NCBI GenBank assembly: GCA_007694005.1
Contig: RECN01000100.1
Coordinates: 1 to 64,000, forward strand
Direction: 5' to 3'
DNA from: Spirochaetaceae bacterium
GTDB taxonomy: Bacteria > Spirochaetota > Spirochaetia > DSM-27196 > SKKC01
DNA length: 64,000 nucleotides
The notes beneath the pieces were generated by a model, which was not told the origin of the DNA, made no database searches, and was given only the letters and a program-made list of their open reading frames with translations. This document shows positions 1 to 64,000 of the stretch, in pieces. Positions within the stretch are counted from its first letter, which is position 1; every line of letters starts with the position of its first letter. Made by a program: the position numbers and the translations under genes.

Positions 1-2
1 TG

Positions 3-254
3 TATCTTCTGTGGCACAACATTGAGAAGCCGTATCGGATCTCACCGCAGTCATCAATCACGCACGCAGAGGCGGCAGGGATCGAATCACAACGGGTAGC
101 CCGGCAGCGGAGGCGGATGCTGCGGCAGCGGGCATTTTTCACCCGCAGTGCGCTCTCCGAGACCCAGAGACGGGACTGGTTGCAGCTTCTGTGGACCCCG
201 GAACGCGAGAATCGGAGAAACCTCAGGATAACTCCATGCTATGCAGCGGCTTAG
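3..254 (+). CDS. C-terminal fragment of an unrecognised protein (cut by window edge)
   Basis: Open frame entering from the left edge and ending in TAG, giving the last 83 residues of a protein whose start lies outside. It is Arg-rich (RQRRRMLRQRAFF) and shows no membrane segment. I do not recognise the family. It meets the AraC gene tail to tail with about 30 bases between them. GC-ending codons like those of the neighbours favour a real gene, but a chance open frame cannot be excluded. Confidence 0.4.
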   Translation, partial: YLLWHNIEKPYRISPQSSITHAEAAGIESQRVARQRRRMLRQRAFFTRSALSETQRRDWLQLLWTPERENRRNLRITPCYAAA

Positions 255-286
255 GCTATCTAAATCACCACGGTCGCGGACAGTAA

Positions 287-1228
287 TTACCTGTTGTGTT
301 GTAGGAGGCGGGCGCCGGAACCGTTCATTATCGGTATACCGTAGGGAAGGCCCGATTCCAGAACCGGTTCGTCGGCCATCGAGTGCTCAAAACTCGGGTC
401 GGCTGCCATCTTCCGGTACATGTTCGGAGGAGCGCCGTATTTCTCTCCGAAGAGATGATAGAAGTGGCTCAGGCTGTCAAAACCAGCGGACTCGCAGATA
501 TCTACAATCTTTGTCTTCGTCGACGCGATCGTCCGGGCGGCGTATTCGAGCCGTAGATTGTTGACGAAATCGGTTGGGGTGGTTCCGAGGTACCGGCGAA
601 AGGTGCGTGCGAGATGCTCTGCGCTACTGTTTGCCAGTCGGCGAAGCGCGGGCATCCCTTCGGTGAAGTTATCACGCTTCATCATCTCCAGACACAAGCC
701 ACGCAACCAGTCCGGTATGTCCGGCCGTTCGATCTTGGGTGCGGGAGGGAAACAATGGAAAATAATACTCATGAGCGTGAACCGGAAGACAGCTTCGCTC
801 CGGGGTCCTAGCCTGTGTCCCGCCAGAACGAGTTGTTCGAGCTGGACCACGATCGTTGCATAGTCATTCGGTGAGATCCTGTGCGCGACCGGTAAAGTCG
901 GTTCAGTCAGGCGTGAGGAGTCGAAGCTCTCACCAAGGTACTGAAACACTTCCTGCATCATGGAGATCGAGACGATCATGTTTATGATCTCGAAGTCTTG
1001 TGACATCTGATCGTAGGCGTGAACGTCGTCAGGCCGAATGAAAACGATCGTTCCCTTATCGACCAACTGGTTTGTCCTGTTGACCCGGTGAACCGCGCTC
1101 CCGCGGTTGACCATAAAAAGCTCGTAGAAGTCATGCGAATGCTCAACGCGGAGCTGCCTGCGATCGTTGATGAGACTCGCATACTCGTGCGCGGGATCGT
1201 TGGCAAAGCGGCTCAGGTGCAGTTTCAG
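287..1228 (-). CDS. AraC-family transcriptional regulator
   Basis: Probable sugar-responsive activator of the ABC operon just upstream. An N-terminal cupin-like sensor (about residues 15-120, with the EHSHDFYELF motif at 31-40) is followed by a C-terminal double helix-turn-helix at about 215-300 (second helix pair ICESAGFDSLSHFYHLF, the classic AraC signature). The first ATG in frame (1114) would cut away the conserved His-Asp cupin strand. The frame stays open upstream to a CTG at 1228 with a perfect GAGGAGG seven bases before it, and no ATG, GTG or TTG lies between. I therefore place the start at that CTG, giving 313 residues. It lies 80 bp behind the second permease, so it is probably the last gene of the operon. 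Family is sure; the start is an inference. Confidence 0.85.
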   Translation of the reverse strand: MKLHLSRFANDPAHEYASLINDRRQLRVEHSHDFYELFMVNRGSAVHRVNRTNQLVDKGTIVFIRPDDVHAYDQMSQDFEIINMIVSISMMQEVFQYLGESFDSSRLTEPTLPVAHRISPNDYATIVVQLEQLVLAGHRLGPRSEAVFRFTLMSIIFHCFPPAPKIERPDIPDWLRGLCLEMMKRDNFTEGMPALRRLANSSAEHLARTFRRYLGTTPTDFVNNLRLEYAARTIASTKTKIVDICESAGFDSLSHFYHLFGEKYGAPPNMYRKMAADPSFEHSMADEPVLESGLPYGIPIMNGSGARLLQHNR

Positions 1229-1308
1229 TTTTCCGCCTCCTCAGCGATGAAGTGTATCACTGCCATACGGATACAACAAGAAATACGTTCGCGTCGGGTT
1301 GCCTCGTT

Positions 1309-2139
1309 TCAGCTTTTCACGGCACCGGCAGTGAGACCGGTCACAAGATACTTCTGCATGAAGAAACCGATCACGATCAGGGGAACCATGGCAATGGTTG
1401 CCGCCATACTGCTCTTCCCCCAGTCCACCGAAATAGCCCCGACGTAGCGCGCGATACCGACGGTTAGCGGGTACGTGTTGATACTCGTCAGCTGAAGCGA
1501 AAACATCAGTTCGTTCCATGAGAACCGCATTACGAGGACAAGCGCTGATGCAATCGCCGGGGTGAGCAGTGGGAAGACTATCTTCCGAAATGTGAGAAGT
1601 CGTGTCGCTCCATCGATGTTGGCAGACTCGAGTAACTCGTGGGGCAGTCCCCGGACGAAGCTCTCCATAAGCCACGTCACGAAAGGAAGGGTAATGGCGG
1701 TATGCGCGAGTATCGGACCGACAAATGTACCGGTCAAATGGATCCTGTTCAGCATGACGTAGAGCGGAATCAGGATTGTGATCGACGGGACGAGTTTACC
1801 CAGGAGCAGTACGTTTGTGAGGCGTTCGCCAATGCGCGACTGAAATAGCTTCAACCCGTAGGCCGAAAGGGATCCAAGAACAATCGTACTGAAGGTCACC
1901 GAGATCGAAATGACCAGTGTGTTCCGGAAGTATCTCAGGAAGTTATCGCGCTCTATCAATCGCTGCAGATGAATCAGCGTCGGCTCGAATATCAGTTGCG
2001 GCGGCATCTGCTTCATCTCGAGCGTCGGCCGGAACGAGTTCGACACCACGATGTAGATCGGTGTCAATATCACGACCAGCACAATGCCCAGTATAACGAA
2101 GCGTAGTATCCGTACGTGTAGTTTCGCCCGATAGTCCAT
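1309..2139 (-). CDS. Carbohydrate ABC transporter permease (MalG-like)
   Basis: Inner-membrane permease of a CUT1-type sugar importer, 276 residues with about six membrane segments. The EAA-type loop that contacts the ATPase is visible (ESANIDGATRLLTFRKIVFP), and the C-terminus has the usual VTGLTAGAVKS ending of MalG proteins. It lies 15 bp behind the MalF-like gene in the same operon. No ATP-binding subunit is encoded in this operon, so a shared MsiK/MalK-type ATPase elsewhere is implied. The substrate cannot be read from the sequence. Confidence 0.93.
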   Translation of the reverse strand: MDYRAKLHVRILRFVILGIVLVVILTPIYIVVSNSFRPTLEMKQMPPQLIFEPTLIHLQRLIERDNFLRYFRNTLVISISVTFSTIVLGSLSAYGLKLFQSRIGERLTNVLLLGKLVPSITILIPLYVMLNRIHLTGTFVGPILAHTAITLPFVTWLMESFVRGLPHELLESANIDGATRLLTFRKIVFPLLTPAIASALVLVMRFSWNELMFSLQLTSINTYPLTVGIARYVGAISVDWGKSSMAATIAMVPLIVIGFFMQKYLVTGLTAGAVKS

Positions 2140-2154
2140 CAGCTGTGTACTCCG

Positions 2155-3066
2155 TTACCGTTCCCGTTTTGTACGGTTGTTTAGAATAAATGGCACTCCG
2201 AAGACTGCAAACGTGATGATCATAGCCACCACCGACAGCGCCATTGCATAACTCAAATTTGGTCTCATGAACGCCTGGTTAAAGGCGTGCATGCTTATCG
2301 ATATAGTCGAGTTGTTCGGACCACCTCCGGTCAACGAGTAGATGATATCGAAGATCTTGATCGTGTCGACTCCGCTGATCAGGAGAATAACCATGTACAC
2401 GTCTCGTAACAGCGGAAAGGTGATCCTCCAGAACACCGTGAACGCTCCGGCTCCGTCGATGTACGCAGCCTCGTAGAGCTCACGCGGAATAGCCACGAGT
2501 CCGGCTGTGAGCACAATTACAACAAAGGGAACCACCTGCCACCAATGCGCAATTACCGTTGAAAGGAGCGCAGTAGAAGAGGCTGTGACACCCGGAAAAT
2601 CGGAAATTGTTATCCCAACGAGGCCAAGGGCCCAATAAAGAATTCCTTGAGGATCGTATATGTAGCGCCAGATAAGGCCTACGACAATCTGTGAGAGCAG
2701 AAGCGGCATGAGAATGAGTGGCCGCACTACCGACTGCACGACTCGTGGAAGCTGAAGCAGCAGAACGGCAATGATCGTTCCAAAAAAAAGCTGACCGCTG
2801 ATCGAGCCGAAGGAGAAAAGCAGCGTATGCAGGATACTTCTCAGCGCGGTCCGGTCCGCAAAGACAGCGCGATAATTGAGTAATCCAACGAAATCCCTGG
2901 CAATTTCGAACCGGCCGAAGTTGAAATTGAAGAAACTCAGGAACAGACCGTAGGAGAGAGGGATAACCATGACAAAGACTACGATAAGGACTGACGGTGC
3001 CATGAGGAGCACCGGCAGCAGGTCACCTTTCTCCAACGACCAATAGAACCTCTTTTGCTTGATCAC
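2155..3066 (-). CDS. Carbohydrate ABC transporter permease (MalF-like)
   Basis: First permease of the CUT1 importer, 303 residues. A membrane segment near residues 17-40 follows a short basic N-terminus, and the EAA loop YEAAYIDGAGAFTVFWRITF is followed by LLRDVY. The start is GTG at 3066, preceded by AGGTTGG at useful spacing; no ATG is available near it. It sits 85 bp behind the binding-protein gene and 15 bp ahead of the second permease. Base composition is lower in GC than in the sugar-acid operon that follows. Confidence 0.93.
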   Translation of the reverse strand: MIKQKRFYWSLEKGDLLPVLLMAPSVLIVVFVMVIPLSYGLFLSFFNFNFGRFEIARDFVGLLNYRAVFADRTALRSILHTLLFSFGSISGQLFFGTIIAVLLLQLPRVVQSVVRPLILMPLLLSQIVVGLIWRYIYDPQGILYWALGLVGITISDFPGVTASSTALLSTVIAHWWQVVPFVVIVLTAGLVAIPRELYEAAYIDGAGAFTVFWRITFPLLRDVYMVILLISGVDTIKIFDIIYSLTGGGPNNSTISISMHAFNQAFMRPNLSYAMALSVVAMIITFAVFGVPFILNNRTKRER

Positions 3067-3151
3067 TACTCAACCAACCTTTAGAAGCGGACTCCAGAAT
3101 TTCATTGGCCGCCATCCTGACGGACGGCGGCCATATCCACAAACCATATTC

Positions 3152-4402
3152 CTAAAAATCGACGTTGGCAAACTCGTCCTGAATGCGCTGCATTACGGCT
3201 GCGGGATCCACATCTGTCGATGCAATCTCAGACAGCCCTACGATAAGCGCTTCCCGGAGATCCAGAAAGTTCGCGGAGGCGGGATCGGAACGCCCGTTGC
3301 CGAGCACTTCCATGACGACAGGCAGGAACGGTGAGGCCTCGAGAACTTCCGGGTCATTCGCGATAGACGTAACGGCGCTGATCTGCTGGTTCAACAGAGT
3401 CATCTGCTTTTCTGTGTCTGCACTTGTAAGCCAGCTGATAAGCTGAAACGATGCGGCAGGGTCGGGTGCGTTCGCGGGAATCGCCCATACCCAGAAATTG
3501 TTATTGCCCGCCGCGTGCCCATCAGGACCGGCAATCCCGGCGTACCCGACCGTATCGACGATCAGAGACCGTTCGGGATCGGAAAACTGATTCGCAAGTC
3601 CACTAATGACCGTGCCGATCGGCGCTCTCTGCATCCGAACCGCTTCGGCTGTCTCATCGTGATGCCACGTAAGCGTCCCCTCCACCGAGTACCTGACCAG
3701 CTGCTGATAAGTCGTTGCCGCGTAGATACTCTCGTCTGACGTCAGATCGAGATTACCGTCGTCATCGAAATAGTACGCACCTTGCGAGAAGAGCAGCTGT
3801 GAGTAGAGATTGTTCGCCGCCCCACCCTGCCGTGCCGGAACTGCAATCCCGGTACCTTCGTTCTCATAGAAATAGCGTGCAGCCTCGACGAGTTCGTCGG
3901 ATGTCGTAGGCGGCTCGAGCCCGGCTCGTTCGAAGGCTTCAGTATCGTACGCAAGAATCAGCGTCTGGGCAAAGGTAGGGAGCCCGTACGTTCCTCCGCC
4001 AAACTGCGCCCCTGCTAACAGACCATCGGCGTACATACTGAGGTCGACACCATGCTCAGCGGCCAGGTCATCAATCGCGATGACGTAACCGGCGTCGACG
4101 TACTCCTGCATCCACTGGTTCGCTACCCACACCGCGTCGTAGCTGCCACGTCCGCTCGTAGCCTGAAATGACGTTTGTTGTCTCTGGCGCAGGCTGCCGA
4201 AATCGATGTCGTCGACGACGACATTCGCAGCACCGTACTGCCGGACAACGTCTTTCAGGTCGTCGGCATGCGGTCCCGCCCATCGACTGATGACCAGCTC
4301 ATTGCGGCTTTCCTCTCGTGATCCTGCGGCGAAGGCCCCGGTCACAACCACGGCCATTACCAACAGCACTCCAAGGCCACGTGCGATCAATTTATAGTTC
4401 AT
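3152..4402 (-). CDS. Extracellular sugar-binding protein of ABC transporter
   Basis: Periplasmic family-1 solute-binding protein, 416 residues, that delivers a carbohydrate to the two permeases behind it. A Sec signal peptide (about residues 1-26, ending GAFA) is followed by mature AGSREES; there is no lipobox cysteine. The binding-protein fold is shown by ISRWAGPHADDLKDVV near the N-terminus and the GLPTFAQTLILAYDTEAFERAGL region. An ATG exists at 4414, but its codons overlap the GGAGG ribosome site, so the ATG at 4402 is the start. First gene of the operon that ends with the AraC regulator. Confidence 0.93.
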   Translation of the reverse strand: MNYKLIARGLGVLLVMAVVVTGAFAAGSREESRNELVISRWAGPHADDLKDVVRQYGAANVVVDDIDFGSLRQRQQTSFQATSGRGSYDAVWVANQWMQEYVDAGYVIAIDDLAAEHGVDLSMYADGLLAGAQFGGGTYGLPTFAQTLILAYDTEAFERAGLEPPTTSDELVEAARYFYENEGTGIAVPARQGGAANNLYSQLLFSQGAYYFDDDGNLDLTSDESIYAATTYQQLVRYSVEGTLTWHHDETAEAVRMQRAPIGTVISGLANQFSDPERSLIVDTVGYAGIAGPDGHAAGNNNFWVWAIPANAPDPAASFQLISWLTSADTEKQMTLLNQQISAVTSIANDPEVLEASPFLPVVMEVLGNGRSDPASANFLDLREALIVGLSEIASTDVDPAAVMQRIQDEFANVDF

Positions 4403-4515
4403 GAATTCCTCCAATGTATCCTGACGATATTTTGCCTGTCACACGAGGTGGCAAGCAGCCAGACGGCTCCTTTTCTCTCCTTCTTTCCTTTTCCGCTCAA
4501 ACAACCTCCTTATCC

Positions 4516-4532
4516 CACAAATACCATTTGTG
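4516..4532. promoter_or_regulatory. Candidate operator: 17-bp perfect inverted repeat
   Basis: CACAAAT-acc-ATTTGTG, two perfect 7-bp arms around three bases, about 115 bp upstream of the binding-protein start. The size and symmetry fit a dimeric regulator site. The AraC protein of this operon usually uses direct repeats, so the partner is unknown. Confidence 0.4.
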
Positions 4533-4534
4533 TA

Positions 4535-4584
4535 TTCCCGGCAGTACGTTCTTCACTCTGAATCTGATGGAGAATTGCCGGGAA
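4535..4584. repeat. 9-bp inverted repeat with 32-base loop
   Basis: TTCCCGGCA at 4535-4543 is repeated in inverted form as TGCCGGGAA at 4576-4584. It may form a hairpin in the leader of the leftward ABC mRNA or mark two half-sites. No T-run follows on either strand, so it is not a simple terminator. Confidence 0.35.
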
Positions 4585-4802
4585 CCGAAGCGTCGGCCGG
4601 GGATTTTCCACCGTGACGTTTTTCAACGCCGCTTCCTGACCGGCCTCGTTGCCGATATAAGCACTGTAAGGCGGTCTACACGTGCGCGCTTCTTTTGTAA
4701 TGACGAGTTGTTTGTGCTACGTTGACATCGCCGCAGGGAATACGGGTACGACATCCGTTTACGCATGTATGTATCCCCAAAAAACGGACAAGGAGCAAAA
4801 AC

Positions 4803-5141
4803 ATGCCTGAAGCAGGATGGACACATATTGACGATACTGAAGCGACAACTTTTTCGGACCGACGGTCCGCTAATTTGATCGGCACCGATGCAATCCCCAC
4901 GACCTCCAATTTCAACCTCGGCGTCGCCTGGTATACCGCTGAGACCTTTGGCGAGTCGCAGGTTCACGACGATCAGGAAGCTATTTATGTCGTTTCGGGT
5001 GAGGGGGAGCTAAGGATAGGTGACGATATTGTTTCGCTGACACCGGGAACAGCGGTTTATGTCCCGCCTGGCACCCCGCACGGAGGCCGTCGAATCACCG
5101 ATGCACCGGTCGTCGTTGTCTACACCCACGGAGCGGTTTGA
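4803..5141 (+). CDS. Small cupin-domain protein
   Basis: 112-residue single-domain cupin of unknown substrate. Cupin motif 1 is visible as VHDDQEAIYVVSGEGEL (metal ligands His and Glu) and motif 2 as PGTAVYVPPGTPHGG (His ligand). ATG at 4803 has AAGGAGC seven to eight bases upstream; an upstream ATG at 4722 has no ribosome site and adds residues unrelated to cupins. It is transcribed away from the sugar ABC operon and ends 28 bp from the end of the gamma-glutamyltransferase gene. Such proteins can be sugar isomerases, epimerases or sensors; which one cannot be told. Confidence 0.85.
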   Translation: MPEAGWTHIDDTEATTFSDRRSANLIGTDAIPTTSNFNLGVAWYTAETFGESQVHDDQEAIYVVSGEGELRIGDDIVSLTPGTAVYVPPGTPHGGRRITDAPVVVVYTHGAV

Positions 5142-5169
5142 GTCCCCCGACGCGAACCAAGGCTGAGGC

Positions 5170-6957
5170 TTAACGCACCTCACCGGTGCCGTCGCCGCGC
5201 GGATCGGCGCCGGCCTGTATGCCGCCCGTCTCACGATCAAAAACGAGCATCGCAGCAGAGCCTGCGAGCACTCCCTCTCCGATAACGTGTCCCCTGCCTT
5301 CCAGATCGCGAATCACGTCCTCGGCAAACCCGTCCTCAAAGCGAAGATCGTTGTGAACGGCATACGGTGGTACACCCTGCGGAAACGCGCGTGACTCGAA
5401 GCGATAGCGCTCGACGGCTTCCTGCGCGGTGGCTCCGAAATCCGCTACGGCAACGAACTGCTGCACCTGACCCTGCGACTGCATGTCGTTCCCGGTATTG
5501 CCTCCGAGTACGTACGGCCTCCCGTCCCGGAGCGCCATGTAGGGATTGCTGGTATGTCTGACCCGTTTTCCTGGCTCCATGAAGTTCGGTTCTTCGGGAT
5601 CTATGGAGAACATGCGCATGCGATTGTTCAGGTGTATGCCGGTATCACCGACGACCATGAGCTGATATCCAAGGCTTGTTGTCACAGCTGCTGCGTTGCC
5701 CTCCGCGTCGATCACGTGGAAGGTCGTGGTGTTTCCGTCCTCCGGGTGCATGTCTACGATCACCGACAAGCGGTCTGCAGCAAGCTGACTCTCAAGCGGC
5801 CATTCGAGCACCGTATCCATACTGATGCGTTGCCGTTGCACGCTCGCGTACTCGTCGGAGAGCAGCTCGGCAACGGGTATTTCAACGAAGTCCGGATCAC
5901 CAATGTGATGATAGCGGTCAGAAAACGCAAGCTTGATCGCTTCTACCTGTAAATGGACTGCGTCAGCCGAATCCATCTCAAACGCGCTCAGGTTGTAGTC
6001 TTTGAGAATATTCAGCGCGAGAAGCTGGGTAATACCCTGACTGTTCGGCGGATTCTGAAAGACCTCTATGCCGTTATAGTCGATTGATATGGGCTCGACG
6101 ATCTGTGCCTCGAAGTCGTGAAAGTCCTCGATAGTCAGGTAGCCGCCAAGCTCGTCGGTGAATGCTACGATCGCCTCGGCAAATGGTCCACGGTAGAAGT
6201 GATTACGCGCCGACTGCACCGCAGCGTCCCGGCCGCCCATGAGGCCGTCGTTGTAGACAGCAACCAGCTCCCGGAAGGTCTGCGCCATATCGGGAATGCG
6301 GATTGTGTCTCCCTCTTCGGGGATGCGACCTCCGTCTTGAAGATAGGTAGCCGCTGTGTCGGGCCACATCTCTATGTTCTGCTGACGTGCACGGAACCGT
6401 GACGCCATAGTCGCCGTGACAGGAAATCCATCTTCCGCAAAACGCATGGCCGGTGCGAGGACGTCTCCCAGATCGAGGCGCCCGTATTCGCCAAGCCAGA
6501 GCATCCAGCCGTCCCATGCGCCAGGTACAACGGCCTGGTGGGCTCCAAACTCCCCTGCCCGCTCGGCGTAGTGTTCGACATCCAGCAACGATCCAGCCGG
6601 TCCGACTGCATCGAGACTGGTGACTTCTCCGGTTGAGGCGTCGTAATACAGAGCCCAGGTTCCGCCTCCGAGTACGCTTGAGAGGTAGGGGTCAACAACA
6701 CTCAGCGCGGCGGCAACGGCGATCGCCGCGTCCGCTGCCGTGCCTCCGGCTTCGAGGATTTCCATTCCCGCCTCGGTTGCAAGGTAGTGAGCACTTGTGA
6801 CGGCATAGGTGCCGATCGATGGAGGCTCCGGCATCGACACCTCGTCGGAATCGGCCGCAACCGCATCGTTACCGCATCCGGCAAGCAGGAACAGCAGCAC
6901 CGAGGCCACGCAAGTAAAAACGGCTGCACGCAGCCAGGGGGTGTTCACACGAATCAT
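5170..6957 (-). CDS. ggt: Gamma-glutamyltransferase, lipoprotein
   Basis: Cleaves or transfers gamma-glutamyl groups (glutathione and analogues) outside the cytoplasm. 595 residues, matching the family length. The N-terminus is a lipoprotein signal with LLFLLAGC (Cys about 28). The self-cleavage site and catalytic Thr lie at about residue 410 in GNTTTFHVIDAEGNAA, compared with the usual DTTHF. The usual GSPGG oxyanion-loop region reads LGGNTGNDMQSQG, so glycine density is kept but the wording differs. Last gene of a leftward operon, 31 bp behind the epimerase. Why it sits with sugar-acid enzymes is unclear. Confidence 0.9.
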   Translation of the reverse strand: MIRVNTPWLRAAVFTCVASVLLFLLAGCGNDAVAADSDEVSMPEPPSIGTYAVTSAHYLATEAGMEILEAGGTAADAAIAVAAALSVVDPYLSSVLGGGTWALYYDASTGEVTSLDAVGPAGSLLDVEHYAERAGEFGAHQAVVPGAWDGWMLWLGEYGRLDLGDVLAPAMRFAEDGFPVTATMASRFRARQQNIEMWPDTAATYLQDGGRIPEEGDTIRIPDMAQTFRELVAVYNDGLMGGRDAAVQSARNHFYRGPFAEAIVAFTDELGGYLTIEDFHDFEAQIVEPISIDYNGIEVFQNPPNSQGITQLLALNILKDYNLSAFEMDSADAVHLQVEAIKLAFSDRYHHIGDPDFVEIPVAELLSDEYASVQRQRISMDTVLEWPLESQLAADRLSVIVDMHPEDGNTTTFHVIDAEGNAAAVTTSLGYQLMVVGDTGIHLNNRMRMFSIDPEEPNFMEPGKRVRHTSNPYMALRDGRPYVLGGNTGNDMQSQGQVQQFVAVADFGATAQEAVERYRFESRAFPQGVPPYAVHNDLRFEDGFAEDVIRDLEGRGHVIGEGVLAGSAAMLVFDRETGGIQAGADPRGDGTGEVR

Positions 6958-6988
6958 AGGCCAATTTTGTGTCTTGGGCTGTTCCCTG

Positions 6989-8026
6989 TCAACCGGAATC
7001 AGAAAAACGCCCGGTCACCACCCACTCAGGCTCAAAGCCGATGAGGCTCCGGGCGCGGCCGATCGAAACAACGGAGTCATCACCAGGCAGGACCGGACGC
7101 AGATCCGGTTTGTCGGGAGCGTAGAACTTTGCGAGTTCGGCAAGCGGGAGGCCAAGAGCGTTTCGGTGGGAATTGATGAACAGGGCGTGACTTCCCGAGT
7201 ATGTGCTTGTAAGCCCGCCGAGTATGGCCTGCGCTGAGTCGAGTTCGTCCACATAGGTAAAAAAGTTCACCTTGTGGTGCATGAATCGCAGTTCGTCGAC
7301 ACTGAGTGTGCACTCACGATCGGGCTCGGCCCACCACCCGGTGCCCTGATGTTCGTCGCAGCGGTTGCGGTGGCGGAAGGCATCGTACTCGGTCTGCAGT
7401 CGTTCCAGCTCCTGTTTCCGTCGCTGCACGGGCATCGTAAGAAGCCGCTCCACGACCGTCATGTCGTAGTCGGCGTAGCGCTCCACGTCATTGACGATAT
7501 CTTCGTGCGGTATGACCCCCGGTAGACGGAGCATGACGCTTGTTATACCGTCTCGTTCCCAGAAGTACCGCCCGATCGCCTCCATGGACTGTTTCGAGAA
7601 GCTGTACGCGTCGGTGGCAAGAAGCGGATGTTCTTCATCGATCGGCAGATACTCGAGCTTGACGCCACGGTCACCGAAAAAGTACCCGACGGCGTTGATG
7701 GAACTGGCACCGACGATGCGCACTATGCCGAGCGAAGCCGCAGCCTCGAACACGTTAAAGGTCCCGAGTGCGTTCACCCGGAATACCTCCCGGCCGACGA
7801 CGCCGACCGGCGAGTTGTAGGCGGCAAGATGGACAACCGCATCGTGCCCGATCATGACAGTCCTAAGCGCCTCATAGTCGGAAACATCGCAGACACGGTA
7901 GTTTGCTCCTGGCACCGCGAGACCTTCGCGCCTTCCGATCACGGTTACCTCGTGCCCGTGACCGGTCAAAAGCGATACAGCCGCCTGCCCGACGGCTCCG
8001 GTTCCCCCGGTTATAAGGACCTTCAT
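6989..8026 (-). CDS. NAD-dependent epimerase/dehydratase (extended SDR)
   Basis: 345-residue nucleotide-sugar or aldose dehydrogenase/epimerase-type enzyme. Rossmann motif GGTGAVGQAA at the N-terminus, Ser of ASSINAVGYF, and the catalytic YSFSK (Tyr-x3-Lys) are present. Starts at the ATG at 8026 with AGGAGGG four bases before; the frame extends further but without support. Its start overlaps the stop of the lactonase gene by four bases (ATGA), so the two are translationally coupled. With a lactonase and a dehydratase in the same operon, a role as aldose or uronate dehydrogenase making the lactone substrate is plausible. Confidence 0.85.
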   Translation of the reverse strand: MKVLITGGTGAVGQAAVSLLTGHGHEVTVIGRREGLAVPGANYRVCDVSDYEALRTVMIGHDAVVHLAAYNSPVGVVGREVFRVNALGTFNVFEAAASLGIVRIVGASSINAVGYFFGDRGVKLEYLPIDEEHPLLATDAYSFSKQSMEAIGRYFWERDGITSVMLRLPGVIPHEDIVNDVERYADYDMTVVERLLTMPVQRRKQELERLQTEYDAFRHRNRCDEHQGTGWWAEPDRECTLSVDELRFMHHKVNFFTYVDELDSAQAILGGLTSTYSGSHALFINSHRNALGLPLAELAKFYAPDKPDLRPVLPGDDSVVSIGRARSLIGFEPEWVVTGRFSDSG

Positions 8027-9093
8027 GAAACCCTCCTGTGGGGATGCGTCTCCCCGGGAAACAGTACACAGCTCGGAGCTTCGACCTCGAGCGAAGCTCC
8101 GGAATCTGTAGCCATACCGGTGCTCTGCTCTATCGCAAACAAACACACACGGTTTCCACGTTCGTTTGCGACCAGAAGGTGGCTGCCTGATTCATCGATC
8201 TGGAAATGCCTCGGCCACGAACCGCCGGTATGAAATGATCCCGCGGGTACGAGCTCTCCGGTATCAGGGTTCCGATCGAAAACAGCGATCAGGTCCGGGC
8301 CGCGCACCGAAGCATACAGGTAGCGCCCGCTCGGATGCAGTTGTATTTCGGCGGCAAAGGCTTCGACCTGCTGCCCTTCTGGAAGTAGCGGTATTTCCTG
8401 CGTGGGGTTCAGCAGTCCCGTGTGCGCATCGCGGGTGCAGGCGAGTACCGTGTTTGCAAGTTCGGTTATAACGTACACATTCCGTCCGTCGTCCGAGAAT
8501 GAGAGATGGCGCGGGCCCGAACCCGGGCGCAGCTTCAGCACGGTAACTCCTGCTCCGCGTCCGGCGCCCAGCTCCGAAAGCTCGTATCGCACGACCGCAT
8601 CTATGCCAAGATCGCAGACGTAGACGGCCTTCCCTTCCGGATCAATGTGTGCCGAGTGCGCGTGGGCGGCCTCCTGCCGGGCCGGATTGGGGCCCTGTCC
8701 CTCGTGCTGTATACACGACAGCCGCTTCCCGAACGCTCCGGCGTCGGTCAGTGAGTACACGACAACGCTGCCGCTTGTGTAGTTTGCCGCGATGATCAGG
8801 TGGTTCTTACGGTCGACGGAGAGGTGGCAGGGAGCTGCACCGCAACTGTCCGCCTCCGCGACGAGGGTCAGGCCGCCGTCGTCGTCGAGACGGAATGCCG
8901 CGAGGCTGCCGGATTCCGCGGCGGTGGCACCGGTTTCCACGCTTGCGTACAGCATGCCGGTCTCGGCGACCCAGGCGAGAAACGAGGCGTTTGCAGGGGT
9001 CCGGACTGAGGTCAGCACGCGCATCCCGCCGCTTGAGAGATCAATGTCTGCGAGATGAAGGTCAGCAGAGTATCCGCCGATAAAAAATCTCAT
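8023..9093 (-). CDS. Lactonase family protein (6-phosphogluconolactonase-type beta-propeller)
   Basis: 356-residue seven-bladed beta-propeller of the YbhE/Pgl lactonase family, which opens sugar lactones. Typical blade sequences are visible: HAHSAHIDPEGKAVYVCDLG, GPRHLSFSDDGRNVYVITEL and SGRYLYASVRG. Start taken as the ATG at 9093, five bases after GGAGGTGG; an in-frame GTG nine bases earlier overlaps that ribosome site. Placed between the dehydratase and the epimerase, it probably hydrolyses an aldonolactone made by the epimerase-like dehydrogenase. Cytoplasmic, no signal peptide. Confidence 0.88.
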   Translation of the reverse strand: MRFFIGGYSADLHLADIDLSSGGMRVLTSVRTPANASFLAWVAETGMLYASVETGATAAESGSLAAFRLDDDGGLTLVAEADSCGAAPCHLSVDRKNHLIIAANYTSGSVVVYSLTDAGAFGKRLSCIQHEGQGPNPARQEAAHAHSAHIDPEGKAVYVCDLGIDAVVRYELSELGAGRGAGVTVLKLRPGSGPRHLSFSDDGRNVYVITELANTVLACTRDAHTGLLNPTQEIPLLPEGQQVEAFAAEIQLHPSGRYLYASVRGPDLIAVFDRNPDTGELVPAGSFHTGGSWPRHFQIDESGSHLLVANERGNRVCLFAIEQSTGMATDSGASLEVEAPSCVLFPGETHPHRRVS

Positions 9094-9138
9094 TCGTTCC
9101 ACCTCCGGGCATAACAGCTGTGCAGGGCAAGGCTCGTC

Positions 9139-10443
9139 TTAAGGGTACAGGAGCGTTCCGTCAGGCCCTCGGGTCCTGGTCCACTTCGGGGGTTCCAGGC
9201 GCGGCGGATATTCCCGGGCGAGATCCTCGACGAAGTCGACACCAAGACCCGGGCGCTCAGGTGGCAGCACGGCTCCGTCGTGCACCTCGGGCAGCCCGGG
9301 GAACACCGCACTCATAACCGGCGTCGGCTCGTACATCTCCTGTATACCGAAGTTCGGTACGGCAAAGTCCAGATGTATATTTGCCGCGTGTCCAAACGGT
9401 GAGCAATCGCCTGGTCCGTGCCAGGCAGTGCGGATTCCGTAGGCCTCGCACAGCGCGGCAAGCTTCCGCGCAGGGGTAATGCCTCCAATATGACTCAGAT
9501 GCACGCGTATGAAGTCGATGAGTCGTTCCTGAATGGCGGGCATCCACTGCTCGGGGCCTGTAAAGAGCTCTCCGAGCGCAATGGGGGTAGCGCTGTGTCT
9601 GCGTATCTCGCGCAGCCACGGCCACTGATCGGGTGGTACGGGATCTTCGAGGAAAAACAGCTCTACGGTGTCAAGCTGCGACGCGAAACGGGCGATTTCA
9701 CCGACAGGGACGCGCTCGTGAACGTCGTGGAGCAGAGCGACATCCGGCCCGAGCGCAGCGCGGGCCTCGGTGAGCATATCGACGGTGAGGCGCATGTACC
9801 GGGTCGGGTCTATGCTCACGCGATCGTCGGGGTGCGGTTGCGGACCCGGTGAAACCGTCGGAATGGTGCTTCCAGCCGGGTCTGCGGTGTCCCGACGAAC
9901 AGACGCCTGCCCGGGACCCTGGGATTCCGTCGAGCTCTCGGCATCGGCGGATCGGGTCATGGCTCCGGCTGCACCGTATCCGCCAAGCTGACAGCGGACG
10001 TAGCGGTGCCCTGAATCGACCAGATCGCGAGCCCGCTGTACGAGCTCCGACACCGAAGACCCGTCGGCGTGGCGATACACGTCGACCCGATCACGACACG
10101 CGCCGCCCAGGAGCTGATATACCGGCATATCGGCCATCTTGCCCTTAATGTCCCACAGCGCCATATCGACGCCGCCAATCGCGTTGTTGAGAACCGGCCC
10201 ACTGCGCCAGTAGCTGTTGGCCTGCATGAGCCGCCAGAGGTCTTCGATGGACGATGCGTCGCGACCGACGAGCAGCGGTTTCAGGTAGCGTTCGACCACC
10301 TCCGCCACGGCGCTCGCACGCTGTGTAAAGGTCGCACAACCGTAGCCGACGATGCCGGAACCCGATGTCTCTACTACAATGACCACCAGATCTATGCCTT
10401 CGGGCGCGGTCAGCACCGCGCGAACGTCGCTGATTCTGTTCAT
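9139..10443 (-). CDS. Enolase-superfamily sugar-acid dehydratase (mannonate dehydratase/RspA-like)
   Basis: Mandelate racemase/muconate lactonizing enzyme family, ManD-like subgroup, 434 residues. Metal ligands are seen in order: Asp of LLHDVHER, Glu of FFLEDP and Glu of ALGELFTGPEQW. The histidine of AWHGPGDCSPFGHAAN and the FGIQE block are ManD-type signatures. A stretch rich in Ser, Gly and Pro at about residues 150-200 sits where ManD proteins carry a variable active-site loop. Start at ATG 10443 with AAGGAG ten bases upstream. First gene of the operon that continues with lactonase, epimerase and GGT. Exact substrate (mannonate, gluconate or other) is not readable. Confidence 0.87.
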   Translation of the reverse strand: MNRISDVRAVLTAPEGIDLVVIVVETSGSGIVGYGCATFTQRASAVAEVVERYLKPLLVGRDASSIEDLWRLMQANSYWRSGPVLNNAIGGVDMALWDIKGKMADMPVYQLLGGACRDRVDVYRHADGSSVSELVQRARDLVDSGHRYVRCQLGGYGAAGAMTRSADAESSTESQGPGQASVRRDTADPAGSTIPTVSPGPQPHPDDRVSIDPTRYMRLTVDMLTEARAALGPDVALLHDVHERVPVGEIARFASQLDTVELFFLEDPVPPDQWPWLREIRRHSATPIALGELFTGPEQWMPAIQERLIDFIRVHLSHIGGITPARKLAALCEAYGIRTAWHGPGDCSPFGHAANIHLDFAVPNFGIQEMYEPTPVMSAVFPGLPEVHDGAVLPPERPGLGVDFVEDLAREYPPRLEPPKWTRTRGPDGTLLYP

Positions 10444-10642
10444 GAGTGGGCAACTCCTTGCCGCATTGTAGGGCATGAACGCCGAATTGAGAAATACGTA
10501 CCGGGTCTGCGATCCCGTATTTGAAACGATCGATGCAAAGTGAATGGGTCATGCGTTGCGCATAGCACGCGCCGTGAGATCGTCCGAAATATACGACCTT
10601 TAATGAATAACTCTTATCGTTTGGTATGAAAATGCAGGTTTT

Positions 10643-10670
10643 TTGTTGGCACGGTTTTTGCTGTTAGGAT
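10643..10670 (+). promoter_or_regulatory. Promoter of the sensor kinase gene (leaderless)
   Basis: TTGTTG at 10643-10648, 16 bases, then TAGGAT at 10665-10670. Only six bases separate the -10 box from the ATG at 10677 and there is no Shine-Dalgarno, so the mRNA probably starts at the start codon. Confidence 0.45.
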
Positions 10671-10676
10671 ATCGTT

Positions 10677-11681
10677 ATGACCAGAACGACAGATCAGCAC
10701 ACGCTTTACAACCTCGCCCGCACCGCACCGGCGATCTTTTTCCGCTTCGAGTCCGGACACGATGGCTCCATGGGCTTTCCCTATATCTCGGAGTCCTTCG
10801 AAGCCATCCTGGGACTGAAACCCAAAGAAGTCGAGCAGGATATTTCCCGAGCACTTGCCCTGGTGCACGGGGATGACAGCCCCGCTCTGCTCGACAGCAT
10901 CGCGCACGCCGTCACGAACGCTTCAGGCTGGAGCCATGAGTTCCGCGCTATTTCGTCGTCAGGCGAGACCATCTGGCTCGACGGGGCTGCGGAGTGTGTG
11001 GGCTACGTTGAAAACAGATTGCGCTTTGAGGGCTACCTGTGGAACATCAGCCGACAGAAGGACGTAGAGACGGCAGCCCGGAAGCAGATCCGCGAGAAGG
11101 AACTGCTGCTGAGTGAAATGAAGCACCGCGTCAAGAACAACATGGCAACGGTGCTGAGTCTTCTCGAACTGCAGAAGACGGCGGTATCCAACGCCGACGT
11201 CTACTCGGCATTACAGACGGCGCAAGGCCGCATTCGTTCGGTACTTATGCTATACGACGGAATCGAATCGACAGAGCAGGCGGGCAGCGTTCAGGCCGAC
11301 TCCTATCTGTCCCTGTTCGTACCCCAGGTGGTCGCCGGACTGACTCACCGGGAGTCGCTTGATCTGGATATTGTAGTCGAACCTCTTCGGGTCGACGGGA
11401 AGCTCATGTCAGTTCTCGCGCTCATTATAAACGAGAGCGTCACCAACGCTCTGAAGTATGCCTTCAATGAGGACGCCACAAAGCGCATAGAGGTCCACTT
11501 CGGCCGAACCGATCGCGGCACCATGATGTTGACAATCAGTGATAACGGTCAGGGGTTCGCCGAAGACAGCAGCGAAGGACTCGGTATGACCATTATTCGT
11601 TCGCTCTGCGACCAGATTGACGCTACGCTTTCGATACAGAGCGAGCAGGGGACCTCAATACAGCTCGAGATACCCGCATGA
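10677..11681 (+). CDS. PAS-domain sensor histidine kinase (HisKA_2 type)
   Basis: 334-residue cytoplasmic kinase. A PAS domain (about residues 10-130, ending GYLWNISRQKDVE) is followed by the HisKA_2 phospho-acceptor helix LLSEMKHRVKNNM (His about 153) and a GHKL ATPase domain with N-box INESVTNALKYAF, G1 DNGQGF and G2 EGLGM. All catalytic boxes are intact. No transmembrane segment is seen, so it senses an internal signal. No response regulator is encoded nearby; its partner is unknown. It faces a GAF protein whose own C-terminus looks like a decayed copy of this ATPase domain. Confidence 0.9.
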   Translation: MTRTTDQHTLYNLARTAPAIFFRFESGHDGSMGFPYISESFEAILGLKPKEVEQDISRALALVHGDDSPALLDSIAHAVTNASGWSHEFRAISSSGETIWLDGAAECVGYVENRLRFEGYLWNISRQKDVETAARKQIREKELLLSEMKHRVKNNMATVLSLLELQKTAVSNADVYSALQTAQGRIRSVLMLYDGIESTEQAGSVQADSYLSLFVPQVVAGLTHRESLDLDIVVEPLRVDGKLMSVLALIINESVTNALKYAFNEDATKRIEVHFGRTDRGTMMLTISDNGQGFAEDSSEGLGMTIIRSLCDQIDATLSIQSEQGTSIQLEIPA

Positions 11682-11712
11682 GCCTGACTCACGCACTCGC
11701 CCCGGGGGTGCG

Positions 11713-12843
11713 TCAGCTGCAGTGGGGGCTGAATCGCATCCACACGAAGGAAGCCGGATCCGACTCCGTCACCCGACTGCCGCCAAGCTCTTCGGTCAGG
11801 TTCCGGATCATGATCAGCGCCATTGCATCGAGTTTCGGAAGCTGTTCGCCCGGGACCACTGCGTCGTCGTTCGGTCGGATACGAAACTCGGCACGGTCAT
11901 CAACTGAAGTTAGCTCGATGAGAAGCTGATTATCCCCGGACACAAGCCCACCTGCGGCACATGCCGAAACAATCTCCGTTGCCAGGAGCGTGACGCTCAC
12001 CGCCTCCCTGACGCCGATGACCGTGTCGTCTGCGTTCAGAACGATCTGACTGCTTTCCTCTCCCGGCTCCCTGAGCACGCGAACGAAGTGCTGTTCGAGT
12101 CGTTGCAGGAGGTCGTTCGCCTCTATGCAGCCGTCTATCGCTGTCTCGGCCAGCAGCCGATGAACCTCCGCAGCGGCCGCAAGTCGAGACGCGGTGCGCT
12201 GCAGATGCGTTGACAGCGGCGCCGCGTCGAGCGTCATCATCTGCACGTTCATCATTCTGTCGATGAAACTGATCGCATTGCTGACGGCGCGATCGGCCTG
12301 GGACTGCGGCAGGTCCATGAGGACCCAGCCGAGCGAAATAGTAAGAATAAAAAGAGCCGAAAGCTCGGTATCGTTCCAGCACCTTTTAAAAGAACAATCG
12401 TCGAAACCAACAAAGCCGTAGAGGCTTCCGCCGGTAAATACCGGCAGAATCAAGAGCGACTGTATGCCCTGCGCCTCTAAGGTCTCGCGCTCGGATTCGG
12501 GAAACGACGATACCGGACCGTGAACCGGTTTATACGCCTGAAAGTGATCGAGCCAGCGTGTGTACCCCGCATCATACAGCGGAATGCCCTGTAGTTCAGG
12601 ATTATCAATCTGCGCGGTGACACCGTATGCACACCACTCGTAGCGCTGTGAGGCGCAGACGGAGTGCTCATCGTTCACATGGATTTCAAAAAGATACACC
12701 CGGTCGACCCGCAAGGCCTCGCCCACCCTACCGAACGCGCGCTCTATATCGGTTTTCGCGCCATTTCCCGTCAGGAGTATGCGTCGCGCGTCCAGCACGC
12801 AAGAAATCAGTTCTTCGTCGGTACGCCCCAGACCTTCACTCAT
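11713..12843 (-). CDS. GAF-domain protein with degenerate histidine-kinase core
   Basis: 376 residues. An N-terminal GAF domain (about 20-175, YGFVGFDDC near its end) is followed by a segment that aligns in order with the HisKA_2/ATPase region of the neighbouring kinase but has lost its chemistry. No His-Arg-x-Lys-Asn box is present. The N-box reads LLATEIVSACAAG instead of INESVTNALKYA. The G1 box DNGQGF is replaced by RPNDDAV and the G2 glycines by LDAMALIMI. I read it as a pseudokinase, perhaps a partner or brake of the convergent kinase 31 bp away. AAAGAGAG precedes the ATG. Confidence 0.75.
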   Translation of the reverse strand: MSEGLGRTDEELISCVLDARRILLTGNGAKTDIERAFGRVGEALRVDRVYLFEIHVNDEHSVCASQRYEWCAYGVTAQIDNPELQGIPLYDAGYTRWLDHFQAYKPVHGPVSSFPESERETLEAQGIQSLLILPVFTGGSLYGFVGFDDCSFKRCWNDTELSALFILTISLGWVLMDLPQSQADRAVSNAISFIDRMMNVQMMTLDAAPLSTHLQRTASRLAAAAEVHRLLAETAIDGCIEANDLLQRLEQHFVRVLREPGEESSQIVLNADDTVIGVREAVSVTLLATEIVSACAAGGLVSGDNQLLIELTSVDDRAEFRIRPNDDAVVPGEQLPKLDAMALIMIRNLTEELGGSRVTESDPASFVWMRFSPHCS

Positions 12844-12957
12844 GATTAACTCTCTTTATGTTGATTTTTTAATTTACGGCCCATGTCGTGCACGTGGCTA
12901 ACCTCAATCATAGGTCGCGAACGTGTTTCCTGCAATGCGTCAAGACGCATAAAACAG

Positions 12958-12986
12958 ATGACAACCAGGAAGGCTGCGCGTACACT
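12958..12986 (+). promoter_or_regulatory. Sigma70-type promoter of the MFS gene
   Basis: ATGACA at 12958-12963, 17 bases, then TACACT at 12981-12986. The ATG at 12996 follows nine bases later, leaving almost no leader. Confidence 0.5.
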
Positions 12987-12995
12987 GCCTCTGTC

Positions 12996-14369
12996 ATGAA
13001 CATAACAGATCAGACCGGCACCACTGTTCCTCCGACTCTTCCGATGTGGCGAAAGATATGCTTTGCCCTCGGACAGCTCGGATGGTCCCTCGGGTCCTAC
13101 GGGGTCCTGAACCTTATTAATTATTTTTACAATCCGCCGACCGCAGCCGGCGGCGGGCGTCTGTTCCCGCTCTACATAGGCTCGGCCGCTGCCCTCGGAA
13201 TTGTGACCGCGGGTGGACGCCTTTTTGACGGAATAACAGACCCGCTCCTGGCGGGTCTCTCCGACCGGTCGCGGTCCCGCTTCGGAAGGCGACGAAGTTT
13301 CATGGCTATCGGCGCGATACCGTTTGCAGTGCTCGGCGTGCTGGTTTTCGTGCCTCCTGCCGACGGAACAGGCGCTCTCAATATCGCGTGGCTGTTCGTG
13401 ATGTCGTTTCTGTTCTATCTCTTCATGACCATGTACGTGACGCCGTACTTCGCCCTCATGAGCGAATTAGGGCACTCCCCGGAGGAGCGACTGCAGTTAT
13501 CGACGATGATCTCGATTACCTGGGCTCTCGGCTTTATGCTCGGGAGTCAGGTGTATCTCCTGCAGGATATGTTTGAGGCCTTCGCAGCGCCGGAGCAGGC
13601 ACTGCAGCTTTCGCTTGCCGTTTTCGCTGCAGTATCGCTGGTTCTGATGCTTCTTCCGATTCTGCTCATCGATGAGCGGAAGTATTGCGAGAACAGGGTG
13701 AACAGCGAGCCGCTTCTCGCCTCTTTGCGAACGGCCCTCGCCAACCGGAACTTCCGGTACTTCGTCCTTTCGGATCTGAGCTACTGGCTTGCGATCACCT
13801 TCGTGCAGACCGGGATCAGCTTTTACGTGATCATGCTCCTTGGCCTCGACGGGGCCGCGGCAAGCGGGTTCCTGCTCGTGATGTTCCTTGCAAGCTTCGT
13901 GTTCTACGTGCCGATAGGCATCGTCGCGGCAAAACTCGGTAAGAAACGAGTGCTTCTCGCCGCTTTTGTGCTGTTCATACTGGCCGCCCTGCTTATGTTC
14001 TCATGGGGTCTGGTCCCGATGCCGCCGCTCCTGCACGGATATCTGGTCATGATTATGTCCGCCCTGCCGATCGCGATTTTCGGGATACTGCCGAATGCGA
14101 TCATTGCCGATGTCGCCGAGGCCGACGGAATGCGCACCGGCAATCACAAGGCGGCCATATTCTTTGGCGCGCGTACCCTCATGCAAAAGATCGGAACATC
14201 AATCACGCTCCTGATCTTTCCTCTCATTTCAACGATAGGCGGAGACGCTGCCACGGTAGTCGGAGTTCGAGCGACGCTGCTCGTGGGCGCTGCCGGTCTT
14301 GCGCTCGGCTGGTGGCTGTTCCGGAAATACGACGAAGCGGAGGTGCTCAAGACCCTGCAAGGTTCATGA
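12996..14369 (+). CDS. GPH-family sugar/cation symporter (MFS, MelB-like)
   Basis: 457-residue membrane transporter with about 12 segments. The glycoside-pentoside-hexuronide signature is clear: DGITDPLLAGLSDRSRSRFGRRR between segments 2 and 3 (split here for length: DGITDPLLAGLSDR then SRSRFGRRR), with the Asp of DPLLAG as the cation/sugar residue. The start is put at 12996 because family proteins begin shortly before the PMWRKICFALGQLGW stretch; a longer frame from 12888 adds a Cys-rich non-family tail. There is no ribosome site, but a good promoter sits just upstream. Substrate unknown. Its end overlaps the GGDEF-EAL gene by 23 bp. Confidence 0.88.
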   Translation: MNITDQTGTTVPPTLPMWRKICFALGQLGWSLGSYGVLNLINYFYNPPTAAGGGRLFPLYIGSAAALGIVTAGGRLFDGITDPLLAGLSDRSRSRFGRRRSFMAIGAIPFAVLGVLVFVPPADGTGALNIAWLFVMSFLFYLFMTMYVTPYFALMSELGHSPEERLQLSTMISITWALGFMLGSQVYLLQDMFEAFAAPEQALQLSLAVFAAVSLVLMLLPILLIDERKYCENRVNSEPLLASLRTALANRNFRYFVLSDLSYWLAITFVQTGISFYVIMLLGLDGAAASGFLLVMFLASFVFYVPIGIVAAKLGKKRVLLAAFVLFILAALLMFSWGLVPMPPLLHGYLVMIMSALPIAIFGILPNAIIADVAEADGMRTGNHKAAIFFGARTLMQKIGTSITLLIFPLISTIGGDAATVVGVRATLLVGAAGLALGWWLFRKYDEAEVLKTLQGS

Positions 14370-16680
14370 GGGCGTGCAGATCGTGAAGCGGCAGGGGCCG
14401 ATGAAAGTGATACCCCTGGAACGCAAGACAGTTCTTGTCGGTGAAGTAAGCGAACTGCTCGGCAGTCTCGACTCCTTCAGCGATGATTTCGAGGCCCAAA
14501 GATTGTCCGAGGTTGATGATGGCCCTGACGATCTTCTCGTTACTCTTGTCAAACAGCTTCCTGACGAACGACAGGTCGATCTTGATAATATCCGCCGGGA
14601 GGCGACTGAGATAACTCAGCGATGAATACCCGGTTCCGAAGTCGTCAATCGCGACAGAAAGACCGGGGAAGCGTTCTCTCAGCGCCTCCAGGGTCGCGAT
14701 ACTCTTTTCGGGGGCTGTCATGATGCAACTCTCTGTCAGTTCGAGAATCACCCTACCCGGATCGATCCGAGTCTGCTGCATTACCCGGGCGATCGTATCG
14801 AGCAGGTCCGAACGGTCGAATTGCCTCGGTGAAAGGTTAACCGAAACGGCAAGGTCGCGCCCTCCTACCCGAGGCCATGCCACCGCGTCACGTAACGCGG
14901 TCTCAAGCGCCCAGCCGCCGAGAGGAACGACCATACCGGTCTCTTCGGCGATAGGCATGAATACCGACGGTGATACCGGTCCGTGTTCTTCGCTGTACCA
15001 GCGAAGCAGTGCTTCTGCTCCGATCAGCGCACCGTTTCCGTCAACGAGGGGCTGATAATGCATTTCGAACTCCCGCCGTTCGAGTGCCCGGCGGATTCCC
15101 TGCTCAATTCGCCACCGGTCGGACGCCTTTATATCGAGTCCGGTATCGTAGAAGGCGTAACAGTTCTTTCCGGATTCCTTGGCCGAGTACATGGCGAGAT
15201 CAGCTGCTTTTGTCACTTCTGCCAGGGACGTCCCGTCGTCCGGGATGATCGCAATTCCGATACTGACCCCGACACTTGCGCTTACGGGAGACTCCTGCGC
15301 GATATCGAGCGTAAACGGTCGTCTGATCTCAGCGAGGATATTGTTCGCGACAACCGCCGCGCCTTTTCGGTCGTGAATAAATGAAAGCAGTACGACAAAC
15401 TCATCACCACCGAATCGATACACGGCATCGTTTTCCCTGAGTGTCTTTCTGAGGCGGGAAGCAGTTTCAACGAGCAGCTGATCACCTGCGTCGTGGCCGA
15501 TCGTATCGTTGACCTGTTTGAAGCGGTCGAGATCGAGAAACATCAACGCGGCGCAGCCGACATCGAATATTTCCGACGTCCCGAGCAGGCGCCTCATATC
15601 GCCGTCGAAGAGCTCCCGGTTGCCGAGGCCCGTCAGCTGGTCGTGATAGGCAAGCTGGCGTAACCGCCGTTCCACGTTTTTTCGCACGGTAATGTCGCGG
15701 ATCAGACACGTGAGGGTCCGCCCCCGATACTCTTTCGAGTTGCCGAATGAGACTTCCATGGGCGCAACGCCGCGGTTTTTGTGGTGGCCGAGAATTTCGA
15801 TGGTCTTTTCAAGCCCCAGCCCTTCGCGGTCAGCCGCATCGACAAAAAAGTATTTCCGGAAGCTTTCCTCATTTCGCGCGTACACGGAACTGGGAAAAAG
15901 GGTTCCAAATGGCTGGTTGCGCAGCTCTTCGGGTTCAAATCCGAAGGTCGTGCGCACCGCACTGTTGGCAAACACGATGTTCATGTTCTCGTCAATTCGC
16001 ACGATCGCCTCGGTTATGGTCTCCGAGAGGGCATCGTAGTTGTCCCTGCTCTCCTGAAGCTCTTCGACGAGATCGCGGTTCAGAGACAGGTCCTGCATTA
16101 CCAGAGCGAAGGCTGCGTCAGGAACTTCGACGGAAACGACAAGGGCAGCAACCGATACAAGGCGGTCATCGGGAGTGCGCAGGCGAAAAAAGAGCACCTC
16201 AGACGGAGAATCCGGCCCGTCCGATGCGGCTGAAACGCGCTGCAGGGCTGATTCAAGGAAGGACGTGTGGGTATCGTCAAGATATTCAAAAAAGCTTGAA
16301 TCCTGAAACGCTTCGGCGGGTTGTCTGAAACGGTCTGCCAGCCGCCCGTTTACCCGGATGACGGTGCCGGAAGCAGTCATGAGACAGAGCAGGTCTGGAG
16401 TTGTATCGGCGTGTTCGTCTATCCATGCGGAGATCTCGCCGGTGTCCGGTCCTGCCTCGGAAAGTCCCTGAATAATCCGCTCAAGCAGCGGCTCAAAAAG
16501 TGATTCTCCGACGAGTGCAGCCCTGTGAACGTGCGCGTGGCTTGACCGGTGAGCGTTCCTGATCGCGCTCATCGCTTCAGTCACACGGTCTTCGAGATAG
16601 CGTAGTCTTTCACGAATTCGAACTGGCGGTTGTCCCTGATTCACGTTTTTACACCCTGCGCACAGGGCAGCATAAACCAT
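14347..16680 (-). CDS. PAS-PAS-GGDEF-EAL cyclic-di-GMP protein
   Basis: 777-residue two-way c-di-GMP enzyme. Two PAS-like sensor domains (about 110-215 and 225-345) precede a GGDEF domain with an intact YRFGGDEFVVLL at about 423. The EAL domain shows EALLRW at about 553, ELTESCI, DDFGTGYSSL, KIDLSFV and AEGVET. Both active sites look competent, so synthesis or hydrolysis could dominate depending on the signal. No membrane segment is seen. The ATG at 16680 is six bases after a TATTAT -10 box, with no ribosome site (leaderless pattern); a GTG at 16644 after AGGGTG is an alternative start. Confidence 0.92.
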   Translation of the reverse strand: MVYAALCAGCKNVNQGQPPVRIRERLRYLEDRVTEAMSAIRNAHRSSHAHVHRAALVGESLFEPLLERIIQGLSEAGPDTGEISAWIDEHADTTPDLLCLMTASGTVIRVNGRLADRFRQPAEAFQDSSFFEYLDDTHTSFLESALQRVSAASDGPDSPSEVLFFRLRTPDDRLVSVAALVVSVEVPDAAFALVMQDLSLNRDLVEELQESRDNYDALSETITEAIVRIDENMNIVFANSAVRTTFGFEPEELRNQPFGTLFPSSVYARNEESFRKYFFVDAADREGLGLEKTIEILGHHKNRGVAPMEVSFGNSKEYRGRTLTCLIRDITVRKNVERRLRQLAYHDQLTGLGNRELFDGDMRRLLGTSEIFDVGCAALMFLDLDRFKQVNDTIGHDAGDQLLVETASRLRKTLRENDAVYRFGGDEFVVLLSFIHDRKGAAVVANNILAEIRRPFTLDIAQESPVSASVGVSIGIAIIPDDGTSLAEVTKAADLAMYSAKESGKNCYAFYDTGLDIKASDRWRIEQGIRRALERREFEMHYQPLVDGNGALIGAEALLRWYSEEHGPVSPSVFMPIAEETGMVVPLGGWALETALRDAVAWPRVGGRDLAVSVNLSPRQFDRSDLLDTIARVMQQTRIDPGRVILELTESCIMTAPEKSIATLEALRERFPGLSVAIDDFGTGYSSLSYLSRLPADIIKIDLSFVRKLFDKSNEKIVRAIINLGQSLGLEIIAEGVETAEQFAYFTDKNCLAFQGYHFHRPLPLHDLHALMNLAGS

Positions 16681-16809
16681 ACCGCGATAATATACGAGGT
16701 TTTTTTCTCCGGCGCTGATTCCGCCTATTGAGACCCGGCATAAGATGCGATATCATCCTATTCACTAATAAGTATTAATTTATCGATACTACGATATAGG
16801 AATAATGCA

Positions 16810-18624
16810 ATGACCGAACAGACTATCAGAACGATGCAGGAACTCATTGACGGTTGCATGGGTGACGCTGCTCCGTACTGCCAGGCAGCCTGTCCCATGC
16901 ACACCGATGTTCGCGGCTACGTCAATCTGATCGGCGAGGGGCGATTTGGTGAAGCGATTGCCCTGATCCGGGAAAAACTCTTTCTGCCGGCGACGCTCGG
17001 GCGTATATGCGCGCACCCCTGCGAAGATTCGTGCAAACGTGGCGAAGTCGGCGCACCCATGGCAATAGCCGCTCTGAAGCGTTTCGTCGCCGACAACTAC
17101 GACGACCCTGCGAAATGGGATACCGCAATCGAGTCCGAGAAGCCCGAGAGCGTTGCTATTATCGGTAGCGGTCCGGCAGGGGCGCAGGCAGCCTTTGACC
17201 TGCGCAGGAAAGGATATCAGGTCACGATCATCGACCGGCTTCCGGTCGTCGGCGGCATGCTTCGGGTCGGAATACCGGCGTATCGCCTTCCTCGCGACAT
17301 TATCGAGCTCGAATACAGCCTTCTGAAAGCTATTGGCGTCCAGTTCCGCATGAATACACATGTCGGGACCGACGTAACGATGGAGGAGCTTGCCGAGAGC
17401 TACAACGCGGTAATCGTTGCCGTAGGCGCCCACACCGGCATCATGCCCCCGGTACCCGGCCACGACGCGAATGGCGTCTTTGATGCGGTGACGCTGCTTC
17501 GAGACGTCAGCATGACCGAACGCTTCGATGCCTTAGGATCACGGGTGCTCGTCGTCGGGGGCGGAAACGTCGCGATAGACGCCGCGCGCTCGGTGCGTCG
17601 TCTCGACGATAGAGTCGTACATCTCGCATGCCTGGAGTGCAACGCAGGCTGCATGCCGGCGCACGACTGGGAAGTGGATGAAGCACTCGACGAGGGTGTC
17701 AGCATGCACCAGGGCTGGGGCATCGTCAGCATCAATACCGACCGCATGAACGCCGTCGAGTCGGTCACGCTCAAGCGCTGTATATCGGTTTTTGACGCTG
17801 CGGGCCGCTTCGCACCGGTGTACGACGACGGCGAACGGAAAACGATCGCGGTGGATTCAGTGGTCTTTGCCATAGGGCAGAAGGTCGACGGCAGGGGCCT
17901 CGACAGCCTCCCCCGCACCGCTCGTGGTCACATCGCCGTGGACGAGGTGACCCTGCAGATCCCTGGAACCAGTATTTTTGCCGCCGGCGATGCGACCGGT
18001 CACAGCGTGATAGCGGTGGAAGCCATGGCTGAGGGGCGCAAGGCCGCACGCAGCGTCTACCGCATGTTCAGAAACGAAAATATGCGCGAAGACCGCGATT
18101 TTGAGCGCGCATACAAAACTGCCCTCGAAACAGAGATTTCTCAGAACTACGTCCGGACCCCGCGGGTTACGAGCAGGCTGCGCAGGGCGTCTGAGCGCGT
18201 CGGTGATTTCGCCGAAGTTGATCTCGGCATCGAAGACGCGCAGGCACTCGCAGAAGGCGGACGCTGTCTTTCGTGTGAATGCCGGAACTGCGTTAAAGAG
18301 TGTCTGATGCTCGAACGGTACACCGATACATGCCCGAAAGACCTTTTTCAGAAGATCCTCAACGGGGAAGAAATCGACCCGGTGATTCCCTACTCCTGCA
18401 ACATGTGCAGCATGTGCACGGTGTTGTGCCCGAAGAACTACCGCATGCAGGACGTGTTCATGGAAATGCGCAAGGACCTCGTGGCACAGACCGGGGGGAA
18501 GTCACCCATGAAGGGACACAAGGCCATCTACATGCACCAGAAACTCGGCTTCTCGAAGCTCTTCAACATTACCCGGGCCGCATCGCCCGCCCGCGTTGCA
18601 CCCAAAAAGGAGACGGTACGATGA
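16810..18624 (+). CDS. GltD-like FAD/NAD(P) oxidoreductase with C-terminal ferredoxin domain
   Basis: 604-residue flavoprotein. N-terminal Fe-S region (AAPYCQAACPMHTDVRGY, then ICAHPCEDSCKRG) as in glutamate synthase small subunits. FAD site IIGSGPAGAQAAFDL at about 115, second dinucleotide site VLVVGGGNVAIDAAR at about 250, and FAD-closing FAAGDATGHSV at about 395. The C-terminal tail carries CLSCECRNCVKEC and a 4Fe-4S motif CNMCSMCTVLCP, resembling HdrC. No GltB partner exists here. It overlaps the HdrB-like gene by ATGA. The pair looks like an Hdr-type electron-transfer unit acting on disulfides or persulfides, in line with the rhodaneses behind it. The assignment to sulfur chemistry is inference. 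Confidence 0.85.
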   Translation: MTEQTIRTMQELIDGCMGDAAPYCQAACPMHTDVRGYVNLIGEGRFGEAIALIREKLFLPATLGRICAHPCEDSCKRGEVGAPMAIAALKRFVADNYDDPAKWDTAIESEKPESVAIIGSGPAGAQAAFDLRRKGYQVTIIDRLPVVGGMLRVGIPAYRLPRDIIELEYSLLKAIGVQFRMNTHVGTDVTMEELAESYNAVIVAVGAHTGIMPPVPGHDANGVFDAVTLLRDVSMTERFDALGSRVLVVGGGNVAIDAARSVRRLDDRVVHLACLECNAGCMPAHDWEVDEALDEGVSMHQGWGIVSINTDRMNAVESVTLKRCISVFDAAGRFAPVYDDGERKTIAVDSVVFAIGQKVDGRGLDSLPRTARGHIAVDEVTLQIPGTSIFAAGDATGHSVIAVEAMAEGRKAARSVYRMFRNENMREDRDFERAYKTALETEISQNYVRTPRVTSRLRRASERVGDFAEVDLGIEDAQALAEGGRCLSCECRNCVKECLMLERYTDTCPKDLFQKILNGEEIDPVIPYSCNMCSMCTVLCPKNYRMQDVFMEMRKDLVAQTGGKSPMKGHKAIYMHQKLGFSKLFNITRAASPARVAPKKETVR

Positions 18625-19397
18625 GCGCTACTACACGAGTATTCTTCCCGGGCTGCAGCCTGCCCTCGTACAATCCCGAGCTGGTCGAAAAGACCCTCGC
18701 CTTCCTGAAAGAGCGGCTTCCCGGCACAGGCTCCATTCTTAAATGCTGCGGAAAGCCAACGAAGGCACTCGGGCAGATGGATCTCTTTCAAGAGCGCTAT
18801 GCCGACGTACAGCAGGAAATAGACCGGCTTGAAGCCGATGAAATCATCGTCGCGTGCCAGAGCTGTTACCTGACCATGAAAGCCTGCAGCCCGAATCAGA
18901 AGGTCACGAGCCTGTGGACCCTCATGCCCGAGATCGGCCTCCCTGAAGGCATGACCGGCATAGGAGCCGACAGTGACATCACGTTTGCGCTGCACGACTC
19001 CTGCCCGACCCGCGACGAGAGCGATATACACGACGGAGTGCGGTGGATCATGCGCGAGCTCGGCTACGAGATCGAGGAACTCGGACACAGCCGGGGACTG
19101 ACCCGCTGTTGTGGCTTCGGGGGCATGGTACTCCCGGCAAACCCGGAACTCGCCCGCGAAATCATGGAACGGCGTGCTCAGGAAGCAAAAAGCGACTACA
19201 TGGTGACCTATTGCGCGGCCTGCCGCATGTCCATGGCCATAGGCGGCAAGAAAGCGCTGCACCTGCTCGACCTGGTCTTTGGTGGACCGTGGACGAGCGA
19301 AAGCACCTATCCGGAGGTCGGTGCGAACCCGATTCACGCGTGGGGAAACCGGTACAGGGCAAAGAAGTCCATCAAGAAGATTCTTACAACCGTTTAA
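18621..19397 (+). CDS. HdrB-like CCG-domain iron-sulfur protein
   Basis: 258 residues. Two CCG modules are visible: FPGCSLPSYNPEL...KCCGKPT (about 9-45) and HDSCPTRDE...RCCGFGGMVLPANPEL (about 130-175). These bind the noncubane [4Fe-4S] clusters that split disulfides in heterodisulfide reductase subunit B. A third cysteine set (YCAACRMS) follows. The ATG at 18621 overlaps the stop of the flavoprotein gene, with AAGGAG eight bases upstream, so the proteins are made together. The likely role is the catalytic subunit reducing a thiol-disulfide or sulfane sulfur with electrons from the flavoprotein. Confidence 0.85.
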   Translation: MSATTRVFFPGCSLPSYNPELVEKTLAFLKERLPGTGSILKCCGKPTKALGQMDLFQERYADVQQEIDRLEADEIIVACQSCYLTMKACSPNQKVTSLWTLMPEIGLPEGMTGIGADSDITFALHDSCPTRDESDIHDGVRWIMRELGYEIEELGHSRGLTRCCGFGGMVLPANPELAREIMERRAQEAKSDYMVTYCAACRMSMAIGGKKALHLLDLVFGGPWTSESTYPEVGANPIHAWGNRYRAKKSIKKILTTV

Positions 19398-19412
19398 ACA
19401 GGAGATAGCAGA

Positions 19413-21062
19413 ATGAAGAAACGAACCGCAGCACTCGCTGCAATGATAGGGGCGATCTGCGCCCTCGCAGCGTTCGCCACACCAGCGTCACTTCTGGTCT
19501 CGGCGACGGAGGCCGAGACCATGCTGGGTCAGAGCTCCGTGGTCTTTGTCGACGTAAGACCGGTGGATGCATTTGAAACGGCGCACATCCCCGGTGCCGT
19601 ACAGGTGTATCGGCCCGACCTTTCTGCCTCCGCCGGCAGCTACGAGTTTCCGGGTATGCGAATCTCGCGCGACGGCTTTTACGACCTGCTCGGTTCACTC
19701 GGTATCAGCGCAGATACGCTGATCATCGCCTATACCGACTCCGCCTACCACGACGCATTCCGCTTTGCGTGGCTCGCGAGACTCTACGGGCACGAGCAGG
19801 TGCGGGTCCTTGACGTACCGTTCGACGCCTGGGTCGAAGCACGCCTTCCGGTTGCAAGCGGACGAAGCGCTCCGTCTGCAATCGGGTACGAGGCGCCTGG
19901 GGCAGCTTCCGGGTCGATGCTGGCGTCCCGCGACGACGTTATCGCCGCGCAGCGGGACCCCAATACCATAGTGGTGGACACCAGAACGACCGCCGAGTTC
20001 TGGGGCGTCACCGTCTACGCCGGCGCTACACGCCGGGGACACATTCCCGGTGCGGTCCACCTGAACTACACCATGAACTTTGACGAGCACGGCGTGCTTG
20101 ACCGGGCAGCACTCAGGACACAGTTTGAGGCGGCAGGCATTACCCCTGACAGGAATATTATTGTGTACTGTCACGTCGGCGGCCGGGCCGCCATGACGAA
20201 TCTCATTCTCTCGGATGTGCTCGGCTACCCGAATGTCAGAAGCTACGACGGCAGCTGGGTGGAATGGAGCTACATGCGCGACGGTTCGGTTGTGTCCTAC
20301 TTCCTGTACCTGACCGGGGCCGTATTCTTTATCGCAATCGTTTCTATAGGCCTCGTGCACTGGAAGCGCATACGCAGCGGTAAAGACAGTGCTCTCGATA
20401 AGGTCGACGGAGCCATAGGCATAGCCTTCACCGTTTTTCTGATCTGGTACTTCAACCTCTTCAGCCTCGTCAGCATGGACCGCATCGGCGAACTGCAGGC
20501 ATGGATTGAGAGCTTCGGCTTTGCCGGGCCCATTGTGTTCATTATGTTGTTCGCACTCGGCACCCTGTTTTTTCTGCCGGGCACCCCCTTCGCCATCATA
20601 GCGGGCGTCGTGTTCGGGCCGCTTCTCGGATCGGTATATGCGTTAACGGGTGCGACCATAGGCGCATCCCTCGCCATGCTCGCTGGACGCTACGCGTTCA
20701 GGTCCTACGCCGAGAAACTGGTCGAGAAGAATCCGGGCCTTCGGAAGATTGATGATGGAGTGGTGAAGCACGGCTGGCGCATGCTCATGATCACGCGCTT
20801 TGTACCGGTCGTACCGTTCAACGTACAGAACTACGTCTACGGACTTACCAGGATTCCGTTCTGGACCTACGCCGTGTTGAGCATGGTCTTTATGTCTCCC
20901 GGCACGGCTGCCTACGTGTTCATCGCGGGTGCAGCAGTCTCGGGCGCAAACATAGGCACAATCATGACCTACTTCGCGATCGCCGCAGTACTGCTCGTCG
21001 GACTCTCGCTGCTCCCCGGACTGCTGAAAAAGAAATCCGGAGCGGCGGACATTCTCGGGTGA
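19413..21062 (+). CDS. Exported tandem rhodanese fused to a TVP38/DedA-like membrane domain
   Basis: 549 residues in one frame. A signal sequence (about 1-25) is followed by two rhodanese domains (about 30-145 and 165-285), then five to six membrane segments forming a TVP38/TMEM64 (SNARE-associated) domain (about 290-540, core FFLPGTPFAIIAGVVFGPLLG, given in part: FLPGTPFAIIAGVVFG). The second rhodanese keeps the catalytic loop with Cys253 (YCHVGGR). In the first, the cysteine position is Thr108 (YTDSAYHD), so it should be structural. Start ATG with CAGGAG eight bases before. It lies 15 bp behind the HdrB-like gene. Sulfur transfer outside the membrane linked to a membrane channel or scramblase-like domain is the inferred role. 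Confidence 0.85.
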   Translation: MKKRTAALAAMIGAICALAAFATPASLLVSATEAETMLGQSSVVFVDVRPVDAFETAHIPGAVQVYRPDLSASAGSYEFPGMRISRDGFYDLLGSLGISADTLIIAYTDSAYHDAFRFAWLARLYGHEQVRVLDVPFDAWVEARLPVASGRSAPSAIGYEAPGAASGSMLASRDDVIAAQRDPNTIVVDTRTTAEFWGVTVYAGATRRGHIPGAVHLNYTMNFDEHGVLDRAALRTQFEAAGITPDRNIIVYCHVGGRAAMTNLILSDVLGYPNVRSYDGSWVEWSYMRDGSVVSYFLYLTGAVFFIAIVSIGLVHWKRIRSGKDSALDKVDGAIGIAFTVFLIWYFNLFSLVSMDRIGELQAWIESFGFAGPIVFIMLFALGTLFFLPGTPFAIIAGVVFGPLLGSVYALTGATIGASLAMLAGRYAFRSYAEKLVEKNPGLRKIDDGVVKHGWRMLMITRFVPVVPFNVQNYVYGLTRIPFWTYAVLSMVFMSPGTAAYVFIAGAAVSGANIGTIMTYFAIAAVLLVGLSLLPGLLKKKSGAADILG

Positions 21063-21191
21063 AGCAGCAGAACATGTGACACGGTGTCGATGCCACGTTC
21101 ATAAAGATTTTTTCCGGATTTTCGGTTTCCGACACCAATTCTGAGTCTTGTTTTTGTGTCTTTTTAGGTTTATAAGTGATCTTAGTTACTT

Positions 21192-21197
21192 TATAAT
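21192..21197 (+). promoter_or_regulatory. -10 box of the exported sulfurtransferase
   Basis: TATAAT consensus 28 bp before the ATG at 21226, in an AT-rich stretch that stands out from the surroundings. No good -35 is visible 16-18 bases upstream. It suggests this gene also has its own promoter besides any read-through from the fusion gene. Confidence 0.5.
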
Positions 21198-21225
21198 TGT
21201 AGACGTCACAAAGGAGGATAGCCTT

Positions 21226-22143
21226 ATGACAAAGAAAGCAATCGTGCTTGTTCTGATTATTGCTCTTGCATTCCTTGGGATGCAGGCATTCGCCCAGACA
21301 GCTGTTCCGGTTTCCCAGCGTGGGTACGCCAATCCGAACAGCCTCATCAGTGCCGAAGCACTTGAACACATAATCGACCGCGACAACGTGAAAGTTGTCG
21401 ACTTTCGCCCGCTTACCGGTTTCGCCACCGGTCACATACCCGGTGCAATCCGCATTGACCGGAACGACGTCGCCGACTCCACCGCAGCATTCAACCTCAT
21501 GGCAGCGAGTCCCGAACAGGTTGCCGAGGTGCTTGCGAGCAACGGCATACGCCCGAGCGACACGGTTGTCGTCTACTGCGATAACGGGATGTGGGCGTCG
21601 CGTATCTGGTGGCTGCTTTCCATGTACGGTCATGAAGATGTCCGCATTCTCGATGGCGGTCTGAACCGCTGGAAAGACCTTGGTATGAATACCCGCATTA
21701 TCGGCCGCAGAAGCGGCACAGCCGAGTATCATTTCGCGAATCCCGGAACAGCGACGCTTGCAACCATAGCCGACGTTCAGGCAGCGGTGAACGACTCCAC
21801 CGTTGTCCTGGATACCCGGAGCCTCGCTGAGTTTGTCGGTGAGACCCCCGGTGGCGGCGCTGGTCAGGGCGGTCGAATCCCCGGCGCGGTGCGTGTTGAA
21901 TGGAATCAGGCGCTCAACGCCGACGGCACCTTCAAGACAGCTGCAGAGCTGCAATCGCTCTACGCTTCCGCAGGAATCACTGGTGATGCGCCGGTGATCG
22001 CCTACTGCCTCGGTGGCGTCCGAGCGGCACACAGCATGTTCGTTCTCGAGCAACTGCTTGGATTCGAGAACATATACAACTATGACGGATCGTGGCTCGA
22101 GTGGAGCAATACAGCCGGTCTGCCAATCGCAACCGGGAACTGA
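21226..22143 (+). CDS. Exported thiosulfate/3-mercaptopyruvate sulfurtransferase
   Basis: 305-residue two-domain rhodanese with a Sec signal peptide (about 1-23, ending MQAFA). Both domains carry an active-site cysteine: Cys118 in VVYCDNGMWAS and Cys261 in IAYCLGGVRAA. Having a cysteine in the N-terminal domain as well is uncommon, since usually only the C-terminal one is catalytic. Start ATG at 21226, eight bases after AAGGAGG. It follows the rhodanese-TVP38 fusion by about 160 bp and is closed by a strong terminator. It should move sulfane sulfur in the periplasm and probably works with the fusion protein. Confidence 0.9.
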   Translation: MTKKAIVLVLIIALAFLGMQAFAQTAVPVSQRGYANPNSLISAEALEHIIDRDNVKVVDFRPLTGFATGHIPGAIRIDRNDVADSTAAFNLMAASPEQVAEVLASNGIRPSDTVVVYCDNGMWASRIWWLLSMYGHEDVRILDGGLNRWKDLGMNTRIIGRRSGTAEYHFANPGTATLATIADVQAAVNDSTVVLDTRSLAEFVGETPGGGAGQGGRIPGAVRVEWNQALNADGTFKTAAELQSLYASAGITGDAPVIAYCLGGVRAAHSMFVLEQLLGFENIYNYDGSWLEWSNTAGLPIATGN

Positions 22144-22150
22144 TTCAACA

Positions 22151-22175
22151 GCCGCCACTCCGTGGCGGCTTTTTT
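22151..22175 (+). terminator. Intrinsic terminator after the sulfurtransferase
   Basis: GCCGCCAC, three-base loop, GTGGCGGC, then six T residues. Perfect 8-bp GC-rich stem eight bases after the stop codon. It closes the 16.8-22.1 kb unit. Confidence 0.92.
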
Positions 22176-22207
22176 GTGCTCTTCCGGTAAACACGCCATA
22201 ATAGCGC

Positions 22208-23251
22208 ATGCTTCTGTATCGCGACCCCCTGTTTCACCTGCACCGGCAGGCACCCGGTCACCCTGAGCGCCCGGAACGCCTCGAAGCCATAGACCGCATG
22301 CTCGCCGACGCTCCTCTCGCGTGCGAACTGCGCCCCGGCGAGTGCCGTGACGCAACCTTTGACGAAATCGCCCGCGTGCACTCGCGCGAGTACATACGCA
22401 TGGTGGCTGCAAGCGGAGGCGTTCCGCATACGCAGTTCGACGGAGACACTTCGGCGAACGGGCACAGCTATGCCGCTGCGTGCCGTGCGGCGGGTAGCGC
22501 GATCGCGGCGGTAGACGCGGTCCTCGAAGGCCCGGATCGCAGAGCCTTCGTGCTCTCACGACCGCCGGGGCACCACGCAGAGGCGACGCACGCCGCCGGC
22601 TTCTGTTTCTTCAATACCGCGGCGATCGCAGCCGAACACGCCCTCGCGAGCGGTCTCAGCCGCGTCTGCATACTTGACTGGGATGTGCACCACGGAAACG
22701 GCAGCATGCATTCGTTTTACGACCGGAACGACGTGCTGTACGCGAGCGTGCACGAGTACCCGCATTATCCGGGTACCGGGCGACTCGGCGATATCGGCCG
22801 TGGCTCGGGCGAAGGTTATACCGTCACCGCGCCGCTACCTGCCGGATGTGGCGACGCCGAGTACCTGCACGTCATGACACAGCTTATCTATCCGATCGCA
22901 CGGGCCTTTGCTCCGGAACTCGTCCTTGTCAGTGCCGGCTACGACGGGCACCGGAGGGACCCGCTCGCGTCCATGCGTCTGTCGAGCCAGGTCTACGGCC
23001 TCTTTACGACCCTCGACTGCATGTTCGCCGACACCTGTACAGACGGTCGACTCGTCTACCTTCTTGAGGGCGGCTACGACACAGACGCACTCGCCGAAGG
23101 AGTCAGGGAATCCATGACCGTGTTATGTGGTGGCCGGGCAGCAGAGGTTCCCGACACGAGTCCGCACGCCGAGGTCGTGAGCCTGACCGACCGCCTCCTC
23201 GAACAGTACCAGCCTTACTGGCCGGCGGCGGAGGCTTTCAGCCTGACCTGA
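22208..23251 (+). CDS. Histone-deacetylase-family amidohydrolase (AcuC/HDAC-like)
   Basis: 347-residue zinc hydrolase of the bacterial HDAC/acetoin utilisation/acetylpolyamine amidohydrolase family. N-terminal HPERPERLEAI, active-site RPPGHHAE (tandem His), GFCFFNTAAIAA, zinc ligands in LDWDVHHGNG (Asp, His), SAGYDGHRRDP (Asp) and LLEGGYD are all present, so it should be active. The true substrate (acetyl-lysine, acetylpolyamine) is open. The start ATG is five bases after CATAAT with no ribosome site (leaderless pattern). Its 3' end overlaps the phosphoribosyltransferase gene by 37 bp, tail to tail. Confidence 0.92.
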   Translation: MLLYRDPLFHLHRQAPGHPERPERLEAIDRMLADAPLACELRPGECRDATFDEIARVHSREYIRMVAASGGVPHTQFDGDTSANGHSYAAACRAAGSAIAAVDAVLEGPDRRAFVLSRPPGHHAEATHAAGFCFFNTAAIAAEHALASGLSRVCILDWDVHHGNGSMHSFYDRNDVLYASVHEYPHYPGTGRLGDIGRGSGEGYTVTAPLPAGCGDAEYLHVMTQLIYPIARAFAPELVLVSAGYDGHRRDPLASMRLSSQVYGLFTTLDCMFADTCTDGRLVYLLEGGYDTDALAEGVRESMTVLCGGRAAEVPDTSPHAEVVSLTDRLLEQYQPYWPAAEAFSLT

Positions 23252-23748
23252 CCGTCGTGCTCCTGTATGTCGTGCGCGTCCCAGGGATAGCGGACCCACA
23301 CATCGGGTATGTCCTCCCCTGCCCAGTACGCGGCAACCTCCGAGGGGATTGCACCGCGTTTTTCCTTCTGCTTGTTGTGCAGCACCGCGACACCGAGTGA
23401 GTCAGGCCTGTGCGCAAGGAGTTCGCGTATGCAGTACTCGAGCGTCGTGCGACTGTCATCGACCTCATCCACCAGAAGAACTCTGCGGCCTTCGAGTTTC
23501 TGCTCGACTTCGTCTATCCACTGAATCTTGCGCGGACTCGGGAGCGTTGAGTGGTCGGGAAGATACAGCGCGATGCCGACGGTGTAGATCGGCACTTCAA
23601 GGAAGGTCTTCATGATACGGGCGGGAATGAACCCTCCGCTACCTATGGCGACAATGACCTCAGGATCGAAACCTGAGTCACGGACGCGCAGAGCGAGATC
23701 TTTCAGCGTCGAGTGAATTTCGTTATAGGAAAAAGGAAGCACCTGCAT
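23215..23748 (-). CDS. Purine phosphoribosyltransferase (xanthine/hypoxanthine type)
   Basis: 177-residue type I PRTase that attaches ribose-5-phosphate from PRPP to a base. The PRPP loop RRVLLVDEVDDSRTT (about 89-103) has the paired acidic residues, and VIVAIGSGGFIPARIM is the conserved N-terminal strand. The C-terminal WVRYPWDAHD resembles archaeal and bacterial xanthine PRTases. Single gene, convergent with the HDAC-like gene. Salvage of xanthine or hypoxanthine is likely; the base cannot be set from motifs alone. Confidence 0.85.
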   Translation of the reverse strand: MQVLPFSYNEIHSTLKDLALRVRDSGFDPEVIVAIGSGGFIPARIMKTFLEVPIYTVGIALYLPDHSTLPSPRKIQWIDEVEQKLEGRRVLLVDEVDDSRTTLEYCIRELLAHRPDSLGVAVLHNKQKEKRGAIPSEVAAYWAGEDIPDVWVRYPWDAHDIQEHDGQVRLKASAAGQ

Positions 23749-23783
23749 GCCCCGCAGTATGCCCGAAGCAGTACATTCCTGTC

Positions 23784-25064
23784 ATGGAACGAACGGAAAC
23801 CGATCGCGTCTATGACATCACAGTTGTTGGAGCCACAGGCTTTGCCGGCAGTCTTGTTGCCGAGTATCTCTTCGAACGTCTCGAGGCCAGTCAGTTCACG
23901 CTCGCGCTTGCCGGTCGGAGCATGGACCGGCTTGAATCGCTGCGCGACCGCCTGACGGCCTCTGACCCGGATTCAGCAACGCCGCCGGCACCACAGCTCG
24001 TGCACGTCAACCTGCTCGATCAGAACTCGGTAGACGCCCTTGTCCACAAGACCCGCGTTGTGGTGGCGACAGCCGGGCCCTACAGTCGCTACGGGAGTCT
24101 GCTTGTCGCCTCCTGCGCGACGTACGGGACGCACTATGTGGATCTTTCAGGCGAAACACCCTGGATGCAGCGAATGATACGGCAGCACGACCAGCAGGCC
24201 CGGGCGAACGGCGCGTGCATCGTACACGCCTGCGGCTACGACTCCATCCCTAGTGACCTCGGTGTCCTGTTCCTGCGGGATGTCATGGCATCCGACGACC
24301 GTGGTGAACCCGAAGCAATACGCTTCGTCCCGGGCCGGACTGAAGGCGGCTTCAGCGGCGGAACGGTGGCGAGCATGCTGTCGATGTTCGCTGACGCCCG
24401 GAAAGACGCCGGTACCCGCGAGGCGCTCCGAGACCCGGACAGTCTTACGCCGGACCAGCATTCGTCGCAGAGGAGTCGCCGGCGACGCTACGACCCGTGG
24501 CTCCGCGAATGGACCGTTCCGTTTGTCATGGAAGCGGTGAACTCGCGTATCGTCCGTCGGACCAACGCGCTCACCGGGTATCCTCTCGGGACCGACCCGG
24601 ACTACCGCGAAGTCATCCGCTTCGGGCGTGGGATCGCTGCCTGCATCAAATCGTATGCGGCATCCTTCGGCATGGGGCTGTTTCTGCTGCTGCTGCTCTT
24701 CCCGCCGACACGATTTCTGCTTTCACGCTTTATCCTGCCCAAGCCGGGGGAAGGGCCGAAGGTCGCCCGTGAAGGTGGCGGCAGTTTTCTCGTGCGCCTG
24801 ATCGGATACAGCAGCAGCCACGGTTCCTCAGCACCCGGCGCTGCCCCGGCACGGACGATAGGCTCCACCACGATCACCGTGTCAGCAGACCGCGACCCTG
24901 GCTACGGCGCCACAGCGATCATGGTCGCGGAGACGGCAATGCTGCTGTGCGGACAGGCGGAGACCAACAGCGTGAGCGCAGGGTTTCAGACTCCTGCCAC
25001 CGCGTTCGGTCTGCCGCTTGTTGAGCGCCTGACATCAGCCGGGGTAAAATTCGTTCGAGGATAG
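23784..25064 (+). CDS. Saccharopine-dehydrogenase-like oxidoreductase (trans-acting enoyl reductase type)
   Basis: 426 residues. N-terminal Rossmann domain (ITVVGATGFAGSLVAEYL, LALAGRSMDRL) followed by YVDLSGETPWMQRMI and CGYDSIPSDLG, the hallmarks of the SCCPDH/mycobacterial trans-acting enoyl reductase group. A hydrophobic stretch (FGMGLFLLLLLFPPTRFLL, about 295-313) may attach it to the membrane, as in the eukaryotic lipid-droplet homologue. Lipid modification is the probable role; amino-acid metabolism is unlikely. ATG six bases after TACATT, no ribosome site. Four bases ahead of the SRAP gene. Confidence 0.82.
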   Translation: MERTETDRVYDITVVGATGFAGSLVAEYLFERLEASQFTLALAGRSMDRLESLRDRLTASDPDSATPPAPQLVHVNLLDQNSVDALVHKTRVVVATAGPYSRYGSLLVASCATYGTHYVDLSGETPWMQRMIRQHDQQARANGACIVHACGYDSIPSDLGVLFLRDVMASDDRGEPEAIRFVPGRTEGGFSGGTVASMLSMFADARKDAGTREALRDPDSLTPDQHSSQRSRRRRYDPWLREWTVPFVMEAVNSRIVRRTNALTGYPLGTDPDYREVIRFGRGIAACIKSYAASFGMGLFLLLLLFPPTRFLLSRFILPKPGEGPKVAREGGGSFLVRLIGYSSSHGSSAPGAAPARTIGSTTITVSADRDPGYGATAIMVAETAMLLCGQAETNSVSAGFQTPATAFGLPLVERLTSAGVKFVRG

Positions 25065-25068
25065 GAGC

Positions 25069-25725
25069 ATGTGCTACAACGCAGGAGTTGAACGATTGAA
25101 ACCGCTGACGTCTTTGTTTCCCCCGTCTGTCGCCATTCCCGCCCGCGACGAGGTCAACGCAATGGCCCGCCCCGTGGTGCCGGTCCGCAGCATGGACGGC
25201 GAGTGGCAGGCGATGCACTGGCTCCTGATTCCGCCCTGGGTCGCTGACAGTAAGGAGTTCCGCACGCTCAAGATATGGCTCGCGAACGCCCGCATCGAAG
25301 AACTGGAAGACAAAAAACTCTACCGTCCGCTCGTCGGCGACCGCCGATGCATCGTTCGATTCTCATGGTTTTTCGAGTGGCGGCACGAGCATGGCCGCAA
25401 GCTTAAGCACCGGGTGTTTCTACCGGATGATACCCCGCTTCTGCTGCCGGGACTCTGCCACCGCACCGAGGTCGACGGGCAGCCCTACGACTCCTTCACC
25501 GTCTGCACCATGGAGGCGCGGGGCATTATGCGCTACGTGCACAACTCGACCCTGAGGCAGCCGGTCGTGGTCAACGAGGCCGGGGCTGCCGCGTGGCTTG
25601 ACCGCACCGCATCCCTGGACGAGGCCCGCGAGGCGGTTCTCTCACAGGAGCTCTCAGGTGAGTTCCGGACAGATCCTCCAGCGAGGAGCAACGCCGGAGA
25701 ACCGGAACAGCCCGGCCTTTTCTAG
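25069..25725 (+). CDS. SRAP (YedK/HMCES-like) abasic-site DNA-protein crosslink protein
   Basis: 218 residues. SRAP proteins use Cys2 to cross-link to abasic sites in single-stranded DNA. Cys2 (MCYN), the Asn of WLANARIEE, the Glu of WFFEW and the His of YVHNSTLRQP match the known active-site positions. The common MCGR start reads MCYN and the RMP motif reads RQP, so it is a divergent member. The last residues, EQPGLF, resemble the bacterial sliding-clamp-binding pentapeptide. It is four bases behind the saccharopine-dehydrogenase-like gene. Not coupled to any visible SOS box. Confidence 0.85.
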   Translation: MCYNAGVERLKPLTSLFPPSVAIPARDEVNAMARPVVPVRSMDGEWQAMHWLLIPPWVADSKEFRTLKIWLANARIEELEDKKLYRPLVGDRRCIVRFSWFFEWRHEHGRKLKHRVFLPDDTPLLLPGLCHRTEVDGQPYDSFTVCTMEARGIMRYVHNSTLRQPVVVNEAGAAAWLDRTASLDEAREAVLSQELSGEFRTDPPARSNAGEPEQPGLF

Positions 25726-25806
25726 AAAGATTTCGCATAAATATGCATGGCGCGTCGGTTTTTTCTCTTGCAGGTTTTGAGCCGCTGCGGTCATTCTTTT
25801 GCAGTC

Positions 25807-27195
25807 ATGAAAACACGAGTACCTCACGTATACGCCCTTCTGTTTTTCGTCATCATCGGAGCCGCGATTCTTACCTACATTGTTCCGGCTGGCGAGTACG
25901 ACCGATTTGTCGATGAAGCGACCGGGAGGACACTGGTCGACCCTGATTCCTTTACCTTCGTCGAATCACAGCCGGTCGGGCTCATGGCGATATTCGAGTC
26001 GGTTCAGCGCGGCATGATCGCAGCAGGCAACATCGTCTTTTTCATTTTCATTATTGGTGGAGCCTTCGGCATAATCGCCGCGACCGGAGCGATCGATGCC
26101 GGCCTTGGACTTGCGGTGCGAAAGCTTGCGAACTTCGATACGCTGCTTCTGATCGCGATCGTTGTCCTGTTCTCGATAGGCGGAGCAACCTTTGGTATGG
26201 CCGAGGAGACACTCGTCTTTATTCCGATCGGGGTTATGCTTGCAAAGCAACTCGGCTATGACGCCATGGTCGGGCTTGCCATTGTTACCCTCGGAGCACG
26301 CGTTGGATTCGGCGCCGGAGTACTGAATCCTTTCAACGTTGGTGTCGCACAGGAAATCTCGGAACTACCGCTGTTTTCCGGACTTGAGTTCCGTCTGATC
26401 TGGTATGTAATCTTCCTTGCCGTCACCATTGCGTTCATTCTCCGCTATGCCAGAAAGATAAAGGCGAATCCGGAGCTCAGTGTACTTTCCGACTGGCAGG
26501 ATGATGACGCGAGCACCGATACAGCTGACCCTGTCATTCCCGCCTTCACTCGGACCCACGGTCTGGTTCTCCTGACGATCGCTCTCGGTTTCGGTATCGT
26601 CATCTACGGGGTATTTTCGCTTGGATGGTATATCACCGAACTCGCAGGAATGTTTCTTGCGATGGGTATCGTCGCAGGCGTCGTCGGTCGCCTCGGCGTG
26701 AACGGAACAGCGAAGAGCTTTGTCGTTGGCGCCCGGGAACTCACCTTTGGCGCGCTCATCGTCGGTCTTGCGCGAGGCATACTCGTAGTCCTCGAACAGG
26801 GACTCATTATCGATACGATAATCTATGCCGGTGGCACCTGGCTCAGCGGAATGCCGGCAGTTCTTGCTGCGAACGGAATGCTTGTGTTCCAGACGCTCCT
26901 GAACGTACTGATCCCATCCGGCAGCGGTCAGGCTGCTGCTACCATGCCTATAATGGCCCCGATCTCCGATCTGGCAGGCATCACCCGTCAGACTGCCGTC
27001 CTTGCCTTTCACTACGGCGACACCATCACGAATCTGATATCGCCGACCGTCGGCACGCTCATGGCGAGTCTTGCAATCGCGAAAGTCCCCTTTGCCCGCT
27101 ATGCAAAGTGGGTTTTTCCGCTGGTTCTGATCTGGCTTGTCGTCGGTATGGCCGCGGTAACTACCGCGGTCATGATCGGGTATGGGCCGTTCTAG
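25807..27195 (+). CDS. YfcC/DcuC-family membrane transporter
   Basis: 462-residue integral membrane protein of the C4-dicarboxylate-carrier-like YfcC group, with 11-13 membrane segments. The N-terminus VPHVYALLFFVIIGAAILTYIVPAG (in part: ILTYIVPAGEYDRF) and the later GATFGMAEE and IPSGSGQAA motifs are characteristic. Members handle carboxylates or amino acids; the substrate is not predictable here. The start at 25807 matches where family proteins begin; an earlier ATG at 25747 adds an unrelated tail. No ribosome site is visible at either. Convergent with the aldo/keto reductase. Confidence 0.87.
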   Translation: MKTRVPHVYALLFFVIIGAAILTYIVPAGEYDRFVDEATGRTLVDPDSFTFVESQPVGLMAIFESVQRGMIAAGNIVFFIFIIGGAFGIIAATGAIDAGLGLAVRKLANFDTLLLIAIVVLFSIGGATFGMAEETLVFIPIGVMLAKQLGYDAMVGLAIVTLGARVGFGAGVLNPFNVGVAQEISELPLFSGLEFRLIWYVIFLAVTIAFILRYARKIKANPELSVLSDWQDDDASTDTADPVIPAFTRTHGLVLLTIALGFGIVIYGVFSLGWYITELAGMFLAMGIVAGVVGRLGVNGTAKSFVVGARELTFGALIVGLARGILVVLEQGLIIDTIIYAGGTWLSGMPAVLAANGMLVFQTLLNVLIPSGSGQAAATMPIMAPISDLAGITRQTAVLAFHYGDTITNLISPTVGTLMASLAIAKVPFARYAKWVFPLVLIWLVVGMAAVTTAVMIGYGPF

Positions 27196-27210
27196 AACAT
27201 TCGTGCGCCG

Positions 27211-28047
27211 TTACAGGTGCACGAAACCGAAGTCGACGTTGTCAGGCTCAGCGAAGGTCCGCTCGCCTTTGTTGAGCTTGCGTATCGCCAGCATGTCCTC
27301 ATCGGTCAGCTCGAAATCGAAGACCTGGAAATTCTCTTCGATTCGTGACGGAGTGACCGATTTCGGCAGCGGCACAACACCTCGCTGCAACAGCCATCTG
27401 AGAACGACCTGCGTGGGGGTTTTCCCGTGAGCGCCCCCGATCTCTTTGAGCGTCCTGTTATCAAGCACGTCCTTAATGCGGTCACTCTTGAACGGCGCGT
27501 AGGCCTGAAGCACCATTCCCCTGCTGTCGAGATACTCCTGAAGTCGCGTATTCTGCAGACTGATGTGGCACTCCATCTGATTCACCGCCGGCTGTATCCG
27601 GGCGTTTTTAGTGAGCGCATCTATGTGATGGATGTTGAAGTTTGACACGCCTATGCTGCGGATTTTACCCGCGTCCACAGCAGCTTCCATGGCCGACCAC
27701 ACCGCAGCGTTGCGTTCGTAGCTGCCCGGCCAGTGTATCAGCACCAGGTCGAGGTAATCGGTCTTAAGCCTCACGAGGCATTCATCAATCTGACCTGCAG
27801 CATCCTCTGTCGTGTGCATGGTGTTCCACAGTTTCGTGGTCAGAAAGACCTCGTCCCGTGCGACCGATGAATCGGCGACGCCGCGCCCGACCTCTTCTTC
27901 GTTTCCGTAGATGACCGCAGTGTCGACGTGTCGATAGCCGACTTCAAGCGCCTTGAGAACCGCCTTATAGACCTCGTCCTGCTTGGCGCGCCAGGTCCCC
28001 AGACCGAGCGCAGGTATCTTTTCGTTGTTGTTCAAGCTGATGTTCAC
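27211..28047 (-). CDS. Aldo/keto reductase
   Basis: 278-residue NADPH-dependent TIM-barrel reductase of the AKR3/5 (2,5-diketogluconate reductase-like) group. Catalytic tetrad visible: Asp and Tyr in HVDTAVIYGNEEEVG, Lys in FLTTKLWN, His in LVLIHWPG. Cofactor loop PLPKSVTPSRIEENFQVFDF near the C-terminus. GTG at 28047 is taken as start because GGAGG lies five bases before; the ATG at 28071 lacks a site. It follows the tro operon by about 60 bp and may be read through from it. Substrate unknown. Confidence 0.92.
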   Translation of the reverse strand: MNISLNNNEKIPALGLGTWRAKQDEVYKAVLKALEVGYRHVDTAVIYGNEEEVGRGVADSSVARDEVFLTTKLWNTMHTTEDAAGQIDECLVRLKTDYLDLVLIHWPGSYERNAAVWSAMEAAVDAGKIRSIGVSNFNIHHIDALTKNARIQPAVNQMECHISLQNTRLQEYLDSRGMVLQAYAPFKSDRIKDVLDNRTLKEIGGAHGKTPTQVVLRWLLQRGVVPLPKSVTPSRIEENFQVFDFELTDEDMLAIRKLNKGERTFAEPDNVDFGFVHL

Positions 28048-28108
28048 AATATCCTCCGAGGGTCGAAACATAGTGAAGCCGGGACGGATTGTAAAGCCGG
28101 AGGTGTTT

Positions 28109-28795
28109 CTACTTTGTCCCGGTCGGCTCGACCATGATCCTGCTACTGTTTCCCATGCTGATGGTGAACGGTGTGATCGGACCTCTGCTGCGGGCGTCGT
28201 GCCGCACGGTCATGGTTCCGGCGGTCTCGTTCTTGTCGATCACGACAAAGGCCTCCCCGGGGGTCAGGTGCTGCTCCTTCATAAGCAGCAGGAAGGCCGG
28301 ATCGTCGTTTCTCAGGCGGGCGACCCGTATGGTGTCTCCGGTTTCGCAGTGATCAAGCGGCACTGAATCCCGTCGCGCAATATGGCCTTCCGCCGAGGGT
28401 ATGGGGTCACCGTGGGGATCCGCAGGAGGAAATCCGAGGTACGCATCAATTCGTTCGATGAATTTATCTGACACCGCGTGTTCAAGCTTTTCGGCGTCCT
28501 CGTGAACCTCGCTCAGGTCGTAGCCGAGCACGTTCTCAAGAAAGGTCTCTATGAGTCTGTGGCGACGAACCATTAAAAGCGCGAGTTCGCGGCCGCCGGC
28601 GGTGAGTCTGACTCCTTTTCGCGGCTCGTACCGTATGAGTTTCCGCTCGGCGAGATGTTTCACCATAGCCGTCGCGGTTCCAGGCGTAACACCCATCGCT
28701 TCGGACAGCTGTTTCATCTGGACAATGTCCTGAGCACAGCGCTCTTCCTGCTGGTAAATCGTCTTTATGTATTGCTCTACGGTGCTGGTGGGCAC
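28109..28795 (-). CDS. troR: DtxR/MntR-family metal-dependent repressor TroR
   Basis: 228 residues. Winged-helix DNA-binding domain (about 1-65, LSEAMGVTPGTATAMVKHL), dimerisation and metal-binding domain (about 66-140, VHEDAEKLEH and FPPADPHGDPIP), and a C-terminal SH3/FeoA-like domain (about 150-228). It should sense Mn2+, Zn2+ or Fe2+ and repress the operon. GTG start with GAGGAGG upstream, three bases after the stop of troD. Last gene of troABCDR, the same order as in Treponema. The 16-bp palindrome before troA is its likely operator. Confidence 0.92.
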   Translation of the reverse strand: MPTSTVEQYIKTIYQQEERCAQDIVQMKQLSEAMGVTPGTATAMVKHLAERKLIRYEPRKGVRLTAGGRELALLMVRRHRLIETFLENVLGYDLSEVHEDAEKLEHAVSDKFIERIDAYLGFPPADPHGDPIPSAEGHIARRDSVPLDHCETGDTIRVARLRNDDPAFLLLMKEQHLTPGEAFVVIDKNETAGTMTVRHDARSRGPITPFTISMGNSSRIMVEPTGTK

Positions 28796-28798
28796 AAC

Positions 28799-30121
28799 TC
28801 AATCCTCCTCGGGTATCGGCCGGCCCTGCGGGTCGGTACGCTTGCCTGCGAAGCGTTCGGACAAGTCTTCTCTGAGATCACTGTTGGTATAATGCTCAAG
28901 AACATCGGCTGCGGGGTGAAGTTCACTCATATCGACGTTACCATCGTCAAAGAAGAACTGCTCCCAGAGCCTGTGCGAGCGCAGGATCTCCCTGCCCTGC
29001 TCGGATCCGCGCCGGGTGGTATGATACCGGCCACCCCGAAACACGATTGAACCCTTCACACGCAGCAAGGCGAGGATCGCGGCGAGTTTTAACCGGTGTC
29101 CTGCGAAAGGCGACCGGTGCACACCCCGGAACTCTGCAGCCGAAAGACTACCGTCGCGGCTCTCCGTGTTCTCGGCAGCGCGGGCGAGCAGGCCAAGGGC
29201 GTCCTGCGATCCTATGGAGAGACGCAGACGAAGCGCATCGGTGGCTCGTGCAACAACACCCTGCTCCGGTGCAAACAGCAGCGCACCGAAGAACAGTATC
29301 CCAAGGACTGTCGCCATGGAACCCGCAGTACTGGTGTCGACATACCCGAACAGGGGGGGTACGGTGATCGCCGCGATGTGGCCAAGGATGGCTGCAAGGA
29401 TGGAGACAGCGACGCTGACTATCAGAAAGGGCAAAAGGCGTCTGGTAAGCAGCCAGGCGGTCGCACCCGGTACGATGAGCATGGCAATCACAAGAATACT
29501 GCCGACAACTTCGAATGCGGCAACCGTTGTCATGGCGACCAGCACCATCAAAAGGTAATGAATCACCGTCGCGTTGATTCCGAGGGTCGTAGCCAGCTCG
29601 GGATCGAAGGTTGCCAGACGCAGCTCCTTGAACAAGAGCGTGACCACCGAAAGATTAATCAGAAGCACAATGGCAAGCAGAACTACACCGCGCGGAATAT
29701 CGAACCCGAACACGGAGACGACGTGCAGGGGTACGAGTTCGACCGCGCCAAACAGCACGTGCTCCGGATGTATGTCGACATGGCGCGCTGCCTGCTCGAT
29801 CAGAATGAGCCCGATCGCGAACAGAACGGTAAACACCACGCCCATGGATGCACCTTCTTCAAGACGGGAATAGTAATGAATCACATGCACGAGAACAGCG
29901 GTCAGAACACCGACGACTGCTGCCCCAACGAGCATGGCAGGGCCCGAACGCGAGCCGGTAATAATAAAGGCGACGGCGATTCCAGGCAGCACCGCGTGGC
30001 TTATCGCGTCACCCATCATGCTGACTTTCTTAAGTACCAGAAATGAACCAACCAGAGCACAGGTTGCTCCGGCAAGGACTGCGGCGACGACAATCCAGGT
30101 ATCAAGTGCGGTCCACATCAT
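28799..30121 (-). CDS. troD: Metal ABC transporter permease TroD with DtxR-like tail
   Basis: 440 residues. ABC-3 family permease (about 1-285, eight to nine membrane segments, GDAISHAVLPGIAVAFI) fused to a soluble domain of about 140 residues. The tail reads like a DtxR regulator lacking part of its first helix-turn-helix: ILRSHRLWEQFFFD, HPAADVLEHY and TDPQGRPIPEED parallel RHRLIETFLEN, HEDAEKLEH and DPHGDPIP in TroR. It may sense cytoplasmic metal and gate the channel. Overlaps troC by ATGA. Confidence 0.92.
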   Translation of the reverse strand: MMWTALDTWIVVAAVLAGATCALVGSFLVLKKVSMMGDAISHAVLPGIAVAFIITGSRSGPAMLVGAAVVGVLTAVLVHVIHYYSRLEEGASMGVVFTVLFAIGLILIEQAARHVDIHPEHVLFGAVELVPLHVVSVFGFDIPRGVVLLAIVLLINLSVVTLLFKELRLATFDPELATTLGINATVIHYLLMVLVAMTTVAAFEVVGSILVIAMLIVPGATAWLLTRRLLPFLIVSVAVSILAAILGHIAAITVPPLFGYVDTSTAGSMATVLGILFFGALLFAPEQGVVARATDALRLRLSIGSQDALGLLARAAENTESRDGSLSAAEFRGVHRSPFAGHRLKLAAILALLRVKGSIVFRGGRYHTTRRGSEQGREILRSHRLWEQFFFDDGNVDMSELHPAADVLEHYTNSDLREDLSERFAGKRTDPQGRPIPEED

Positions 30122-31449
30122 ACGCGTTTTCCCCTTGATCCGATCACATGGACACTGTCCGGGACCACTTTCCCGAACCGGGGCACTGCCTTCTCAAGCT
30201 CCGCTACAAGCGCGTCGCCAAGTACGTGTTCAATGAAGTCGGCTCCCTGGTCGACGTGTGCCGTGGCAGTGTCGGCGTGTTCAAGCAGATACACTTCCCA
30301 CAATCGGTGATTTCTGGTTACGCGTGCGGCCTGTACCCGACCCGACTCCGTAAACAGCCACTGTCCCTCGGGCGATCGATATATGGCCTGATCGCGACGA
30401 AGCAATCGAACCGCGTGTTTCAGTTCTCGAACGCTCCACCCGCGCGTATGCAACAGGTAGGTCCATTGTGTATCAGCATTGTGAACCTCTCCGGTTTCCT
30501 CACACTCGTACAGGGCACGAAGGAGATTCTGCTTCAGAGTCGTTCGCGCAAGTCTTCGGTGTGCAAAGAGCTCATGAACAACGCCTCGGACCGGTCCGAA
30601 GAGCATACTCAGCACGAACAGCGCGCCGTGCGAAACGACAATTGCGGCACCTGCCGGCATTCGCGGGATGCTCGCACTCAGAGCAGTACCGACGTAGGCC
30701 CCCGTCGCACCGATGAGCGCCGACAAGAGAACGAGAAGGCCCAGACGGTCGGTCCAGAAACGTGCGGTCGCCGGAGGCAGCACCAGAATAGCAATAACAA
30801 GAATGATACCGACCGCCTGCAGCCCTATAACGGTAACCGACACGACGAGCGTCATGAGCAGTGCGTCGAGTCGCTGCACGGGCCAGCCGTCACCAGTGGC
30901 GAATCCCGGGTCAAAGGTAAAAAGCCGGAACTCCTTGAAAAGCACGACCGTAAGGACTACCACCACGAGTGCCGCCGTTCCGATAAGAAGAGCATCCGAG
31001 CGTATCATCGACGCGGTGCGACCGTAGATAAACGAGTTCAGTCCGGCAGCAGGCGCTCCGCGCATGCGCTGAATGATCCCGAGCAGTACGATGCCAAAAC
31101 CGAAAAAAACGCTCAGTACGATACCGAGCGCGGCATCCTGCGACAGTCGGGTGAAACGCGAAATAATAAGCACACAGCCCATACCGAGAAGCCCTGACAC
31201 CAGAGCACCGAGAAGCAGCAGCGGGAGACTTCGCGGGTTGCCGCCGAACGCCATGATAAGCATGAACGCGGCAGCGACACCCGGCAAGGCCGCGTGACTG
31301 ACCGCATCGGCGAGCAGAGCTCTCCGACGCAGAAGGAGAAACACTCCGACAACACCGCCGGCAACTCCGAGCATGACGGTACCGAACATGACAATACGAG
31401 TATTGTAATCGGCAAGGGTCAGGACCCGCAGGAGTCGATCCGCCATCAT
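30118..31449 (-). CDS. troC: Metal ABC transporter permease TroC with DtxR-like tail
   Basis: 443 residues, the first permease of the pair. Membrane domain about 1-290 (ADAVSHAALPGVAAAFML is the family signature), then a soluble winged-helix-like tail: LLRRDQAIYRSPEGQWLFTES resembles a DNA-binding wing, and ARVTRNHRLWEVYLLEH with GADFIEHVL resembles the DtxR dimerisation helices. A C-terminal extension of this kind is known for one permease in some Mn transporters; here both have it. ATGA overlap with troB before it and troD after it. Confidence 0.92.
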   Translation of the reverse strand: MMADRLLRVLTLADYNTRIVMFGTVMLGVAGGVVGVFLLLRRRALLADAVSHAALPGVAAAFMLIMAFGGNPRSLPLLLLGALVSGLLGMGCVLIISRFTRLSQDAALGIVLSVFFGFGIVLLGIIQRMRGAPAAGLNSFIYGRTASMIRSDALLIGTAALVVVVLTVVLFKEFRLFTFDPGFATGDGWPVQRLDALLMTLVVSVTVIGLQAVGIILVIAILVLPPATARFWTDRLGLLVLLSALIGATGAYVGTALSASIPRMPAGAAIVVSHGALFVLSMLFGPVRGVVHELFAHRRLARTTLKQNLLRALYECEETGEVHNADTQWTYLLHTRGWSVRELKHAVRLLRRDQAIYRSPEGQWLFTESGRVQAARVTRNHRLWEVYLLEHADTATAHVDQGADFIEHVLGDALVAELEKAVPRFGKVVPDSVHVIGSRGKRV

Positions 31450-32276
31450 CCCGGTGTCCTCCCCATTGCATCGACCGCTCGATCGAGCAGAGTCAGTCGC
31501 CCGCCGTAGGTGCGCTTGAGGTTCTCGCTGTTGAACACTTCCGCAACAGGCCCTGCCGCGACGATCCTCATGTTCAGCATGATCAGGTAATCAAAGTACT
31601 CGCGGACCGTCTCAAGATCGTGGTGCACGACAAATACCGTTTTTCCTGCGGCTCTGAGACGCTGCAGGATCCCTATTATCGCTTTTTCGGTCGATGCATC
31701 GACGCCGGCAAAAGGCTCATCCATGAAGTAGACGTCGGCGTCCTGCACAAGCGCGCGCGCGAGGAAGATGCGCTGCTGCTGCCCACCGGAAAGCCTGCTG
31801 ATCTGCCGGTGTGCGAGGTCTGCCATGCCAACGTCGGCGAGCGCCGTAAGAGCCTGATTCCGGTACGCAGAGCTGACGGGCCGAAACCAGCCGATCTTCC
31901 GATAGAGGCCCATGGCAACAAGCTCAAGCGCGGTGATTGGATACTCCCAGTCGACACTCTCACGTTGCGGGACGTAGCCGACGAGACGCCGCTGGCGCCG
32001 GTACGACTTTCCAAAGATCTCTACGGAACCCGACGCGTGAGGCACAAGATCGAGAATCGCCTTGATGAGCGTACTTTTACCCGCACCGTTCGGCCCGACG
32101 ATACCGGCGACGACCGAAGGCGGGACATCGAGGTCCACGTCCCACAGCACCGGCTTCCGGTAGTAGGCCACGGTGAGGTCGCGCACGTGGAGGGCGACGC
32201 TTTCCGGCGAAACCGACATCCCGGAGGAGGCCGATTCGTGCGTTGTGTTCTGCATACTCGAAATCGCGTTTTTCAT
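31446..32276 (-). CDS. troB: Metal ABC transporter ATP-binding protein TroB
   Basis: 276 residues. Complete ABC ATPase: Walker A GPNGAGKST, Q-loop YVPQRESVDW, signature LSGGQQQR, Walker B DVYFMDEPFAGVD and H-loop VVHHDLET. The first 30 residues are Ser/Thr-rich and not part of the domain; the true start could be the second or third ATG, but neither has a better ribosome site. It powers TroCD for import of Mn2+ or Zn2+. 21 bp behind troA. Confidence 0.94.
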   Translation of the reverse strand: MKNAISSMQNTTHESASSGMSVSPESVALHVRDLTVAYYRKPVLWDVDLDVPPSVVAGIVGPNGAGKSTLIKAILDLVPHASGSVEIFGKSYRRQRRLVGYVPQRESVDWEYPITALELVAMGLYRKIGWFRPVSSAYRNQALTALADVGMADLAHRQISRLSGGQQQRIFLARALVQDADVYFMDEPFAGVDASTEKAIIGILQRLRAAGKTVFVVHHDLETVREYFDYLIMLNMRIVAAGPVAEVFNSENLKRTYGGRLTLLDRAVDAMGRTPG

Positions 32277-32297
32277 TAATCGAACCCTATAGCCAGA

Positions 32298-33278
32298 CTA
32301 TGGTGACAGTCTACCGCGAAACCCGCGCGGCGGCGGTGAGCCGCCGAGCGTTCTCGCAATGGTCGTCACGTTGTGGTCTATCATCCCAATGTAGGTGCCT
32401 TCCCAGCTCCCTGCAGGCCCCATGGCGTCAGAAAACAGCTCTCCTCCGATCACGACCTCGTGGCCCTGTGCCGCTGCGCCTTCTATGACGGCCATGAGCG
32501 CGCGGTCTGCAACGGTGGTCTCGGCAAAAACCGCCGTGATCCGGTTCTGTACTATGAAGTTCACGAGACTGTTTATGTCTTCAAGCCCTGCTTCGGACTC
32601 GGTGCTGATCCCCTGCACGCCTATAACCTCGAGGCCGTAAGCCCGACCGAGATACTGAAATGCGTCGTGCGCGGTTACGAGATAGCGGCGTTCGGAGGGA
32701 ATACTCGCTATGACTTCTCTTGCATACTCGTCGAGCTCTGCAAGCTCACGCAGATACAGGTCCGCATTGCTCCGGTAGTCATCGGCTCCAGGTGGATCAT
32801 GCTCGCTCATGGCAGCAACGACGTTCTCGACCGCCCGCATCCAGAGGGACACATCCATCCACAGATGTGGGTCAAAGTAATCTTCGTCCTCTTCATCTTC
32901 AAGCAGTGTCGTTTCGTCAAAGAGCTCTGTCACCGCGTATACCGGGCGGCCGCGTGCAAGCTGCACGAGTGTGTCCGCCATCTGACCTTCGAGATTCAGT
33001 CCGTTATAGAAGATGATGTCGGCTCGCTGCATGCGGGCGATGTCTGACCGCGTCGGGCGAAAGAGGTGCGGGTCAATCTCGTCGTCCATGAGGACAAAGA
33101 CAGACCCCCGTTCACCGACCACGTTCGAGACGATGTCTCCAATCATTCCGGTCGTCGCGACGATGTCGACAGGTCCGTCTGTTCTGTCGGCTGCAGGACC
33201 TTCGCTTCTCCCGCCGGCGAACATCGGTGACATGAAAACAAGACACATGATGCCTGCGGCAAGTACTTTCTTCATCAT
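32298..33278 (-). CDS. troA: Zn/Mn-binding periplasmic protein TroA
   Basis: 326-residue cluster A-I metal-binding protein. Signal peptide about 1-21 (MSPMFA), mature start GGRSEG, no lipobox. Metal ligands in the usual order: His of DEIDPHLFRPT (about 71), His of YFDPHLWMD, His of VTAHDAFQYLG and Asp of ELFSDAMG. An acidic loop EDEEDEDYF precedes the second ligand; Zn-type proteins carry a His-rich loop there, so Mn2+ or mixed specificity is likelier. AGGAG six bases before the first ATG. Confidence 0.93.
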   Translation of the reverse strand: MMKKVLAAGIMCLVFMSPMFAGGRSEGPAADRTDGPVDIVATTGMIGDIVSNVVGERGSVFVLMDDEIDPHLFRPTRSDIARMQRADIIFYNGLNLEGQMADTLVQLARGRPVYAVTELFDETTLLEDEEDEDYFDPHLWMDVSLWMRAVENVVAAMSEHDPPGADDYRSNADLYLRELAELDEYAREVIASIPSERRYLVTAHDAFQYLGRAYGLEVIGVQGISTESEAGLEDINSLVNFIVQNRITAVFAETTVADRALMAVIEGAAAQGHEVVIGGELFSDAMGPAGSWEGTYIGMIDHNVTTIARTLGGSPPPRGFRGRLSP

Positions 33279-33312
33279 ACAAAACTCCTCAATGTAGCTT
33301 TAGAACTGTACT

Positions 33313-33328
33313 TTTTGATTAATCAAAA
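33313..33328. promoter_or_regulatory. Candidate TroR operator (16-bp perfect palindrome)
   Basis: TTTTGATTAATCAAAA, perfectly symmetric, 35 bp upstream of troA. It overlaps a leftward -10 candidate TATTTT (33325-33330) that has TTGACT (33349-33354) 18 bases away, so binding would block the promoter. Position and symmetry fit the repressor encoded at the end of the operon; no binding evidence. Confidence 0.6.
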
Positions 33329-33373
33329 TAAAACCGATGTCGCGTCAAAGTCAAGACCTGATTCGCTTCGGAT

Positions 33374-33402
33374 TTGAGCATTGCCAGGGTTTCTGTTAGA
33401 GT
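33374..33402 (+). promoter_or_regulatory. Promoter of methyltransferase gene (leaderless)
   Basis: TTGAGC at 33374-33379, 17 bases, TAGAGT at 33397-33402, then seven bases to the GTG at 33410. No ribosome site is present. Confidence 0.5.
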
Positions 33403-33409
33403 AACAGAC

Positions 33410-34267
33410 GTGACACCATCAACCGACCGCTCGACGGCAGGGCTTATTCGCGCAGCGCTTTCGCTCGGTGACTATCACCGCATCATGAACGACCTGTACG
33501 AAGAGGTTTTCGGCGAGCATCAGATGGTCCATTTTCCGTACTATCGCCGCGCCGACGAAACACTCCTCGAGGGTCAGGCAAATCTCACGAATGTGTGCCT
33601 CGACTACCTCGGCGACCTGAGCGGTTCAGACGTACTTGAGGTAGGCTGTGGAAACGGGGTTCAGTCCATGTTCGTCGCAAGCACACGCGGCCCCCGCTCG
33701 GTCACCGGTCTCGATCTGAATCCCGCGAACGTAGCGCTCGCGGACCGGATCGCAACGCGAAAATCACTGTTTAATACAGCCTTTCTCGCTTCAGACGCCC
33801 AGGACATGAAAGAGCTTGCCGACGAGTCCTTCGACGCGGTACTGAACGTCGAAAGTGCGTTTCATTACCCCGACAAGCCGGCATTTCTTCGTGAAGTTGC
33901 CCGGGTTCTGAAACCCGGCGGGCGTTTCGTCATGGCCGACATACTCATGAAACCGAACCGCCGAGGGCGTCTGCTTCGCATGTGGGAGCGTCGACTGTCG
34001 CAGAACTACTGGTTTCCCGACTCGTACAGGAACGCCTTTGCCCGGACCGCGTTAAGGATCGAACACGAGGCTGACATCACAGCTGCGGTGGTGAAAGGCT
34101 TCAAAAACCGCGGAGGATGGTTCCGCGACCACCCGATACAGGGTCCGGTCCGGCGTACACTCATTATGACCTTTATGCGCGCCCAGGTTGCACGCCACCT
34201 GTACTACCTGAAAAACGTATGCACATACCACGTGTTTTCGGCGGTAAAGACGACTGAAACCAGATGA
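33410..34267 (+). CDS. Class I SAM-dependent methyltransferase
   Basis: 285 residues. SAM site VLEVGCGNGVQSMF (about 78-91), acidic GLDLNPANV, and VLKPGGRFVMADIL typical of sugar or small-molecule O-methyltransferases of the macrolide and phosphoethanolamine type. GTG at 33410 is chosen because a promoter ends seven bases before it; an upstream TTG/ATG-type start would precede the transcription start. The stop overlaps the GH43-like gene (ATGA), so they form a two-gene unit. Substrate unknown. Confidence 0.8.
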   Translation: MTPSTDRSTAGLIRAALSLGDYHRIMNDLYEEVFGEHQMVHFPYYRRADETLLEGQANLTNVCLDYLGDLSGSDVLEVGCGNGVQSMFVASTRGPRSVTGLDLNPANVALADRIATRKSLFNTAFLASDAQDMKELADESFDAVLNVESAFHYPDKPAFLREVARVLKPGGRFVMADILMKPNRRGRLLRMWERRLSQNYWFPDSYRNAFARTALRIEHEADITAAVVKGFKNRGGWFRDHPIQGPVRRTLIMTFMRAQVARHLYYLKNVCTYHVFSAVKTTETR

Positions 34268-35115
34268 CTGAACCGAAGCTAAGTAACCCGCTCATTTCCG
34301 GGCCCGGCATGGCTGATCCGCATGTTCTCGTTTACGATGACACGTGCTGGCTTTTCACTGGCTACGACATAGGTCACGGCATCCCCGATTGGGTCATGCC
34401 GGAATGGCGAATTTACCGCTCCGACGATCTGAGGCACTGGGAGCTATCGGGCAGCATTGATCCGGCAGCGTGTTTTATGGGAGCGGGAAATACCGGGTGC
34501 TGGGGAGGCGATATCGTTGAACGAAACGGTCGCTTCTACTGGTACTTCTCGAATCGAAATCGTTCGATCGGAGTCATGGTATCGGATCGTCCTGAAGGAC
34601 CGTACCGCGATGCTCTGGACAGTCCACTCGCCGATTCCTTCGATCCGACCGTGTTTATCGATAGCGACGACACGCCCTATCTTATCTGGGGAATGCACGA
34701 CTATAAAATCGCCCGGCTGAAGCCGTCCATGACAGCTTTCGACGAACCTCCTCGTACCATCGAGCTCAACAGAAAGGGCATCTTTCCAGGCATGGACAAG
34801 AACTCTCTCCATCTGTTTAACGGTCGCTACTACCTGAGCTGTTCGGGTTACTATGCCATTTCCGATTCGGTTTACGGACCCTACGAGTACGCAGGAACCG
34901 TCGGGACGGGCTGGCAACTTGACTCACCGTACGCCCACGGAGATTTCTTCGAGTTTCGCGGACAGTGGTACCACGTATGGTGTCGATACCGAAATCGTCA
35001 GATCGACCGCGTCCGGGACTGTCTGATCGCACCGCTACGCTATAACCCGGACGGAACAATGGAAGATGATCTGAGCCACCTTCCCGATACCCCCGAAGCG
35101 CACGGCCTGCTCTAG
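34264..35115 (+). CDS. GH43-like five-bladed beta-propeller glycosidase
   Basis: 283 residues, cytoplasmic (no signal peptide). Catalytic base Asp in GMADPHVLVYDD and pKa-modulating Asp in DSFDPTVFIDSDDTPYLIWG match GH43. The general acid is normally the Glu of an EGP or EGS motif before NGxYYL. Here that stretch reads GMDKNSLHLFNGRYYL, with no Glu, so activity is uncertain or of another subgroup. Coupled to the methyltransferase. It might release arabinose or xylose; it is not obviously linked to the sulfoquinovose genes that follow. Confidence 0.75.
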   Translation: MTEPKLSNPLISGPGMADPHVLVYDDTCWLFTGYDIGHGIPDWVMPEWRIYRSDDLRHWELSGSIDPAACFMGAGNTGCWGGDIVERNGRFYWYFSNRNRSIGVMVSDRPEGPYRDALDSPLADSFDPTVFIDSDDTPYLIWGMHDYKIARLKPSMTAFDEPPRTIELNRKGIFPGMDKNSLHLFNGRYYLSCSGYYAISDSVYGPYEYAGTVGTGWQLDSPYAHGDFFEFRGQWYHVWCRYRNRQIDRVRDCLIAPLRYNPDGTMEDDLSHLPDTPEAHGLL

Positions 35116-35190
35116 CGTCGAAACCCCCGCTGTCATGCCCAGGAATCTTGTGCCCGACACGGGAACAGGCTTCAGCTTCTATATTTCGCG

Positions 35191-35219
35191 TTGACAGCCA
35201 AAAAAAACCATGTTCTACT
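35191..35219 (+). promoter_or_regulatory. Sigma70 promoter of sugar ABC operon
   Basis: Perfect TTGACA at 35191-35196, 17-base spacer, TCTACT at 35214-35219. The last T is also the first base of the 17-bp operator that follows, so repressor binding would cover the start site. Confidence 0.75.
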
Positions 35220-35235
35220 TACTTTTAGAAAGTAA
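35219..35235. promoter_or_regulatory. ROK operator A (17-bp inverted repeat)
   Basis: TTACTTT-tag-AAAGTAA, perfect 7-bp arms. Same length, half-sites and position relative to the -10 box as the site in front of the transketolase operon (47265-47281). It links this importer to the sulfoquinovose regulon. Confidence 0.7.
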
Positions 35236-35249
35236 ATTAGGAGGATGGT

Positions 35250-36524
35250 ATGAACAGGAAGCTATTTATTGTTTCTTTTGTGCTGATCGCTGCTCTACTG
35301 GCGTCAGTTTCGGTGTTCGGAGGCGGTAGTCGGGAAACCGCTCCTGGTGAGGTCGTAATCACGTGGCCTACGCACTGGGTCGGAGAAATGGGCGCAGGAC
35401 CGATCATCCGAGAGCTGGTTGACGAGTTTAACGCCCTGCATGCTGGCGAGATCCGGGTTGTGCTGGAGGCCCATCCTGAAGCCGACGCGGCGGAGGATGT
35501 TATTCGAACACGGCTGGCGGCCGGTCAGCCACCTGACTTCTTCCTTTTTAAGCTTGGTCCGACAACTGAGGTGTACTACGAGACTGGTCTCCTTATGGAT
35601 CTGACGGATGAACTGGAACGCGATGGCTGGGGAGCGACGTTTGACCCGGGTGCGCTTGCAGTTTCTACAATCAACGGAGAAGTCAGGTCCCTCCCCATCG
35701 AGACTGCTCTGACTCCAATCTGGTACAACACGCGATTGTTTGAAGAGGCCGGGATCGATGAGTTCCCCACAACAATTGACGAGTTCTGGGAAGCTGCAGA
35801 CAGACTCCTCGAAATCGGTGTGGTACCAACCAGCCAGATGACAGGCGGCGCAAACGCGTGGACGTCAATGCTCTGGTACACCCATTTAGTGGGAAGCATC
35901 GGTGGACCAGACGTCTGGGACCGTGCGTGGGACGATCCGGCTTTTGAAGAAGCTGCTGGAATAATGAAACGAATGTATCAGGAGTATACAACCAGGGACG
36001 CCATCGGTGCCGGGCCGGGAGAATCCAGCGCACACTTCATGAACGAACGCACCGCCATGTTCGTGAACGGACCGTGGTTCGTCAGTAATATCCGAGACAA
36101 CGCTCCGGATGTTCATGCCGTAACGCGTCTCGCACCGGCTCCATCGGCGGGCGATTACCACGGGCATCAGGTTGGATGGCTTCTGACCAGTGCTGCTGCT
36201 GCACACACCGATGACCCTGCTCGTCGCGACGCCGTCGTACAATGGTTCCGCTTTCTTACCCACCCGGACAACATAAAACGACAGTCACTCGGTCGGGGTT
36301 CTTTGATGCCCGTCGCGTTTGAGATTGGCCCCGAAGACAATGTTGATCCGCTTCAACAGCAGTTTATTGAGGCTGGCAACAACGCGACCTTCCTTATCGA
36401 TGGTATCGAAGCGGTAATGCCCGTACACGTAGTACAAGAGTTTGGACAGGCGCTCAGCGCTATGGTACTCCGGGATCTGCCGCCGAGTGAGTTCGTAGCA
36501 CTGATGAGAGCTGCGGCCGAATAG
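35250..36524 (+). CDS. Sugar-binding protein of ABC transporter (candidate sulfoquinovose/SQ-glycoside binder)
   Basis: 424-residue family-1 binding protein. Signal peptide about 1-24, mature start GGGSRETAPGE, no lipobox. Typical features: ITWPTHWVGE strand, AAGQPPDFFLFK, and SLPIETALTPIWYNTRLFEEAGI in the hinge. AGGAGG seven bases before the ATG. The operator at its promoter matches that of the transketolase operon, so I infer that it imports sulfoquinovose or its glycerol glycoside. Without ligand data a different sugar remains possible. Confidence 0.88.
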   Translation: MNRKLFIVSFVLIAALLASVSVFGGGSRETAPGEVVITWPTHWVGEMGAGPIIRELVDEFNALHAGEIRVVLEAHPEADAAEDVIRTRLAAGQPPDFFLFKLGPTTEVYYETGLLMDLTDELERDGWGATFDPGALAVSTINGEVRSLPIETALTPIWYNTRLFEEAGIDEFPTTIDEFWEAADRLLEIGVVPTSQMTGGANAWTSMLWYTHLVGSIGGPDVWDRAWDDPAFEEAAGIMKRMYQEYTTRDAIGAGPGESSAHFMNERTAMFVNGPWFVSNIRDNAPDVHAVTRLAPAPSAGDYHGHQVGWLLTSAAAAHTDDPARRDAVVQWFRFLTHPDNIKRQSLGRGSLMPVAFEIGPEDNVDPLQQQFIEAGNNATFLIDGIEAVMPVHVVQEFGQALSAMVLRDLPPSEFVALMRAAAE

Positions 36525-36608
36525 AGGCAGGATGTGCCTATCCCGTGTGTGCAAATCGAGTCCGTCGATCTGCACCGCGGGCGGCAGCATAGCAACCGGC
36601 CGACTATA

Positions 36609-36641
36609 CCCTGCGGGCTCGACTAAGGTTAGCCCGCCGGG
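36609..36641 (+). other. Intercistronic stem-loop after the binding-protein gene
   Basis: CCC-t-GCGGGCT, 11-base loop, AGCCCGC-c-GGG: a 7-bp perfect stem extended by three GC pairs, in the 167-bp gap between binding protein and permease. No T-run follows. Such hairpins raise the level of binding protein over permease by protecting the upstream mRNA. Confidence 0.6.
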
Positions 36642-36691
36642 TTCAATTTCGCGAAACATAAACTGACCTATTCTTTTCCGTGAGCAGGCGT

Positions 36692-37594
36692 ATGAAGAAA
36701 AACAAAACCCTTGTGCAAAAAAATACCTGGTGGATCATATTGTTCACGGCCCCGGTGTTCGTTTTGCTCCTGATGTTCTTTGTGTACCCTCTGATTTCTC
36801 TGACTATCACGAGTTTCATGGAGACAGCCGGGTTCGGTTCCGCAACATTTGTGGGCTTTGGTAACTTCTCAAGACTCTTTAACAATTCCGTTTTTCGGAT
36901 GTCGATACGGAACAATCTGATCTGGGCTGGGTCCGCTGCCTTCCTGCAAGTTCCTTTGGCATTGCTGATAGCGCTGGTTCTTGCTCGTCAGCCAGCCGGC
37001 TGGCGATTTTTTCGATCCGCCTATTTCCTTCCCAACGTCATTTCTCTGGTTGCGCTGGCAATGCTCTGGCGTGCGGTCTATAACCCGTATTATGGCATTC
37101 TCAACGGGCTTCTCAACCTGCTCGGGCTTGACCACCTCTCTCGGAACTGGCTTGGAGAGCTCGAAACGGTACTCCCGGCCCTCATTATTTCGTACCAGAT
37201 ATACGTTGGTTACTTTGTAATTATTCTCTATGCGGGAACACTCTCCATATCCAAGTCCTTGTATGAGGCGGCAGAAATTGATGGCGCGAATGTGTTTCAG
37301 CAGGAGATCTATATTTCGATTCCCGCCCTCCGAGGGTTTATTCTCTCGAGCGTGACCCTGGCAGTAGCCTTTGCGTTCAGACAGTTCGAGACAACGTTTC
37401 TTATGACGGCCGGCGGACCCGCGAATCAGTCTTCGGTAATGGCCCTGTTTATGCATAGACGAATGTCAGCATTTCAGAATGGCATGGCATCGGCTGTAGG
37501 GATCTTACTGGTCATAATCGGCATTGTGGTCATGAAAGGATTGCAGGTCATTTTCGGAATGCGGTCGGCTGCAATCGAAGATGCGCAACAGTGA
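36692..37594 (+). CDS. Carbohydrate ABC transporter permease (MalF-like)
   Basis: 300-residue inner-membrane permease with about six segments. Membrane start WWIILFTAPVFVLLLMFFVYP, EAA loop YEAAEIDGANVFQQEIYISI. An in-frame GTG at 36680 is an alternative start, but the basic MKKNK start at 36692 fits better. Works with the next gene and the binding protein; no ATPase in the operon. GC content here is clearly below that of the neighbouring operons. Confidence 0.93.
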   Translation: MKKNKTLVQKNTWWIILFTAPVFVLLLMFFVYPLISLTITSFMETAGFGSATFVGFGNFSRLFNNSVFRMSIRNNLIWAGSAAFLQVPLALLIALVLARQPAGWRFFRSAYFLPNVISLVALAMLWRAVYNPYYGILNGLLNLLGLDHLSRNWLGELETVLPALIISYQIYVGYFVIILYAGTLSISKSLYEAAEIDGANVFQQEIYISIPALRGFILSSVTLAVAFAFRQFETTFLMTAGGPANQSSVMALFMHRRMSAFQNGMASAVGILLVIIGIVVMKGLQVIFGMRSAAIEDAQQ

Positions 37595-37614
37595 AGAGGC
37601 ACAAGGAGTTGGCC

Positions 37615-38472
37615 ATGCGTAGCGACGTGTTACGGGAAACGCCGATTGTCATACAGTACACTGCCAAGGCTGGCAAGTGGATACTTCTCATTGGCTATCT
37701 TGGCGTAGCGATCCTGCCATTATTGTGGTTGGGGATGTCATCCTTCAAGACGGAGTTCGAGATAATTTCGGCACCACTATCACTGCCGCAGTCCCTCCAT
37801 TATGAAAACTTCGTGAATGCGATACGGATTTCGGGACTGCATCGATTCTTCCTGAACTCGTTCATCGTAGCGACATGTGCAACAACGTTTAACCTGTTCA
37901 TTTGTTCTCTCGCGGCCTTCGCTGTTGCAAGAGAGCGCTGGCGCCTTCGCTCTACATTCCTTACGTTTTCTACGGCAATGGTGCTCGTACCCATCATTTC
38001 TTTTATGGTTCCCTACTACGCCCTGATTCTTCGGCTTGGTTTGTTCAATTCGATCTGGGCACTGGTTCTCACCTATACAGCGATCAATATTCCGATCTCC
38101 CTGTTTTTAATCACAAACTTCATGAAGGCATTGCCGAGTGAACTCGACGATTCCGCTGTGATTGATGGGTGCAACTTCTGGCAGAGGTTCAGCAAAATCG
38201 TCCTTCCTCTTACGAAGCCAGGGCTGGCGACCGCAGGAACGTTTGCCGTGATCGGCTCCTGGAACGAGTTTGTGTACGCAATGCTGCTGACGTCGTCTGA
38301 GCGAGCCAGAACAGTTCAGTTTGCCGTGCGCTTTTTCAGTAGTGAGTTCAGAGACGACTACGGTGGAATGTTTGCCGCCATTGTACTAACCATGATTCCC
38401 ACCATATTCATCTACATTCTGATGCACGACAAGATCGTCTCAGGCGTTACCGCAGGTGCAGTAAAGGGATGA
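37615..38472 (+). CDS. Carbohydrate ABC transporter permease (MalG-like)
   Basis: 285-residue partner permease. EAA loop DDSAVIDGCNFWQRFSKIVL and the C-terminal VSGVTAGAVKG are MalG hallmarks. ATG at 37615 has AAGGAG six bases upstream; an earlier GTG at 37591 overlaps the previous stop and lacks a site. Completes the CUT1 importer that begins at 35250. Confidence 0.93.
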   Translation: MRSDVLRETPIVIQYTAKAGKWILLIGYLGVAILPLLWLGMSSFKTEFEIISAPLSLPQSLHYENFVNAIRISGLHRFFLNSFIVATCATTFNLFICSLAAFAVARERWRLRSTFLTFSTAMVLVPIISFMVPYYALILRLGLFNSIWALVLTYTAINIPISLFLITNFMKALPSELDDSAVIDGCNFWQRFSKIVLPLTKPGLATAGTFAVIGSWNEFVYAMLLTSSERARTVQFAVRFFSSEFRDDYGGMFAAIVLTMIPTIFIYILMHDKIVSGVTAGAVKG

Positions 38473-38563
38473 CGGGTACGTGATTACACTGCAACAACGT
38501 GGTACATCACGTGCGTTCGACGTAATCCGATCTCATAGTTGAGAAAATGAAAAGGAAGAAGAA

Positions 38564-39811
38564 ATGAAAAACACATTTCCGACAAGTGGTGATTTCGACA
38601 GAATAGGCAACTCAGCCTACAGCCGCACAAAAGCATACGACAGCCGTTTTGACTATTTGGACTCGAACGACAGGTTTTACCTGGTTCCACCAACACCCAG
38701 ATACAGACTCGCGATTATCGGAACAGGCGTCATGGGTCAAGGTCACATTCGCAGCACGTTTGTGGAAGGAAGTGCCACAGTCGCAGGACTGTATGATACT
38801 CACAAAGGAAGTATAGATGCCGCATTGAAGCTATGTGAGCAGTATGGTCGATCACAAAGACCGACAGTCTACTCATCAATGAACGACGCTGTGTCGGATA
38901 CCAGTATCGACGGTTATATTATTTCGACCCCTAACTTTACTCATGCGGAAGTACTCGAGCACGTGCTTCAGAACGGCAAGCCGGTGTTCCTGGAAAAGCC
39001 AATGGCCACGACCGTCGCAGACGCAGCAAGCATCGTAAGAATGGTACGCGGCAAAGGCGCTGCCGTGCAGGTTGGTCTGCAGTACCGTTACAAGGCCATT
39101 TACCGGGAAGCGATAGAAGAGACACTAAATAGAGGCTCGATTGGTGATGTAAAGAACATCGCCATTCGAGAACACCGGATCCCGTTTCTTGACAAGGTGG
39201 AACAATGGAACAAGTTCTCCGAGCTATCAGGTGGAACGCTCGTCGAGAAATGCTGCCATTACTTCGATCTTTTTAACCTTTTCTCACAGTCGCATCCAAC
39301 GCGTGTCTTTGCTACCGGAAGCCAGGCCGCCAGTTACGGTAGTTTTAGATTTAACGACAAAACATCGGACATTCTGGACAACGCGTACGTTACCGTAGAG
39401 TATAAAAACGGAGTGCGGGCAGTGTTTGACCTTTGCATGTACGTGCCTTTGTTTTTCGAAGAGCTCGTTCTGTGTGGTACCGGTGGGCGAATCAGGACGT
39501 TTGAACAGGAGGACTACCTGCACTCCGACGGCTATACCTCAGGGTTTGAAATGCACCGTGGCGAAACGTACCCTGCCCGTATCGCCGAACCGCGATATCA
39601 GGGAGTAATTCGGTCCTTAGGCCATAGTGGCGCAGATTTTTTCGCACAGGCCGCGTTTATCGCGATGTTAGACGGCGATCACTCGCTTTCCCCCACCGTC
39701 GAAGAAGGCTTCTGGTCTGTAGTCGTCGGTGCAGCGGCTGAGGCTTCCGTGAAAGAAGGCAAACCGATAGATGTCAACGAATTTATCCGAGTACACAACG
39801 CGGAGATATAA
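38564..39811 (+). CDS. Gfo/Idh/MocA-family NAD-dependent enzyme (possible GH188-type sulfoquinovosidase)
   Basis: 415 residues with an unusual 40-residue N-terminal extension before the Rossmann motif IIGTGVMGQGHI (about 51-62). Sugar-binding and catalytic region: VFLEKPMATTVADA (Lys of EKP), REHRIPFLDKVEQWN, and GGTLVEKCCHYFDLF where family members carry the catalytic His/Asp. It is the last gene of the ABC operon controlled by the ROK operator, so it should act on the imported sugar. NAD-dependent sulfoquinovosidases (GH188) belong to this superfamily; I suggest that role, but a plain sugar dehydrogenase is the alternative. AAGGAAG precedes the ATG. Confidence 0.78.
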   Translation: MKNTFPTSGDFDRIGNSAYSRTKAYDSRFDYLDSNDRFYLVPPTPRYRLAIIGTGVMGQGHIRSTFVEGSATVAGLYDTHKGSIDAALKLCEQYGRSQRPTVYSSMNDAVSDTSIDGYIISTPNFTHAEVLEHVLQNGKPVFLEKPMATTVADAASIVRMVRGKGAAVQVGLQYRYKAIYREAIEETLNRGSIGDVKNIAIREHRIPFLDKVEQWNKFSELSGGTLVEKCCHYFDLFNLFSQSHPTRVFATGSQAASYGSFRFNDKTSDILDNAYVTVEYKNGVRAVFDLCMYVPLFFEELVLCGTGGRIRTFEQEDYLHSDGYTSGFEMHRGETYPARIAEPRYQGVIRSLGHSGADFFAQAAFIAMLDGDHSLSPTVEEGFWSVVVGAAAEASVKEGKPIDVNEFIRVHNAEI

Positions 39812-39816
39812 GTGCA

Positions 39817-39834
39817 ATCGCGTAGAGGCGCGAT
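39817..39834. repeat. Small hairpin between convergent operons
   Basis: ATCGCG-tagagg-CGCGAT just after the Gfo/Idh stop. A 6-bp stem without a T-run; it could slow transcription or protect a 3' end, but is too weak to call a terminator. Confidence 0.3.
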
Positions 39835-39933
39835 CAACTCCCGGTTCGCTACAAGTCGTTCAGCCACCGCTCCCTGATCATCTTACCGGCGCCGACCCGG
39901 CCAGCTCGCACGCCGTCCGCCGTGATACTCACC

Positions 39934-41391
39934 TCAATACAGCCCCGTCATAAGACCGATTCCGTATATCACCGCAGCGACGATGGGTGCCGACACCAGC
40001 GATACGATCAGCCCGCCAAAGGCGAAGTCCCTGATACTGAAGTAACCCGCGGTATACGGGATTACGTTGGTCGGGGTACTGGTGACCATAATGAACGCCA
40101 TGCTCGCAGTAAGTGCTGCCGGCATCGTGACCGTCAGCGCGTCAAGTCCGACAGCACCGGCCAGCGTAATCATGATCGGGATCATGATGGATGCGGTCAC
40201 CGTATTACTCGACAGGAAGATCTTGATAAGACTCACGATGATCACGACGACGAGCACGAGCATGAAGGGGTGCAGCGTCCCTATGCCCCCAAGCGTCGCC
40301 AGCGACAGCCACTCAGCGGCACCGGTGCGATAGAGAACCATGCCCAGAGAAATACCCGCGAGTATCAGAATGATGCTGCTCCAGCTCACGTCCTTTTCCA
40401 CCTTCGACCAGGGGGTGGATGCGACGCCCGGGAAGAAGAAGACCGCCGAAGTCAGAAGAACCGGGAGCGATATTGGTATGGAGATTCCGAGCAGCGCCTC
40501 CCACAACGGTGTGCTGAGCCATAGAGCCACCGTCGTCAGGAATATCACGAGGGTGACCTTCTCTTCACGATGCATGGGTGGGAGCGCGCGAAACTCGTTC
40601 CTCATCTCTTCACGCGTTTTCTTGAGGTGCTTCATTTCCGGCGGGAACACCAGCATAAGCACACCCCAGGTCGGAAGCAGAATGAGCAGCCCGGCGGGAA
40701 CTCCGAACATCATCCATCCAAGAAAGGTAAGCTCAACCCCGGCCATCTCCTGAAGGAACCCAATCGCGATAGGATTCGGGCCGGCGCCGGCTGGCGTCAT
40801 GATTCCCCCGACCGTTGGGCCCCAGGCGCAGGAAATCATGAGCGCTTTTCCGAAGTTGCTTTTCATCGGCTCAACGCCTTCTTCGCGAAGGATGGCCGCA
40901 CCGAGTGGCATCAGCATGGCAGCGACTGCAGTGTCGGTGATCCAGGCTGATACCAGAGCCCCCACGGTCATGAATCCGAGCAGGATCAGCGAGGTTCGAT
41001 TCCCGGTCTTCGACAGAAGATACACGGAGATGCGATTTCCGAGACCTGAGCTGGTTATGAAACTCGAAAGGACGAGCACACCAATGAAGAACGCGACGAT
41101 GTGATTGCCAAAGCCGAGGTTTACGACAGACGAAAAACTGTCAACGCCGAACAGCGCGAGCAGAATGATTCCGAGCAGACCGGTAATGTGGAAGGGTATG
41201 GCTTCGGTGAGCCAGAGCAGCAGCGTGAACAGCAGAACCCCCATCGCAGCGAGACCGTCGCTCGTGAGCGTCGCGTCACCTATGGTCGCGATGGCCTCCG
41301 GGACCGGGGCGAATCGCCCGAAGAGTGCTATGGCGAACGCCAGTCCTACAAAGGTCCAGCGACCTCGAAGGCTCATTTCCTTTGCGGCCAT
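39934..41391 (-). CDS. DASS/SLC13-family anion transporter (candidate sulfoacetate transporter)
   Basis: 485 residues, 11-13 membrane segments. The family is shown by CAWGPTVGGIMTPAGAGPNPI (in part PAGAGPNPIAIGFL), SSNTVTASIMIPIM and VTSTPTNVIPYTAGYFSIRD. DASS proteins move di- and tricarboxylates or sulfate. As the last gene of the seven-gene transketolase operon it may export the end product sulfoacetate, a dianion similar in size to succinate, or take in a carboxylate. Its start overlaps the stop of the preceding alpha subunit by one base. Direction of transport is inference. Confidence 0.88.
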   Translation of the reverse strand: MAAKEMSLRGRWTFVGLAFAIALFGRFAPVPEAIATIGDATLTSDGLAAMGVLLFTLLLWLTEAIPFHITGLLGIILLALFGVDSFSSVVNLGFGNHIVAFFIGVLVLSSFITSSGLGNRISVYLLSKTGNRTSLILLGFMTVGALVSAWITDTAVAAMLMPLGAAILREEGVEPMKSNFGKALMISCAWGPTVGGIMTPAGAGPNPIAIGFLQEMAGVELTFLGWMMFGVPAGLLILLPTWGVLMLVFPPEMKHLKKTREEMRNEFRALPPMHREEKVTLVIFLTTVALWLSTPLWEALLGISIPISLPVLLTSAVFFFPGVASTPWSKVEKDVSWSSIILILAGISLGMVLYRTGAAEWLSLATLGGIGTLHPFMLVLVVVIIVSLIKIFLSSNTVTASIMIPIMITLAGAVGLDALTVTMPAALTASMAFIMVTSTPTNVIPYTAGYFSIRDFAFGGLIVSLVSAPIVAAVIYGIGLMTGLY

Positions 41392-42290
41392 TAACGCGTC
41401 TCCGGTATACGCGTTCGAAGCATGGTTCCGACCTGACTCGGCCTGTCGGCAACCAGAGCTCCCGCTTTCGTCAGCGCTTCGGCTTTCGCGAGGACCGTGC
41501 CCGCGCTGCCGGTCACGATCGCTCCGGCGTGTCCCATGCGCTTTCCCTTCGGAGCGGTACGGCCACCGATAAAGGCTACCAGAGGCTTTGTGAACCGACC
41601 CTCAGTTATGGCCTCTGCAACTTCTTCCTCCATGGTTCCCCCGAGTTCACCGACAATGACCACTCCGTCGGTATCCGCATCCTCCTCGAACTGGGCGAGA
41701 AACTCGGCGAAACGCGTACCGGGAACAGGATCTCCGCCCACGCCTATCAGGGTTGAAACACCGAAACCCTGTTCGACGATCATGGCCGTTACTTCGTTGG
41801 TAAGCGAACCGGAGCGCGTCATGATCCCTATCCTGCCTGGCTTATACACCCGCTGAATCCAGTACGGGAAAATCCCGAGCATGGACTTCCCGGGCGAAAT
41901 GACACCGGAGGTGTTTCCACCGACGACCTGGGCTCCCTGACTTCGCGCAGCTGCGCGTATCTCTATCTGTTCGTGCAGCGGTATGCCGTCGGCGATCGTG
42001 ACAATCTTCTGTATGCTGGCATCCAGCGCCTCGTAGACGGCGTCCTTCGTAAACCGGGGCGGGACAAACAGCATGGCCGCATCCGCCGCGTGTTCGCCCG
42101 ATGCTCGCTGAGCCCGGGCAACGCTGTGGTAGACGGGTACACCCTCCACCGTCTCGCCCTCCTTACCCGGAGTCACGCCGGCGATCACTTGGGTTCCCAT
42201 CTCGATCATGTGCTTCGTCCAGAACGAGCCTTCTTTCCCCGTGATGCCCTGCACCAATACGCGCGTCGTTTCATCGACAAAGATGCTCAT
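41391..42290 (-). CDS. Acyl-CoA synthetase (ADP-forming) alpha subunit, SucD-like (SqwK/L-type)
   Basis: 299 residues, SucD family. CoA-binding Rossmann VLVQGITGKEGSFWT at the N-terminus, GVISPGKSMLGIFP, and the phosphohistidine loop KRMGHAGAIVTGSAGTV (His about 251). With the beta subunit it should turn an acyl-CoA plus ADP and phosphate into acid, CoA and ATP. Position after a CoA-acylating aldehyde dehydrogenase points to sulfoacetyl-CoA as substrate, the SqwKL step of the sulfo-TK variant. A TCA-cycle succinyl-CoA synthetase is the alternative, but the operon context argues against it. ATGA overlap with the beta gene. Confidence 0.87.
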   Translation of the reverse strand: MSIFVDETTRVLVQGITGKEGSFWTKHMIEMGTQVIAGVTPGKEGETVEGVPVYHSVARAQRASGEHAADAAMLFVPPRFTKDAVYEALDASIQKIVTIADGIPLHEQIEIRAAARSQGAQVVGGNTSGVISPGKSMLGIFPYWIQRVYKPGRIGIMTRSGSLTNEVTAMIVEQGFGVSTLIGVGGDPVPGTRFAEFLAQFEEDADTDGVVIVGELGGTMEEEVAEAITEGRFTKPLVAFIGGRTAPKGKRMGHAGAIVTGSAGTVLAKAEALTKAGALVADRPSQVGTMLRTRIPETR

Positions 42291-43510
42291 ACCCGTGCCT
42301 CCGTCCCAGCGGCGAGTTTCACGGCCAGTCTGACCGCCTCCTCCGTGTTATACATTGGCTCAAGTCCCGCCTCGCGCAGGATCCTGTCGGCGCCCTCTTC
42401 GTTCGTACCGCGTATGCAGGTCACAATGGGGCGGTCAGGTTTCAGGGTGCGTATCGCGTTCACGACCCCCTCGGCCATGACATCGGCACGGGCAATGGTA
42501 CCGAAGGTGACAATCAGAATGACGGCACTTTTGTTCTGGAGACAGAGCTCCATTGCGCGCTGGGCCTTGTTGTAGTTCGGCCCTCCGAACTCGAGATAAT
42601 TGGCAACGGAACCACCCTCGTAATTGACCAGGTCAAAAACCGTCGTCGTCAGACCGGCACCGGCGCACATGAGCGAAATCGTTCCGTCGAACTGAAGATA
42701 GGGAATACCCTCCAGGGCTGCTTCAAAAGCTGCATCCGAGTCGTATTGTTCACGCTCGATGGGAAACTCCGTGTGGCGATACAGACTGTTGTCATCGATG
42801 ATCACTTTCGCATCACCCGCGACAAGCTCGGGTTCCCCGGATGTCACAAAGACCGGGTTGATCTCCACGAGCTCCGCGTCAACGCGTGTGAATAGCGCGT
42901 ACAGCTTCGTCAGCAGCGACGCGAAGTTTCGGGCCGTAGTCTTGTCCAGACCGAGATCGTAGGCAAGCCCCCGTGTCTGATACGCCTGTATGCCTCTGAA
43001 TGGATCGACGTCGAGCCGCCGTATCGCGTCGGGACGCTCAGCCGCGAGGGTCTCTATATCGACCCCGCCCTCGCGCGAAGCCAGCACGACGTGGCAGGCC
43101 GCGCACGGATCCACCGATATCGAAAGGTACAGTTCCTCGCGCAGATCAACTGCTTCCTCGATCAGCAGCGCCGGGATGCGATAGCCCTTATCGAGGATCT
43201 GCCCGGCAGCGGCGACGACGGCGGAGGCGAGATCTTGACCTGTACCGTTGTCGGCACGCACGAGCTGAATCAGCCCGGCCTTGCCGCGGCCGCCCATGTC
43301 GAGCTGTGCCTTTACGACAAGCGACGCGAGTGGTCCCTTCGCCTCCTGTGTGAGCTCGGCGACCGCATCGAGCAACCGTGCGTGCAGGGCTTGGGTGCCG
43401 CCGTCTGTCGGGGTACCGTCGGGTTCACTGACTCGTACGAGCCGCGAGGCGGGAACCGGAATTCCCGCCGATGAAAACAGTTCCTTACCCTGAAATTCGA
43501 GTCGCTTCAC
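42287..43510 (-). CDS. Acyl-CoA synthetase (ADP-forming) beta subunit, SucC-like (SqwK/L-type)
   Basis: 407 residues, SucC family. ATP-grasp domain with VVKAQLDMGGRGKAG (Lys and Gly-rich loop) and VEINPVFV (metal-binding Glu/Asn), then the C-terminal flavodoxin-like domain CAGAGLTTTVFDLVNYEGG with VTFGTIARADVMAEG. Somewhat longer N-terminal part than TCA enzymes, with an insert around DGTPTDGGTQ. It lies 12 bp behind the aldehyde dehydrogenase and overlaps the alpha gene by four bases. It would harvest ATP from sulfoacetyl-CoA. Confidence 0.87.
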   Translation of the reverse strand: MKRLEFQGKELFSSAGIPVPASRLVRVSEPDGTPTDGGTQALHARLLDAVAELTQEAKGPLASLVVKAQLDMGGRGKAGLIQLVRADNGTGQDLASAVVAAAGQILDKGYRIPALLIEEAVDLREELYLSISVDPCAACHVVLASREGGVDIETLAAERPDAIRRLDVDPFRGIQAYQTRGLAYDLGLDKTTARNFASLLTKLYALFTRVDAELVEINPVFVTSGEPELVAGDAKVIIDDNSLYRHTEFPIEREQYDSDAAFEAALEGIPYLQFDGTISLMCAGAGLTTTVFDLVNYEGGSVANYLEFGGPNYNKAQRAMELCLQNKSAVILIVTFGTIARADVMAEGVVNAIRTLKPDRPIVTCIRGTNEEGADRILREAGLEPMYNTEEAVRLAVKLAAGTEARV

Positions 43511-43522
43511 GGTGTAACCGCC

Positions 43523-44956
43523 TTATTGTGTGTATCGCGTCCAGAACTCGCCCCAGATGTCGTCGTCGGAGGGACGATCCGGAGCAAAGGGCTCGCTGAC
43601 CCAGGTAACGTTTATGAAGTGTTTCCAGTGGATATTCTCGGTCGTAATATTGCCGCCCCAGGTACCACAACCAAGCGTGACCGTACTCGGCATGCCGTTG
43701 AAAAAGTTCCCCCCGTTCGCCGGCGCCTGCGCCTGCCGCACCATGATGCGGCTTGTGCGCATGTGTTCACCGAGATGCCGTATGTACTCCTGCTTCCAGG
43801 TGTGTATGCCGCATGAATGGCCGGTACCCGCGTTGTCGGTGAGCCGTACGAGAATGTCGACTCCCTCGGCGAAATCGCCGTACCGATACACAGTCAGTAC
43901 AGGACAGAGCTTTTCATCGGCAAAGTGGTCGTCTTCCAGAGGCATGCGGCCTTCCACGAGCAGTATTCGCGTGTCTTCGGGAACCTCTATGCCTGCATCG
44001 GCAGCGATCTTTCGGGCACTGCGGGCGACGATTGCGGGGTTCAGCGCTACCACGCCCTTTTTGTTGGGCTTCCACATCCAGGCTGCGAGTTTTTCGCGCT
44101 CTTCACCCTTCACCAGATAGCACTGCTGCTTCTCGGTGAACTCGGCGATCGTCGCGTCGTAAATGGAATTATGCACAATGATGCTGTTTTCGCTCGAACA
44201 GCTTGTCGCGTAATCGAAGGCTTTACTCAGGGCTATTTTCGCCGCTGCGTCTGCGACATCGGCGTCCTCGGCTATCATCTGCACCGAGTTCCCCGGACCC
44301 ACGCCGTAGGCGGGAGTCCCGCTTGAGTAGGCGGCCTTGACCATCGCGCCGCCACCGGTGGCAACCACGAGATCAACCTGCTTCATGAGTTCTGCGGTGC
44401 GCTCGACGGTCGGCCCTTCTACCATCTGCACGAGATCTTCCGGTGCACCGACCCTGCGCAGACCCTTACGCATGTACTCCACCGCGAGCGCGCTTGCATC
44501 CGCTCCCCGCGGGTGCGGCGCGAAGACCACCGCATTGCGGCCTTTCAGAATACCGAGCCCGTTGCTCGCGGGTGTCGCTGTCGGGTTGGTAACGGGCAGC
44601 AGCGCACCAACCACACCGACCGGCTTCGCGTACTTGGAGATGCCCGTCGCTTCGTTGCGCTCGATCAGGCCGACTGTCTTCGCGGTCTGTATGTCCTTGA
44701 GAACACCCATCACCTTAACCTTATGTTTGGTGATCTTGTCGGGAACGTTCCCCATCTCAGTGACCTCAACTGCCCGTTCGGAAAGCCTGGCGATGTTCTC
44801 ATCGTTATACACTTCCCAACCCACCGACAGACAGAGATCGTCAATCTGCTGCTGGGTGTAATTCGCGATCTGCGCCTGAGCGGCGCGGGCGCGCTTGAGG
44901 TAGGCGGCTATGTAAGCCTGAACGTCTGCCGTACCTGAGGTGCTGCCGCCACTCAT
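43523..44956 (-). CDS. sqwD: CoA-acylating aldehyde dehydrogenase (candidate sulfoacetaldehyde dehydrogenase, SqwD-like)
   Basis: 477 residues of the acylating branch related to AdhE, PduP and SauS. Catalytic Cys253 sits in YATSCSSENSIIV. NAD-site signatures LVVATGGGAMVKAAYSSG and GVGPGNSVQ, and the C-terminal GHSCGIHT. ATG at 44956 overlaps the stop of the isomerase gene and has GAGGAGGAG upstream; an earlier start lacks a site. No microcompartment shell genes or N-terminal targeting helix accompany it, so it is not a Pdu/Eut enzyme. In this operon it should turn sulfoacetaldehyde, NAD and CoA into sulfoacetyl-CoA. Confidence 0.85.
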   Translation of the reverse strand: MSGGSTSGTADVQAYIAAYLKRARAAQAQIANYTQQQIDDLCLSVGWEVYNDENIARLSERAVEVTEMGNVPDKITKHKVKVMGVLKDIQTAKTVGLIERNEATGISKYAKPVGVVGALLPVTNPTATPASNGLGILKGRNAVVFAPHPRGADASALAVEYMRKGLRRVGAPEDLVQMVEGPTVERTAELMKQVDLVVATGGGAMVKAAYSSGTPAYGVGPGNSVQMIAEDADVADAAAKIALSKAFDYATSCSSENSIIVHNSIYDATIAEFTEKQQCYLVKGEEREKLAAWMWKPNKKGVVALNPAIVARSARKIAADAGIEVPEDTRILLVEGRMPLEDDHFADEKLCPVLTVYRYGDFAEGVDILVRLTDNAGTGHSCGIHTWKQEYIRHLGEHMRTSRIMVRQAQAPANGGNFFNGMPSTVTLGCGTWGGNITTENIHWKHFINVTWVSEPFAPDRPSDDDIWGEFWTRYTQ

Positions 44957-45441
44957 GAGAAGTTCTCCTCCTCGATGCCTTGAACGGTCTTGAACGCGGC
45001 TGACAACCACTCGGCCCGGTCTTCCATGGTCTGGGTAAAATCAAGTGCGAGCCAGGACTCGACGATCTTCACGCCGAGCACGGGAGCGGTGATCCAGCCA
45101 CCCATGGTGATTACGTTCGCGTTGTTTATGATCCTGCCGCGATCTCCGGCAAATACCGTGTCTGCGACAACCGCGTATACGCCCTTGAACTTGTTCGCGA
45201 CGATGGCCATTCCCTGTCCGGTGCCACAGATCGCTACACCCCGGTCGGCACTGCCGTCCTGTACGGCCCGGGCAACCTTTGGAGCCTGCTCGGGATACGG
45301 TATTGCGACGTCGGGGCTGTCCTGACCGAGATCCATGACCTCGATATCGTCCCGTCCCTGCAAATACTCCACAACCGCCTTCTTCAGCGGGTATCCGGCT
45401 TTATCGCTGACCACTGCCACACGAGTCTTTTTGTCTGCCAT
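44953..45441 (-). CDS. sqwI: RpiB/LacAB-type isomerase (candidate 4-deoxy-4-sulfoerythrose isomerase, SqwI-like)
   Basis: 162 residues, RpiB family. The family cysteine base is kept (ICGTGQGM, Cys72), as is INNANV (106-110). Two positions that are almost invariant in ribose-5-phosphate isomerases differ: the His of SDHAG is Lys14 (SDKAG), and the His of SRxHNNAN is Ile105 (RIINNAN). These residues contact the phosphate end and the ring oxygen, so a different, acyclic, sulfonated substrate is likely. Fits conversion of 4-deoxy-4-sulfoerythrose to sulfoerythrulose between the two transketolase steps. Three bases downstream of the transketolase C-terminal gene. Confidence 0.84.
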   Translation of the reverse strand: MADKKTRVAVVSDKAGYPLKKAVVEYLQGRDDIEVMDLGQDSPDVAIPYPEQAPKVARAVQDGSADRGVAICGTGQGMAIVANKFKGVYAVVADTVFAGDRGRIINNANVITMGGWITAPVLGVKIVESWLALDFTQTMEDRAEWLSAAFKTVQGIEEENFS

Positions 45442-45444
45442 GTC

Positions 45445-46422
45445 TTATGCTCCTTTTCGTTCGAGTAGAATACGGGCCTTGGCGACGAGATTCGCCGCGG
45501 TAAGCCCGAACCGTTCCTGCAGGTACTCCTGTGTCCCGACCTCGCCAAACTCGTCTTCTATGCCGACTCGCAGCTGGCGGACCGGATAGTGTTCGGTGAG
45601 TACTTCAGCGACTGCACTGCCGAGCCCCCCGCGTATCTGATGGTTTTCAGCAGTCAGGATGGCTCCGGTCTTTTTTGCGTAGCTGACCAGAAGGTCTGCG
45701 TCTATGGGTTTTATCGTGTGCATGTCTATGACCGCGGTTGAAACTCCGTCTTTTTCAAGGAGCTCCGCCGCCTGTATCGCCTCGGCGACGAGAATTGCCC
45801 CGGCCGCCACAATCGTGAGGTCGCTCCCGTCACAGATAACCTTTCCCTTACCGAGCTCGAAGGTCTCCGACTCGGCGTAGATGCTGGCGATGGGCTTGCG
45901 ATGCAGGCGCAAGTAGCTCGATCCCCTCCGTGCGGCGATCTGCGGAAGCAGCGCACGGAGACTGACCGGATCTGACGGTTCACAGATGAGGATCTTCGGA
46001 ATAGTGCGCATGAGGCCGATATCCTCGAAGGACATATGGGTCCCCCCGTTGAAGGCCGCAGCGACTCCCGGATCGGATCCGGTGAGTTTCACGTTCTGCT
46101 GTGCGTAGTTCGCAGAAATGAAGAACTGGTCGAAGGTACGACGCGCGGCAAAACAGGTAAAGGTCGCGGGAAAGGGAATGAGGCCTGCAGCCGAGAGCCC
46201 TGCTGAAACACCGACCATGTTCGCCTCTGCGACTCCCACGTCAAATGTTCGTTCGGGAAACCGACTCTTGAAGGCTTCGGTACCGTTGGCGCGCATGAGG
46301 TCCGCGTCGAGGACCACAATGCGGTCGTCCTGTTCGGCGAGGCTTACGAGCGTCTCTGCGTATACCGCTCGCATTTCAGGAGCGTGCTCTTCGGGCGTGG
46401 CCCGTGCAATCAGATAGGTCAT
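45445..46422 (-). CDS. sqwH: Transketolase C-terminal subunit (split transketolase; SqwH-like)
   Basis: 325 residues: pyrimidine-binding domain (about 15-180, Glu in DVGVAEANMVGVSAGL) and C-terminal domain (about 190-310, ICDGSDLTIVAAGAILVAEAI, AENHQIRGGLGSAVAE). The other half is the separate gene just upstream, overlapping by ATGA. Split transketolases are common, but this pair sits with an isomerase and the sulfoacetaldehyde genes, which fits the enzyme that removes two carbons from 6-deoxy-6-sulfofructose and then from sulfoerythrulose. Naming of G versus H is from memory. Confidence 0.85.
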   Translation of the reverse strand: MTYLIARATPEEHAPEMRAVYAETLVSLAEQDDRIVVLDADLMRANGTEAFKSRFPERTFDVGVAEANMVGVSAGLSAAGLIPFPATFTCFAARRTFDQFFISANYAQQNVKLTGSDPGVAAAFNGGTHMSFEDIGLMRTIPKILICEPSDPVSLRALLPQIAARRGSSYLRLHRKPIASIYAESETFELGKGKVICDGSDLTIVAAGAILVAEAIQAAELLEKDGVSTAVIDMHTIKPIDADLLVSYAKKTGAILTAENHQIRGGLGSAVAEVLTEHYPVRQLRVGIEDEFGEVGTQEYLQERFGLTAANLVAKARILLERKGA

Positions 46423-47255
46423 ACCTGTGCCTCCAGTTCATCAAAATAGGCGTAGGCCCGGTCGGCGTCTTCGGCTGTCAGGGGCATATTGTGGTTTTTG
46501 TAGTCGCCTTCGATGCCGGGCAGGTCTCTTCCTTTGACCGTGTCGGCGATGATCATGGCCGGTCGATCGGTCTGCGCAATCGCTTTTTCGAGTGCATCGT
46601 TCAGCGCTTCAAAGTCATGCCCGTTTACCTGCTGTGTAAACCAGCCGAAGCTCGTCCAGCGGTCAAGCAGCCGGTCGGTTTTCATGATGACCTCACTCGG
46701 GCCGTCGATCTGCATTTTGTTGTAGTCGGTAAACGCGACGAGATTACCGAGACCGAACATGCTCGCCGACATCGCTGCCTCCCATGTCTGCCCCTCGTTG
46801 GTGTCACCGTCGCCGATCAGCGCAAATACCCGCCCCGGAAGTTTTTTGAGTCGGTGTCCCAGCGCGATTCCAACCGCTGCTGAAAGCCCCTGTCCGAGAG
46901 AACCCGTAGTCATATCTATCCCCGGGGTCCGGTTCATGTCGCAATGGCTCGGAAGATTGGTTCCGCCCTTATTGAGCGTGTAGAGCATTTCTTTCGGGAA
47001 GTACCCCCGATCCGCCAGAATAGCGTATAGCGCGGGTCCCGCGTGACCCTTGGACATGACGAACTTGTCGCGATCCTCCCAGGCGGGGTTCGCCGGATCG
47101 TGTTTCAGGTGCCGGTAATAAAGAAGCACGAGCACTTCAACCACCGACATGGAACCGCCGACGTGGCCTATGCCCAGGTGGCTGATTTCATCGACCGTCA
47201 GACGGCGAATATCGATGGCCTTCTGCTTCAGCGGTCGCAACTCATCTGCATTCAT
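46419..47255 (-). CDS. sqwG: Transketolase N-terminal subunit (split transketolase; SqwG-like)
   Basis: 278 residues, thiamine-diphosphate-binding half. ThDP/Mg motif GDGDTNEGQTWEAAM ending in DYNKMQ; substrate-pocket histidines in GHVGGS, SKGHAGPALYAIL and TGSLGQGL. First gene of a seven-gene operon (46.4 to 39.9 kb side). Its promoter carries ROK operator B directly before the ribosome site AAGGAG. With the C-terminal subunit it passes two-carbon units to glyceraldehyde-3-phosphate, giving xylulose-5-phosphate. Confidence 0.87.
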   Translation of the reverse strand: MNADELRPLKQKAIDIRRLTVDEISHLGIGHVGGSMSVVEVLVLLYYRHLKHDPANPAWEDRDKFVMSKGHAGPALYAILADRGYFPKEMLYTLNKGGTNLPSHCDMNRTPGIDMTTGSLGQGLSAAVGIALGHRLKKLPGRVFALIGDGDTNEGQTWEAAMSASMFGLGNLVAFTDYNKMQIDGPSEVIMKTDRLLDRWTSFGWFTQQVNGHDFEALNDALEKAIAQTDRPAMIIADTVKGRDLPGIEGDYKNHNMPLTAEDADRAYAYFDELEAQV

Positions 47256-47264
47256 GGGAACTCC

Positions 47265-47281
47265 TTACTTACTGTAAGTAA
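47265..47281. promoter_or_regulatory. ROK operator B (17-bp inverted repeat)
   Basis: TTACTTAC-T-GTAAGTAA, perfect 8-bp arms around one base. Lies between the -10 box and the ribosome site of the transketolase operon, starting on the last base of the -10. Confidence 0.75.
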
Positions 47282-47309
47282 CTATGCGACAGACAGAACA
47301 GACTGTCAA
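47281..47309 (-). promoter_or_regulatory. Sigma70 promoter of the sulfo-TK operon
   Basis: Reading leftward: TTGACA (47309-47304), 17 bases, CATAGT (47286-47281). Same spacing and same one-base contact with the operator as at 35191-35219. Confidence 0.75.
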
Positions 47310-47383
47310 GGCCGTATTCACTCGCGGCCTGTTCGTGTAAGCTTTCTGTATACACACAGGGTCCGCTGTGGTATCCTTGGGTG

Positions 47384-47405
47384 TATAGTTTTTTACGAGA
47401 AGTAA
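47384..47405 (+). promoter_or_regulatory. -10 box and ROK operator C before the ROK gene
   Basis: TATAGT at 47384-47389 shares its last T with TTTTTT-acgag-AAGTAA (47389-47405). The right half-site matches operators A and B exactly; the left half is degenerate (4 of 6). Suggests weak autoregulation. No good -35 is seen. Confidence 0.5.
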
Positions 47406-47410
47406 CTAAA

Positions 47411-48601
47411 ATGAATTATGCCTTGCGAAGTTACGATATCCGACAGGCAAACGAGAAACTCGTACTGAAACTGGTCTTTCAGAACGAGCTCATCTCGCAG
47501 TCTCAGGTTGTGCAGATGACCGGACTGAAAGCCCCTACCGTGTTTCGCATATTCGCGAAACTCGAAGAAGCCGGATTCATTCATCCCTGTGACGCGGATC
47601 GCCTGCCGGAACATCCGCAGGATTCCGATCGCAAAGGCCGCAGACCGAGCTACTACTGCGCCGATCCGACAAGCGGATACGCGATCGGCGTCGACTTCTC
47701 CCGGGTCGGTGTTTCAGTAATCCTCGTTGACTTCTGCAACACCGTCATCTATCAGGACAGCCGGGAGTTCACCGAGAGTCCGGACCATCAGACAACGCTT
47801 CAGCTGATCGAAGAGATGATCACGCAGGCGCTCGCTGACAGCAAGGTCGGACACGACGCCCTGCTCGGCATAGGGATCGCGGCCCCCGGTGTCATCGACA
47901 CCGAGAGCGGAGTCGTACTCCAGTATCACCGCATCGAGGGTCTCACCGGCTACGCGCTCGGCGAGCATTTCGAGGCCATATACGGAGCACCGGTCTACGT
48001 CCACAATAACGCCTCGGTCATCGCTTCGAGCGCGTATCATTACGGGCCGGCACAGGAAGAAGACAGCCTTCTTTCCATCCTTGTTCGATTCGGCGTAGGA
48101 GCGGGCTTTATCAACCACGGTGAAATCTTTCTCAACGGATCTCACACGGCACTCGAGATAGGCCGCACGGCGGTATGTTGTGCCTCCACCGAAGACGTCG
48201 CAGAGGACAGGTCTACGCTTGAAACGATGATCGCCGAACAGCCCCTGCTCAAACGTCTGCAGAAGGAACACGGTGCGCAGAGCTGGTCCGAGGTCGACGC
48301 GACCCTGAGCATCGATCAGGTCACGGCGTCGCTCGAACAGGAACGCCTGACCTTTGCCATGAGCATACGAAACCTCTTTCATGTGCTCCATCCGGACGCC
48401 GTTCTGCTCGTATCACGATACAGACTCCTGTCCGATTTTCTCGCCGGTGCGGTCCGCGAAGCAGTGCCTGAAGTGCGCGTCATTGCCCGGGTCTACGATC
48501 CGGTGCAGGCCTGCTACGGTGCAACGGATATCGTGTTCAGACACTTCTTTCGTGTCACCCCGGGCCAGGTCGGCGAGCCGGCCGTCGTAACGGCAGGGTA
48601 G
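47411..48601 (+). CDS. ROK-family transcriptional repressor of the sulfoquinovose regulon
   Basis: 396 residues, NagC/XylR type. Winged-helix DNA-binding domain about 10-70 (SQSQVVQMTGLKAPTVFRIF) and ROK sugar-binding domain from about 95 (YAIGVDFSRVGVSVILVDF, GIGIAAPGVID). The usual CxCGxxGC zinc motif is replaced by VCCASTED, so the zinc site is lost or altered. Start at 47411; an upstream frame has no support. Placed between the transketolase operon and the isomerase gene, and flanked by the operators, it is the obvious regulator. Likely effector: sulfoquinovose or sulfofructose (inference). Confidence 0.88.
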   Translation: MNYALRSYDIRQANEKLVLKLVFQNELISQSQVVQMTGLKAPTVFRIFAKLEEAGFIHPCDADRLPEHPQDSDRKGRRPSYYCADPTSGYAIGVDFSRVGVSVILVDFCNTVIYQDSREFTESPDHQTTLQLIEEMITQALADSKVGHDALLGIGIAAPGVIDTESGVVLQYHRIEGLTGYALGEHFEAIYGAPVYVHNNASVIASSAYHYGPAQEEDSLLSILVRFGVGAGFINHGEIFLNGSHTALEIGRTAVCCASTEDVAEDRSTLETMIAEQPLLKRLQKEHGAQSWSEVDATLSIDQVTASLEQERLTFAMSIRNLFHVLHPDAVLLVSRYRLLSDFLAGAVREAVPEVRVIARVYDPVQACYGATDIVFRHFFRVTPGQVGEPAVVTAG

Positions 48602-48606
48602 CACTC

Positions 48607-49989
48607 CTAGATAAAATCGGCTCCGACGAGTCGCGCGACACGCCTGAGCGTATCTCGATGGTTGCCCCGGACTACACACAGATGATGCGGCATGCCGGCC
48701 TGCACCATGTCCTCAAACCATTCCCGTATGTCGACCCATTCAGTCTCGAACAAGCCGTTTGTCGCCATGAGCTCGCGTTCCGGTCTGAGCGTACGCCCTT
48801 CCAGAGCCGTCATGCAGTAGGAATCCTGATACCGCCACAGACGGTACATGGTCACGTCCATCCCGGCCTTGATCGTTGCCTCGACAACCGTCGGTTTACG
48901 GTTGTTGAACTGAACTCCGAGTCGTGGTCCTCCAGGCTGCCCTGGTGCTTCGCAGAGCTGAAAGGGAGCGGCCCCGGTGTGCCAGATCGTAGCGGTCTTC
49001 CGCGTGTGTTCCAGCCAGTCGGACAGGTAGACCGGGCCTATTCCCAGACTTTCCGCCATCAGCGAGCAGATTGCCCCGTCGACGTCACCTTCCATAGCTA
49101 TGGGCATACCCTCGGACACCAGCTTCGCGAGCGCAAGATACGGCCAGTGGCCCGTAACGGTCGGGAGATCGGGCCAGCACCTGAAGGCGAGCGCAGTCAT
49201 GCGCTCTTCGACGAAGATGTTTCGAAACGCGCGGTAATAGCGGGCCTGCATCTGCATCGCGTCGGATACATCGAAATCCAGACCCTCGCCTACCGGCAGG
49301 CCGAGTCCGACCATATCCCGGACATCAGCCTCTATCTCTTCGGCGGTCAGGCCTTCCACACGCGCGATGAGTTCGGAGGTACTCATGTGATACAGCTGCG
49401 AATCGAGCGTCGCGCTGAGAAAGACCGGGTCGGCGTGAAAATCCACGAACCCCGGAGCGTGGTAGCCGATAAGCCCGAACACGCCCTCTGAAAGCGACTG
49501 CGCTGCGTGCACCGCGAGAACCGCCTGTCGCAGGCGTCGCTGCAGCTCTTCGTCGTCGGGGTGGCCGTACACGAACTCAAGCGGGTGACCGAGCTGACGA
49601 AGGGTCGCCGCCATGACGTGTGTCCCGACCAGCGAGTTCGCGCTGATCATGGAACCAGTCGGCTTCTCGGTTGTCGCCCAGAACACCATGGGTTTTCGCC
49701 ACAGACGCGAAAGCAGCGGGGCAAGCCGCCCGTCGGAGATCGTCGGCTGCACGACGATCAGGGTGGTAACCCCTTCGCGCCTGCACATTTCCACCGACCG
49801 CGACAGTTCGGCATCGTCGGCGATGTTTCCGGACGGTACGTGCACCGTCCACGGGAACTCATCGAGCAGGTTCCTGATACGCGATGTGACCTCAGCACCC
49901 CATTCAGGGTCAAAGCCGGGCCGTTTGCGCCCCATGATCAGCAGCCCGACCGATGGCGGCCGTACGTGTTCTCCGCGTGTAAGATTCAT
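48607..49989 (-). CDS. Fucose/arabinose-isomerase-family protein (candidate sulfoquinovose isomerase)
   Basis: 460 residues, L-fucose isomerase superfamily. Metal-ligand regions are recognisable: AMEGDVDGAICSLMAE (Glu, Asp), a WHTGAAP loop and the C-terminal His of MPHHLCVVRGNH. The length is typical of the shorter isomerases used in sulfoglycolysis (SqvD/SftI type), which convert sulfoquinovose to 6-deoxy-6-sulfofructose. ATG at 49989 with AGGAG about ten bases upstream; a TTG two codons earlier is possible. Operator D controls it. Ends five bases from the ROK gene, tail to tail. Assignment to sulfoquinovose rests on context. Confidence 0.8.
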   Translation of the reverse strand: MNLTRGEHVRPPSVGLLIMGRKRPGFDPEWGAEVTSRIRNLLDEFPWTVHVPSGNIADDAELSRSVEMCRREGVTTLIVVQPTISDGRLAPLLSRLWRKPMVFWATTEKPTGSMISANSLVGTHVMAATLRQLGHPLEFVYGHPDDEELQRRLRQAVLAVHAAQSLSEGVFGLIGYHAPGFVDFHADPVFLSATLDSQLYHMSTSELIARVEGLTAEEIEADVRDMVGLGLPVGEGLDFDVSDAMQMQARYYRAFRNIFVEERMTALAFRCWPDLPTVTGHWPYLALAKLVSEGMPIAMEGDVDGAICSLMAESLGIGPVYLSDWLEHTRKTATIWHTGAAPFQLCEAPGQPGGPRLGVQFNNRKPTVVEATIKAGMDVTMYRLWRYQDSYCMTALEGRTLRPERELMATNGLFETEWVDIREWFEDMVQAGMPHHLCVVRGNHRDTLRRVARLVGADFI

Positions 49990-50004
49990 GCTCAATTCTC
50001 TCCT

Positions 50005-50021
50005 TTATTTTCACTAACTAA
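50005..50021. promoter_or_regulatory. ROK operator D (isomerase promoter)
   Basis: On the minus strand TTAGTT-agtga-AAATAA, directly after a leftward -10 (TTAACT, 50026-50021) with TTGTCA (50048-50043) 16 bases further up. The 17-bp frame and spacing match operators A and B with changed half-site bases. Confidence 0.55.
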
Positions 50022-50041
50022 GTTAAACTGTATTCCCGAGA

Positions 50042-50070
50042 TTGACAACGGACACAACTCGTGTTTTTGT
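50042..50070 (+). promoter_or_regulatory. Promoter of the M24/TauE/GH31 operon
   Basis: TTGACA at 50042-50047, 17 bases, TTTTGT at 50065-50070. The same bases read on the other strand give the isomerase -35, so the two promoters are back to back. The ATG at 50077 is six bases after the -10, with no ribosome site. Confidence 0.6.
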
Positions 50071-50086
50071 TAGTTTATGAAAATAA
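50070..50086. promoter_or_regulatory. ROK operator E (overlaps the M24 start codon)
   Basis: TTAGTT-tatga-AAATAA. It differs from operator D only in the spacer, and begins at the last base of the -10 box as do the other four. Covers the ATG at 50077. Confidence 0.55.
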
Positions 50087-51225
50087 ATAATGATGAGTTC
50101 CTGGAAAAGCTCATCCGCCTGCGCGAGTTCATGAAACGGGAGGGCCTCGCCGCGTGCATCCTGCGCCGAACGGCCAGCCTCGCCTGGATTACCGCCGGTG
50201 CCCGCACCTACGTGAACACCGCAAACGGCGAAGGACCGGTTACCGCAGTCATTACCGCCGACCGACAGGTGATTCTGACCAGCGAGATCGAGGCGCCACG
50301 GCTGCGCGATGAGGAAGGTCTTGCATCCACCGGCTGGGAAATTATCGCGGATGCATGGTACGGACCGGCACAGAACCCATTAGACCTGCTGCGCGATCCG
50401 GGATTCGACACCGATGCTTCATCGGATAATCGAACAGGCTGTGACACCCCCGTTCCGATACCCGCGGGAAGTATCGTCGACATTGCTGGTCCGCTCGCCC
50501 GCCTTCGGTCACAGCTTCTCCCGGTCGAACAGCGGCGCGCTGAGGTACTCGGCGCCGACTGTGCCGCGGCCATGCAGGACGCATGCGACGCGGTTGAACC
50601 CGGGCAGAGCGAGTACGAAATCGCCGCGCTGCTCTGGAAACACACGCAGCGGCGTGGCATACAGGCCATTGTGAACCTCGTCGCATTCGACGGGCGCATA
50701 CATCGCTACCGGCATCCGCTGCCGACCTCAGCCGTGTTGCACCGACACGCGATGCTTGTACTCTGTGGACGTCGCGACGGCATGATCACATCCATGACAC
50801 GCATCCTGCACTTCGGACCGCTGCCCGAAGAGATCAGACGGCGACAGAACGCGGCTGCCGCGGTGGACGCAGCCATGATCAACGCGAGCCGACCGGGTAC
50901 GACGACCGGCGAGATCCTGAATCGTGCAATCGCCGCGTATACGACCGCCGGCTTTCCGGAGGCCTGGCGCGAACACCACCAGGGCGGTATTACCGGATAC
51001 GAGCCGCGCGAGTTCCTCGCCCTTCCCGGCGGGGAAGACAGGCTCGCCTCCGGCATGCTCTGCGCCTGGAACCCATCACTTCCGGGTGCGAAGTCCGAGG
51101 ACACCGTCCTGGTGGGCGAGGACCGCCCACAGGTCCTGACGTCGACTCCCGGCTGGCCGATGATTCAGGCGACCGATGAGCGAACGGGTGTGGCCATCGA
51201 ACGCCCCGATATTCTGATACGATAG
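50077..51225 (+). CDS. M24-fold protein lacking metal ligands (pseudo-aminopeptidase)
   Basis: 382 residues with a creatinase/Xaa-Pro-aminopeptidase layout: N-terminal domain 1-130, then the pita-bread domain. The His of HHQGGITGY and one C-terminal Glu (KSEDTVLV) remain. The two metal-binding Asp positions read VLCGRRDGMITSMTRI (no DxG...D pair), and the catalytic Glu block reads CAWNPSLPG instead of a VEPG motif. Peptidase activity is therefore unlikely. It shares the ROK-type operator and the divergent promoter with the isomerase, and leads an operon with TauE and GH31, so a role in sulfoquinovose use is probable but undefined. Confidence 0.78.
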   Translation: MKINNDEFLEKLIRLREFMKREGLAACILRRTASLAWITAGARTYVNTANGEGPVTAVITADRQVILTSEIEAPRLRDEEGLASTGWEIIADAWYGPAQNPLDLLRDPGFDTDASSDNRTGCDTPVPIPAGSIVDIAGPLARLRSQLLPVEQRRAEVLGADCAAAMQDACDAVEPGQSEYEIAALLWKHTQRRGIQAIVNLVAFDGRIHRYRHPLPTSAVLHRHAMLVLCGRRDGMITSMTRILHFGPLPEEIRRRQNAAAAVDAAMINASRPGTTTGEILNRAIAAYTTAGFPEAWREHHQGGITGYEPREFLALPGGEDRLASGMLCAWNPSLPGAKSEDTVLVGEDRPQVLTSTPGWPMIQATDERTGVAIERPDILIR

Positions 51226-51230
51226 GCGGC

Positions 51231-51965
51231 ATGCATGAACTTGTTACGCTGGCAATCATCTACGGGACCGCGGGCCTGCTGCAGGGTGTGGTCGGCTTCG
51301 GCTTCGCGCTGCTCTCAGTTCCGCTGGTCGCGGCGCTGTACGATATTCCGACGGCGGTCACTATGAACGCGGTCGTGGGAACGGCAAACTGCGCCTACAA
51401 GGCATGGCTTCTGCGACGCCACATCGAGTACCGGCTGGTCCTGCGGTTCTTCGCGGTCGCGACGGTTTTTGTACCTCTTGGCGTTGTCGCGGTCAGCTAC
51501 ATACCCCGCCGCCCGGCGATGGCGGCGCTGGGCCTCTTCGTCGTGGCAGTGGCGGTCGCGAATCTGCTCGTGCGCGATCACGTCGGCGTGCTCATGCGTC
51601 GCCGCAGGAGTTTCTGGAGTCTGGCGGGCCTGACAGGCGTAATTTCAGGAGCCTTCGGCACACCCGGCCCCGCCGCAGTCCCGTATTTCGTCGGACAGAC
51701 GACACAGGCCGAAACGGCGAAGGCGAATCTGCAGATCTTCTTTACGCTCGTGGCCGCGCCGGTCATTGTATTTCACGCGGCCGCCGGCAACATGACTTCC
51801 GTCGCGCTCGGCCGGGCCGGGCTGTTTGTCCCGCTTGTCATGCTGGTAACGCTCGCCGGAACGCGCGCTGCAGGGCTCGTACCGGCGGAGACCTTGCGAC
51901 GCATCGTGGACATCGGATTGATCGCGCTCGGGGCGTACATATTTCTCGAGCAGCTGATCGTTTGA
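51231..51965 (+). CDS. tauE: TauE/SafE-family sulfonate/sulfite exporter
   Basis: 244 residues, seven to eight membrane segments. Two repeats of the family motif are visible: GTAGLLQGVVGFGFALLSVP near the N-terminus (in part GLLQGVVGFGFALLS) and GLTGVISGAFGTPGPAAVPYF in the middle (in part GVISGAFGTPGPAAV). TauE proteins expel small sulfonates or sulfite. In this operon, between the M24 protein and the sulfoquinovosidase, it is the best candidate for exporting sulfoacetate. Five bases after the previous stop. Confidence 0.88.
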   Translation: MHELVTLAIIYGTAGLLQGVVGFGFALLSVPLVAALYDIPTAVTMNAVVGTANCAYKAWLLRRHIEYRLVLRFFAVATVFVPLGVVAVSYIPRRPAMAALGLFVVAVAVANLLVRDHVGVLMRRRRSFWSLAGLTGVISGAFGTPGPAAVPYFVGQTTQAETAKANLQIFFTLVAAPVIVFHAAAGNMTSVALGRAGLFVPLVMLVTLAGTRAAGLVPAETLRRIVDIGLIALGAYIFLEQLIV

Positions 51966-51996
51966 ATACACGGAGAACACGTTTTCTGGAGGCTTT

Positions 51997-54051
51997 ATGC
52001 TGCACGTTGAAACAACAGCAACAGGCTGTACGATCCGCTTCAAGGACCGGATCATACTGAAACACACCGTCAACGAACCGGCGATTGAGGTCGGCCGAGG
52101 AACGGCCGGGTTTCCCGAGCGTCACGGCATATTCCGAATTCGGGAGAAAACACGGGAAATCACGCCGCTACGGTCGGTTGAGCTCCTGTCAGGACCCGAG
52201 CCCCTGGACGCGGATACCGATCACGCCGAGCTTCGATTCGGGGATACCCTGACCCTCAAGCTGCAGGTGCGCGACGGACGCCTGTATGTGCATACCACTG
52301 ACTGCGAAGCCGGCCTCAACCGCTTCGTACTGCGCATACCCTCGAACGGAAACGAACACATATACGGCTGCGGCGAGCAGTTTTCGCGACTCGATCTCAA
52401 GGGCCGCCGGGTTCCCCTGTTCGTACAGGAACAGGGAGTCGGCCGGGGGAAGGACCTCATTACCCTGCTCGCTAACCTCGCTCACGGCGCCGGCGGCAAC
52501 GAATGGACTACATACTTCGTACAACCGACCTTCGTGACCTCGGGCCATCTTTTCTTTCATACAGACGCATCGGCCTATGCGGTGTTTGATTTCCGCAAGC
52601 CGGGGTGCTCCGAACTCGAATTCTGGGAACTACCGAATGAAATCATCATAGGCGTCGAGGCGAACACCCCCGATACGATCGGCAGCCTCACCGAGATCCT
52701 CGGCCGGCAACCACAGCTACCGGAATGGACCTACGACGGCGTGTGGCTCGGCGTACAGGGTGGCACCGACCTGGTGCAGAAAAAGGTCGAGCGTGCGCGG
52801 GCTGCAGGCCTCAAGATCGGAGCGCTCTGGGCGCAGGACTGGGAAGGACGGCGCATCACGAGTTTCGGAAAGCAGCTCATGTGGAACTGGCGCTACGACG
52901 AAGACCGCTACCCCGATCTTCCTTCATATATCGCGAGCCTGCGTCAGGACGGAATACGGTTTCTCGGGTACATCAATCCATTCCTGGCCATAGGTACCAC
53001 CAACGACGAGGATGCCCCTGTTCCCGATAATTTCTTCTACAACGAAGCCCGTGAAAAGGGCTACTGCGTGAAGCACCCTGACGGCTCCGACTACTACACC
53101 TATATTACGACCTTTCCGGCTGCCACCATCGATCTGACCAACCCTGAGGCCTTCGAGTGGATCAAGGAAATCATTAAACAGGAGATGATAGGCATAGGCC
53201 TCTCGGGCTGGATGGCTGATTTCGGCGAGTATTTCCCCATCGAGAGCGTCGTACATTCCGGAGAATCCCCGGAGCTCGTCCATAACCGCTACCCGGCGCT
53301 CTGGGCACGGGCCAACTACGAAGCACTTGAAGAGACCGGCACCCTGGGTGAGATCGTGTTCTTTATGCGTGCGGGCTTTACCGGGTCGTCCCGCTGGTCC
53401 ACCGCAAACTGGGCAGGAGATCAGCTGGTAAACTGGAGCCGGAACGACGGCCTGGCAAGCGTTATCCCCGCGTCGATATCGCTCGGATTCTGTGGCGTAG
53501 CCAACTTCCACTCGGACATCGGCGGATACACGAGCGTTGCCTACATTAAACGCAGCAAGGAGCTCTTCATGCGCTGGGCTGAAATGTCGGTGTTTACGCC
53601 GACCATGCGCAGCCACGAAGGCAACCGGCCGGACGACGGCTGGCAGTTCGACTCGGACGACGAGACGCTTGCCCATTTCGCACGGATGTCACAGATCTTC
53701 ACCGCGCTCAAGCCCTATCACATACATTGTGGCAACGAGTACCAGCGCACCGGCGTACCTATGATCCGGCACCCCTTCATCCATTATGAGGATGATCCTG
53801 TCTGTCACCGCCTCAAGTACCAGTATCTCTACGGGCGGGACCTCATGGTGGCACCTGTTACAGGGAAAGGCCGACGATACGTACGCTGCTACCTTCCGGA
53901 CGACGACTGGGTGCACCTGTGGACTGGAACGCGCTACCAGGGACGACAACACCACCGGGTCCCCGCACCATTGGGGCAACCGGCGGTGTTCTACCGGGCG
54001 GACTCAGCGTACGCCGAGCTCTTCGAGAAGACAGGAAGGAGCTGGGGGTAG
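51997..54051 (+). CDS. yihQ: GH31 alpha-sulfoquinovosidase (YihQ-like)
   Basis: 684 residues, GH31, cytoplasmic. Nucleophile Asp408 in GGWMADFGEY-type SGWMADFGEY and acid/base Asp475 in WAGDQLVNW. Compared from memory with E. coli YihQ, four of the five sulfonate-pocket residues are in register: Gln254 (GVQGG), Gln280 (WAQDW), Trp296 (LMWNW) and Tyr511 (DIGGY). The fifth, the sulfonate-contacting Arg (YihQ Arg301), is Gln293 here (FGKQLMWNW). It should release sulfoquinovose from its glycosides, but the substitution leaves specificity open. GGAGG four bases before the ATG. Last gene of the operon under operator E. Confidence 0.85.
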   Translation: MLHVETTATGCTIRFKDRIILKHTVNEPAIEVGRGTAGFPERHGIFRIREKTREITPLRSVELLSGPEPLDADTDHAELRFGDTLTLKLQVRDGRLYVHTTDCEAGLNRFVLRIPSNGNEHIYGCGEQFSRLDLKGRRVPLFVQEQGVGRGKDLITLLANLAHGAGGNEWTTYFVQPTFVTSGHLFFHTDASAYAVFDFRKPGCSELEFWELPNEIIIGVEANTPDTIGSLTEILGRQPQLPEWTYDGVWLGVQGGTDLVQKKVERARAAGLKIGALWAQDWEGRRITSFGKQLMWNWRYDEDRYPDLPSYIASLRQDGIRFLGYINPFLAIGTTNDEDAPVPDNFFYNEAREKGYCVKHPDGSDYYTYITTFPAATIDLTNPEAFEWIKEIIKQEMIGIGLSGWMADFGEYFPIESVVHSGESPELVHNRYPALWARANYEALEETGTLGEIVFFMRAGFTGSSRWSTANWAGDQLVNWSRNDGLASVIPASISLGFCGVANFHSDIGGYTSVAYIKRSKELFMRWAEMSVFTPTMRSHEGNRPDDGWQFDSDDETLAHFARMSQIFTALKPYHIHCGNEYQRTGVPMIRHPFIHYEDDPVCHRLKYQYLYGRDLMVAPVTGKGRRYVRCYLPDDDWVHLWTGTRYQGRQHHRVPAPLGQPAVFYRADSAYAELFEKTGRSWG

Positions 54052-54075
54052 GCACCCCCGGCGTACCATTGTGTC

Positions 54076-54399
54076 CTAATACTGCGTCTCCGGCATATAC
54101 ACCTCGATGCCGTCGAGCTCTTCGGTGATTTCGATCTGACAGCTCAGTCTGCTCGATTCCTTGCGCTCGGCGGCTGTTGCTTCAAGCATTTCCGCCTCGT
54201 CGCGACCGGGCTCGGGAAGCTGATCCTTGTAGGCATCGGCTACGTAGACGTGGCAGGTCGCGCACATCGCGAGGCCACCGCAGTCGCCTTCAATCCCCTC
54301 GATACCGTTGTCGACCGCTGCATCCCGAACCGTGGTACCTTCGTCCACTTCTATCGTCTTCTTTGTCCCGTCGGAATACACGTAGGTTACGTTCGGCAT
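54076..54399 (-). CDS. [2Fe-2S] ferredoxin (adrenodoxin type)
   Basis: 107 residues. Cysteine motif DCGGLAMCATCHVYV and the distant LSCQIEI give the CX5CX2C...C spacing of vertebrate/bacterial-type 2Fe-2S ferredoxins that serve oxygenases and demethylases. The start ATG at 54399 follows AAGGAG. It lies 79 bp behind the SDR gene, last of a leftward operon. No cytochrome P450, Rieske oxygenase or ferredoxin reductase is encoded nearby, so its partner is unknown. Confidence 0.9.
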   Translation of the reverse strand: MPNVTYVYSDGTKKTIEVDEGTTVRDAAVDNGIEGIEGDCGGLAMCATCHVYVADAYKDQLPEPGRDEAEMLEATAAERKESSRLSCQIEITEELDGIEVYMPETQY

Positions 54400-54414
54400 A
54401 TTGTTCTCCTTGTA

Positions 54415-54428
54415 TGAACGTTTGTTCA
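54415..54428. repeat. Short inverted repeat before the ferredoxin gene
   Basis: TGAAC-gttt-GTTCA about 16 bp upstream of the ferredoxin start. Looks like a small operator half-site pair; no partner can be named. Confidence 0.3.
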
Positions 54429-54478
54429 GATAGAGAACAGCATAAACCGGGTCGGGCGATACGACAATGGTATTTTCC

Positions 54479-55234
54479 TCAGTCGAACTGAAACCCGCCG
54501 TTCTGGTCGATGATTTCACCGGTAATGAATCCGGCTTTCGGCGACGCGAGAAACTGCACGACGTGGGCGAACTCTTCCGGTTCGCAGTACCGCCCTACCG
54601 GTATCTTCTGCATGACCGATGCCTGCTGTTCCGGGGTAAGCTGCTTCTCGACCATGGGAGTACGCACGTAGGCGGGGGCAATCCCGTTGACCGTAATACC
54701 GTCCTTCGTTGTCTCTACGGCAGTGGAAAAGGTCAGACCTATGATCGCCGCCTTGGAAACCGAGTAGGCCGTACCCGCGGTCAGGCCACCACATTTAGCG
54801 GCCCAGGATGAGATGTTGATGATGCGGCCCCACTTTGCCGTGCGCATCGCCGGAAGGCACAGCTGCGTAAGGTAGAACGCCCCGTCAAGGTTCACCGACA
54901 TGACCCGGTGCCATTCCTCAGGCGTGGTATCTACAATCTTCGCATTCGACAGGACACCAGCGTTGTTTACGAGTACTTCGACCGGCCCCACGTCGGCGAC
55001 GACCTGTTTCATTGCCGCAGCACAGGCCTCGTAGCTGCTGATGTCGAAGGCGATCGGATAGGTGTCTGCCCCAAGCTCGTCGGCAGCAGCCCGAACGGCC
55101 TCGTCGTTGATGTCAGCGAGCACAACCCGGTGCCCGGTCTCGATAAGCCCCTTCGCAGCTGCCTTACCCATAGTCCCGGCACCGCCGGTGACGAGTGCTA
55201 TCGTTGCGTTCCCTGATGTTGCCGAATCGGTCAT
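54479..55234 (-). CDS. Short-chain dehydrogenase/reductase (FabG-like)
   Basis: 251-residue classical SDR. Cofactor motif VTGGAGTMGKAA (about 14-25), acidic ADIND pointing to NAD rather than NADP, NNAGVL, catalytic Ser in INISSWAAK, YSVSK (Tyr-x3-Lys), and the C-terminal FITGEIIDQNGG. AGGAG eight bases before ATG 55234; a first ATG at 55240 is too close to the site. Probably a sugar or polyol dehydrogenase working with the Gfo/Idh enzyme at the head of the operon. Confidence 0.9.
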   Translation of the reverse strand: MTDSATSGNATIALVTGGAGTMGKAAAKGLIETGHRVVLADINDEAVRAAADELGADTYPIAFDISSYEACAAAMKQVVADVGPVEVLVNNAGVLSNAKIVDTTPEEWHRVMSVNLDGAFYLTQLCLPAMRTAKWGRIINISSWAAKCGGLTAGTAYSVSKAAIIGLTFSTAVETTKDGITVNGIAPAYVRTPMVEKQLTPEQQASVMQKIPVGRYCEPEEFAHVVQFLASPKAGFITGEIIDQNGGFQFD

Positions 55235-55322
55235 TTCCATTTCTCCTGTGTTGTACGGGGATCACATCGCCGTGATACATGATAGCAGCTTCGTCGGAAA
55301 CAGGCACCGGTCCCGTCACGTG

Positions 55323-55787
55323 TCAGACCGCAATCTTGATGACGATCTTTCTGACCGCTGATGGCGAATCAACCTGACACTTGGGTTTGTGTCCGTCGGA
55401 AGGGAAGAAAACCACGAAGTCGCCTTCTTCCATACGAATCGGCACCGACCAGTCCGGTTCGTCGAAGAAGACCAGATCTTTACCGTAATCGTAAGGAGTA
55501 TCAATGCCCGGTAAACGCGCGAGCGGAACCCAGTGTATCGTTTCCTGCCCGCTGACGATGATCTGCAGGTCTATGAACTTCAGGTGCGCTTCGAATTTAC
55601 CTTCACTCGGAGCCTGCGTGGTGTAGGACTGTACCTGTGCCTTGATACGGTTTCCGTCGACGGTGATCACCTGCCCCGGTTCTATCGACTTCAGATCACG
55701 GCTTTTCAGCCATTCTACTGCACGGGCAATTTTCGGACTGATCGCACCATAATCGGCTAGGGTCGTGTGTATATTGTCGAGTATCAT
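55323..55787 (-). CDS. YhcH/YjgK/YiaL-family protein (sugar anomerase-like)
   Basis: 154 residues, DUF386 beta-barrel family. HLKFIDLQIIVSGQETIHW and FFPSDGHKPKC carry the family His/Glu/Asp residues. Members are tied to sialic acid, gulonate and other sugar clusters as anomer mutarotases or lyases. AAGGAGC eight bases before the ATG. Four bases behind the Gfo/Idh gene and 88 bp ahead of the SDR. Whether it serves the sulfoquinovose genes or another sugar cannot be told; no ROK-type operator precedes this operon. Confidence 0.85.
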   Translation of the reverse strand: MILDNIHTTLADYGAISPKIARAVEWLKSRDLKSIEPGQVITVDGNRIKAQVQSYTTQAPSEGKFEAHLKFIDLQIIVSGQETIHWVPLARLPGIDTPYDYGKDLVFFDEPDWSVPIRMEEGDFVVFFPSDGHKPKCQVDSPSAVRKIVIKIAV

Positions 55788-55791
55788 AGTC

Positions 55792-56766
55792 TCATGCTCC
55801 TTTTCGTAATTCTTCCAGAACCCGGTCTGTACGGAGTGCGCTCGCACCCGTGCTGGGGCTTGTATCCCTACCAAGCAGATCATCGGTAACGATCTGTATC
55901 AGCGGCTGCTGCACGTGCTCGGGCACCGCAAAGAGGATCTCTTCGCTGCCCGCACCCGTTTCGACGATCACCGGCCCCGCGACATCCAGCACCGAGAAGG
56001 ATATCCTGCCCGCTGACCCGTAGATATGCACAAAGTCTTCTTCCCGGTCGGCGGTAAAGCACCAGCTTCCCGAGCCGTGTACACCTGACTCGTGCAGCCA
56101 CGTCCCCGTAACCATATCCTCGACCGCGTAGCTGCCACCCTGATTCGTGGCTATCCCATGCACAGCAGTAATCGGACCAAAGTAGAAGTCGAGCAGATCC
56201 AGACCGTGCGAGCCGACGTCCAGAATGAGTCCGCCTCCGGAAAGCTCGGGGCGCACCCGCCAGGGAAGCTCACCAGTGGCATCGGCCGCGAGCGACTGCG
56301 CGTGCAGCGATACGTGTACGTGACGAACTGAGCCTATCGCTTTTTTTTCCAGAAGCGAACCGATGGCCCGGTACTTTTCCATGCCCCGGCGATAATAAGC
56401 CACGTGCAGGGGAACTCCACGGGATGCACAGAGCTCCACCGCCTCTTTGCTCGCGTCGAAGCCAATTCCCATGGGTTTCTCACAGTAGACCGGTTTTCCG
56501 GCGTCGGCAACGAGGCGAATATACTCGACGTGCGTCGTCGGTGGCGTTGCGATGTATACTGCGTCGACCTCAGGATCGGCTATCAGCCGATCGGCATCGT
56601 CGTACCAGCGCGGAACACCGTGACGCTGCGCGTAGTCGCGAGCGAGTTCACCGTTGCGCCGCATGACCGCGACCAGTTGTGCGCCCCGGGCCTTCTGAAA
56701 ACCCGGGCCGCTCTTTTTTTCCGTTACATCGCCACAGCCGATGATCCCCCAGCGAACAACATCCAT
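55792..56766 (-). CDS. Gfo/Idh/MocA-family oxidoreductase
   Basis: 324 residues. Rossmann motif WGIIGCGDVTEKKSG, sugar-site EKPMGIGFDASKEA (Lys of EKP), and GGGLILDVGSHGLDLLDFYFG with the catalytic His. Much closer to ordinary sugar dehydrogenases than the Gfo/Idh protein at 38.6 kb, and without its N-terminal extension. ATG at 56766 lies seven bases after GAGGAAGG; an ATG two codons before is too near. First gene of the leftward operon Gfo/Idh, YhcH, SDR, ferredoxin. Confidence 0.88.
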   Translation of the reverse strand: MDVVRWGIIGCGDVTEKKSGPGFQKARGAQLVAVMRRNGELARDYAQRHGVPRWYDDADRLIADPEVDAVYIATPPTTHVEYIRLVADAGKPVYCEKPMGIGFDASKEAVELCASRGVPLHVAYYRRGMEKYRAIGSLLEKKAIGSVRHVHVSLHAQSLAADATGELPWRVRPELSGGGLILDVGSHGLDLLDFYFGPITAVHGIATNQGGSYAVEDMVTGTWLHESGVHGSGSWCFTADREEDFVHIYGSAGRISFSVLDVAGPVIVETGAGSEEILFAVPEHVQQPLIQIVTDDLLGRDTSPSTGASALRTDRVLEELRKGA

Positions 56767-56784
56767 AAACATACCTTCCTCATG

Positions 56785-56804
56785 ACAGTATATTGCATTA
56801 CTGT
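56785..56804. promoter_or_regulatory. Candidate operator and -10 box of the second Gfo/Idh operon
   Basis: ACAGTA, eight bases, TACTGT: an inverted repeat about 20 bp before the start codon. A leftward TATACT (56792-56787) lies inside it, so a bound regulator would block the promoter. Unlike the TTAnTT operators of the ROK regulon. Confidence 0.4.
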
Positions 56805-56895
56805 GTGAACAGGTCGATGTGAGCCGCACGACCAACGTGTGAAAAAATCTGCCACATCCGCACCACGGCGATTCGTTTTGCATATATTAATCGAC

Positions 56896-57513
56896 ATGAA
56901 AGCACCCGGAAGACGGAGATTTATCGCAGGGATCGTTGTGCTCGCTCTCTGCACAGCAGGGGGAACCACGGTCATGGCGGATACACGCACAGAGCCCGTT
57001 TTTGTACTCGACGATTTTGCGGGAACAACAGGTCAATCGAACCTCGGCACGGCCTGGCAGGGCTTTACCGACCGCGTCATGGGTGGCCGATCAGATATGC
57101 GCGCCGGCATCTCCCGGGCTAGCGATTTCTCCTATCTTCGCATGACCGGCCGCGTTTCGCTTGAAAACAACGGCGGGTTCATACAGGTCCGCCTTCCACT
57201 GTCGGTTGGGAACAGTCAGTTTGATGCACGTGAGTATACAGGCGTAGAAATCGATGTCCGTGGCACGGACGGAAGCTACGCCATACATCTGCGAACCGCA
57301 CAGAACCGCATGCCGTGGTCATACTACGCGGCCGATCTTCCAGTAGCCGAACAGTGGCAGACCGTCCGCATTCCCTTCGAGAGTTTCTCCGCTCCATCGG
57401 CATTCAGGTGGGGACGTCCGGATGTAGGAAGATTACAGTCGATAGCCGTCGTCGCCGGCACCGTGGAGTTCGACGCAGACATAGCGATTCGACGCGTCGC
57501 GTTGTACCGGTAA
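56896..57513 (+). CDS. Exported CIA30/NDUFAF1-like domain protein
   Basis: 205 residues. Signal peptide about 1-28 (IVVLALCTAGGTTVMA), then a CIA30 jelly-roll domain: LDDFAGTTGQ, WQGFTDRVMGGRSDM, NNGGFIQVRLPL and PFESFSAP are the family landmarks. CIA30 domains are carbohydrate-binding-like and are known from complex I assembly in mitochondria; the role of bacterial exported forms is unknown. The ATG follows TATATT (56883-56888) by seven bases, with no ribosome site. A small membrane protein gene follows after 24 bp. Confidence 0.8.
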   Translation: MKAPGRRRFIAGIVVLALCTAGGTTVMADTRTEPVFVLDDFAGTTGQSNLGTAWQGFTDRVMGGRSDMRAGISRASDFSYLRMTGRVSLENNGGFIQVRLPLSVGNSQFDAREYTGVEIDVRGTDGSYAIHLRTAQNRMPWSYYAADLPVAEQWQTVRIPFESFSAPSAFRWGRPDVGRLQSIAVVAGTVEFDADIAIRRVALYR

Positions 57514-57537
57514 CAGGACTTTCCCATCAATTTACCA

Positions 57538-57714
57538 ATGTTTGATAAACGCATCACAACCGATCTCATGGGCCTCGGCGGATTTACGGTCTCGGGCATA
57601 CTCTTTGTCCTCTCGGCAGTACGCAGCGGGGACATGTTCTCGCTTGCCGGTAGCATCGTGTGGATCATTTCCTGCGTCGGCTGGATGGTCGCGCTCGTAC
57701 GCAGAAAACGATAG
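57538..57714 (+). CDS. Small two-span membrane protein
   Basis: 58 residues starting MFDKRITTDLMGLGG and ending VRRKR. Two hydrophobic segments (about 13-28 and 35-53) and a basic C-terminus. It follows the CIA30-like gene by 24 bp on the same strand. No convincing ribosome site. Unrecognised; might be a partner of the exported CIA30 protein. Confidence 0.55.
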   Translation: MFDKRITTDLMGLGGFTVSGILFVLSAVRSGDMFSLAGSIVWIISCVGWMVALVRRKR

Positions 57715-57732
57715 ATCCCGGTCCCGCCGCCT

Positions 57733-58278
57733 TTAGAGCCGTAATCGCAAGGTATCCGCGGTGCCCGGGCCGGTATCGCGTTCCCACCAGACGACACGGC
57801 CGTCCGGGCGCACCGCGAGCCAGGCCGGTTGCATCGTTACCGGGACACCGACCTCGCGGGCGAACTCATCAACATCATCTACAAAAAGCACGATAATCTG
57901 CTCCCGCTGCACCGGCTCGCGGTATTCACCGGCGAGCCCGCGGCGGATCAGGCCGTGCACGAGGCGCGGCGCCCCGGCAATCACGTTAACGTGTAGTATC
58001 GGTGTACTTCGAGTGATGCCGAGAGTTGCCAGACGGGTGTGTGTCTGAAGGACCTGTTCGAGCTGTTCCTCACCGTTTTCCTGCGTGCGCGCGAGGTTCA
58101 GGGCAATGAGGGTCAGGCCCGATGGTGCAAGGAAATCGTGCAGGTCGCCTCGATCGCCCGCTGCAGATCTTGTTGCACTATTTGGCAGCGTCTGTCCGAC
58201 AAGCGGGAGCAAAAAAAGCACAAGCAGACCCCCTGCGAGGAGGCCCACCCGGATGCGGGGACTGTTCATATCCGCCAA
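57733..58278 (-). CDS. Exported protein of unknown function (possibly thioredoxin-like fold)
   Basis: 181 residues from a TTG at 58278, or 178 from ATG at 58269. N-terminal hydrophobic segment (VGLLAGGLLVLFLLPLVG) acts as signal or anchor. The rest shows beta-alpha alternation (ILHVNVIAG, IIVLFVDDVDEFAREVGVP, PAWLAVRPDGRVVWW) reminiscent of thioredoxin/YtfJ-like proteins, but no CxxC is present. I do not recognise it. Convergent with the small membrane protein gene. Confidence 0.6.
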   Translation of the reverse strand: MADMNSPRIRVGLLAGGLLVLFLLPLVGQTLPNSATRSAAGDRGDLHDFLAPSGLTLIALNLARTQENGEEQLEQVLQTHTRLATLGITRSTPILHVNVIAGAPRLVHGLIRRGLAGEYREPVQREQIIVLFVDDVDEFAREVGVPVTMQPAWLAVRPDGRVVWWERDTGPGTADTLRLRL

Positions 58279-58332
58279 GCCTATCCTGAAGACCGTGATG
58301 AGACAAGAACGGGACGTCCCGTCTGCGGAGCG

Positions 58333-58875
58333 CTACTGAACGCCAGGCCAGTTCCTGATATCGGCGTGTAGACCGGATCGAAGTTCACGGATGCGCCTGT
58401 CTATCGTCTCAGCGGAAGCGACGCGTCGATGTGAATCAACGTCTTTGTTTCGATTCAGGACGAGAGCGATGAGTCGAGCCGCGGGAGAACCGAAGCGGCG
58501 CAGAAAATCGACGGCTGCCTGATCGGCGGTCGCCAGAGGGTTCACCGTCTTCAGAAAGAACCAGTGGTCGGAAATCCTGAGGTGCAGCTCGTCTCTGCTC
58601 GTTCGCGGAAAGAGCATTCCGACGTGGTGTCGATTCATAGCCTCAGAGATGGGATCAAAGACGTTCAGCTTCCAGGAACTCAGGCCTTCACCCAGCGAAA
58701 CGGGGCGACCAGCGTCACGGCCAAGAAAGAATCTGTGCACCTGCACGTGTTCCTTCGCCGTATTCCAGGCGTCTTCGTGTGAAAAATCGATCCCGCTTTG
58801 TCGCAGGTTCAGAACTATGGTGTCGTTATCCCGCTCGTGGCCTGGTCTGGTTTTAGGTGTCATATGTGTACTCAT
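58333..58875 (-). CDS. Unrecognised cytoplasmic protein
   Basis: 180 residues, no signal or membrane segment. Notable: LGEGLSSWKLNVFDPISEAMNRH and ISDHWFFLKT. Not assignable by eye. ATG at 58875 lies six bases after a leftward TATATT (58887-58882) and has no ribosome site, matching the leaderless pattern elsewhere. 54 bp ahead of the exported protein gene on the same strand. Confidence 0.6.
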   Translation of the reverse strand: MSTHMTPKTRPGHERDNDTIVLNLRQSGIDFSHEDAWNTAKEHVQVHRFFLGRDAGRPVSLGEGLSSWKLNVFDPISEAMNRHHVGMLFPRTSRDELHLRISDHWFFLKTVNPLATADQAAVDFLRRFGSPAARLIALVLNRNKDVDSHRRVASAETIDRRIRELRSGLHADIRNWPGVQ

Positions 58876-59000
58876 GGGTACAATATACACACAACTAGAA
58901 ATAAATAAAAGTTTTCCTTGACAAATCCGAGTTTTACCCCTTGTTTCCAGGGTATTTCAGGCGCGACACGCTCAGGCCTCCCCAGTATATACTCGTGCGC

Positions 59001-60266
59001 ATGCACCCCTCTGCGCGGACCGCTATCAGTCGAGACGGGTTCTCCCGACCGGTCAGGCACATGCTCGACCGCGGGCTTCTGACCCGCGACCGAAGTTTTT
59101 TCGACTACGGATGCGGTCGCGGGGACGATGTGTCGGGCCTGCGTGCCCTTGATTTTGACGCCGACGGCTGGGACCCGAATCATCGACCGGAGGCGCAGCG
59201 TCGCGGGGCGGATATCGTGAATCTCGGCTACGTCCTCAACGTCATTGATAATCCGGCCGAGCGCGCAACAGCTCTTCGCGAAGCGTGGAACCTTACCCTT
59301 GCCGTTCTTGCGGTCCGGGTGCTGACGACCGCCGATCGCACCGCCGATGCTCTGACCCCCTGGAGGGACGGGTTTCGCACGAGCAGAGGCACCTTTCAGA
59401 AATATTTTGATGGGGATGAACTCATGGCCTTTGTCGACCGAACCCTCGGCGTACCGTGCGTGCCGGTTGACCCCGCGCACGTTCTGGTGTTTCGCGATGC
59501 GCAGCTTGAGCAGGCCTACCTCGACTTCGAACCGGACGGGAACCACGGGCTTCTCAGCCGCGGCTTTGAACATCCCGATCGGATTGCGAAACGACGCGTT
59601 GAGTTTGAACGCGTCCGCGCGGAGAGACCCGAAACCGCGGCAGGTATTGCCCGGCACCTCCTGCGCTTCGGCACGGTGCCCGACGAAGAAGACATGCAGG
59701 AGGTGTCCGCCATCGCCGAATATGGTCTTCGGGCGCGGGAATTCTGCGCTGCGCTGATTGCATCGATAGGGGAAGATGCATGGCAGACACAGCTGCAGCG
59801 CATACACACCCGCCTGTTAAAATCCCTTGCACTCGCCCATTTCAGACGCACGCCGAAAGCGTCCGATTTCGACAGTCGCACGAAACGCGCCTTCCGCGTG
59901 CACTTCGGTTCGTTCCACGAGGCGGTCAAACTGTCGCTGCAGGAACTCCACAAGGTCGGTCAACCGGATGTCATAGAAACGGTGTGCGCACAATACGGTG
60001 GTGGCATGCTCGACGAACAGGCCCTGTACGTTGTTCAGGACGACCGCCCGCGCCTGCCACTGGTGCTGCAGCTGTACGTCGAACTCGGTCGCCTCTTCTA
60101 TGGTGAACTCGACGATGTTGATCAGTTCAAGATTCACAAGCGATCCGGAAAGCTGACATTGCTTTTCTATGAAAATTTTGAGGAACGCGGGACAGAGCAG
60201 CTGCAGCAACGCGTCAAGATTGACTTTCGCACGCGGAGAATGTGGGTCTTCGGCTACGATCGCTGA
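59001..60266 (+). CDS. DNA phosphorothioation-associated putative methyltransferase
   Basis: 421 residues. The N-terminus (RTAISRDGFSRPVRHMLDRG) and SFFDYGCGRGDDV (SAM motif, about 33-45) followed by DGWDPNHRPE and DIVNLGYVLNVIDNPAERA are the distinctive signature of the Dnd-associated methyltransferase family. A long C-terminal helical region ends FGYDR. None of dndA-E or dptFGH is in the window, so it is an orphan here. ATG seven bases after TATACT (58988-58993), no ribosome site. Overlaps the TetR gene by 13 bp, tail to tail. Confidence 0.82.
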   Translation: MHPSARTAISRDGFSRPVRHMLDRGLLTRDRSFFDYGCGRGDDVSGLRALDFDADGWDPNHRPEAQRRGADIVNLGYVLNVIDNPAERATALREAWNLTLAVLAVRVLTTADRTADALTPWRDGFRTSRGTFQKYFDGDELMAFVDRTLGVPCVPVDPAHVLVFRDAQLEQAYLDFEPDGNHGLLSRGFEHPDRIAKRRVEFERVRAERPETAAGIARHLLRFGTVPDEEDMQEVSAIAEYGLRAREFCAALIASIGEDAWQTQLQRIHTRLLKSLALAHFRRTPKASDFDSRTKRAFRVHFGSFHEAVKLSLQELHKVGQPDVIETVCAQYGGGMLDEQALYVVQDDRPRLPLVLQLYVELGRLFYGELDDVDQFKIHKRSGKLTLLFYENFEERGTEQLQQRVKIDFRTRRMWVFGYDR

Positions 60267-60787
60267 ATCGCAACAACGAAAGGCAGTGCCAGCTCGACCA
60301 TTTCGTCGACCGATTCCTGAAAGCCCGTTTCAATCCACCTCAATACCATTGCATCAAGTCCCGCAAACACGAATGCGCGTCGATACGAGCCGCGGCTGTC
60401 GTTGCCTTCAGGAAACATCTTGTATGATCTATGCCATCTGAACTCCCGGAAGACCTCGCGTGCCTCGGAGTCAGTCAGGAGCAGCTGCAGGGTACGGTTC
60501 GCCTGCAGCATCTCGAACCGCCGGTACAGAAGTGTGGCGAGATCGACCGATGCGTCCGCAGGATCCTCGTTACTCTCGAGGTGTATATCAAACGATAGCC
60601 GCTCCAGCAGCGAAATCAGCACGTCACGCTTGTTTTCGAAGTGGCGGTAGAAGGTCATGCGCGATACCCCGGCTGCCGTCGCAATCTGTGTGTTTGAGAC
60701 CCGGCTGTACGTAGTGCGACCCGCTGACACAAGAAGCCCCCGTTCGATGCGTTCGCGACTATCATCAACCTGTTCCTGCCGTTTCAC
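60254..60787 (-). CDS. TetR-family transcriptional regulator
   Basis: 177 residues. Helix-turn-helix at about 30-55 (TQIATAAGVSRMTFYRHFENK) followed by the ligand domain with no recognisable subtype. GTG start with CGGAG eight bases upstream. It diverges from the small membrane protein at 60902; the 24-bp palindrome between them is the likely operator for both genes. Ligand unknown. Confidence 0.88.
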   Translation of the reverse strand: MKRQEQVDDSRERIERGLLVSAGRTTYSRVSNTQIATAAGVSRMTFYRHFENKRDVLISLLERLSFDIHLESNEDPADASVDLATLLYRRFEMLQANRTLQLLLTDSEAREVFREFRWHRSYKMFPEGNDSRGSYRRAFVFAGLDAMVLRWIETGFQESVDEMVELALPFVVAIQRS

Positions 60788-60865
60788 GATACAAACTCCG
60801 TCGATACTGTCTCAGTTTCGTGCAGCACCTTGCGCCCTCCCGGTCAACGGAATAGATTACGAGCC

Positions 60866-60889
60866 TACATGTTACACATGTAACATGTA
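60866..60889. promoter_or_regulatory. TetR operator (24-bp near-perfect palindrome)
   Basis: TACATGTTACA, two bases, TGTAACATGTA: perfect 11-bp arms. It ends 12 bp before the start codon of the membrane protein, just ahead of its GGAGG, so binding blocks transcription of that gene and probably of tetR. Confidence 0.75.
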
Positions 60890-60901
60890 AACGGAGGTAT
60901 T

Positions 60902-61303
60902 ATGAGAATGACAGGAAATGCGCAGGCCGTGGCTGTTTCGAGAAACGTACTGTTCGTACTCGCGGCGGTGGATTTGATACGCGCTATCATGCACACCTTC
61001 TTTCTGAACTGGGCGGCGTTGAACGTAGCCCGTATCGACCCCCATCCTGACGCTTTGATGCTGCTCGGAGTCTTCGGCAACTCCAATTTTTTGACGGCGG
61101 GTGTATTTGCACTCATCGCGTGGAAGGCACGGGATCTCGCGGGCTACGTGCTTGGCATCATACCGGTAGCATACGGTCTTGGCATTCTGGGCATACGACT
61201 CAACGGCGTGTCCATGCAGTCCGATTTCAACGGCCAGTATATGATGATGGTCTATTTCGCGGTCTGCATCATCACATTTCTGTACTTTATTCGACGACGA
61301 TGA
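60902..61303 (+). CDS. Four-span membrane protein controlled by TetR
   Basis: 133 residues with four hydrophobic segments (about 12-32, 48-68, 72-95, 108-128) and a basic RRR end. No family recognised. GGAGG four bases before the ATG. It is the only gene downstream of the TetR operator, and its last 17 bases overlap the cupredoxin gene on the other strand. Could be a stress-induced or solvent-response membrane protein; no direct evidence. Confidence 0.75.
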   Translation: MRMTGNAQAVAVSRNVLFVLAAVDLIRAIMHTFFLNWAALNVARIDPHPDALMLLGVFGNSNFLTAGVFALIAWKARDLAGYVLGIIPVAYGLGILGIRLNGVSMQSDFNGQYMMMVYFAVCIITFLYFIRRR

Positions 61304-61679
61304 ATCGTCCGAACATGCCCGCCTGTCGGTGGCCGGGTACGCTACAGTAGAACTCAAACTCGCCAGCCTGGTCAGCCACGAACTCTATGGTCTCACGGCT
61401 TCCACCTGAGATTATGGCAGTCCGGGCGCCTTCGAACTCGTCGATGACCCAGTCGTGACGACCACCACCGTTAATGTAGGTCACGCGAACGGTATCGCCG
61501 AGATTGACACGGATCTCCTCGACGTCGTAGGCGCGACCACGGCTTGTGACCACGACCTCTTTTACTTCCGCGGTTTCGTCGGTGAGGTCGACGACATGCT
61601 CACTCGCGAAAACCGGAGCGGAGAGAAAAGCCACCAGCATCATCAAAAACAATGCAGTACCAAATTTTTGTGTCTTCAT
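61287..61679 (-). CDS. Exported cupredoxin (blue copper protein)
   Basis: 130 residues. Signal peptide about 1-24 (ending APVFA), then a plastocyanin/azurin-like domain. Copper ligands visible: His in GGRHDWVIDEF, Cys in FEFYCSVPGHRQAGMFG, His of PGH and Met of GMF, so a type 1 site. Expected to carry single electrons in the periplasm. It lies 44 bp behind a cytochrome b-like membrane protein on the same strand, which may be its electron donor. A copper redox protein is unusual for a presumed anaerobic spirochaete. Confidence 0.9.
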   Translation of the reverse strand: MKTQKFGTALFLMMLVAFLSAPVFASEHVVDLTDETAEVKEVVVTSRGRAYDVEEIRVNLGDTVRVTYINGGGRHDWVIDEFEGARTAIISGGSRETIEFVADQAGEFEFYCSVPGHRQAGMFGRFIVVE

Positions 61680-61723
61680 GCGGTTAAAGTACGAAAAGTC
61701 CGGGCAGCGGGCAAACCATGTAG

Positions 61724-62389
61724 CTACTTTGAAGGCACGGCACGCGACCGCACAACACCGTACAGCCGATACCCCAGGATCAGGACGTACCCGCCGAGGA
61801 AGACGTGCAGGAGGATTTGCAGCGAGCGGACCGAGTTGACCGTCGAACCGAGTGCGAGTGCGTGCCAGACGACCATAGGAAAGACGAGGTAGGTCAGAAA
61901 ATGTATAACGCGCCAGTGCTTCCGTGAAAGCTTGAGCGGCTTGAAAAACCACGCCGCCAGCACCGCGAGGGTCAGCAGAACAAGCGCGATCAGCCCGACG
62001 GTGTTTTCGAGGTAGAGAAAGATCTCACCTGACGAAATCAGATCGAATGTCAGCATGCCGGTGCCGTGAAGCAGCACCAGGAGGTAGGCTGCTTTGCCTG
62101 CAGTGCGATGCGTCTTGAGCAGACTTGATCGCTTGAACCGGGACTCTATGAAGGGAAGTCGTGCAGACAGAATAAACTGGAAAAACATGAGCGTCAGCCC
62201 CATGAGTGCCATGAGCCGGGCAGGCAGGTACACACCGAGAAACGCGCCTCCCATATCGGTGCCGTAGAACTGTGCAGCGTCCCGGGTCCAGGCGACAGCC
62301 GGGATCAGGAGAACCGCGAGGGTAACAAGACCCGCAGCGGCAAGAGTAGTACGTGATGTCTGCGACGTTCGGTGTGTCCTTTGTTCCAT
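61724..62389 (-). CDS. Ferric-reductase-like / cytochrome b-type membrane protein
   Basis: 221 residues, six membrane segments. Histidines placed for heme b binding: LLVLLHGTGML, KLSRKHWRVIHFLTYLVFP and VVWHALALG, as in the ferric reductase-like transmembrane (MsrQ/YedZ) family. No soluble FAD/NAD domain is fused. ATG at 62389 lies six bases after a leftward TATACT (62401-62396). Precedes the cupredoxin gene in the same direction; together they could form a membrane-to-periplasm electron path. The exact reaction is unknown. Confidence 0.8.
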   Translation of the reverse strand: MEQRTHRTSQTSRTTLAAAGLVTLAVLLIPAVAWTRDAAQFYGTDMGGAFLGVYLPARLMALMGLTLMFFQFILSARLPFIESRFKRSSLLKTHRTAGKAAYLLVLLHGTGMLTFDLISSGEIFLYLENTVGLIALVLLTLAVLAAWFFKPLKLSRKHWRVIHFLTYLVFPMVVWHALALGSTVNSVRSLQILLHVFLGGYVLILGYRLYGVVRSRAVPSK

Positions 62390-62498
62390 TCCTTGAGTAT
62401 ACACCGTTTTTCTACAATCGTGAACGATCGCAGAACAACAGTACTCGAGAACACGTGGCACCTCAAGACACGCGTAACTCACAACCGGTTGAGCTCGA

Positions 62499-63926
62499 CT
62501 AATCCTTCGCTGATACCGGAACTGAGGGCCACTTCATGACTTCAAGCACCGGAGTCATGCCGTAGGTTTTCAATACCGATAGCGCCTCTTCGTTCGACCT
62601 GTTCTTTGCCACGGGGCCGGAAACGTTAGCCGCCTCTGAGAGCAGTAGCAGCGCGACCATGCCTGCTTCATCAAAATCGTGCGGCGACACTTTGTCGATG
62701 GTATCGGCGGAGGTGTGCCCCCAGCCTCGGTCCTCTCCGGACGAGGTAACTTTGTGGCCAAAGAAACTGTATCCTTTCTGGTTTTTCATTGCAGCGGTCG
62801 GTACTCCGGCTCGAACGAACGCAAGCGAATCTCCAGCGAATGACGGTTTCGGACGCGGTAACGGATACGACACGTCCCGACTGACCTTCGCTATGTAATG
62901 CTCCAGGTCGTCGAACCCCTGTGTGTCGAAAGCCTTCCCCCCCTGCTGTCCTATACCATCAAGATTCAGAAAGAGATGAAACCGATCCAGTTCCTGTCGG
63001 TGCTGCACAACAAAGAACGAAGAACCGACCGAGGCCATTTCTTCTACGGCGAGGAACACGAACCGTATAGTCTTGTGGAATCGGTGGCCCTCTGTCCGTA
63101 GTGCACGCGCAATCTCGAGCGTCAGCGCTACGCCACTGCCGTTGTCGACTGCTCCGTGCGCGTTATCGTGGCAGTCGTAATGCGCCCCTACCACGACGAT
63201 CTCATTGTCTGTACGTCCCGGAAGATCGGCAACAATATTGTACGTCTCGTGCTCGTAATTCTCGTTCTTCGTCTCAAGATGAACTTCAACATCGCCTCGT
63301 GAGAGCAACTGCTTCAGGCGCTGGCCGTGTTCAAACGGTATCGTGACGGCAGGAATCTCTCCGGCCCGGTTCTGTCGTGTTGATCCGGCCTGCGGCAACA
63401 TACCGGGCTGGCTGTTCATGAACAGGAACGCCTTCGCACCGTACTGTACCGATCGCCCGTACTTCGTGCGACGGTGACATTCCCGCGGCGGAGTGCACTC
63501 TTCGGTCGGCGCGAGGCTTGTGACCAGTACTATCCGCCCCTGTATCTGATCCTTGTACTTCTCGAAGTCCGCAGGCGTACCATTACCGAGAAACAGAATT
63601 TTACCGGATACTCCACCGGCATCCGTCGAAGGCGATCCGGCGAGCGAGAAACAGTCGATCGTTTCCGTTACCGGGTCGCTTATCGAAAGGCGGGCTGAGC
63701 CTCGTTTCCAGGCGAGATGCGTGAACGCTTCTTTCGTGACGGTATATCCACTCTTAGTCAGATGTTTCTCGATAAACGTCTGAGCCTTCGTTTCTCCCGG
63801 TGTTCCCGGGAAGCGGGTTCCGATTTCGCACAGCTCCTGAAGCGTCGAATAGGCCGCTCGTCGCAAGACGAACTCTCCGATAAATCCCCGTGACAGGGGC
63901 GTTGGCTGTGTATCAGCATTAGTCAT
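62499..63926 (-). CDS. M28-family zinc aminopeptidase with PA domain
   Basis: 475 residues. Zinc-site motifs: VVVGAHYDCHDNAHGAVDNGSG (His, Asp; in part GAHYDCHDNAHGAVDNG), FLAVEEMAS (catalytic Glu pair), NLDGIG (Asp) and WGHTSADTIDKV (His). A protease-associated domain precedes the second half (about 90-230). No signal peptide is seen, unlike many M28 enzymes, so it may act in the cytoplasm. Its start overlaps the stop of the gene at the window edge, with AAGGAG eight bases before the ATG: the two are translationally coupled. Confidence 0.9.
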   Translation of the reverse strand: MTNADTQPTPLSRGFIGEFVLRRAAYSTLQELCEIGTRFPGTPGETKAQTFIEKHLTKSGYTVTKEAFTHLAWKRGSARLSISDPVTETIDCFSLAGSPSTDAGGVSGKILFLGNGTPADFEKYKDQIQGRIVLVTSLAPTEECTPPRECHRRTKYGRSVQYGAKAFLFMNSQPGMLPQAGSTRQNRAGEIPAVTIPFEHGQRLKQLLSRGDVEVHLETKNENYEHETYNIVADLPGRTDNEIVVVGAHYDCHDNAHGAVDNGSGVALTLEIARALRTEGHRFHKTIRFVFLAVEEMASVGSSFFVVQHRQELDRFHLFLNLDGIGQQGGKAFDTQGFDDLEHYIAKVSRDVSYPLPRPKPSFAGDSLAFVRAGVPTAAMKNQKGYSFFGHKVTSSGEDRGWGHTSADTIDKVSPHDFDEAGMVALLLLSEAANVSGPVAKNRSNEEALSVLKTYGMTPVLEVMKWPSVPVSAKD

Positions 63927-64000
63927 TTCGTGTTCTCCTTGGAGCCGAGATAACTCAGCGCTTCATCCAGTAATATATTTGGATACTCGATGAAGTTTCC
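63923..64000 (-). CDS. C-terminal end of a gene cut by the window edge
   Basis: The last 25 residues (ending EALSYLGSKENTK) of a leftward gene. Its TGA overlaps the ATG of the M28 peptidase gene. Too short to assign; the operon arrangement suggests a peptide transporter or another peptidase, but that is a guess. Confidence 0.55.
   Translation of the reverse strand, partial: GNFIEYPNILLDEALSYLGSKENTK

Follow-up and report, generated by a model that had tools for sequence, protein, structure and literature searches.

A flavoprotein-HdrB-rhodanese-TVP38 gene block in a spirochaete as a candidate sulfane-sulfur uptake and reduction system

The stretch of Spirochaetaceae DNA analysed here (the window; 64,000 nucleotides) carries a block of four genes, here named FLAV, HDRB, RHO2VTT and RHOS, and an intrinsic terminator. 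All were located in the window's own sequence where an earlier note, made from the DNA letters, had placed them (Table 1).

Table 1. Genes and signals of the block, with window coordinates
Feature	Position	Strand	Properties
FLAV	16810..18624	+	604 aa; Pfam PF14691 and PF07992
HDRB	18621..19397	+	258 aa; Pfam PF02754 twice
RHO2VTT	19413..21062	+	549 aa; Pfam PF00581 twice and PF09335
Promoter-like site (weak evidence)	21169..21197	+	TTTATA-17-TATAAT, 10/12; in the 163-nt gap 5′ of RHOS
RHOS	21226..22143	+	305 aa; Pfam PF00581 twice
Intrinsic terminator	22150..22176	+	9-bp stem, T-run

FLAV is a flavoprotein of the GltD/NfnB type that uses FAD and NAD(P)H; an Fe-S domain (Fer4_20) at its N-terminus is followed by a Pyr_redox_2 domain and a Cys-rich C-terminal tail that resembles HdrC. 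Among 57 non-redundant homologues, Cys 486, 489, 491, 494, 498, 530, 533, 536 and 540 of the tail are invariant, and Cys 16, 24, 28, 67, 71 and 75 are kept at 98%. The ATG of HDRB, which has an AGGAG Shine-Dalgarno sequence, overlaps the FLAV stop codon (ATGA), so that translation of the two genes is coupled; in 12 of 58 well-flanked relatives they are fused in a single frame. Thermohalobacter has such a naturally fused form. HDRB contains two complete CCG domains, each with the C-X(~30)-CC-X(~35)-C-X2-C ligands of an HdrB, and the motifs C12/C42C43/C79/C82 and C128/C163C164/C198/C201 are conserved at 98-100% in 62 homologues. The description of the pair in the earlier note, as a flavoprotein with an HdrC-like tail coupled to an HdrB-like protein, is confirmed. 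Neither protein has an export signal. From these sequence features, FLAV-HDRB would be an NAD(P)H-dependent HdrBC-like enzyme, presumably working in the reductive direction, and HDRB is expected to hold two non-cubane clusters. The solved structures nearest to FLAV are NfnABC and NfnB, in agreement with the fold of a fused relative. In the fold search for the identity of HDRB the matches were dominated by the flavoprotein half, and a profile search with HDRB returned a single remote PDB relative, 9ojn.

RHO2VTT starts 15 nt 3′ of HDRB and is composed of a signal peptide, an inactive rhodanese domain, a second rhodanese domain with C253, two added transmembrane helices and a VTT/TVP38 domain. 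The fusion of a rhodanese pair to a TVP38-type domain was therefore correctly recognised from the DNA letters, with the refinement that the first rhodanese domain has lost its catalytic Cys; apart from C253, the only Cys lies within the signal peptide. The VTT part shares 36% identity with Escherichia coli YdjX (E 1e-34). In the predicted RHO2VTT structure (pLDDT 61.6 overall) the rhodanese part was fair and the VTT part too poor for use. In most relatives RHO and VTT are separate genes. RHOS is the exported two-cysteine sulfurtransferase that had been anticipated: a signal peptide precedes tandem rhodanese domains, and its sole cysteines, C118 and C261, both lie inside rhodanese active-site loops. 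It is 32% identical to E. coli YnjE, and 1uar and 3p3a are solved TST relatives. Both proteins thus show the feature by which rhodaneses are recognised, a catalytic Cys placed within the active-site loop of the second, C-terminal rhodanese domain (C261 in RHOS, C253 in RHO2VTT); it is kept in 93% of 60 rhodanese homologues, mostly as CQSGVRS. A hydropathy test detected a signal peptide or membrane anchor on the rhodaneses in 77 of 78 cases, which argues that they act outside the membrane.

It is not certain that the four genes form a single transcript, because a gap with its own promoter-like site separates RHO2VTT from RHOS; only three such sites were found in the region, where chance alone would give 2.1. 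Neither in this gap nor in the leader was an Rfam match or unusual folding observed. The closing terminator withstood a shuffle test (22150-22170; z -3.2; 0 of 200 shuffles equally stable), and in a same-genus genome it is found at the same place, with its end pair compensated from A-T to G-C.

The nearest relatives of the block are 58 well-flanked loci, 20 of them from Vibrionaceae, within a wider set of 78 loci. FLAV was present in 58/58 of the former, a VTT gene lay within 3 kb of HDRB in 52/58 and a rhodanese within 5 kb in 50/58; RHO, FLAV, HDRB and VTT were linked in 50/58, from several phyla. VTT-like genes occurred at 1.6 per 10 kb near HDRB and at 0 elsewhere in the same loci, and the grouping is far beyond chance. 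Carriers span Firmicutes, Fusobacteria, Vibrionaceae, Spirochaetes, Synergistetes and Nitrospirae, with a near-identical set in at least six phyla. The proposal of a joint system, which would have fallen had homologues never been found together elsewhere, thus agrees with co-occurrence across many phyla. A TsuA/YedE-like transporter together with TusA was found in 7/78 loci, as in Halonatronum, Halanaerobium and Thermosediminibacter. In Vibrionaceae, genes for a TtrS/ThsS-like sensor kinase (20/20 well-flanked loci) and for a FixJ-like regulator are oriented divergently to the cluster.

In most related loci the gene order continues with homologues of the E. coli genes ynjBCD and ynjF; Ynj genes were also present in 50/58 well-flanked loci. 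Since in addition the VTT domain is YdjX-like, the nearest known counterpart is the E. coli ydjXYZ-ynjABCDEF region. The two share the type of gene neighbourhood, and the window, like E. coli, links a YdjX-like VTT protein with an exported rhodanese (YnjE); relatives have YnjB, C, D and F homologues, with B, D and F of Vibrio at 43-63% identity. They differ in that YdjY, YdjZ and YnjA stand where the block has FLAV-HDRB, and in that YnjBCD and YnjF do not adjoin the window's block: their homologues lie on another contig (C168) of the same genome, and in two order-mates (L014 and L015) they do adjoin it. The block does not stand alone: it is an incomplete copy of a larger cluster that is widespread, includes YnjBCD and YnjF and is related to E. 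coli ydjX-ynjF. The earlier note named no characterised system with this gene order, and in the open-licence literature we found no paper describing the set (rhodanese with TVP38, ynj genes, HdrB with rhodanese) and no established function for the E. coli region. E. coli ydjXYZ-ynjABCD, ynjE, yedEF and yjiLM are co-expressed as a single anaerobic set (PMC7888660).

Comparison with characterised proteins separates the block from several relatives. The best PDB matches of FLAV, tail included, are the NfnABC and StnABC flavoproteins (9bov, 9n5u, 8oh5); those transhydrogenases are joined to a molybdopterin-oxidoreductase-like domain, whereas the partner of FLAV is HDRB. DsrL, the NAD(P)H flavoprotein of the Dsr system, likewise combines a GltD fold with an Fe-S tail in a sulfur context, but neither DsrAB nor any sulfite reductase domain occurs in the window's genome. 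With methanogen HdrBC and the bacterial sulfur-oxidising sHdr complex the pair shares an HdrB with two full CCG motifs and an HdrC-like Fe-S tail; in contrast to heterodisulfide reductase, HdrA is absent from the block and its neighbours, and the GltD/NfnB-type flavoprotein is the electron input instead. sHdr is oxidative and tied to a lipoate-binding protein (PMC6067878), which the block lacks. The module order GltD-like flavoprotein, HdrC-like tail, HdrB is that of NCBIfam NF045663 (pyridine nucleotide-disulfide oxidoreductase/dicluster-binding protein; cut-off 530). A fused relative (L027) scored 547.7 and a same-phylum fused relative (L017) 515.3; the two genes of the window scored 272 and 231 bits, and split proteins cannot reach a whole-protein cut-off. 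In another locus (L019), an NF045663-type protein without part of the NAD domain adjoins a xanthine-dehydrogenase-like gene, not a rhodanese or VTT.

We propose, at about even confidence, that the block is the core of an anaerobic system for the uptake and reduction of sulfane sulfur. Sulfane sulfur would be captured as a cysteine persulfide by RHOS and the rhodanese portion of RHO2VTT, on the outer side of the cytoplasmic membrane; thiosulfate, polysulfide or a related compound is the putative source, with thiosulfate a putative donor for the window's rhodaneses. The VTT (YdjX-like) membrane domain would bring this sulfur, or a carrier of it, into the cell, and in many organisms it would have the help of the YnjBCD transporter, of a TsuA/YedE-type channel with TusA, or of both. 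In the cytoplasm, FLAV would convey electrons from NAD(P)H via FAD and Fe-S clusters to the two non-cubane clusters expected in HDRB, where a per- or disulfide would be reduced and sulfide set free. In this way a fermenting anaerobe would dispose of NAD(P)H electrons on sulfur. A transmembrane relay is a more tentative and rather doubtful part of the proposal: an external rhodanese, either fused to a TVP38/YdjX protein or working beside one, would deliver sulfane sulfur across the membrane to an HdrB-type reductase that runs on NAD(P)H. The widespread set as such is probably a real system for the uptake and reduction of sulfur compounds, because it recurs near-identically across phyla and is similar to an E. 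coli operon that itself lacks an explanation.

The sulfur reading is supported by the linkage, the FLAV and HDRB cysteines, the fusion, the export of the rhodaneses and their conserved catalytic Cys, the Ynj genes in the related loci, TsuA/YedE with TusA, the TtrS/ThsS-like kinase and the E. coli co-expression. The electron-transfer system for sulfur suggested in the earlier note is in part supported by the cross-phylum linkage, the contrast between exported rhodaneses and a FLAV-HDRB pair without export signal, and the recurrence of sulfur-type partner genes; its pathway stays a proposal. We also counted in favour of the sulfur reading that ThsSR, a proven thiosulfate sensor, has the same layout as the Vibrionaceae kinase and regulator (PMC5408782), and that rhodaneses of Halanaerobium, which may or may not be those of the cluster, go up with thiosulfate (PMC5497025). 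Counted against it were the poor activity of E. coli YnjE on thiosulfate (PMC10215317) and the view that lipids, rather than sulfur, are what VTT/TVP38 proteins move (PMC10127716). A further point against it is the sulfite that would remain after reduction of thiosulfate; as NIR_SIR (PF01077) is absent from the window's genome and six other spirochaete carriers, this sulfite would be excreted, and coupling to a sulfite reductase was rejected.

If the sulfur reading is true, a job would be assigned to a remaining uncharacterised conserved E. coli operon (ydjXYZ-ynjABCDEF), TVP38/DedA proteins would be linked to sulfur, and sulfide from fermenting anaerobes without dissimilatory reductases would be accounted for. 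The relay, if true, would be a new route of sulfur import and electron-sink use with an E. coli counterpart, and would give YdjX and YnjBCD a first function. For Vibrionaceae, a new group of TtrS/ThsS-like sensors is also indicated. The model is testable in tractable hosts, as Aliivibrio fischeri has the full cluster.

HdrB-type sites reduce disulfides, as established for methanogen Hdr. The block could therefore serve redox defence or disulfide housekeeping, with FLAV-HDRB reducing a thiol disulfide or tetrathionate-type compound for protection, not as an electron sink, and the rhodaneses detoxifying cyanide or reactive sulfur. The TtrS-like sensors beside the Vibrionaceae clusters, which could respond to tetrathionate, and the patchy distribution (7/46 genomes of the window's order) would fit; a set of three or four genes that includes a dedicated NAD(P)H route and a transporter seems heavy for detoxification, and we consider this role unlikely. 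The wider cluster also holds genes not of sulfur type, namely the CDP-alcohol phosphatidyltransferase YnjF (41/78 loci) and the glycosyltransferase-like TIGR04282/TIGR04283 and APH kinase genes (~11/78), which counts against the sulfur reading and would fit a pathway for a sulfur-containing envelope lipid or small molecule. YnjBCD would import a head group, YnjF attach it to lipid and VTT flip the product, in line with the lipid scramblase or flippase activity of TVP38/DedA proteins (PMC10127716); the rhodanese would add or remove sulfur outside, and FLAV-HDRB supply or remove electrons. Such a pathway is improbable here, given that the window's YnjF and YnjBCD are not beside the block, TIGR04283 is not over the cut-off in its genome, and extracytoplasmic rhodaneses point toward inorganic or low-molecular-weight sulfur.

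A selenium system would take up and reduce selenite, or selenium bound to sulfur, either to make selenoproteins or to detoxify. It accords with the NCBIfam label of the fused FLAV-HDRB form ('diclust_near_Sec'), with selD in 36/49 carrier genomes, with the link of YedE to selenium (PMC5322559), and with the Mo/Se usage proposed in the paper on the E. coli co-expression (PMC7888660). However, in the window's genome (96% complete) selD was not over the cut-off (best 20.8 bits; cut-off 125), nor was it in three other spirochaete carriers, in the Vibrionaceae tested or in two Halanaerobiales, one with a YedE/TsuA-like gene inside the cluster. Geobacter ExtH, from a selenite/tellurite operon, belongs to an exported rhodanese family with weak similarity to the window's rhodaneses, but these scored 45.6 and 73.5 bits, far under the ExtH cut-off of 200 (NF040901), and the block lacks cytochromes and a porin. 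Because selD is missing from the window's genome and from the Vibrionaceae tested, selenium was dropped as the leading idea but retained as a competing one; as a main role it is quite improbable.

Apparent losses close to the window were reconsidered. In one same-genus genome (G002), which shares the terminator and the HDAC neighbour with the window, the contig stops within RHOS, and in another (G001) it stops within HDAC; the apparent absence of the block may thus be a matter of assembly, and the claim that same-genus genomes are without it was withdrawn. RHO2VTT had also seemed missing from L015 (genome G024), wrongly: the gene is present, and an overlapping antisense ORF had masked it.

The four genes and the terminator described in the earlier note were located as proposed, and the coupling claimed for FLAV and HDRB was borne out by an ATGA overlap between the two genes. 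The spacing between HDRB and RHO2VTT is 15 nt. RHOS is preceded by a 163-nt gap containing a weak promoter-like site, hence it may also be transcribed separately. The block terminator has a stable predicted fold, and in a same-genus genome it is kept, with a compensated base pair, adjoining an RHOS end that is 95% identical over 38 aa.

Coordinates of the block and of related features in other contigs and loci
Feature	Location	Strand
FLAV	16810-18624	+
HDRB	18621-19397	+
RHO2VTT (signal peptide, two rhodanese domains, VTT domain)	19413-21062	+
RHOS (exported tandem-domain rhodanese)	21226-22143	+
Terminator	22150-22176	
NF045663-type fused protein	L019:5280-10316	
YnjB/permease/ATPase/YnjF-like cluster, window's genome	G000:C168 (L117:9420-14246)	
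Kinase/regulator pair, Vibrionaceae example	L065:2530-4969	
Phospholipase D-like/VTT protein, window's genome	L020:1070-3181 (G000:C146)	
Rhodanese and Sulf_transp genes, spirochaete	G001:C70:26995-28892	
Rhodanese and Sulf_transp genes, spirochaete	G030:C322:590-2461	

An alignment of HDRB was used to scan species genomes, and 80 loci were retained; since they were picked by the HDRB motif, they represent nearest relatives and not a random sample. After removal of duplicates, 58 loci had 5.5 kb or more on each side (well-flanked loci); FLAV was present in all 58, VTT in 52, a rhodanese in 50 and at least one Ynj gene in 50. The gene grouping that the earlier note proposed to seek in other genomes recurs in most of these loci. 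When Vibrionaceae were left out, VTT was found in 32/38 and rhodanese in 30/38. In 51 cases the VTT gene was on the same strand and downstream; elsewhere in the well-flanked loci there was no VTT match. In L024 and L030 the rhodanese is present, slightly more distant.

FLAV is a flavoprotein of the GltD/NfnB type whose HdrC-like tail has 9 cysteines that are invariant among 57 homologues; of the solved structures, the NfnABC and StnABC flavoproteins are closest to it, also in the tail. Both CCG motifs of HDRB are complete (98-100% conserved in 62 homologues) and, by analogy with HdrB, the protein is expected to hold two non-cubane clusters. FLAV and HDRB form a single protein in 12 of the 58 well-flanked relatives, and the separate genes overlap or almost touch in most pairs. 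One fused relative narrowly exceeded the NCBIfam NF045663 threshold. The NF045663-type fused protein of L019, which lacks part of the NAD domain and adjoins a xanthine-dehydrogenase-like gene, is a different use of the same fusion.

RHOS has only two cysteines, both within active-site loops, and in RHO2VTT only domain 2 is predicted to be catalytic. In the wider rhodanese family, domain 1 is without cysteine, with the window's RHOS as sole exception, and domain 2 carries one in 93%, mostly as CQSGVRS. A simple hydropathy test (not SignalP) detected a signal peptide or membrane anchor in 77/78 block rhodaneses. Where its rhodanese and VTT parts are fused, RHO2VTT has one transmembrane helix more than YdjX and then a loop rich in Lys and Arg, so that its rhodanese domains would face outside. 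The window's genome also encodes a 703-aa protein in which a region that by eye resembles phospholipase D is joined to a VTT domain. In two spirochaete relatives a rhodanese adjoins a Sulf_transp (TsuA-like) gene, a second pairing of rhodanese with transporter that lies outside the block.

The genes 3′ of the block in relatives have their E. coli homologues in YnjB, YnjC, YnjD and YnjF; in addition, E. coli YdjX is matched by VTT and YnjE by rhodanese. Anaerobic co-expression in E. coli unites ydjXYZ-ynjABCD, ynjE, yedEF and yjiLM (PMC7888660). In both order-mates, L014 and L015, the block is adjoined by YnjF and by YnjBCD in convergent orientation. Speculatively, yjiLM, which are of the ATP-dependent 2-hydroxyacyl-CoA dehydratase type, might replace FLAV-HDRB in E. 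coli. Another contig of the window's genome carries, downstream of ppx/ppk-like genes, a group made up of a YnjB homologue that passes the family cut-off and genes for a permease, an ATPase and a CDP-alcohol phosphatidyltransferase. A split TsuA/YedE-like transporter with TusA is a recurrent partner (7/78 loci). Glycosyltransferase-like genes of the "arsenosugar" families TIGR04283 and TIGR04282, together with a gene for an APH-type kinase, accompany the cluster, for example in L023, L027, L029, L036, L049, L050, L052 and L098; genes of these kinds occur in about 11/78 loci. In 20/20 well-flanked Vibrionaceae loci (within L057-L089), a TtrS/ThsS-like sensor kinase and a FixJ-like regulator are encoded divergently from the cluster. 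In the L065 example the kinase scores 377 bits, below the TtrS cut-off of 750; these pairs are candidate sulfur-oxyanion sensors.

In the most economical model, a rhodanese would capture sulfane sulfur outside the cell, the sulfur would then cross the membrane, and inside NAD(P)H would reduce it via FLAV-HDRB. The earlier note suggested that FLAV-HDRB could reduce disulfide or sulfane sulfur inside while the rhodaneses relay sulfur across the membrane, a pathway that is supported in part: conserved catalytic residues and ligands argue for capture and reduction, whereas both the substrate and the passage through the membrane are inferred. No sulfite reductase domain was found in the seven spirochaete carriers, hence thiosulfate would be turned into sulfide plus sulfite, the latter excreted; from polysulfide or S0, sulfide would be the sole product. 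The proven thiosulfate sensor ThsSR combines a sensor kinase of the PhnD type and a FixJ-like regulator (PMC5408782), a layout shared with the pair beside the Vibrionaceae clusters, and in Halanaerobium the levels of rhodaneses, which may or may not be those of the cluster, increase with thiosulfate (PMC5497025); by analogy, both would support the sulfur model.

YedE (PMC5322559) and the E. coli co-expression set (PMC7888660) have been tied to selenium, and selD was found in 36/49 carriers, but it is missing from the window's own genome, three other spirochaete carriers, the Vibrionaceae tested and two Halanaerobiales, which argues against a selenium role. The presence of YnjF in the cluster and the lipid function known for DedA relatives (PMC10127716) suggest a lipid-linked role, and a detoxification role is also possible. 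Whichever its function, the system is assembled from known parts, and no description of this gene set was found in open-licence papers.

Among the carriers are Halanaerobium, Halonatronum, Thermohalobacter, Thermosediminibacter, Alkaliphilus, Cetobacterium, Propionigenium, Vibrio, Aliivibrio, Grimontia, Enterovibrio, Synergistetes, Nitrospirae and several spirochaetes. The block is patchy within the order (7/46 genomes). In the HDRB tree, the window and four other spirochaetes form a group (100/98) that lies within anaerobes from other phyla, and two further spirochaetes, G030 and G037, are placed elsewhere. Both the patchy presence and the tree suggest horizontal transfer of the cluster, with the proviso that some copies are hidden by fragmented assemblies.
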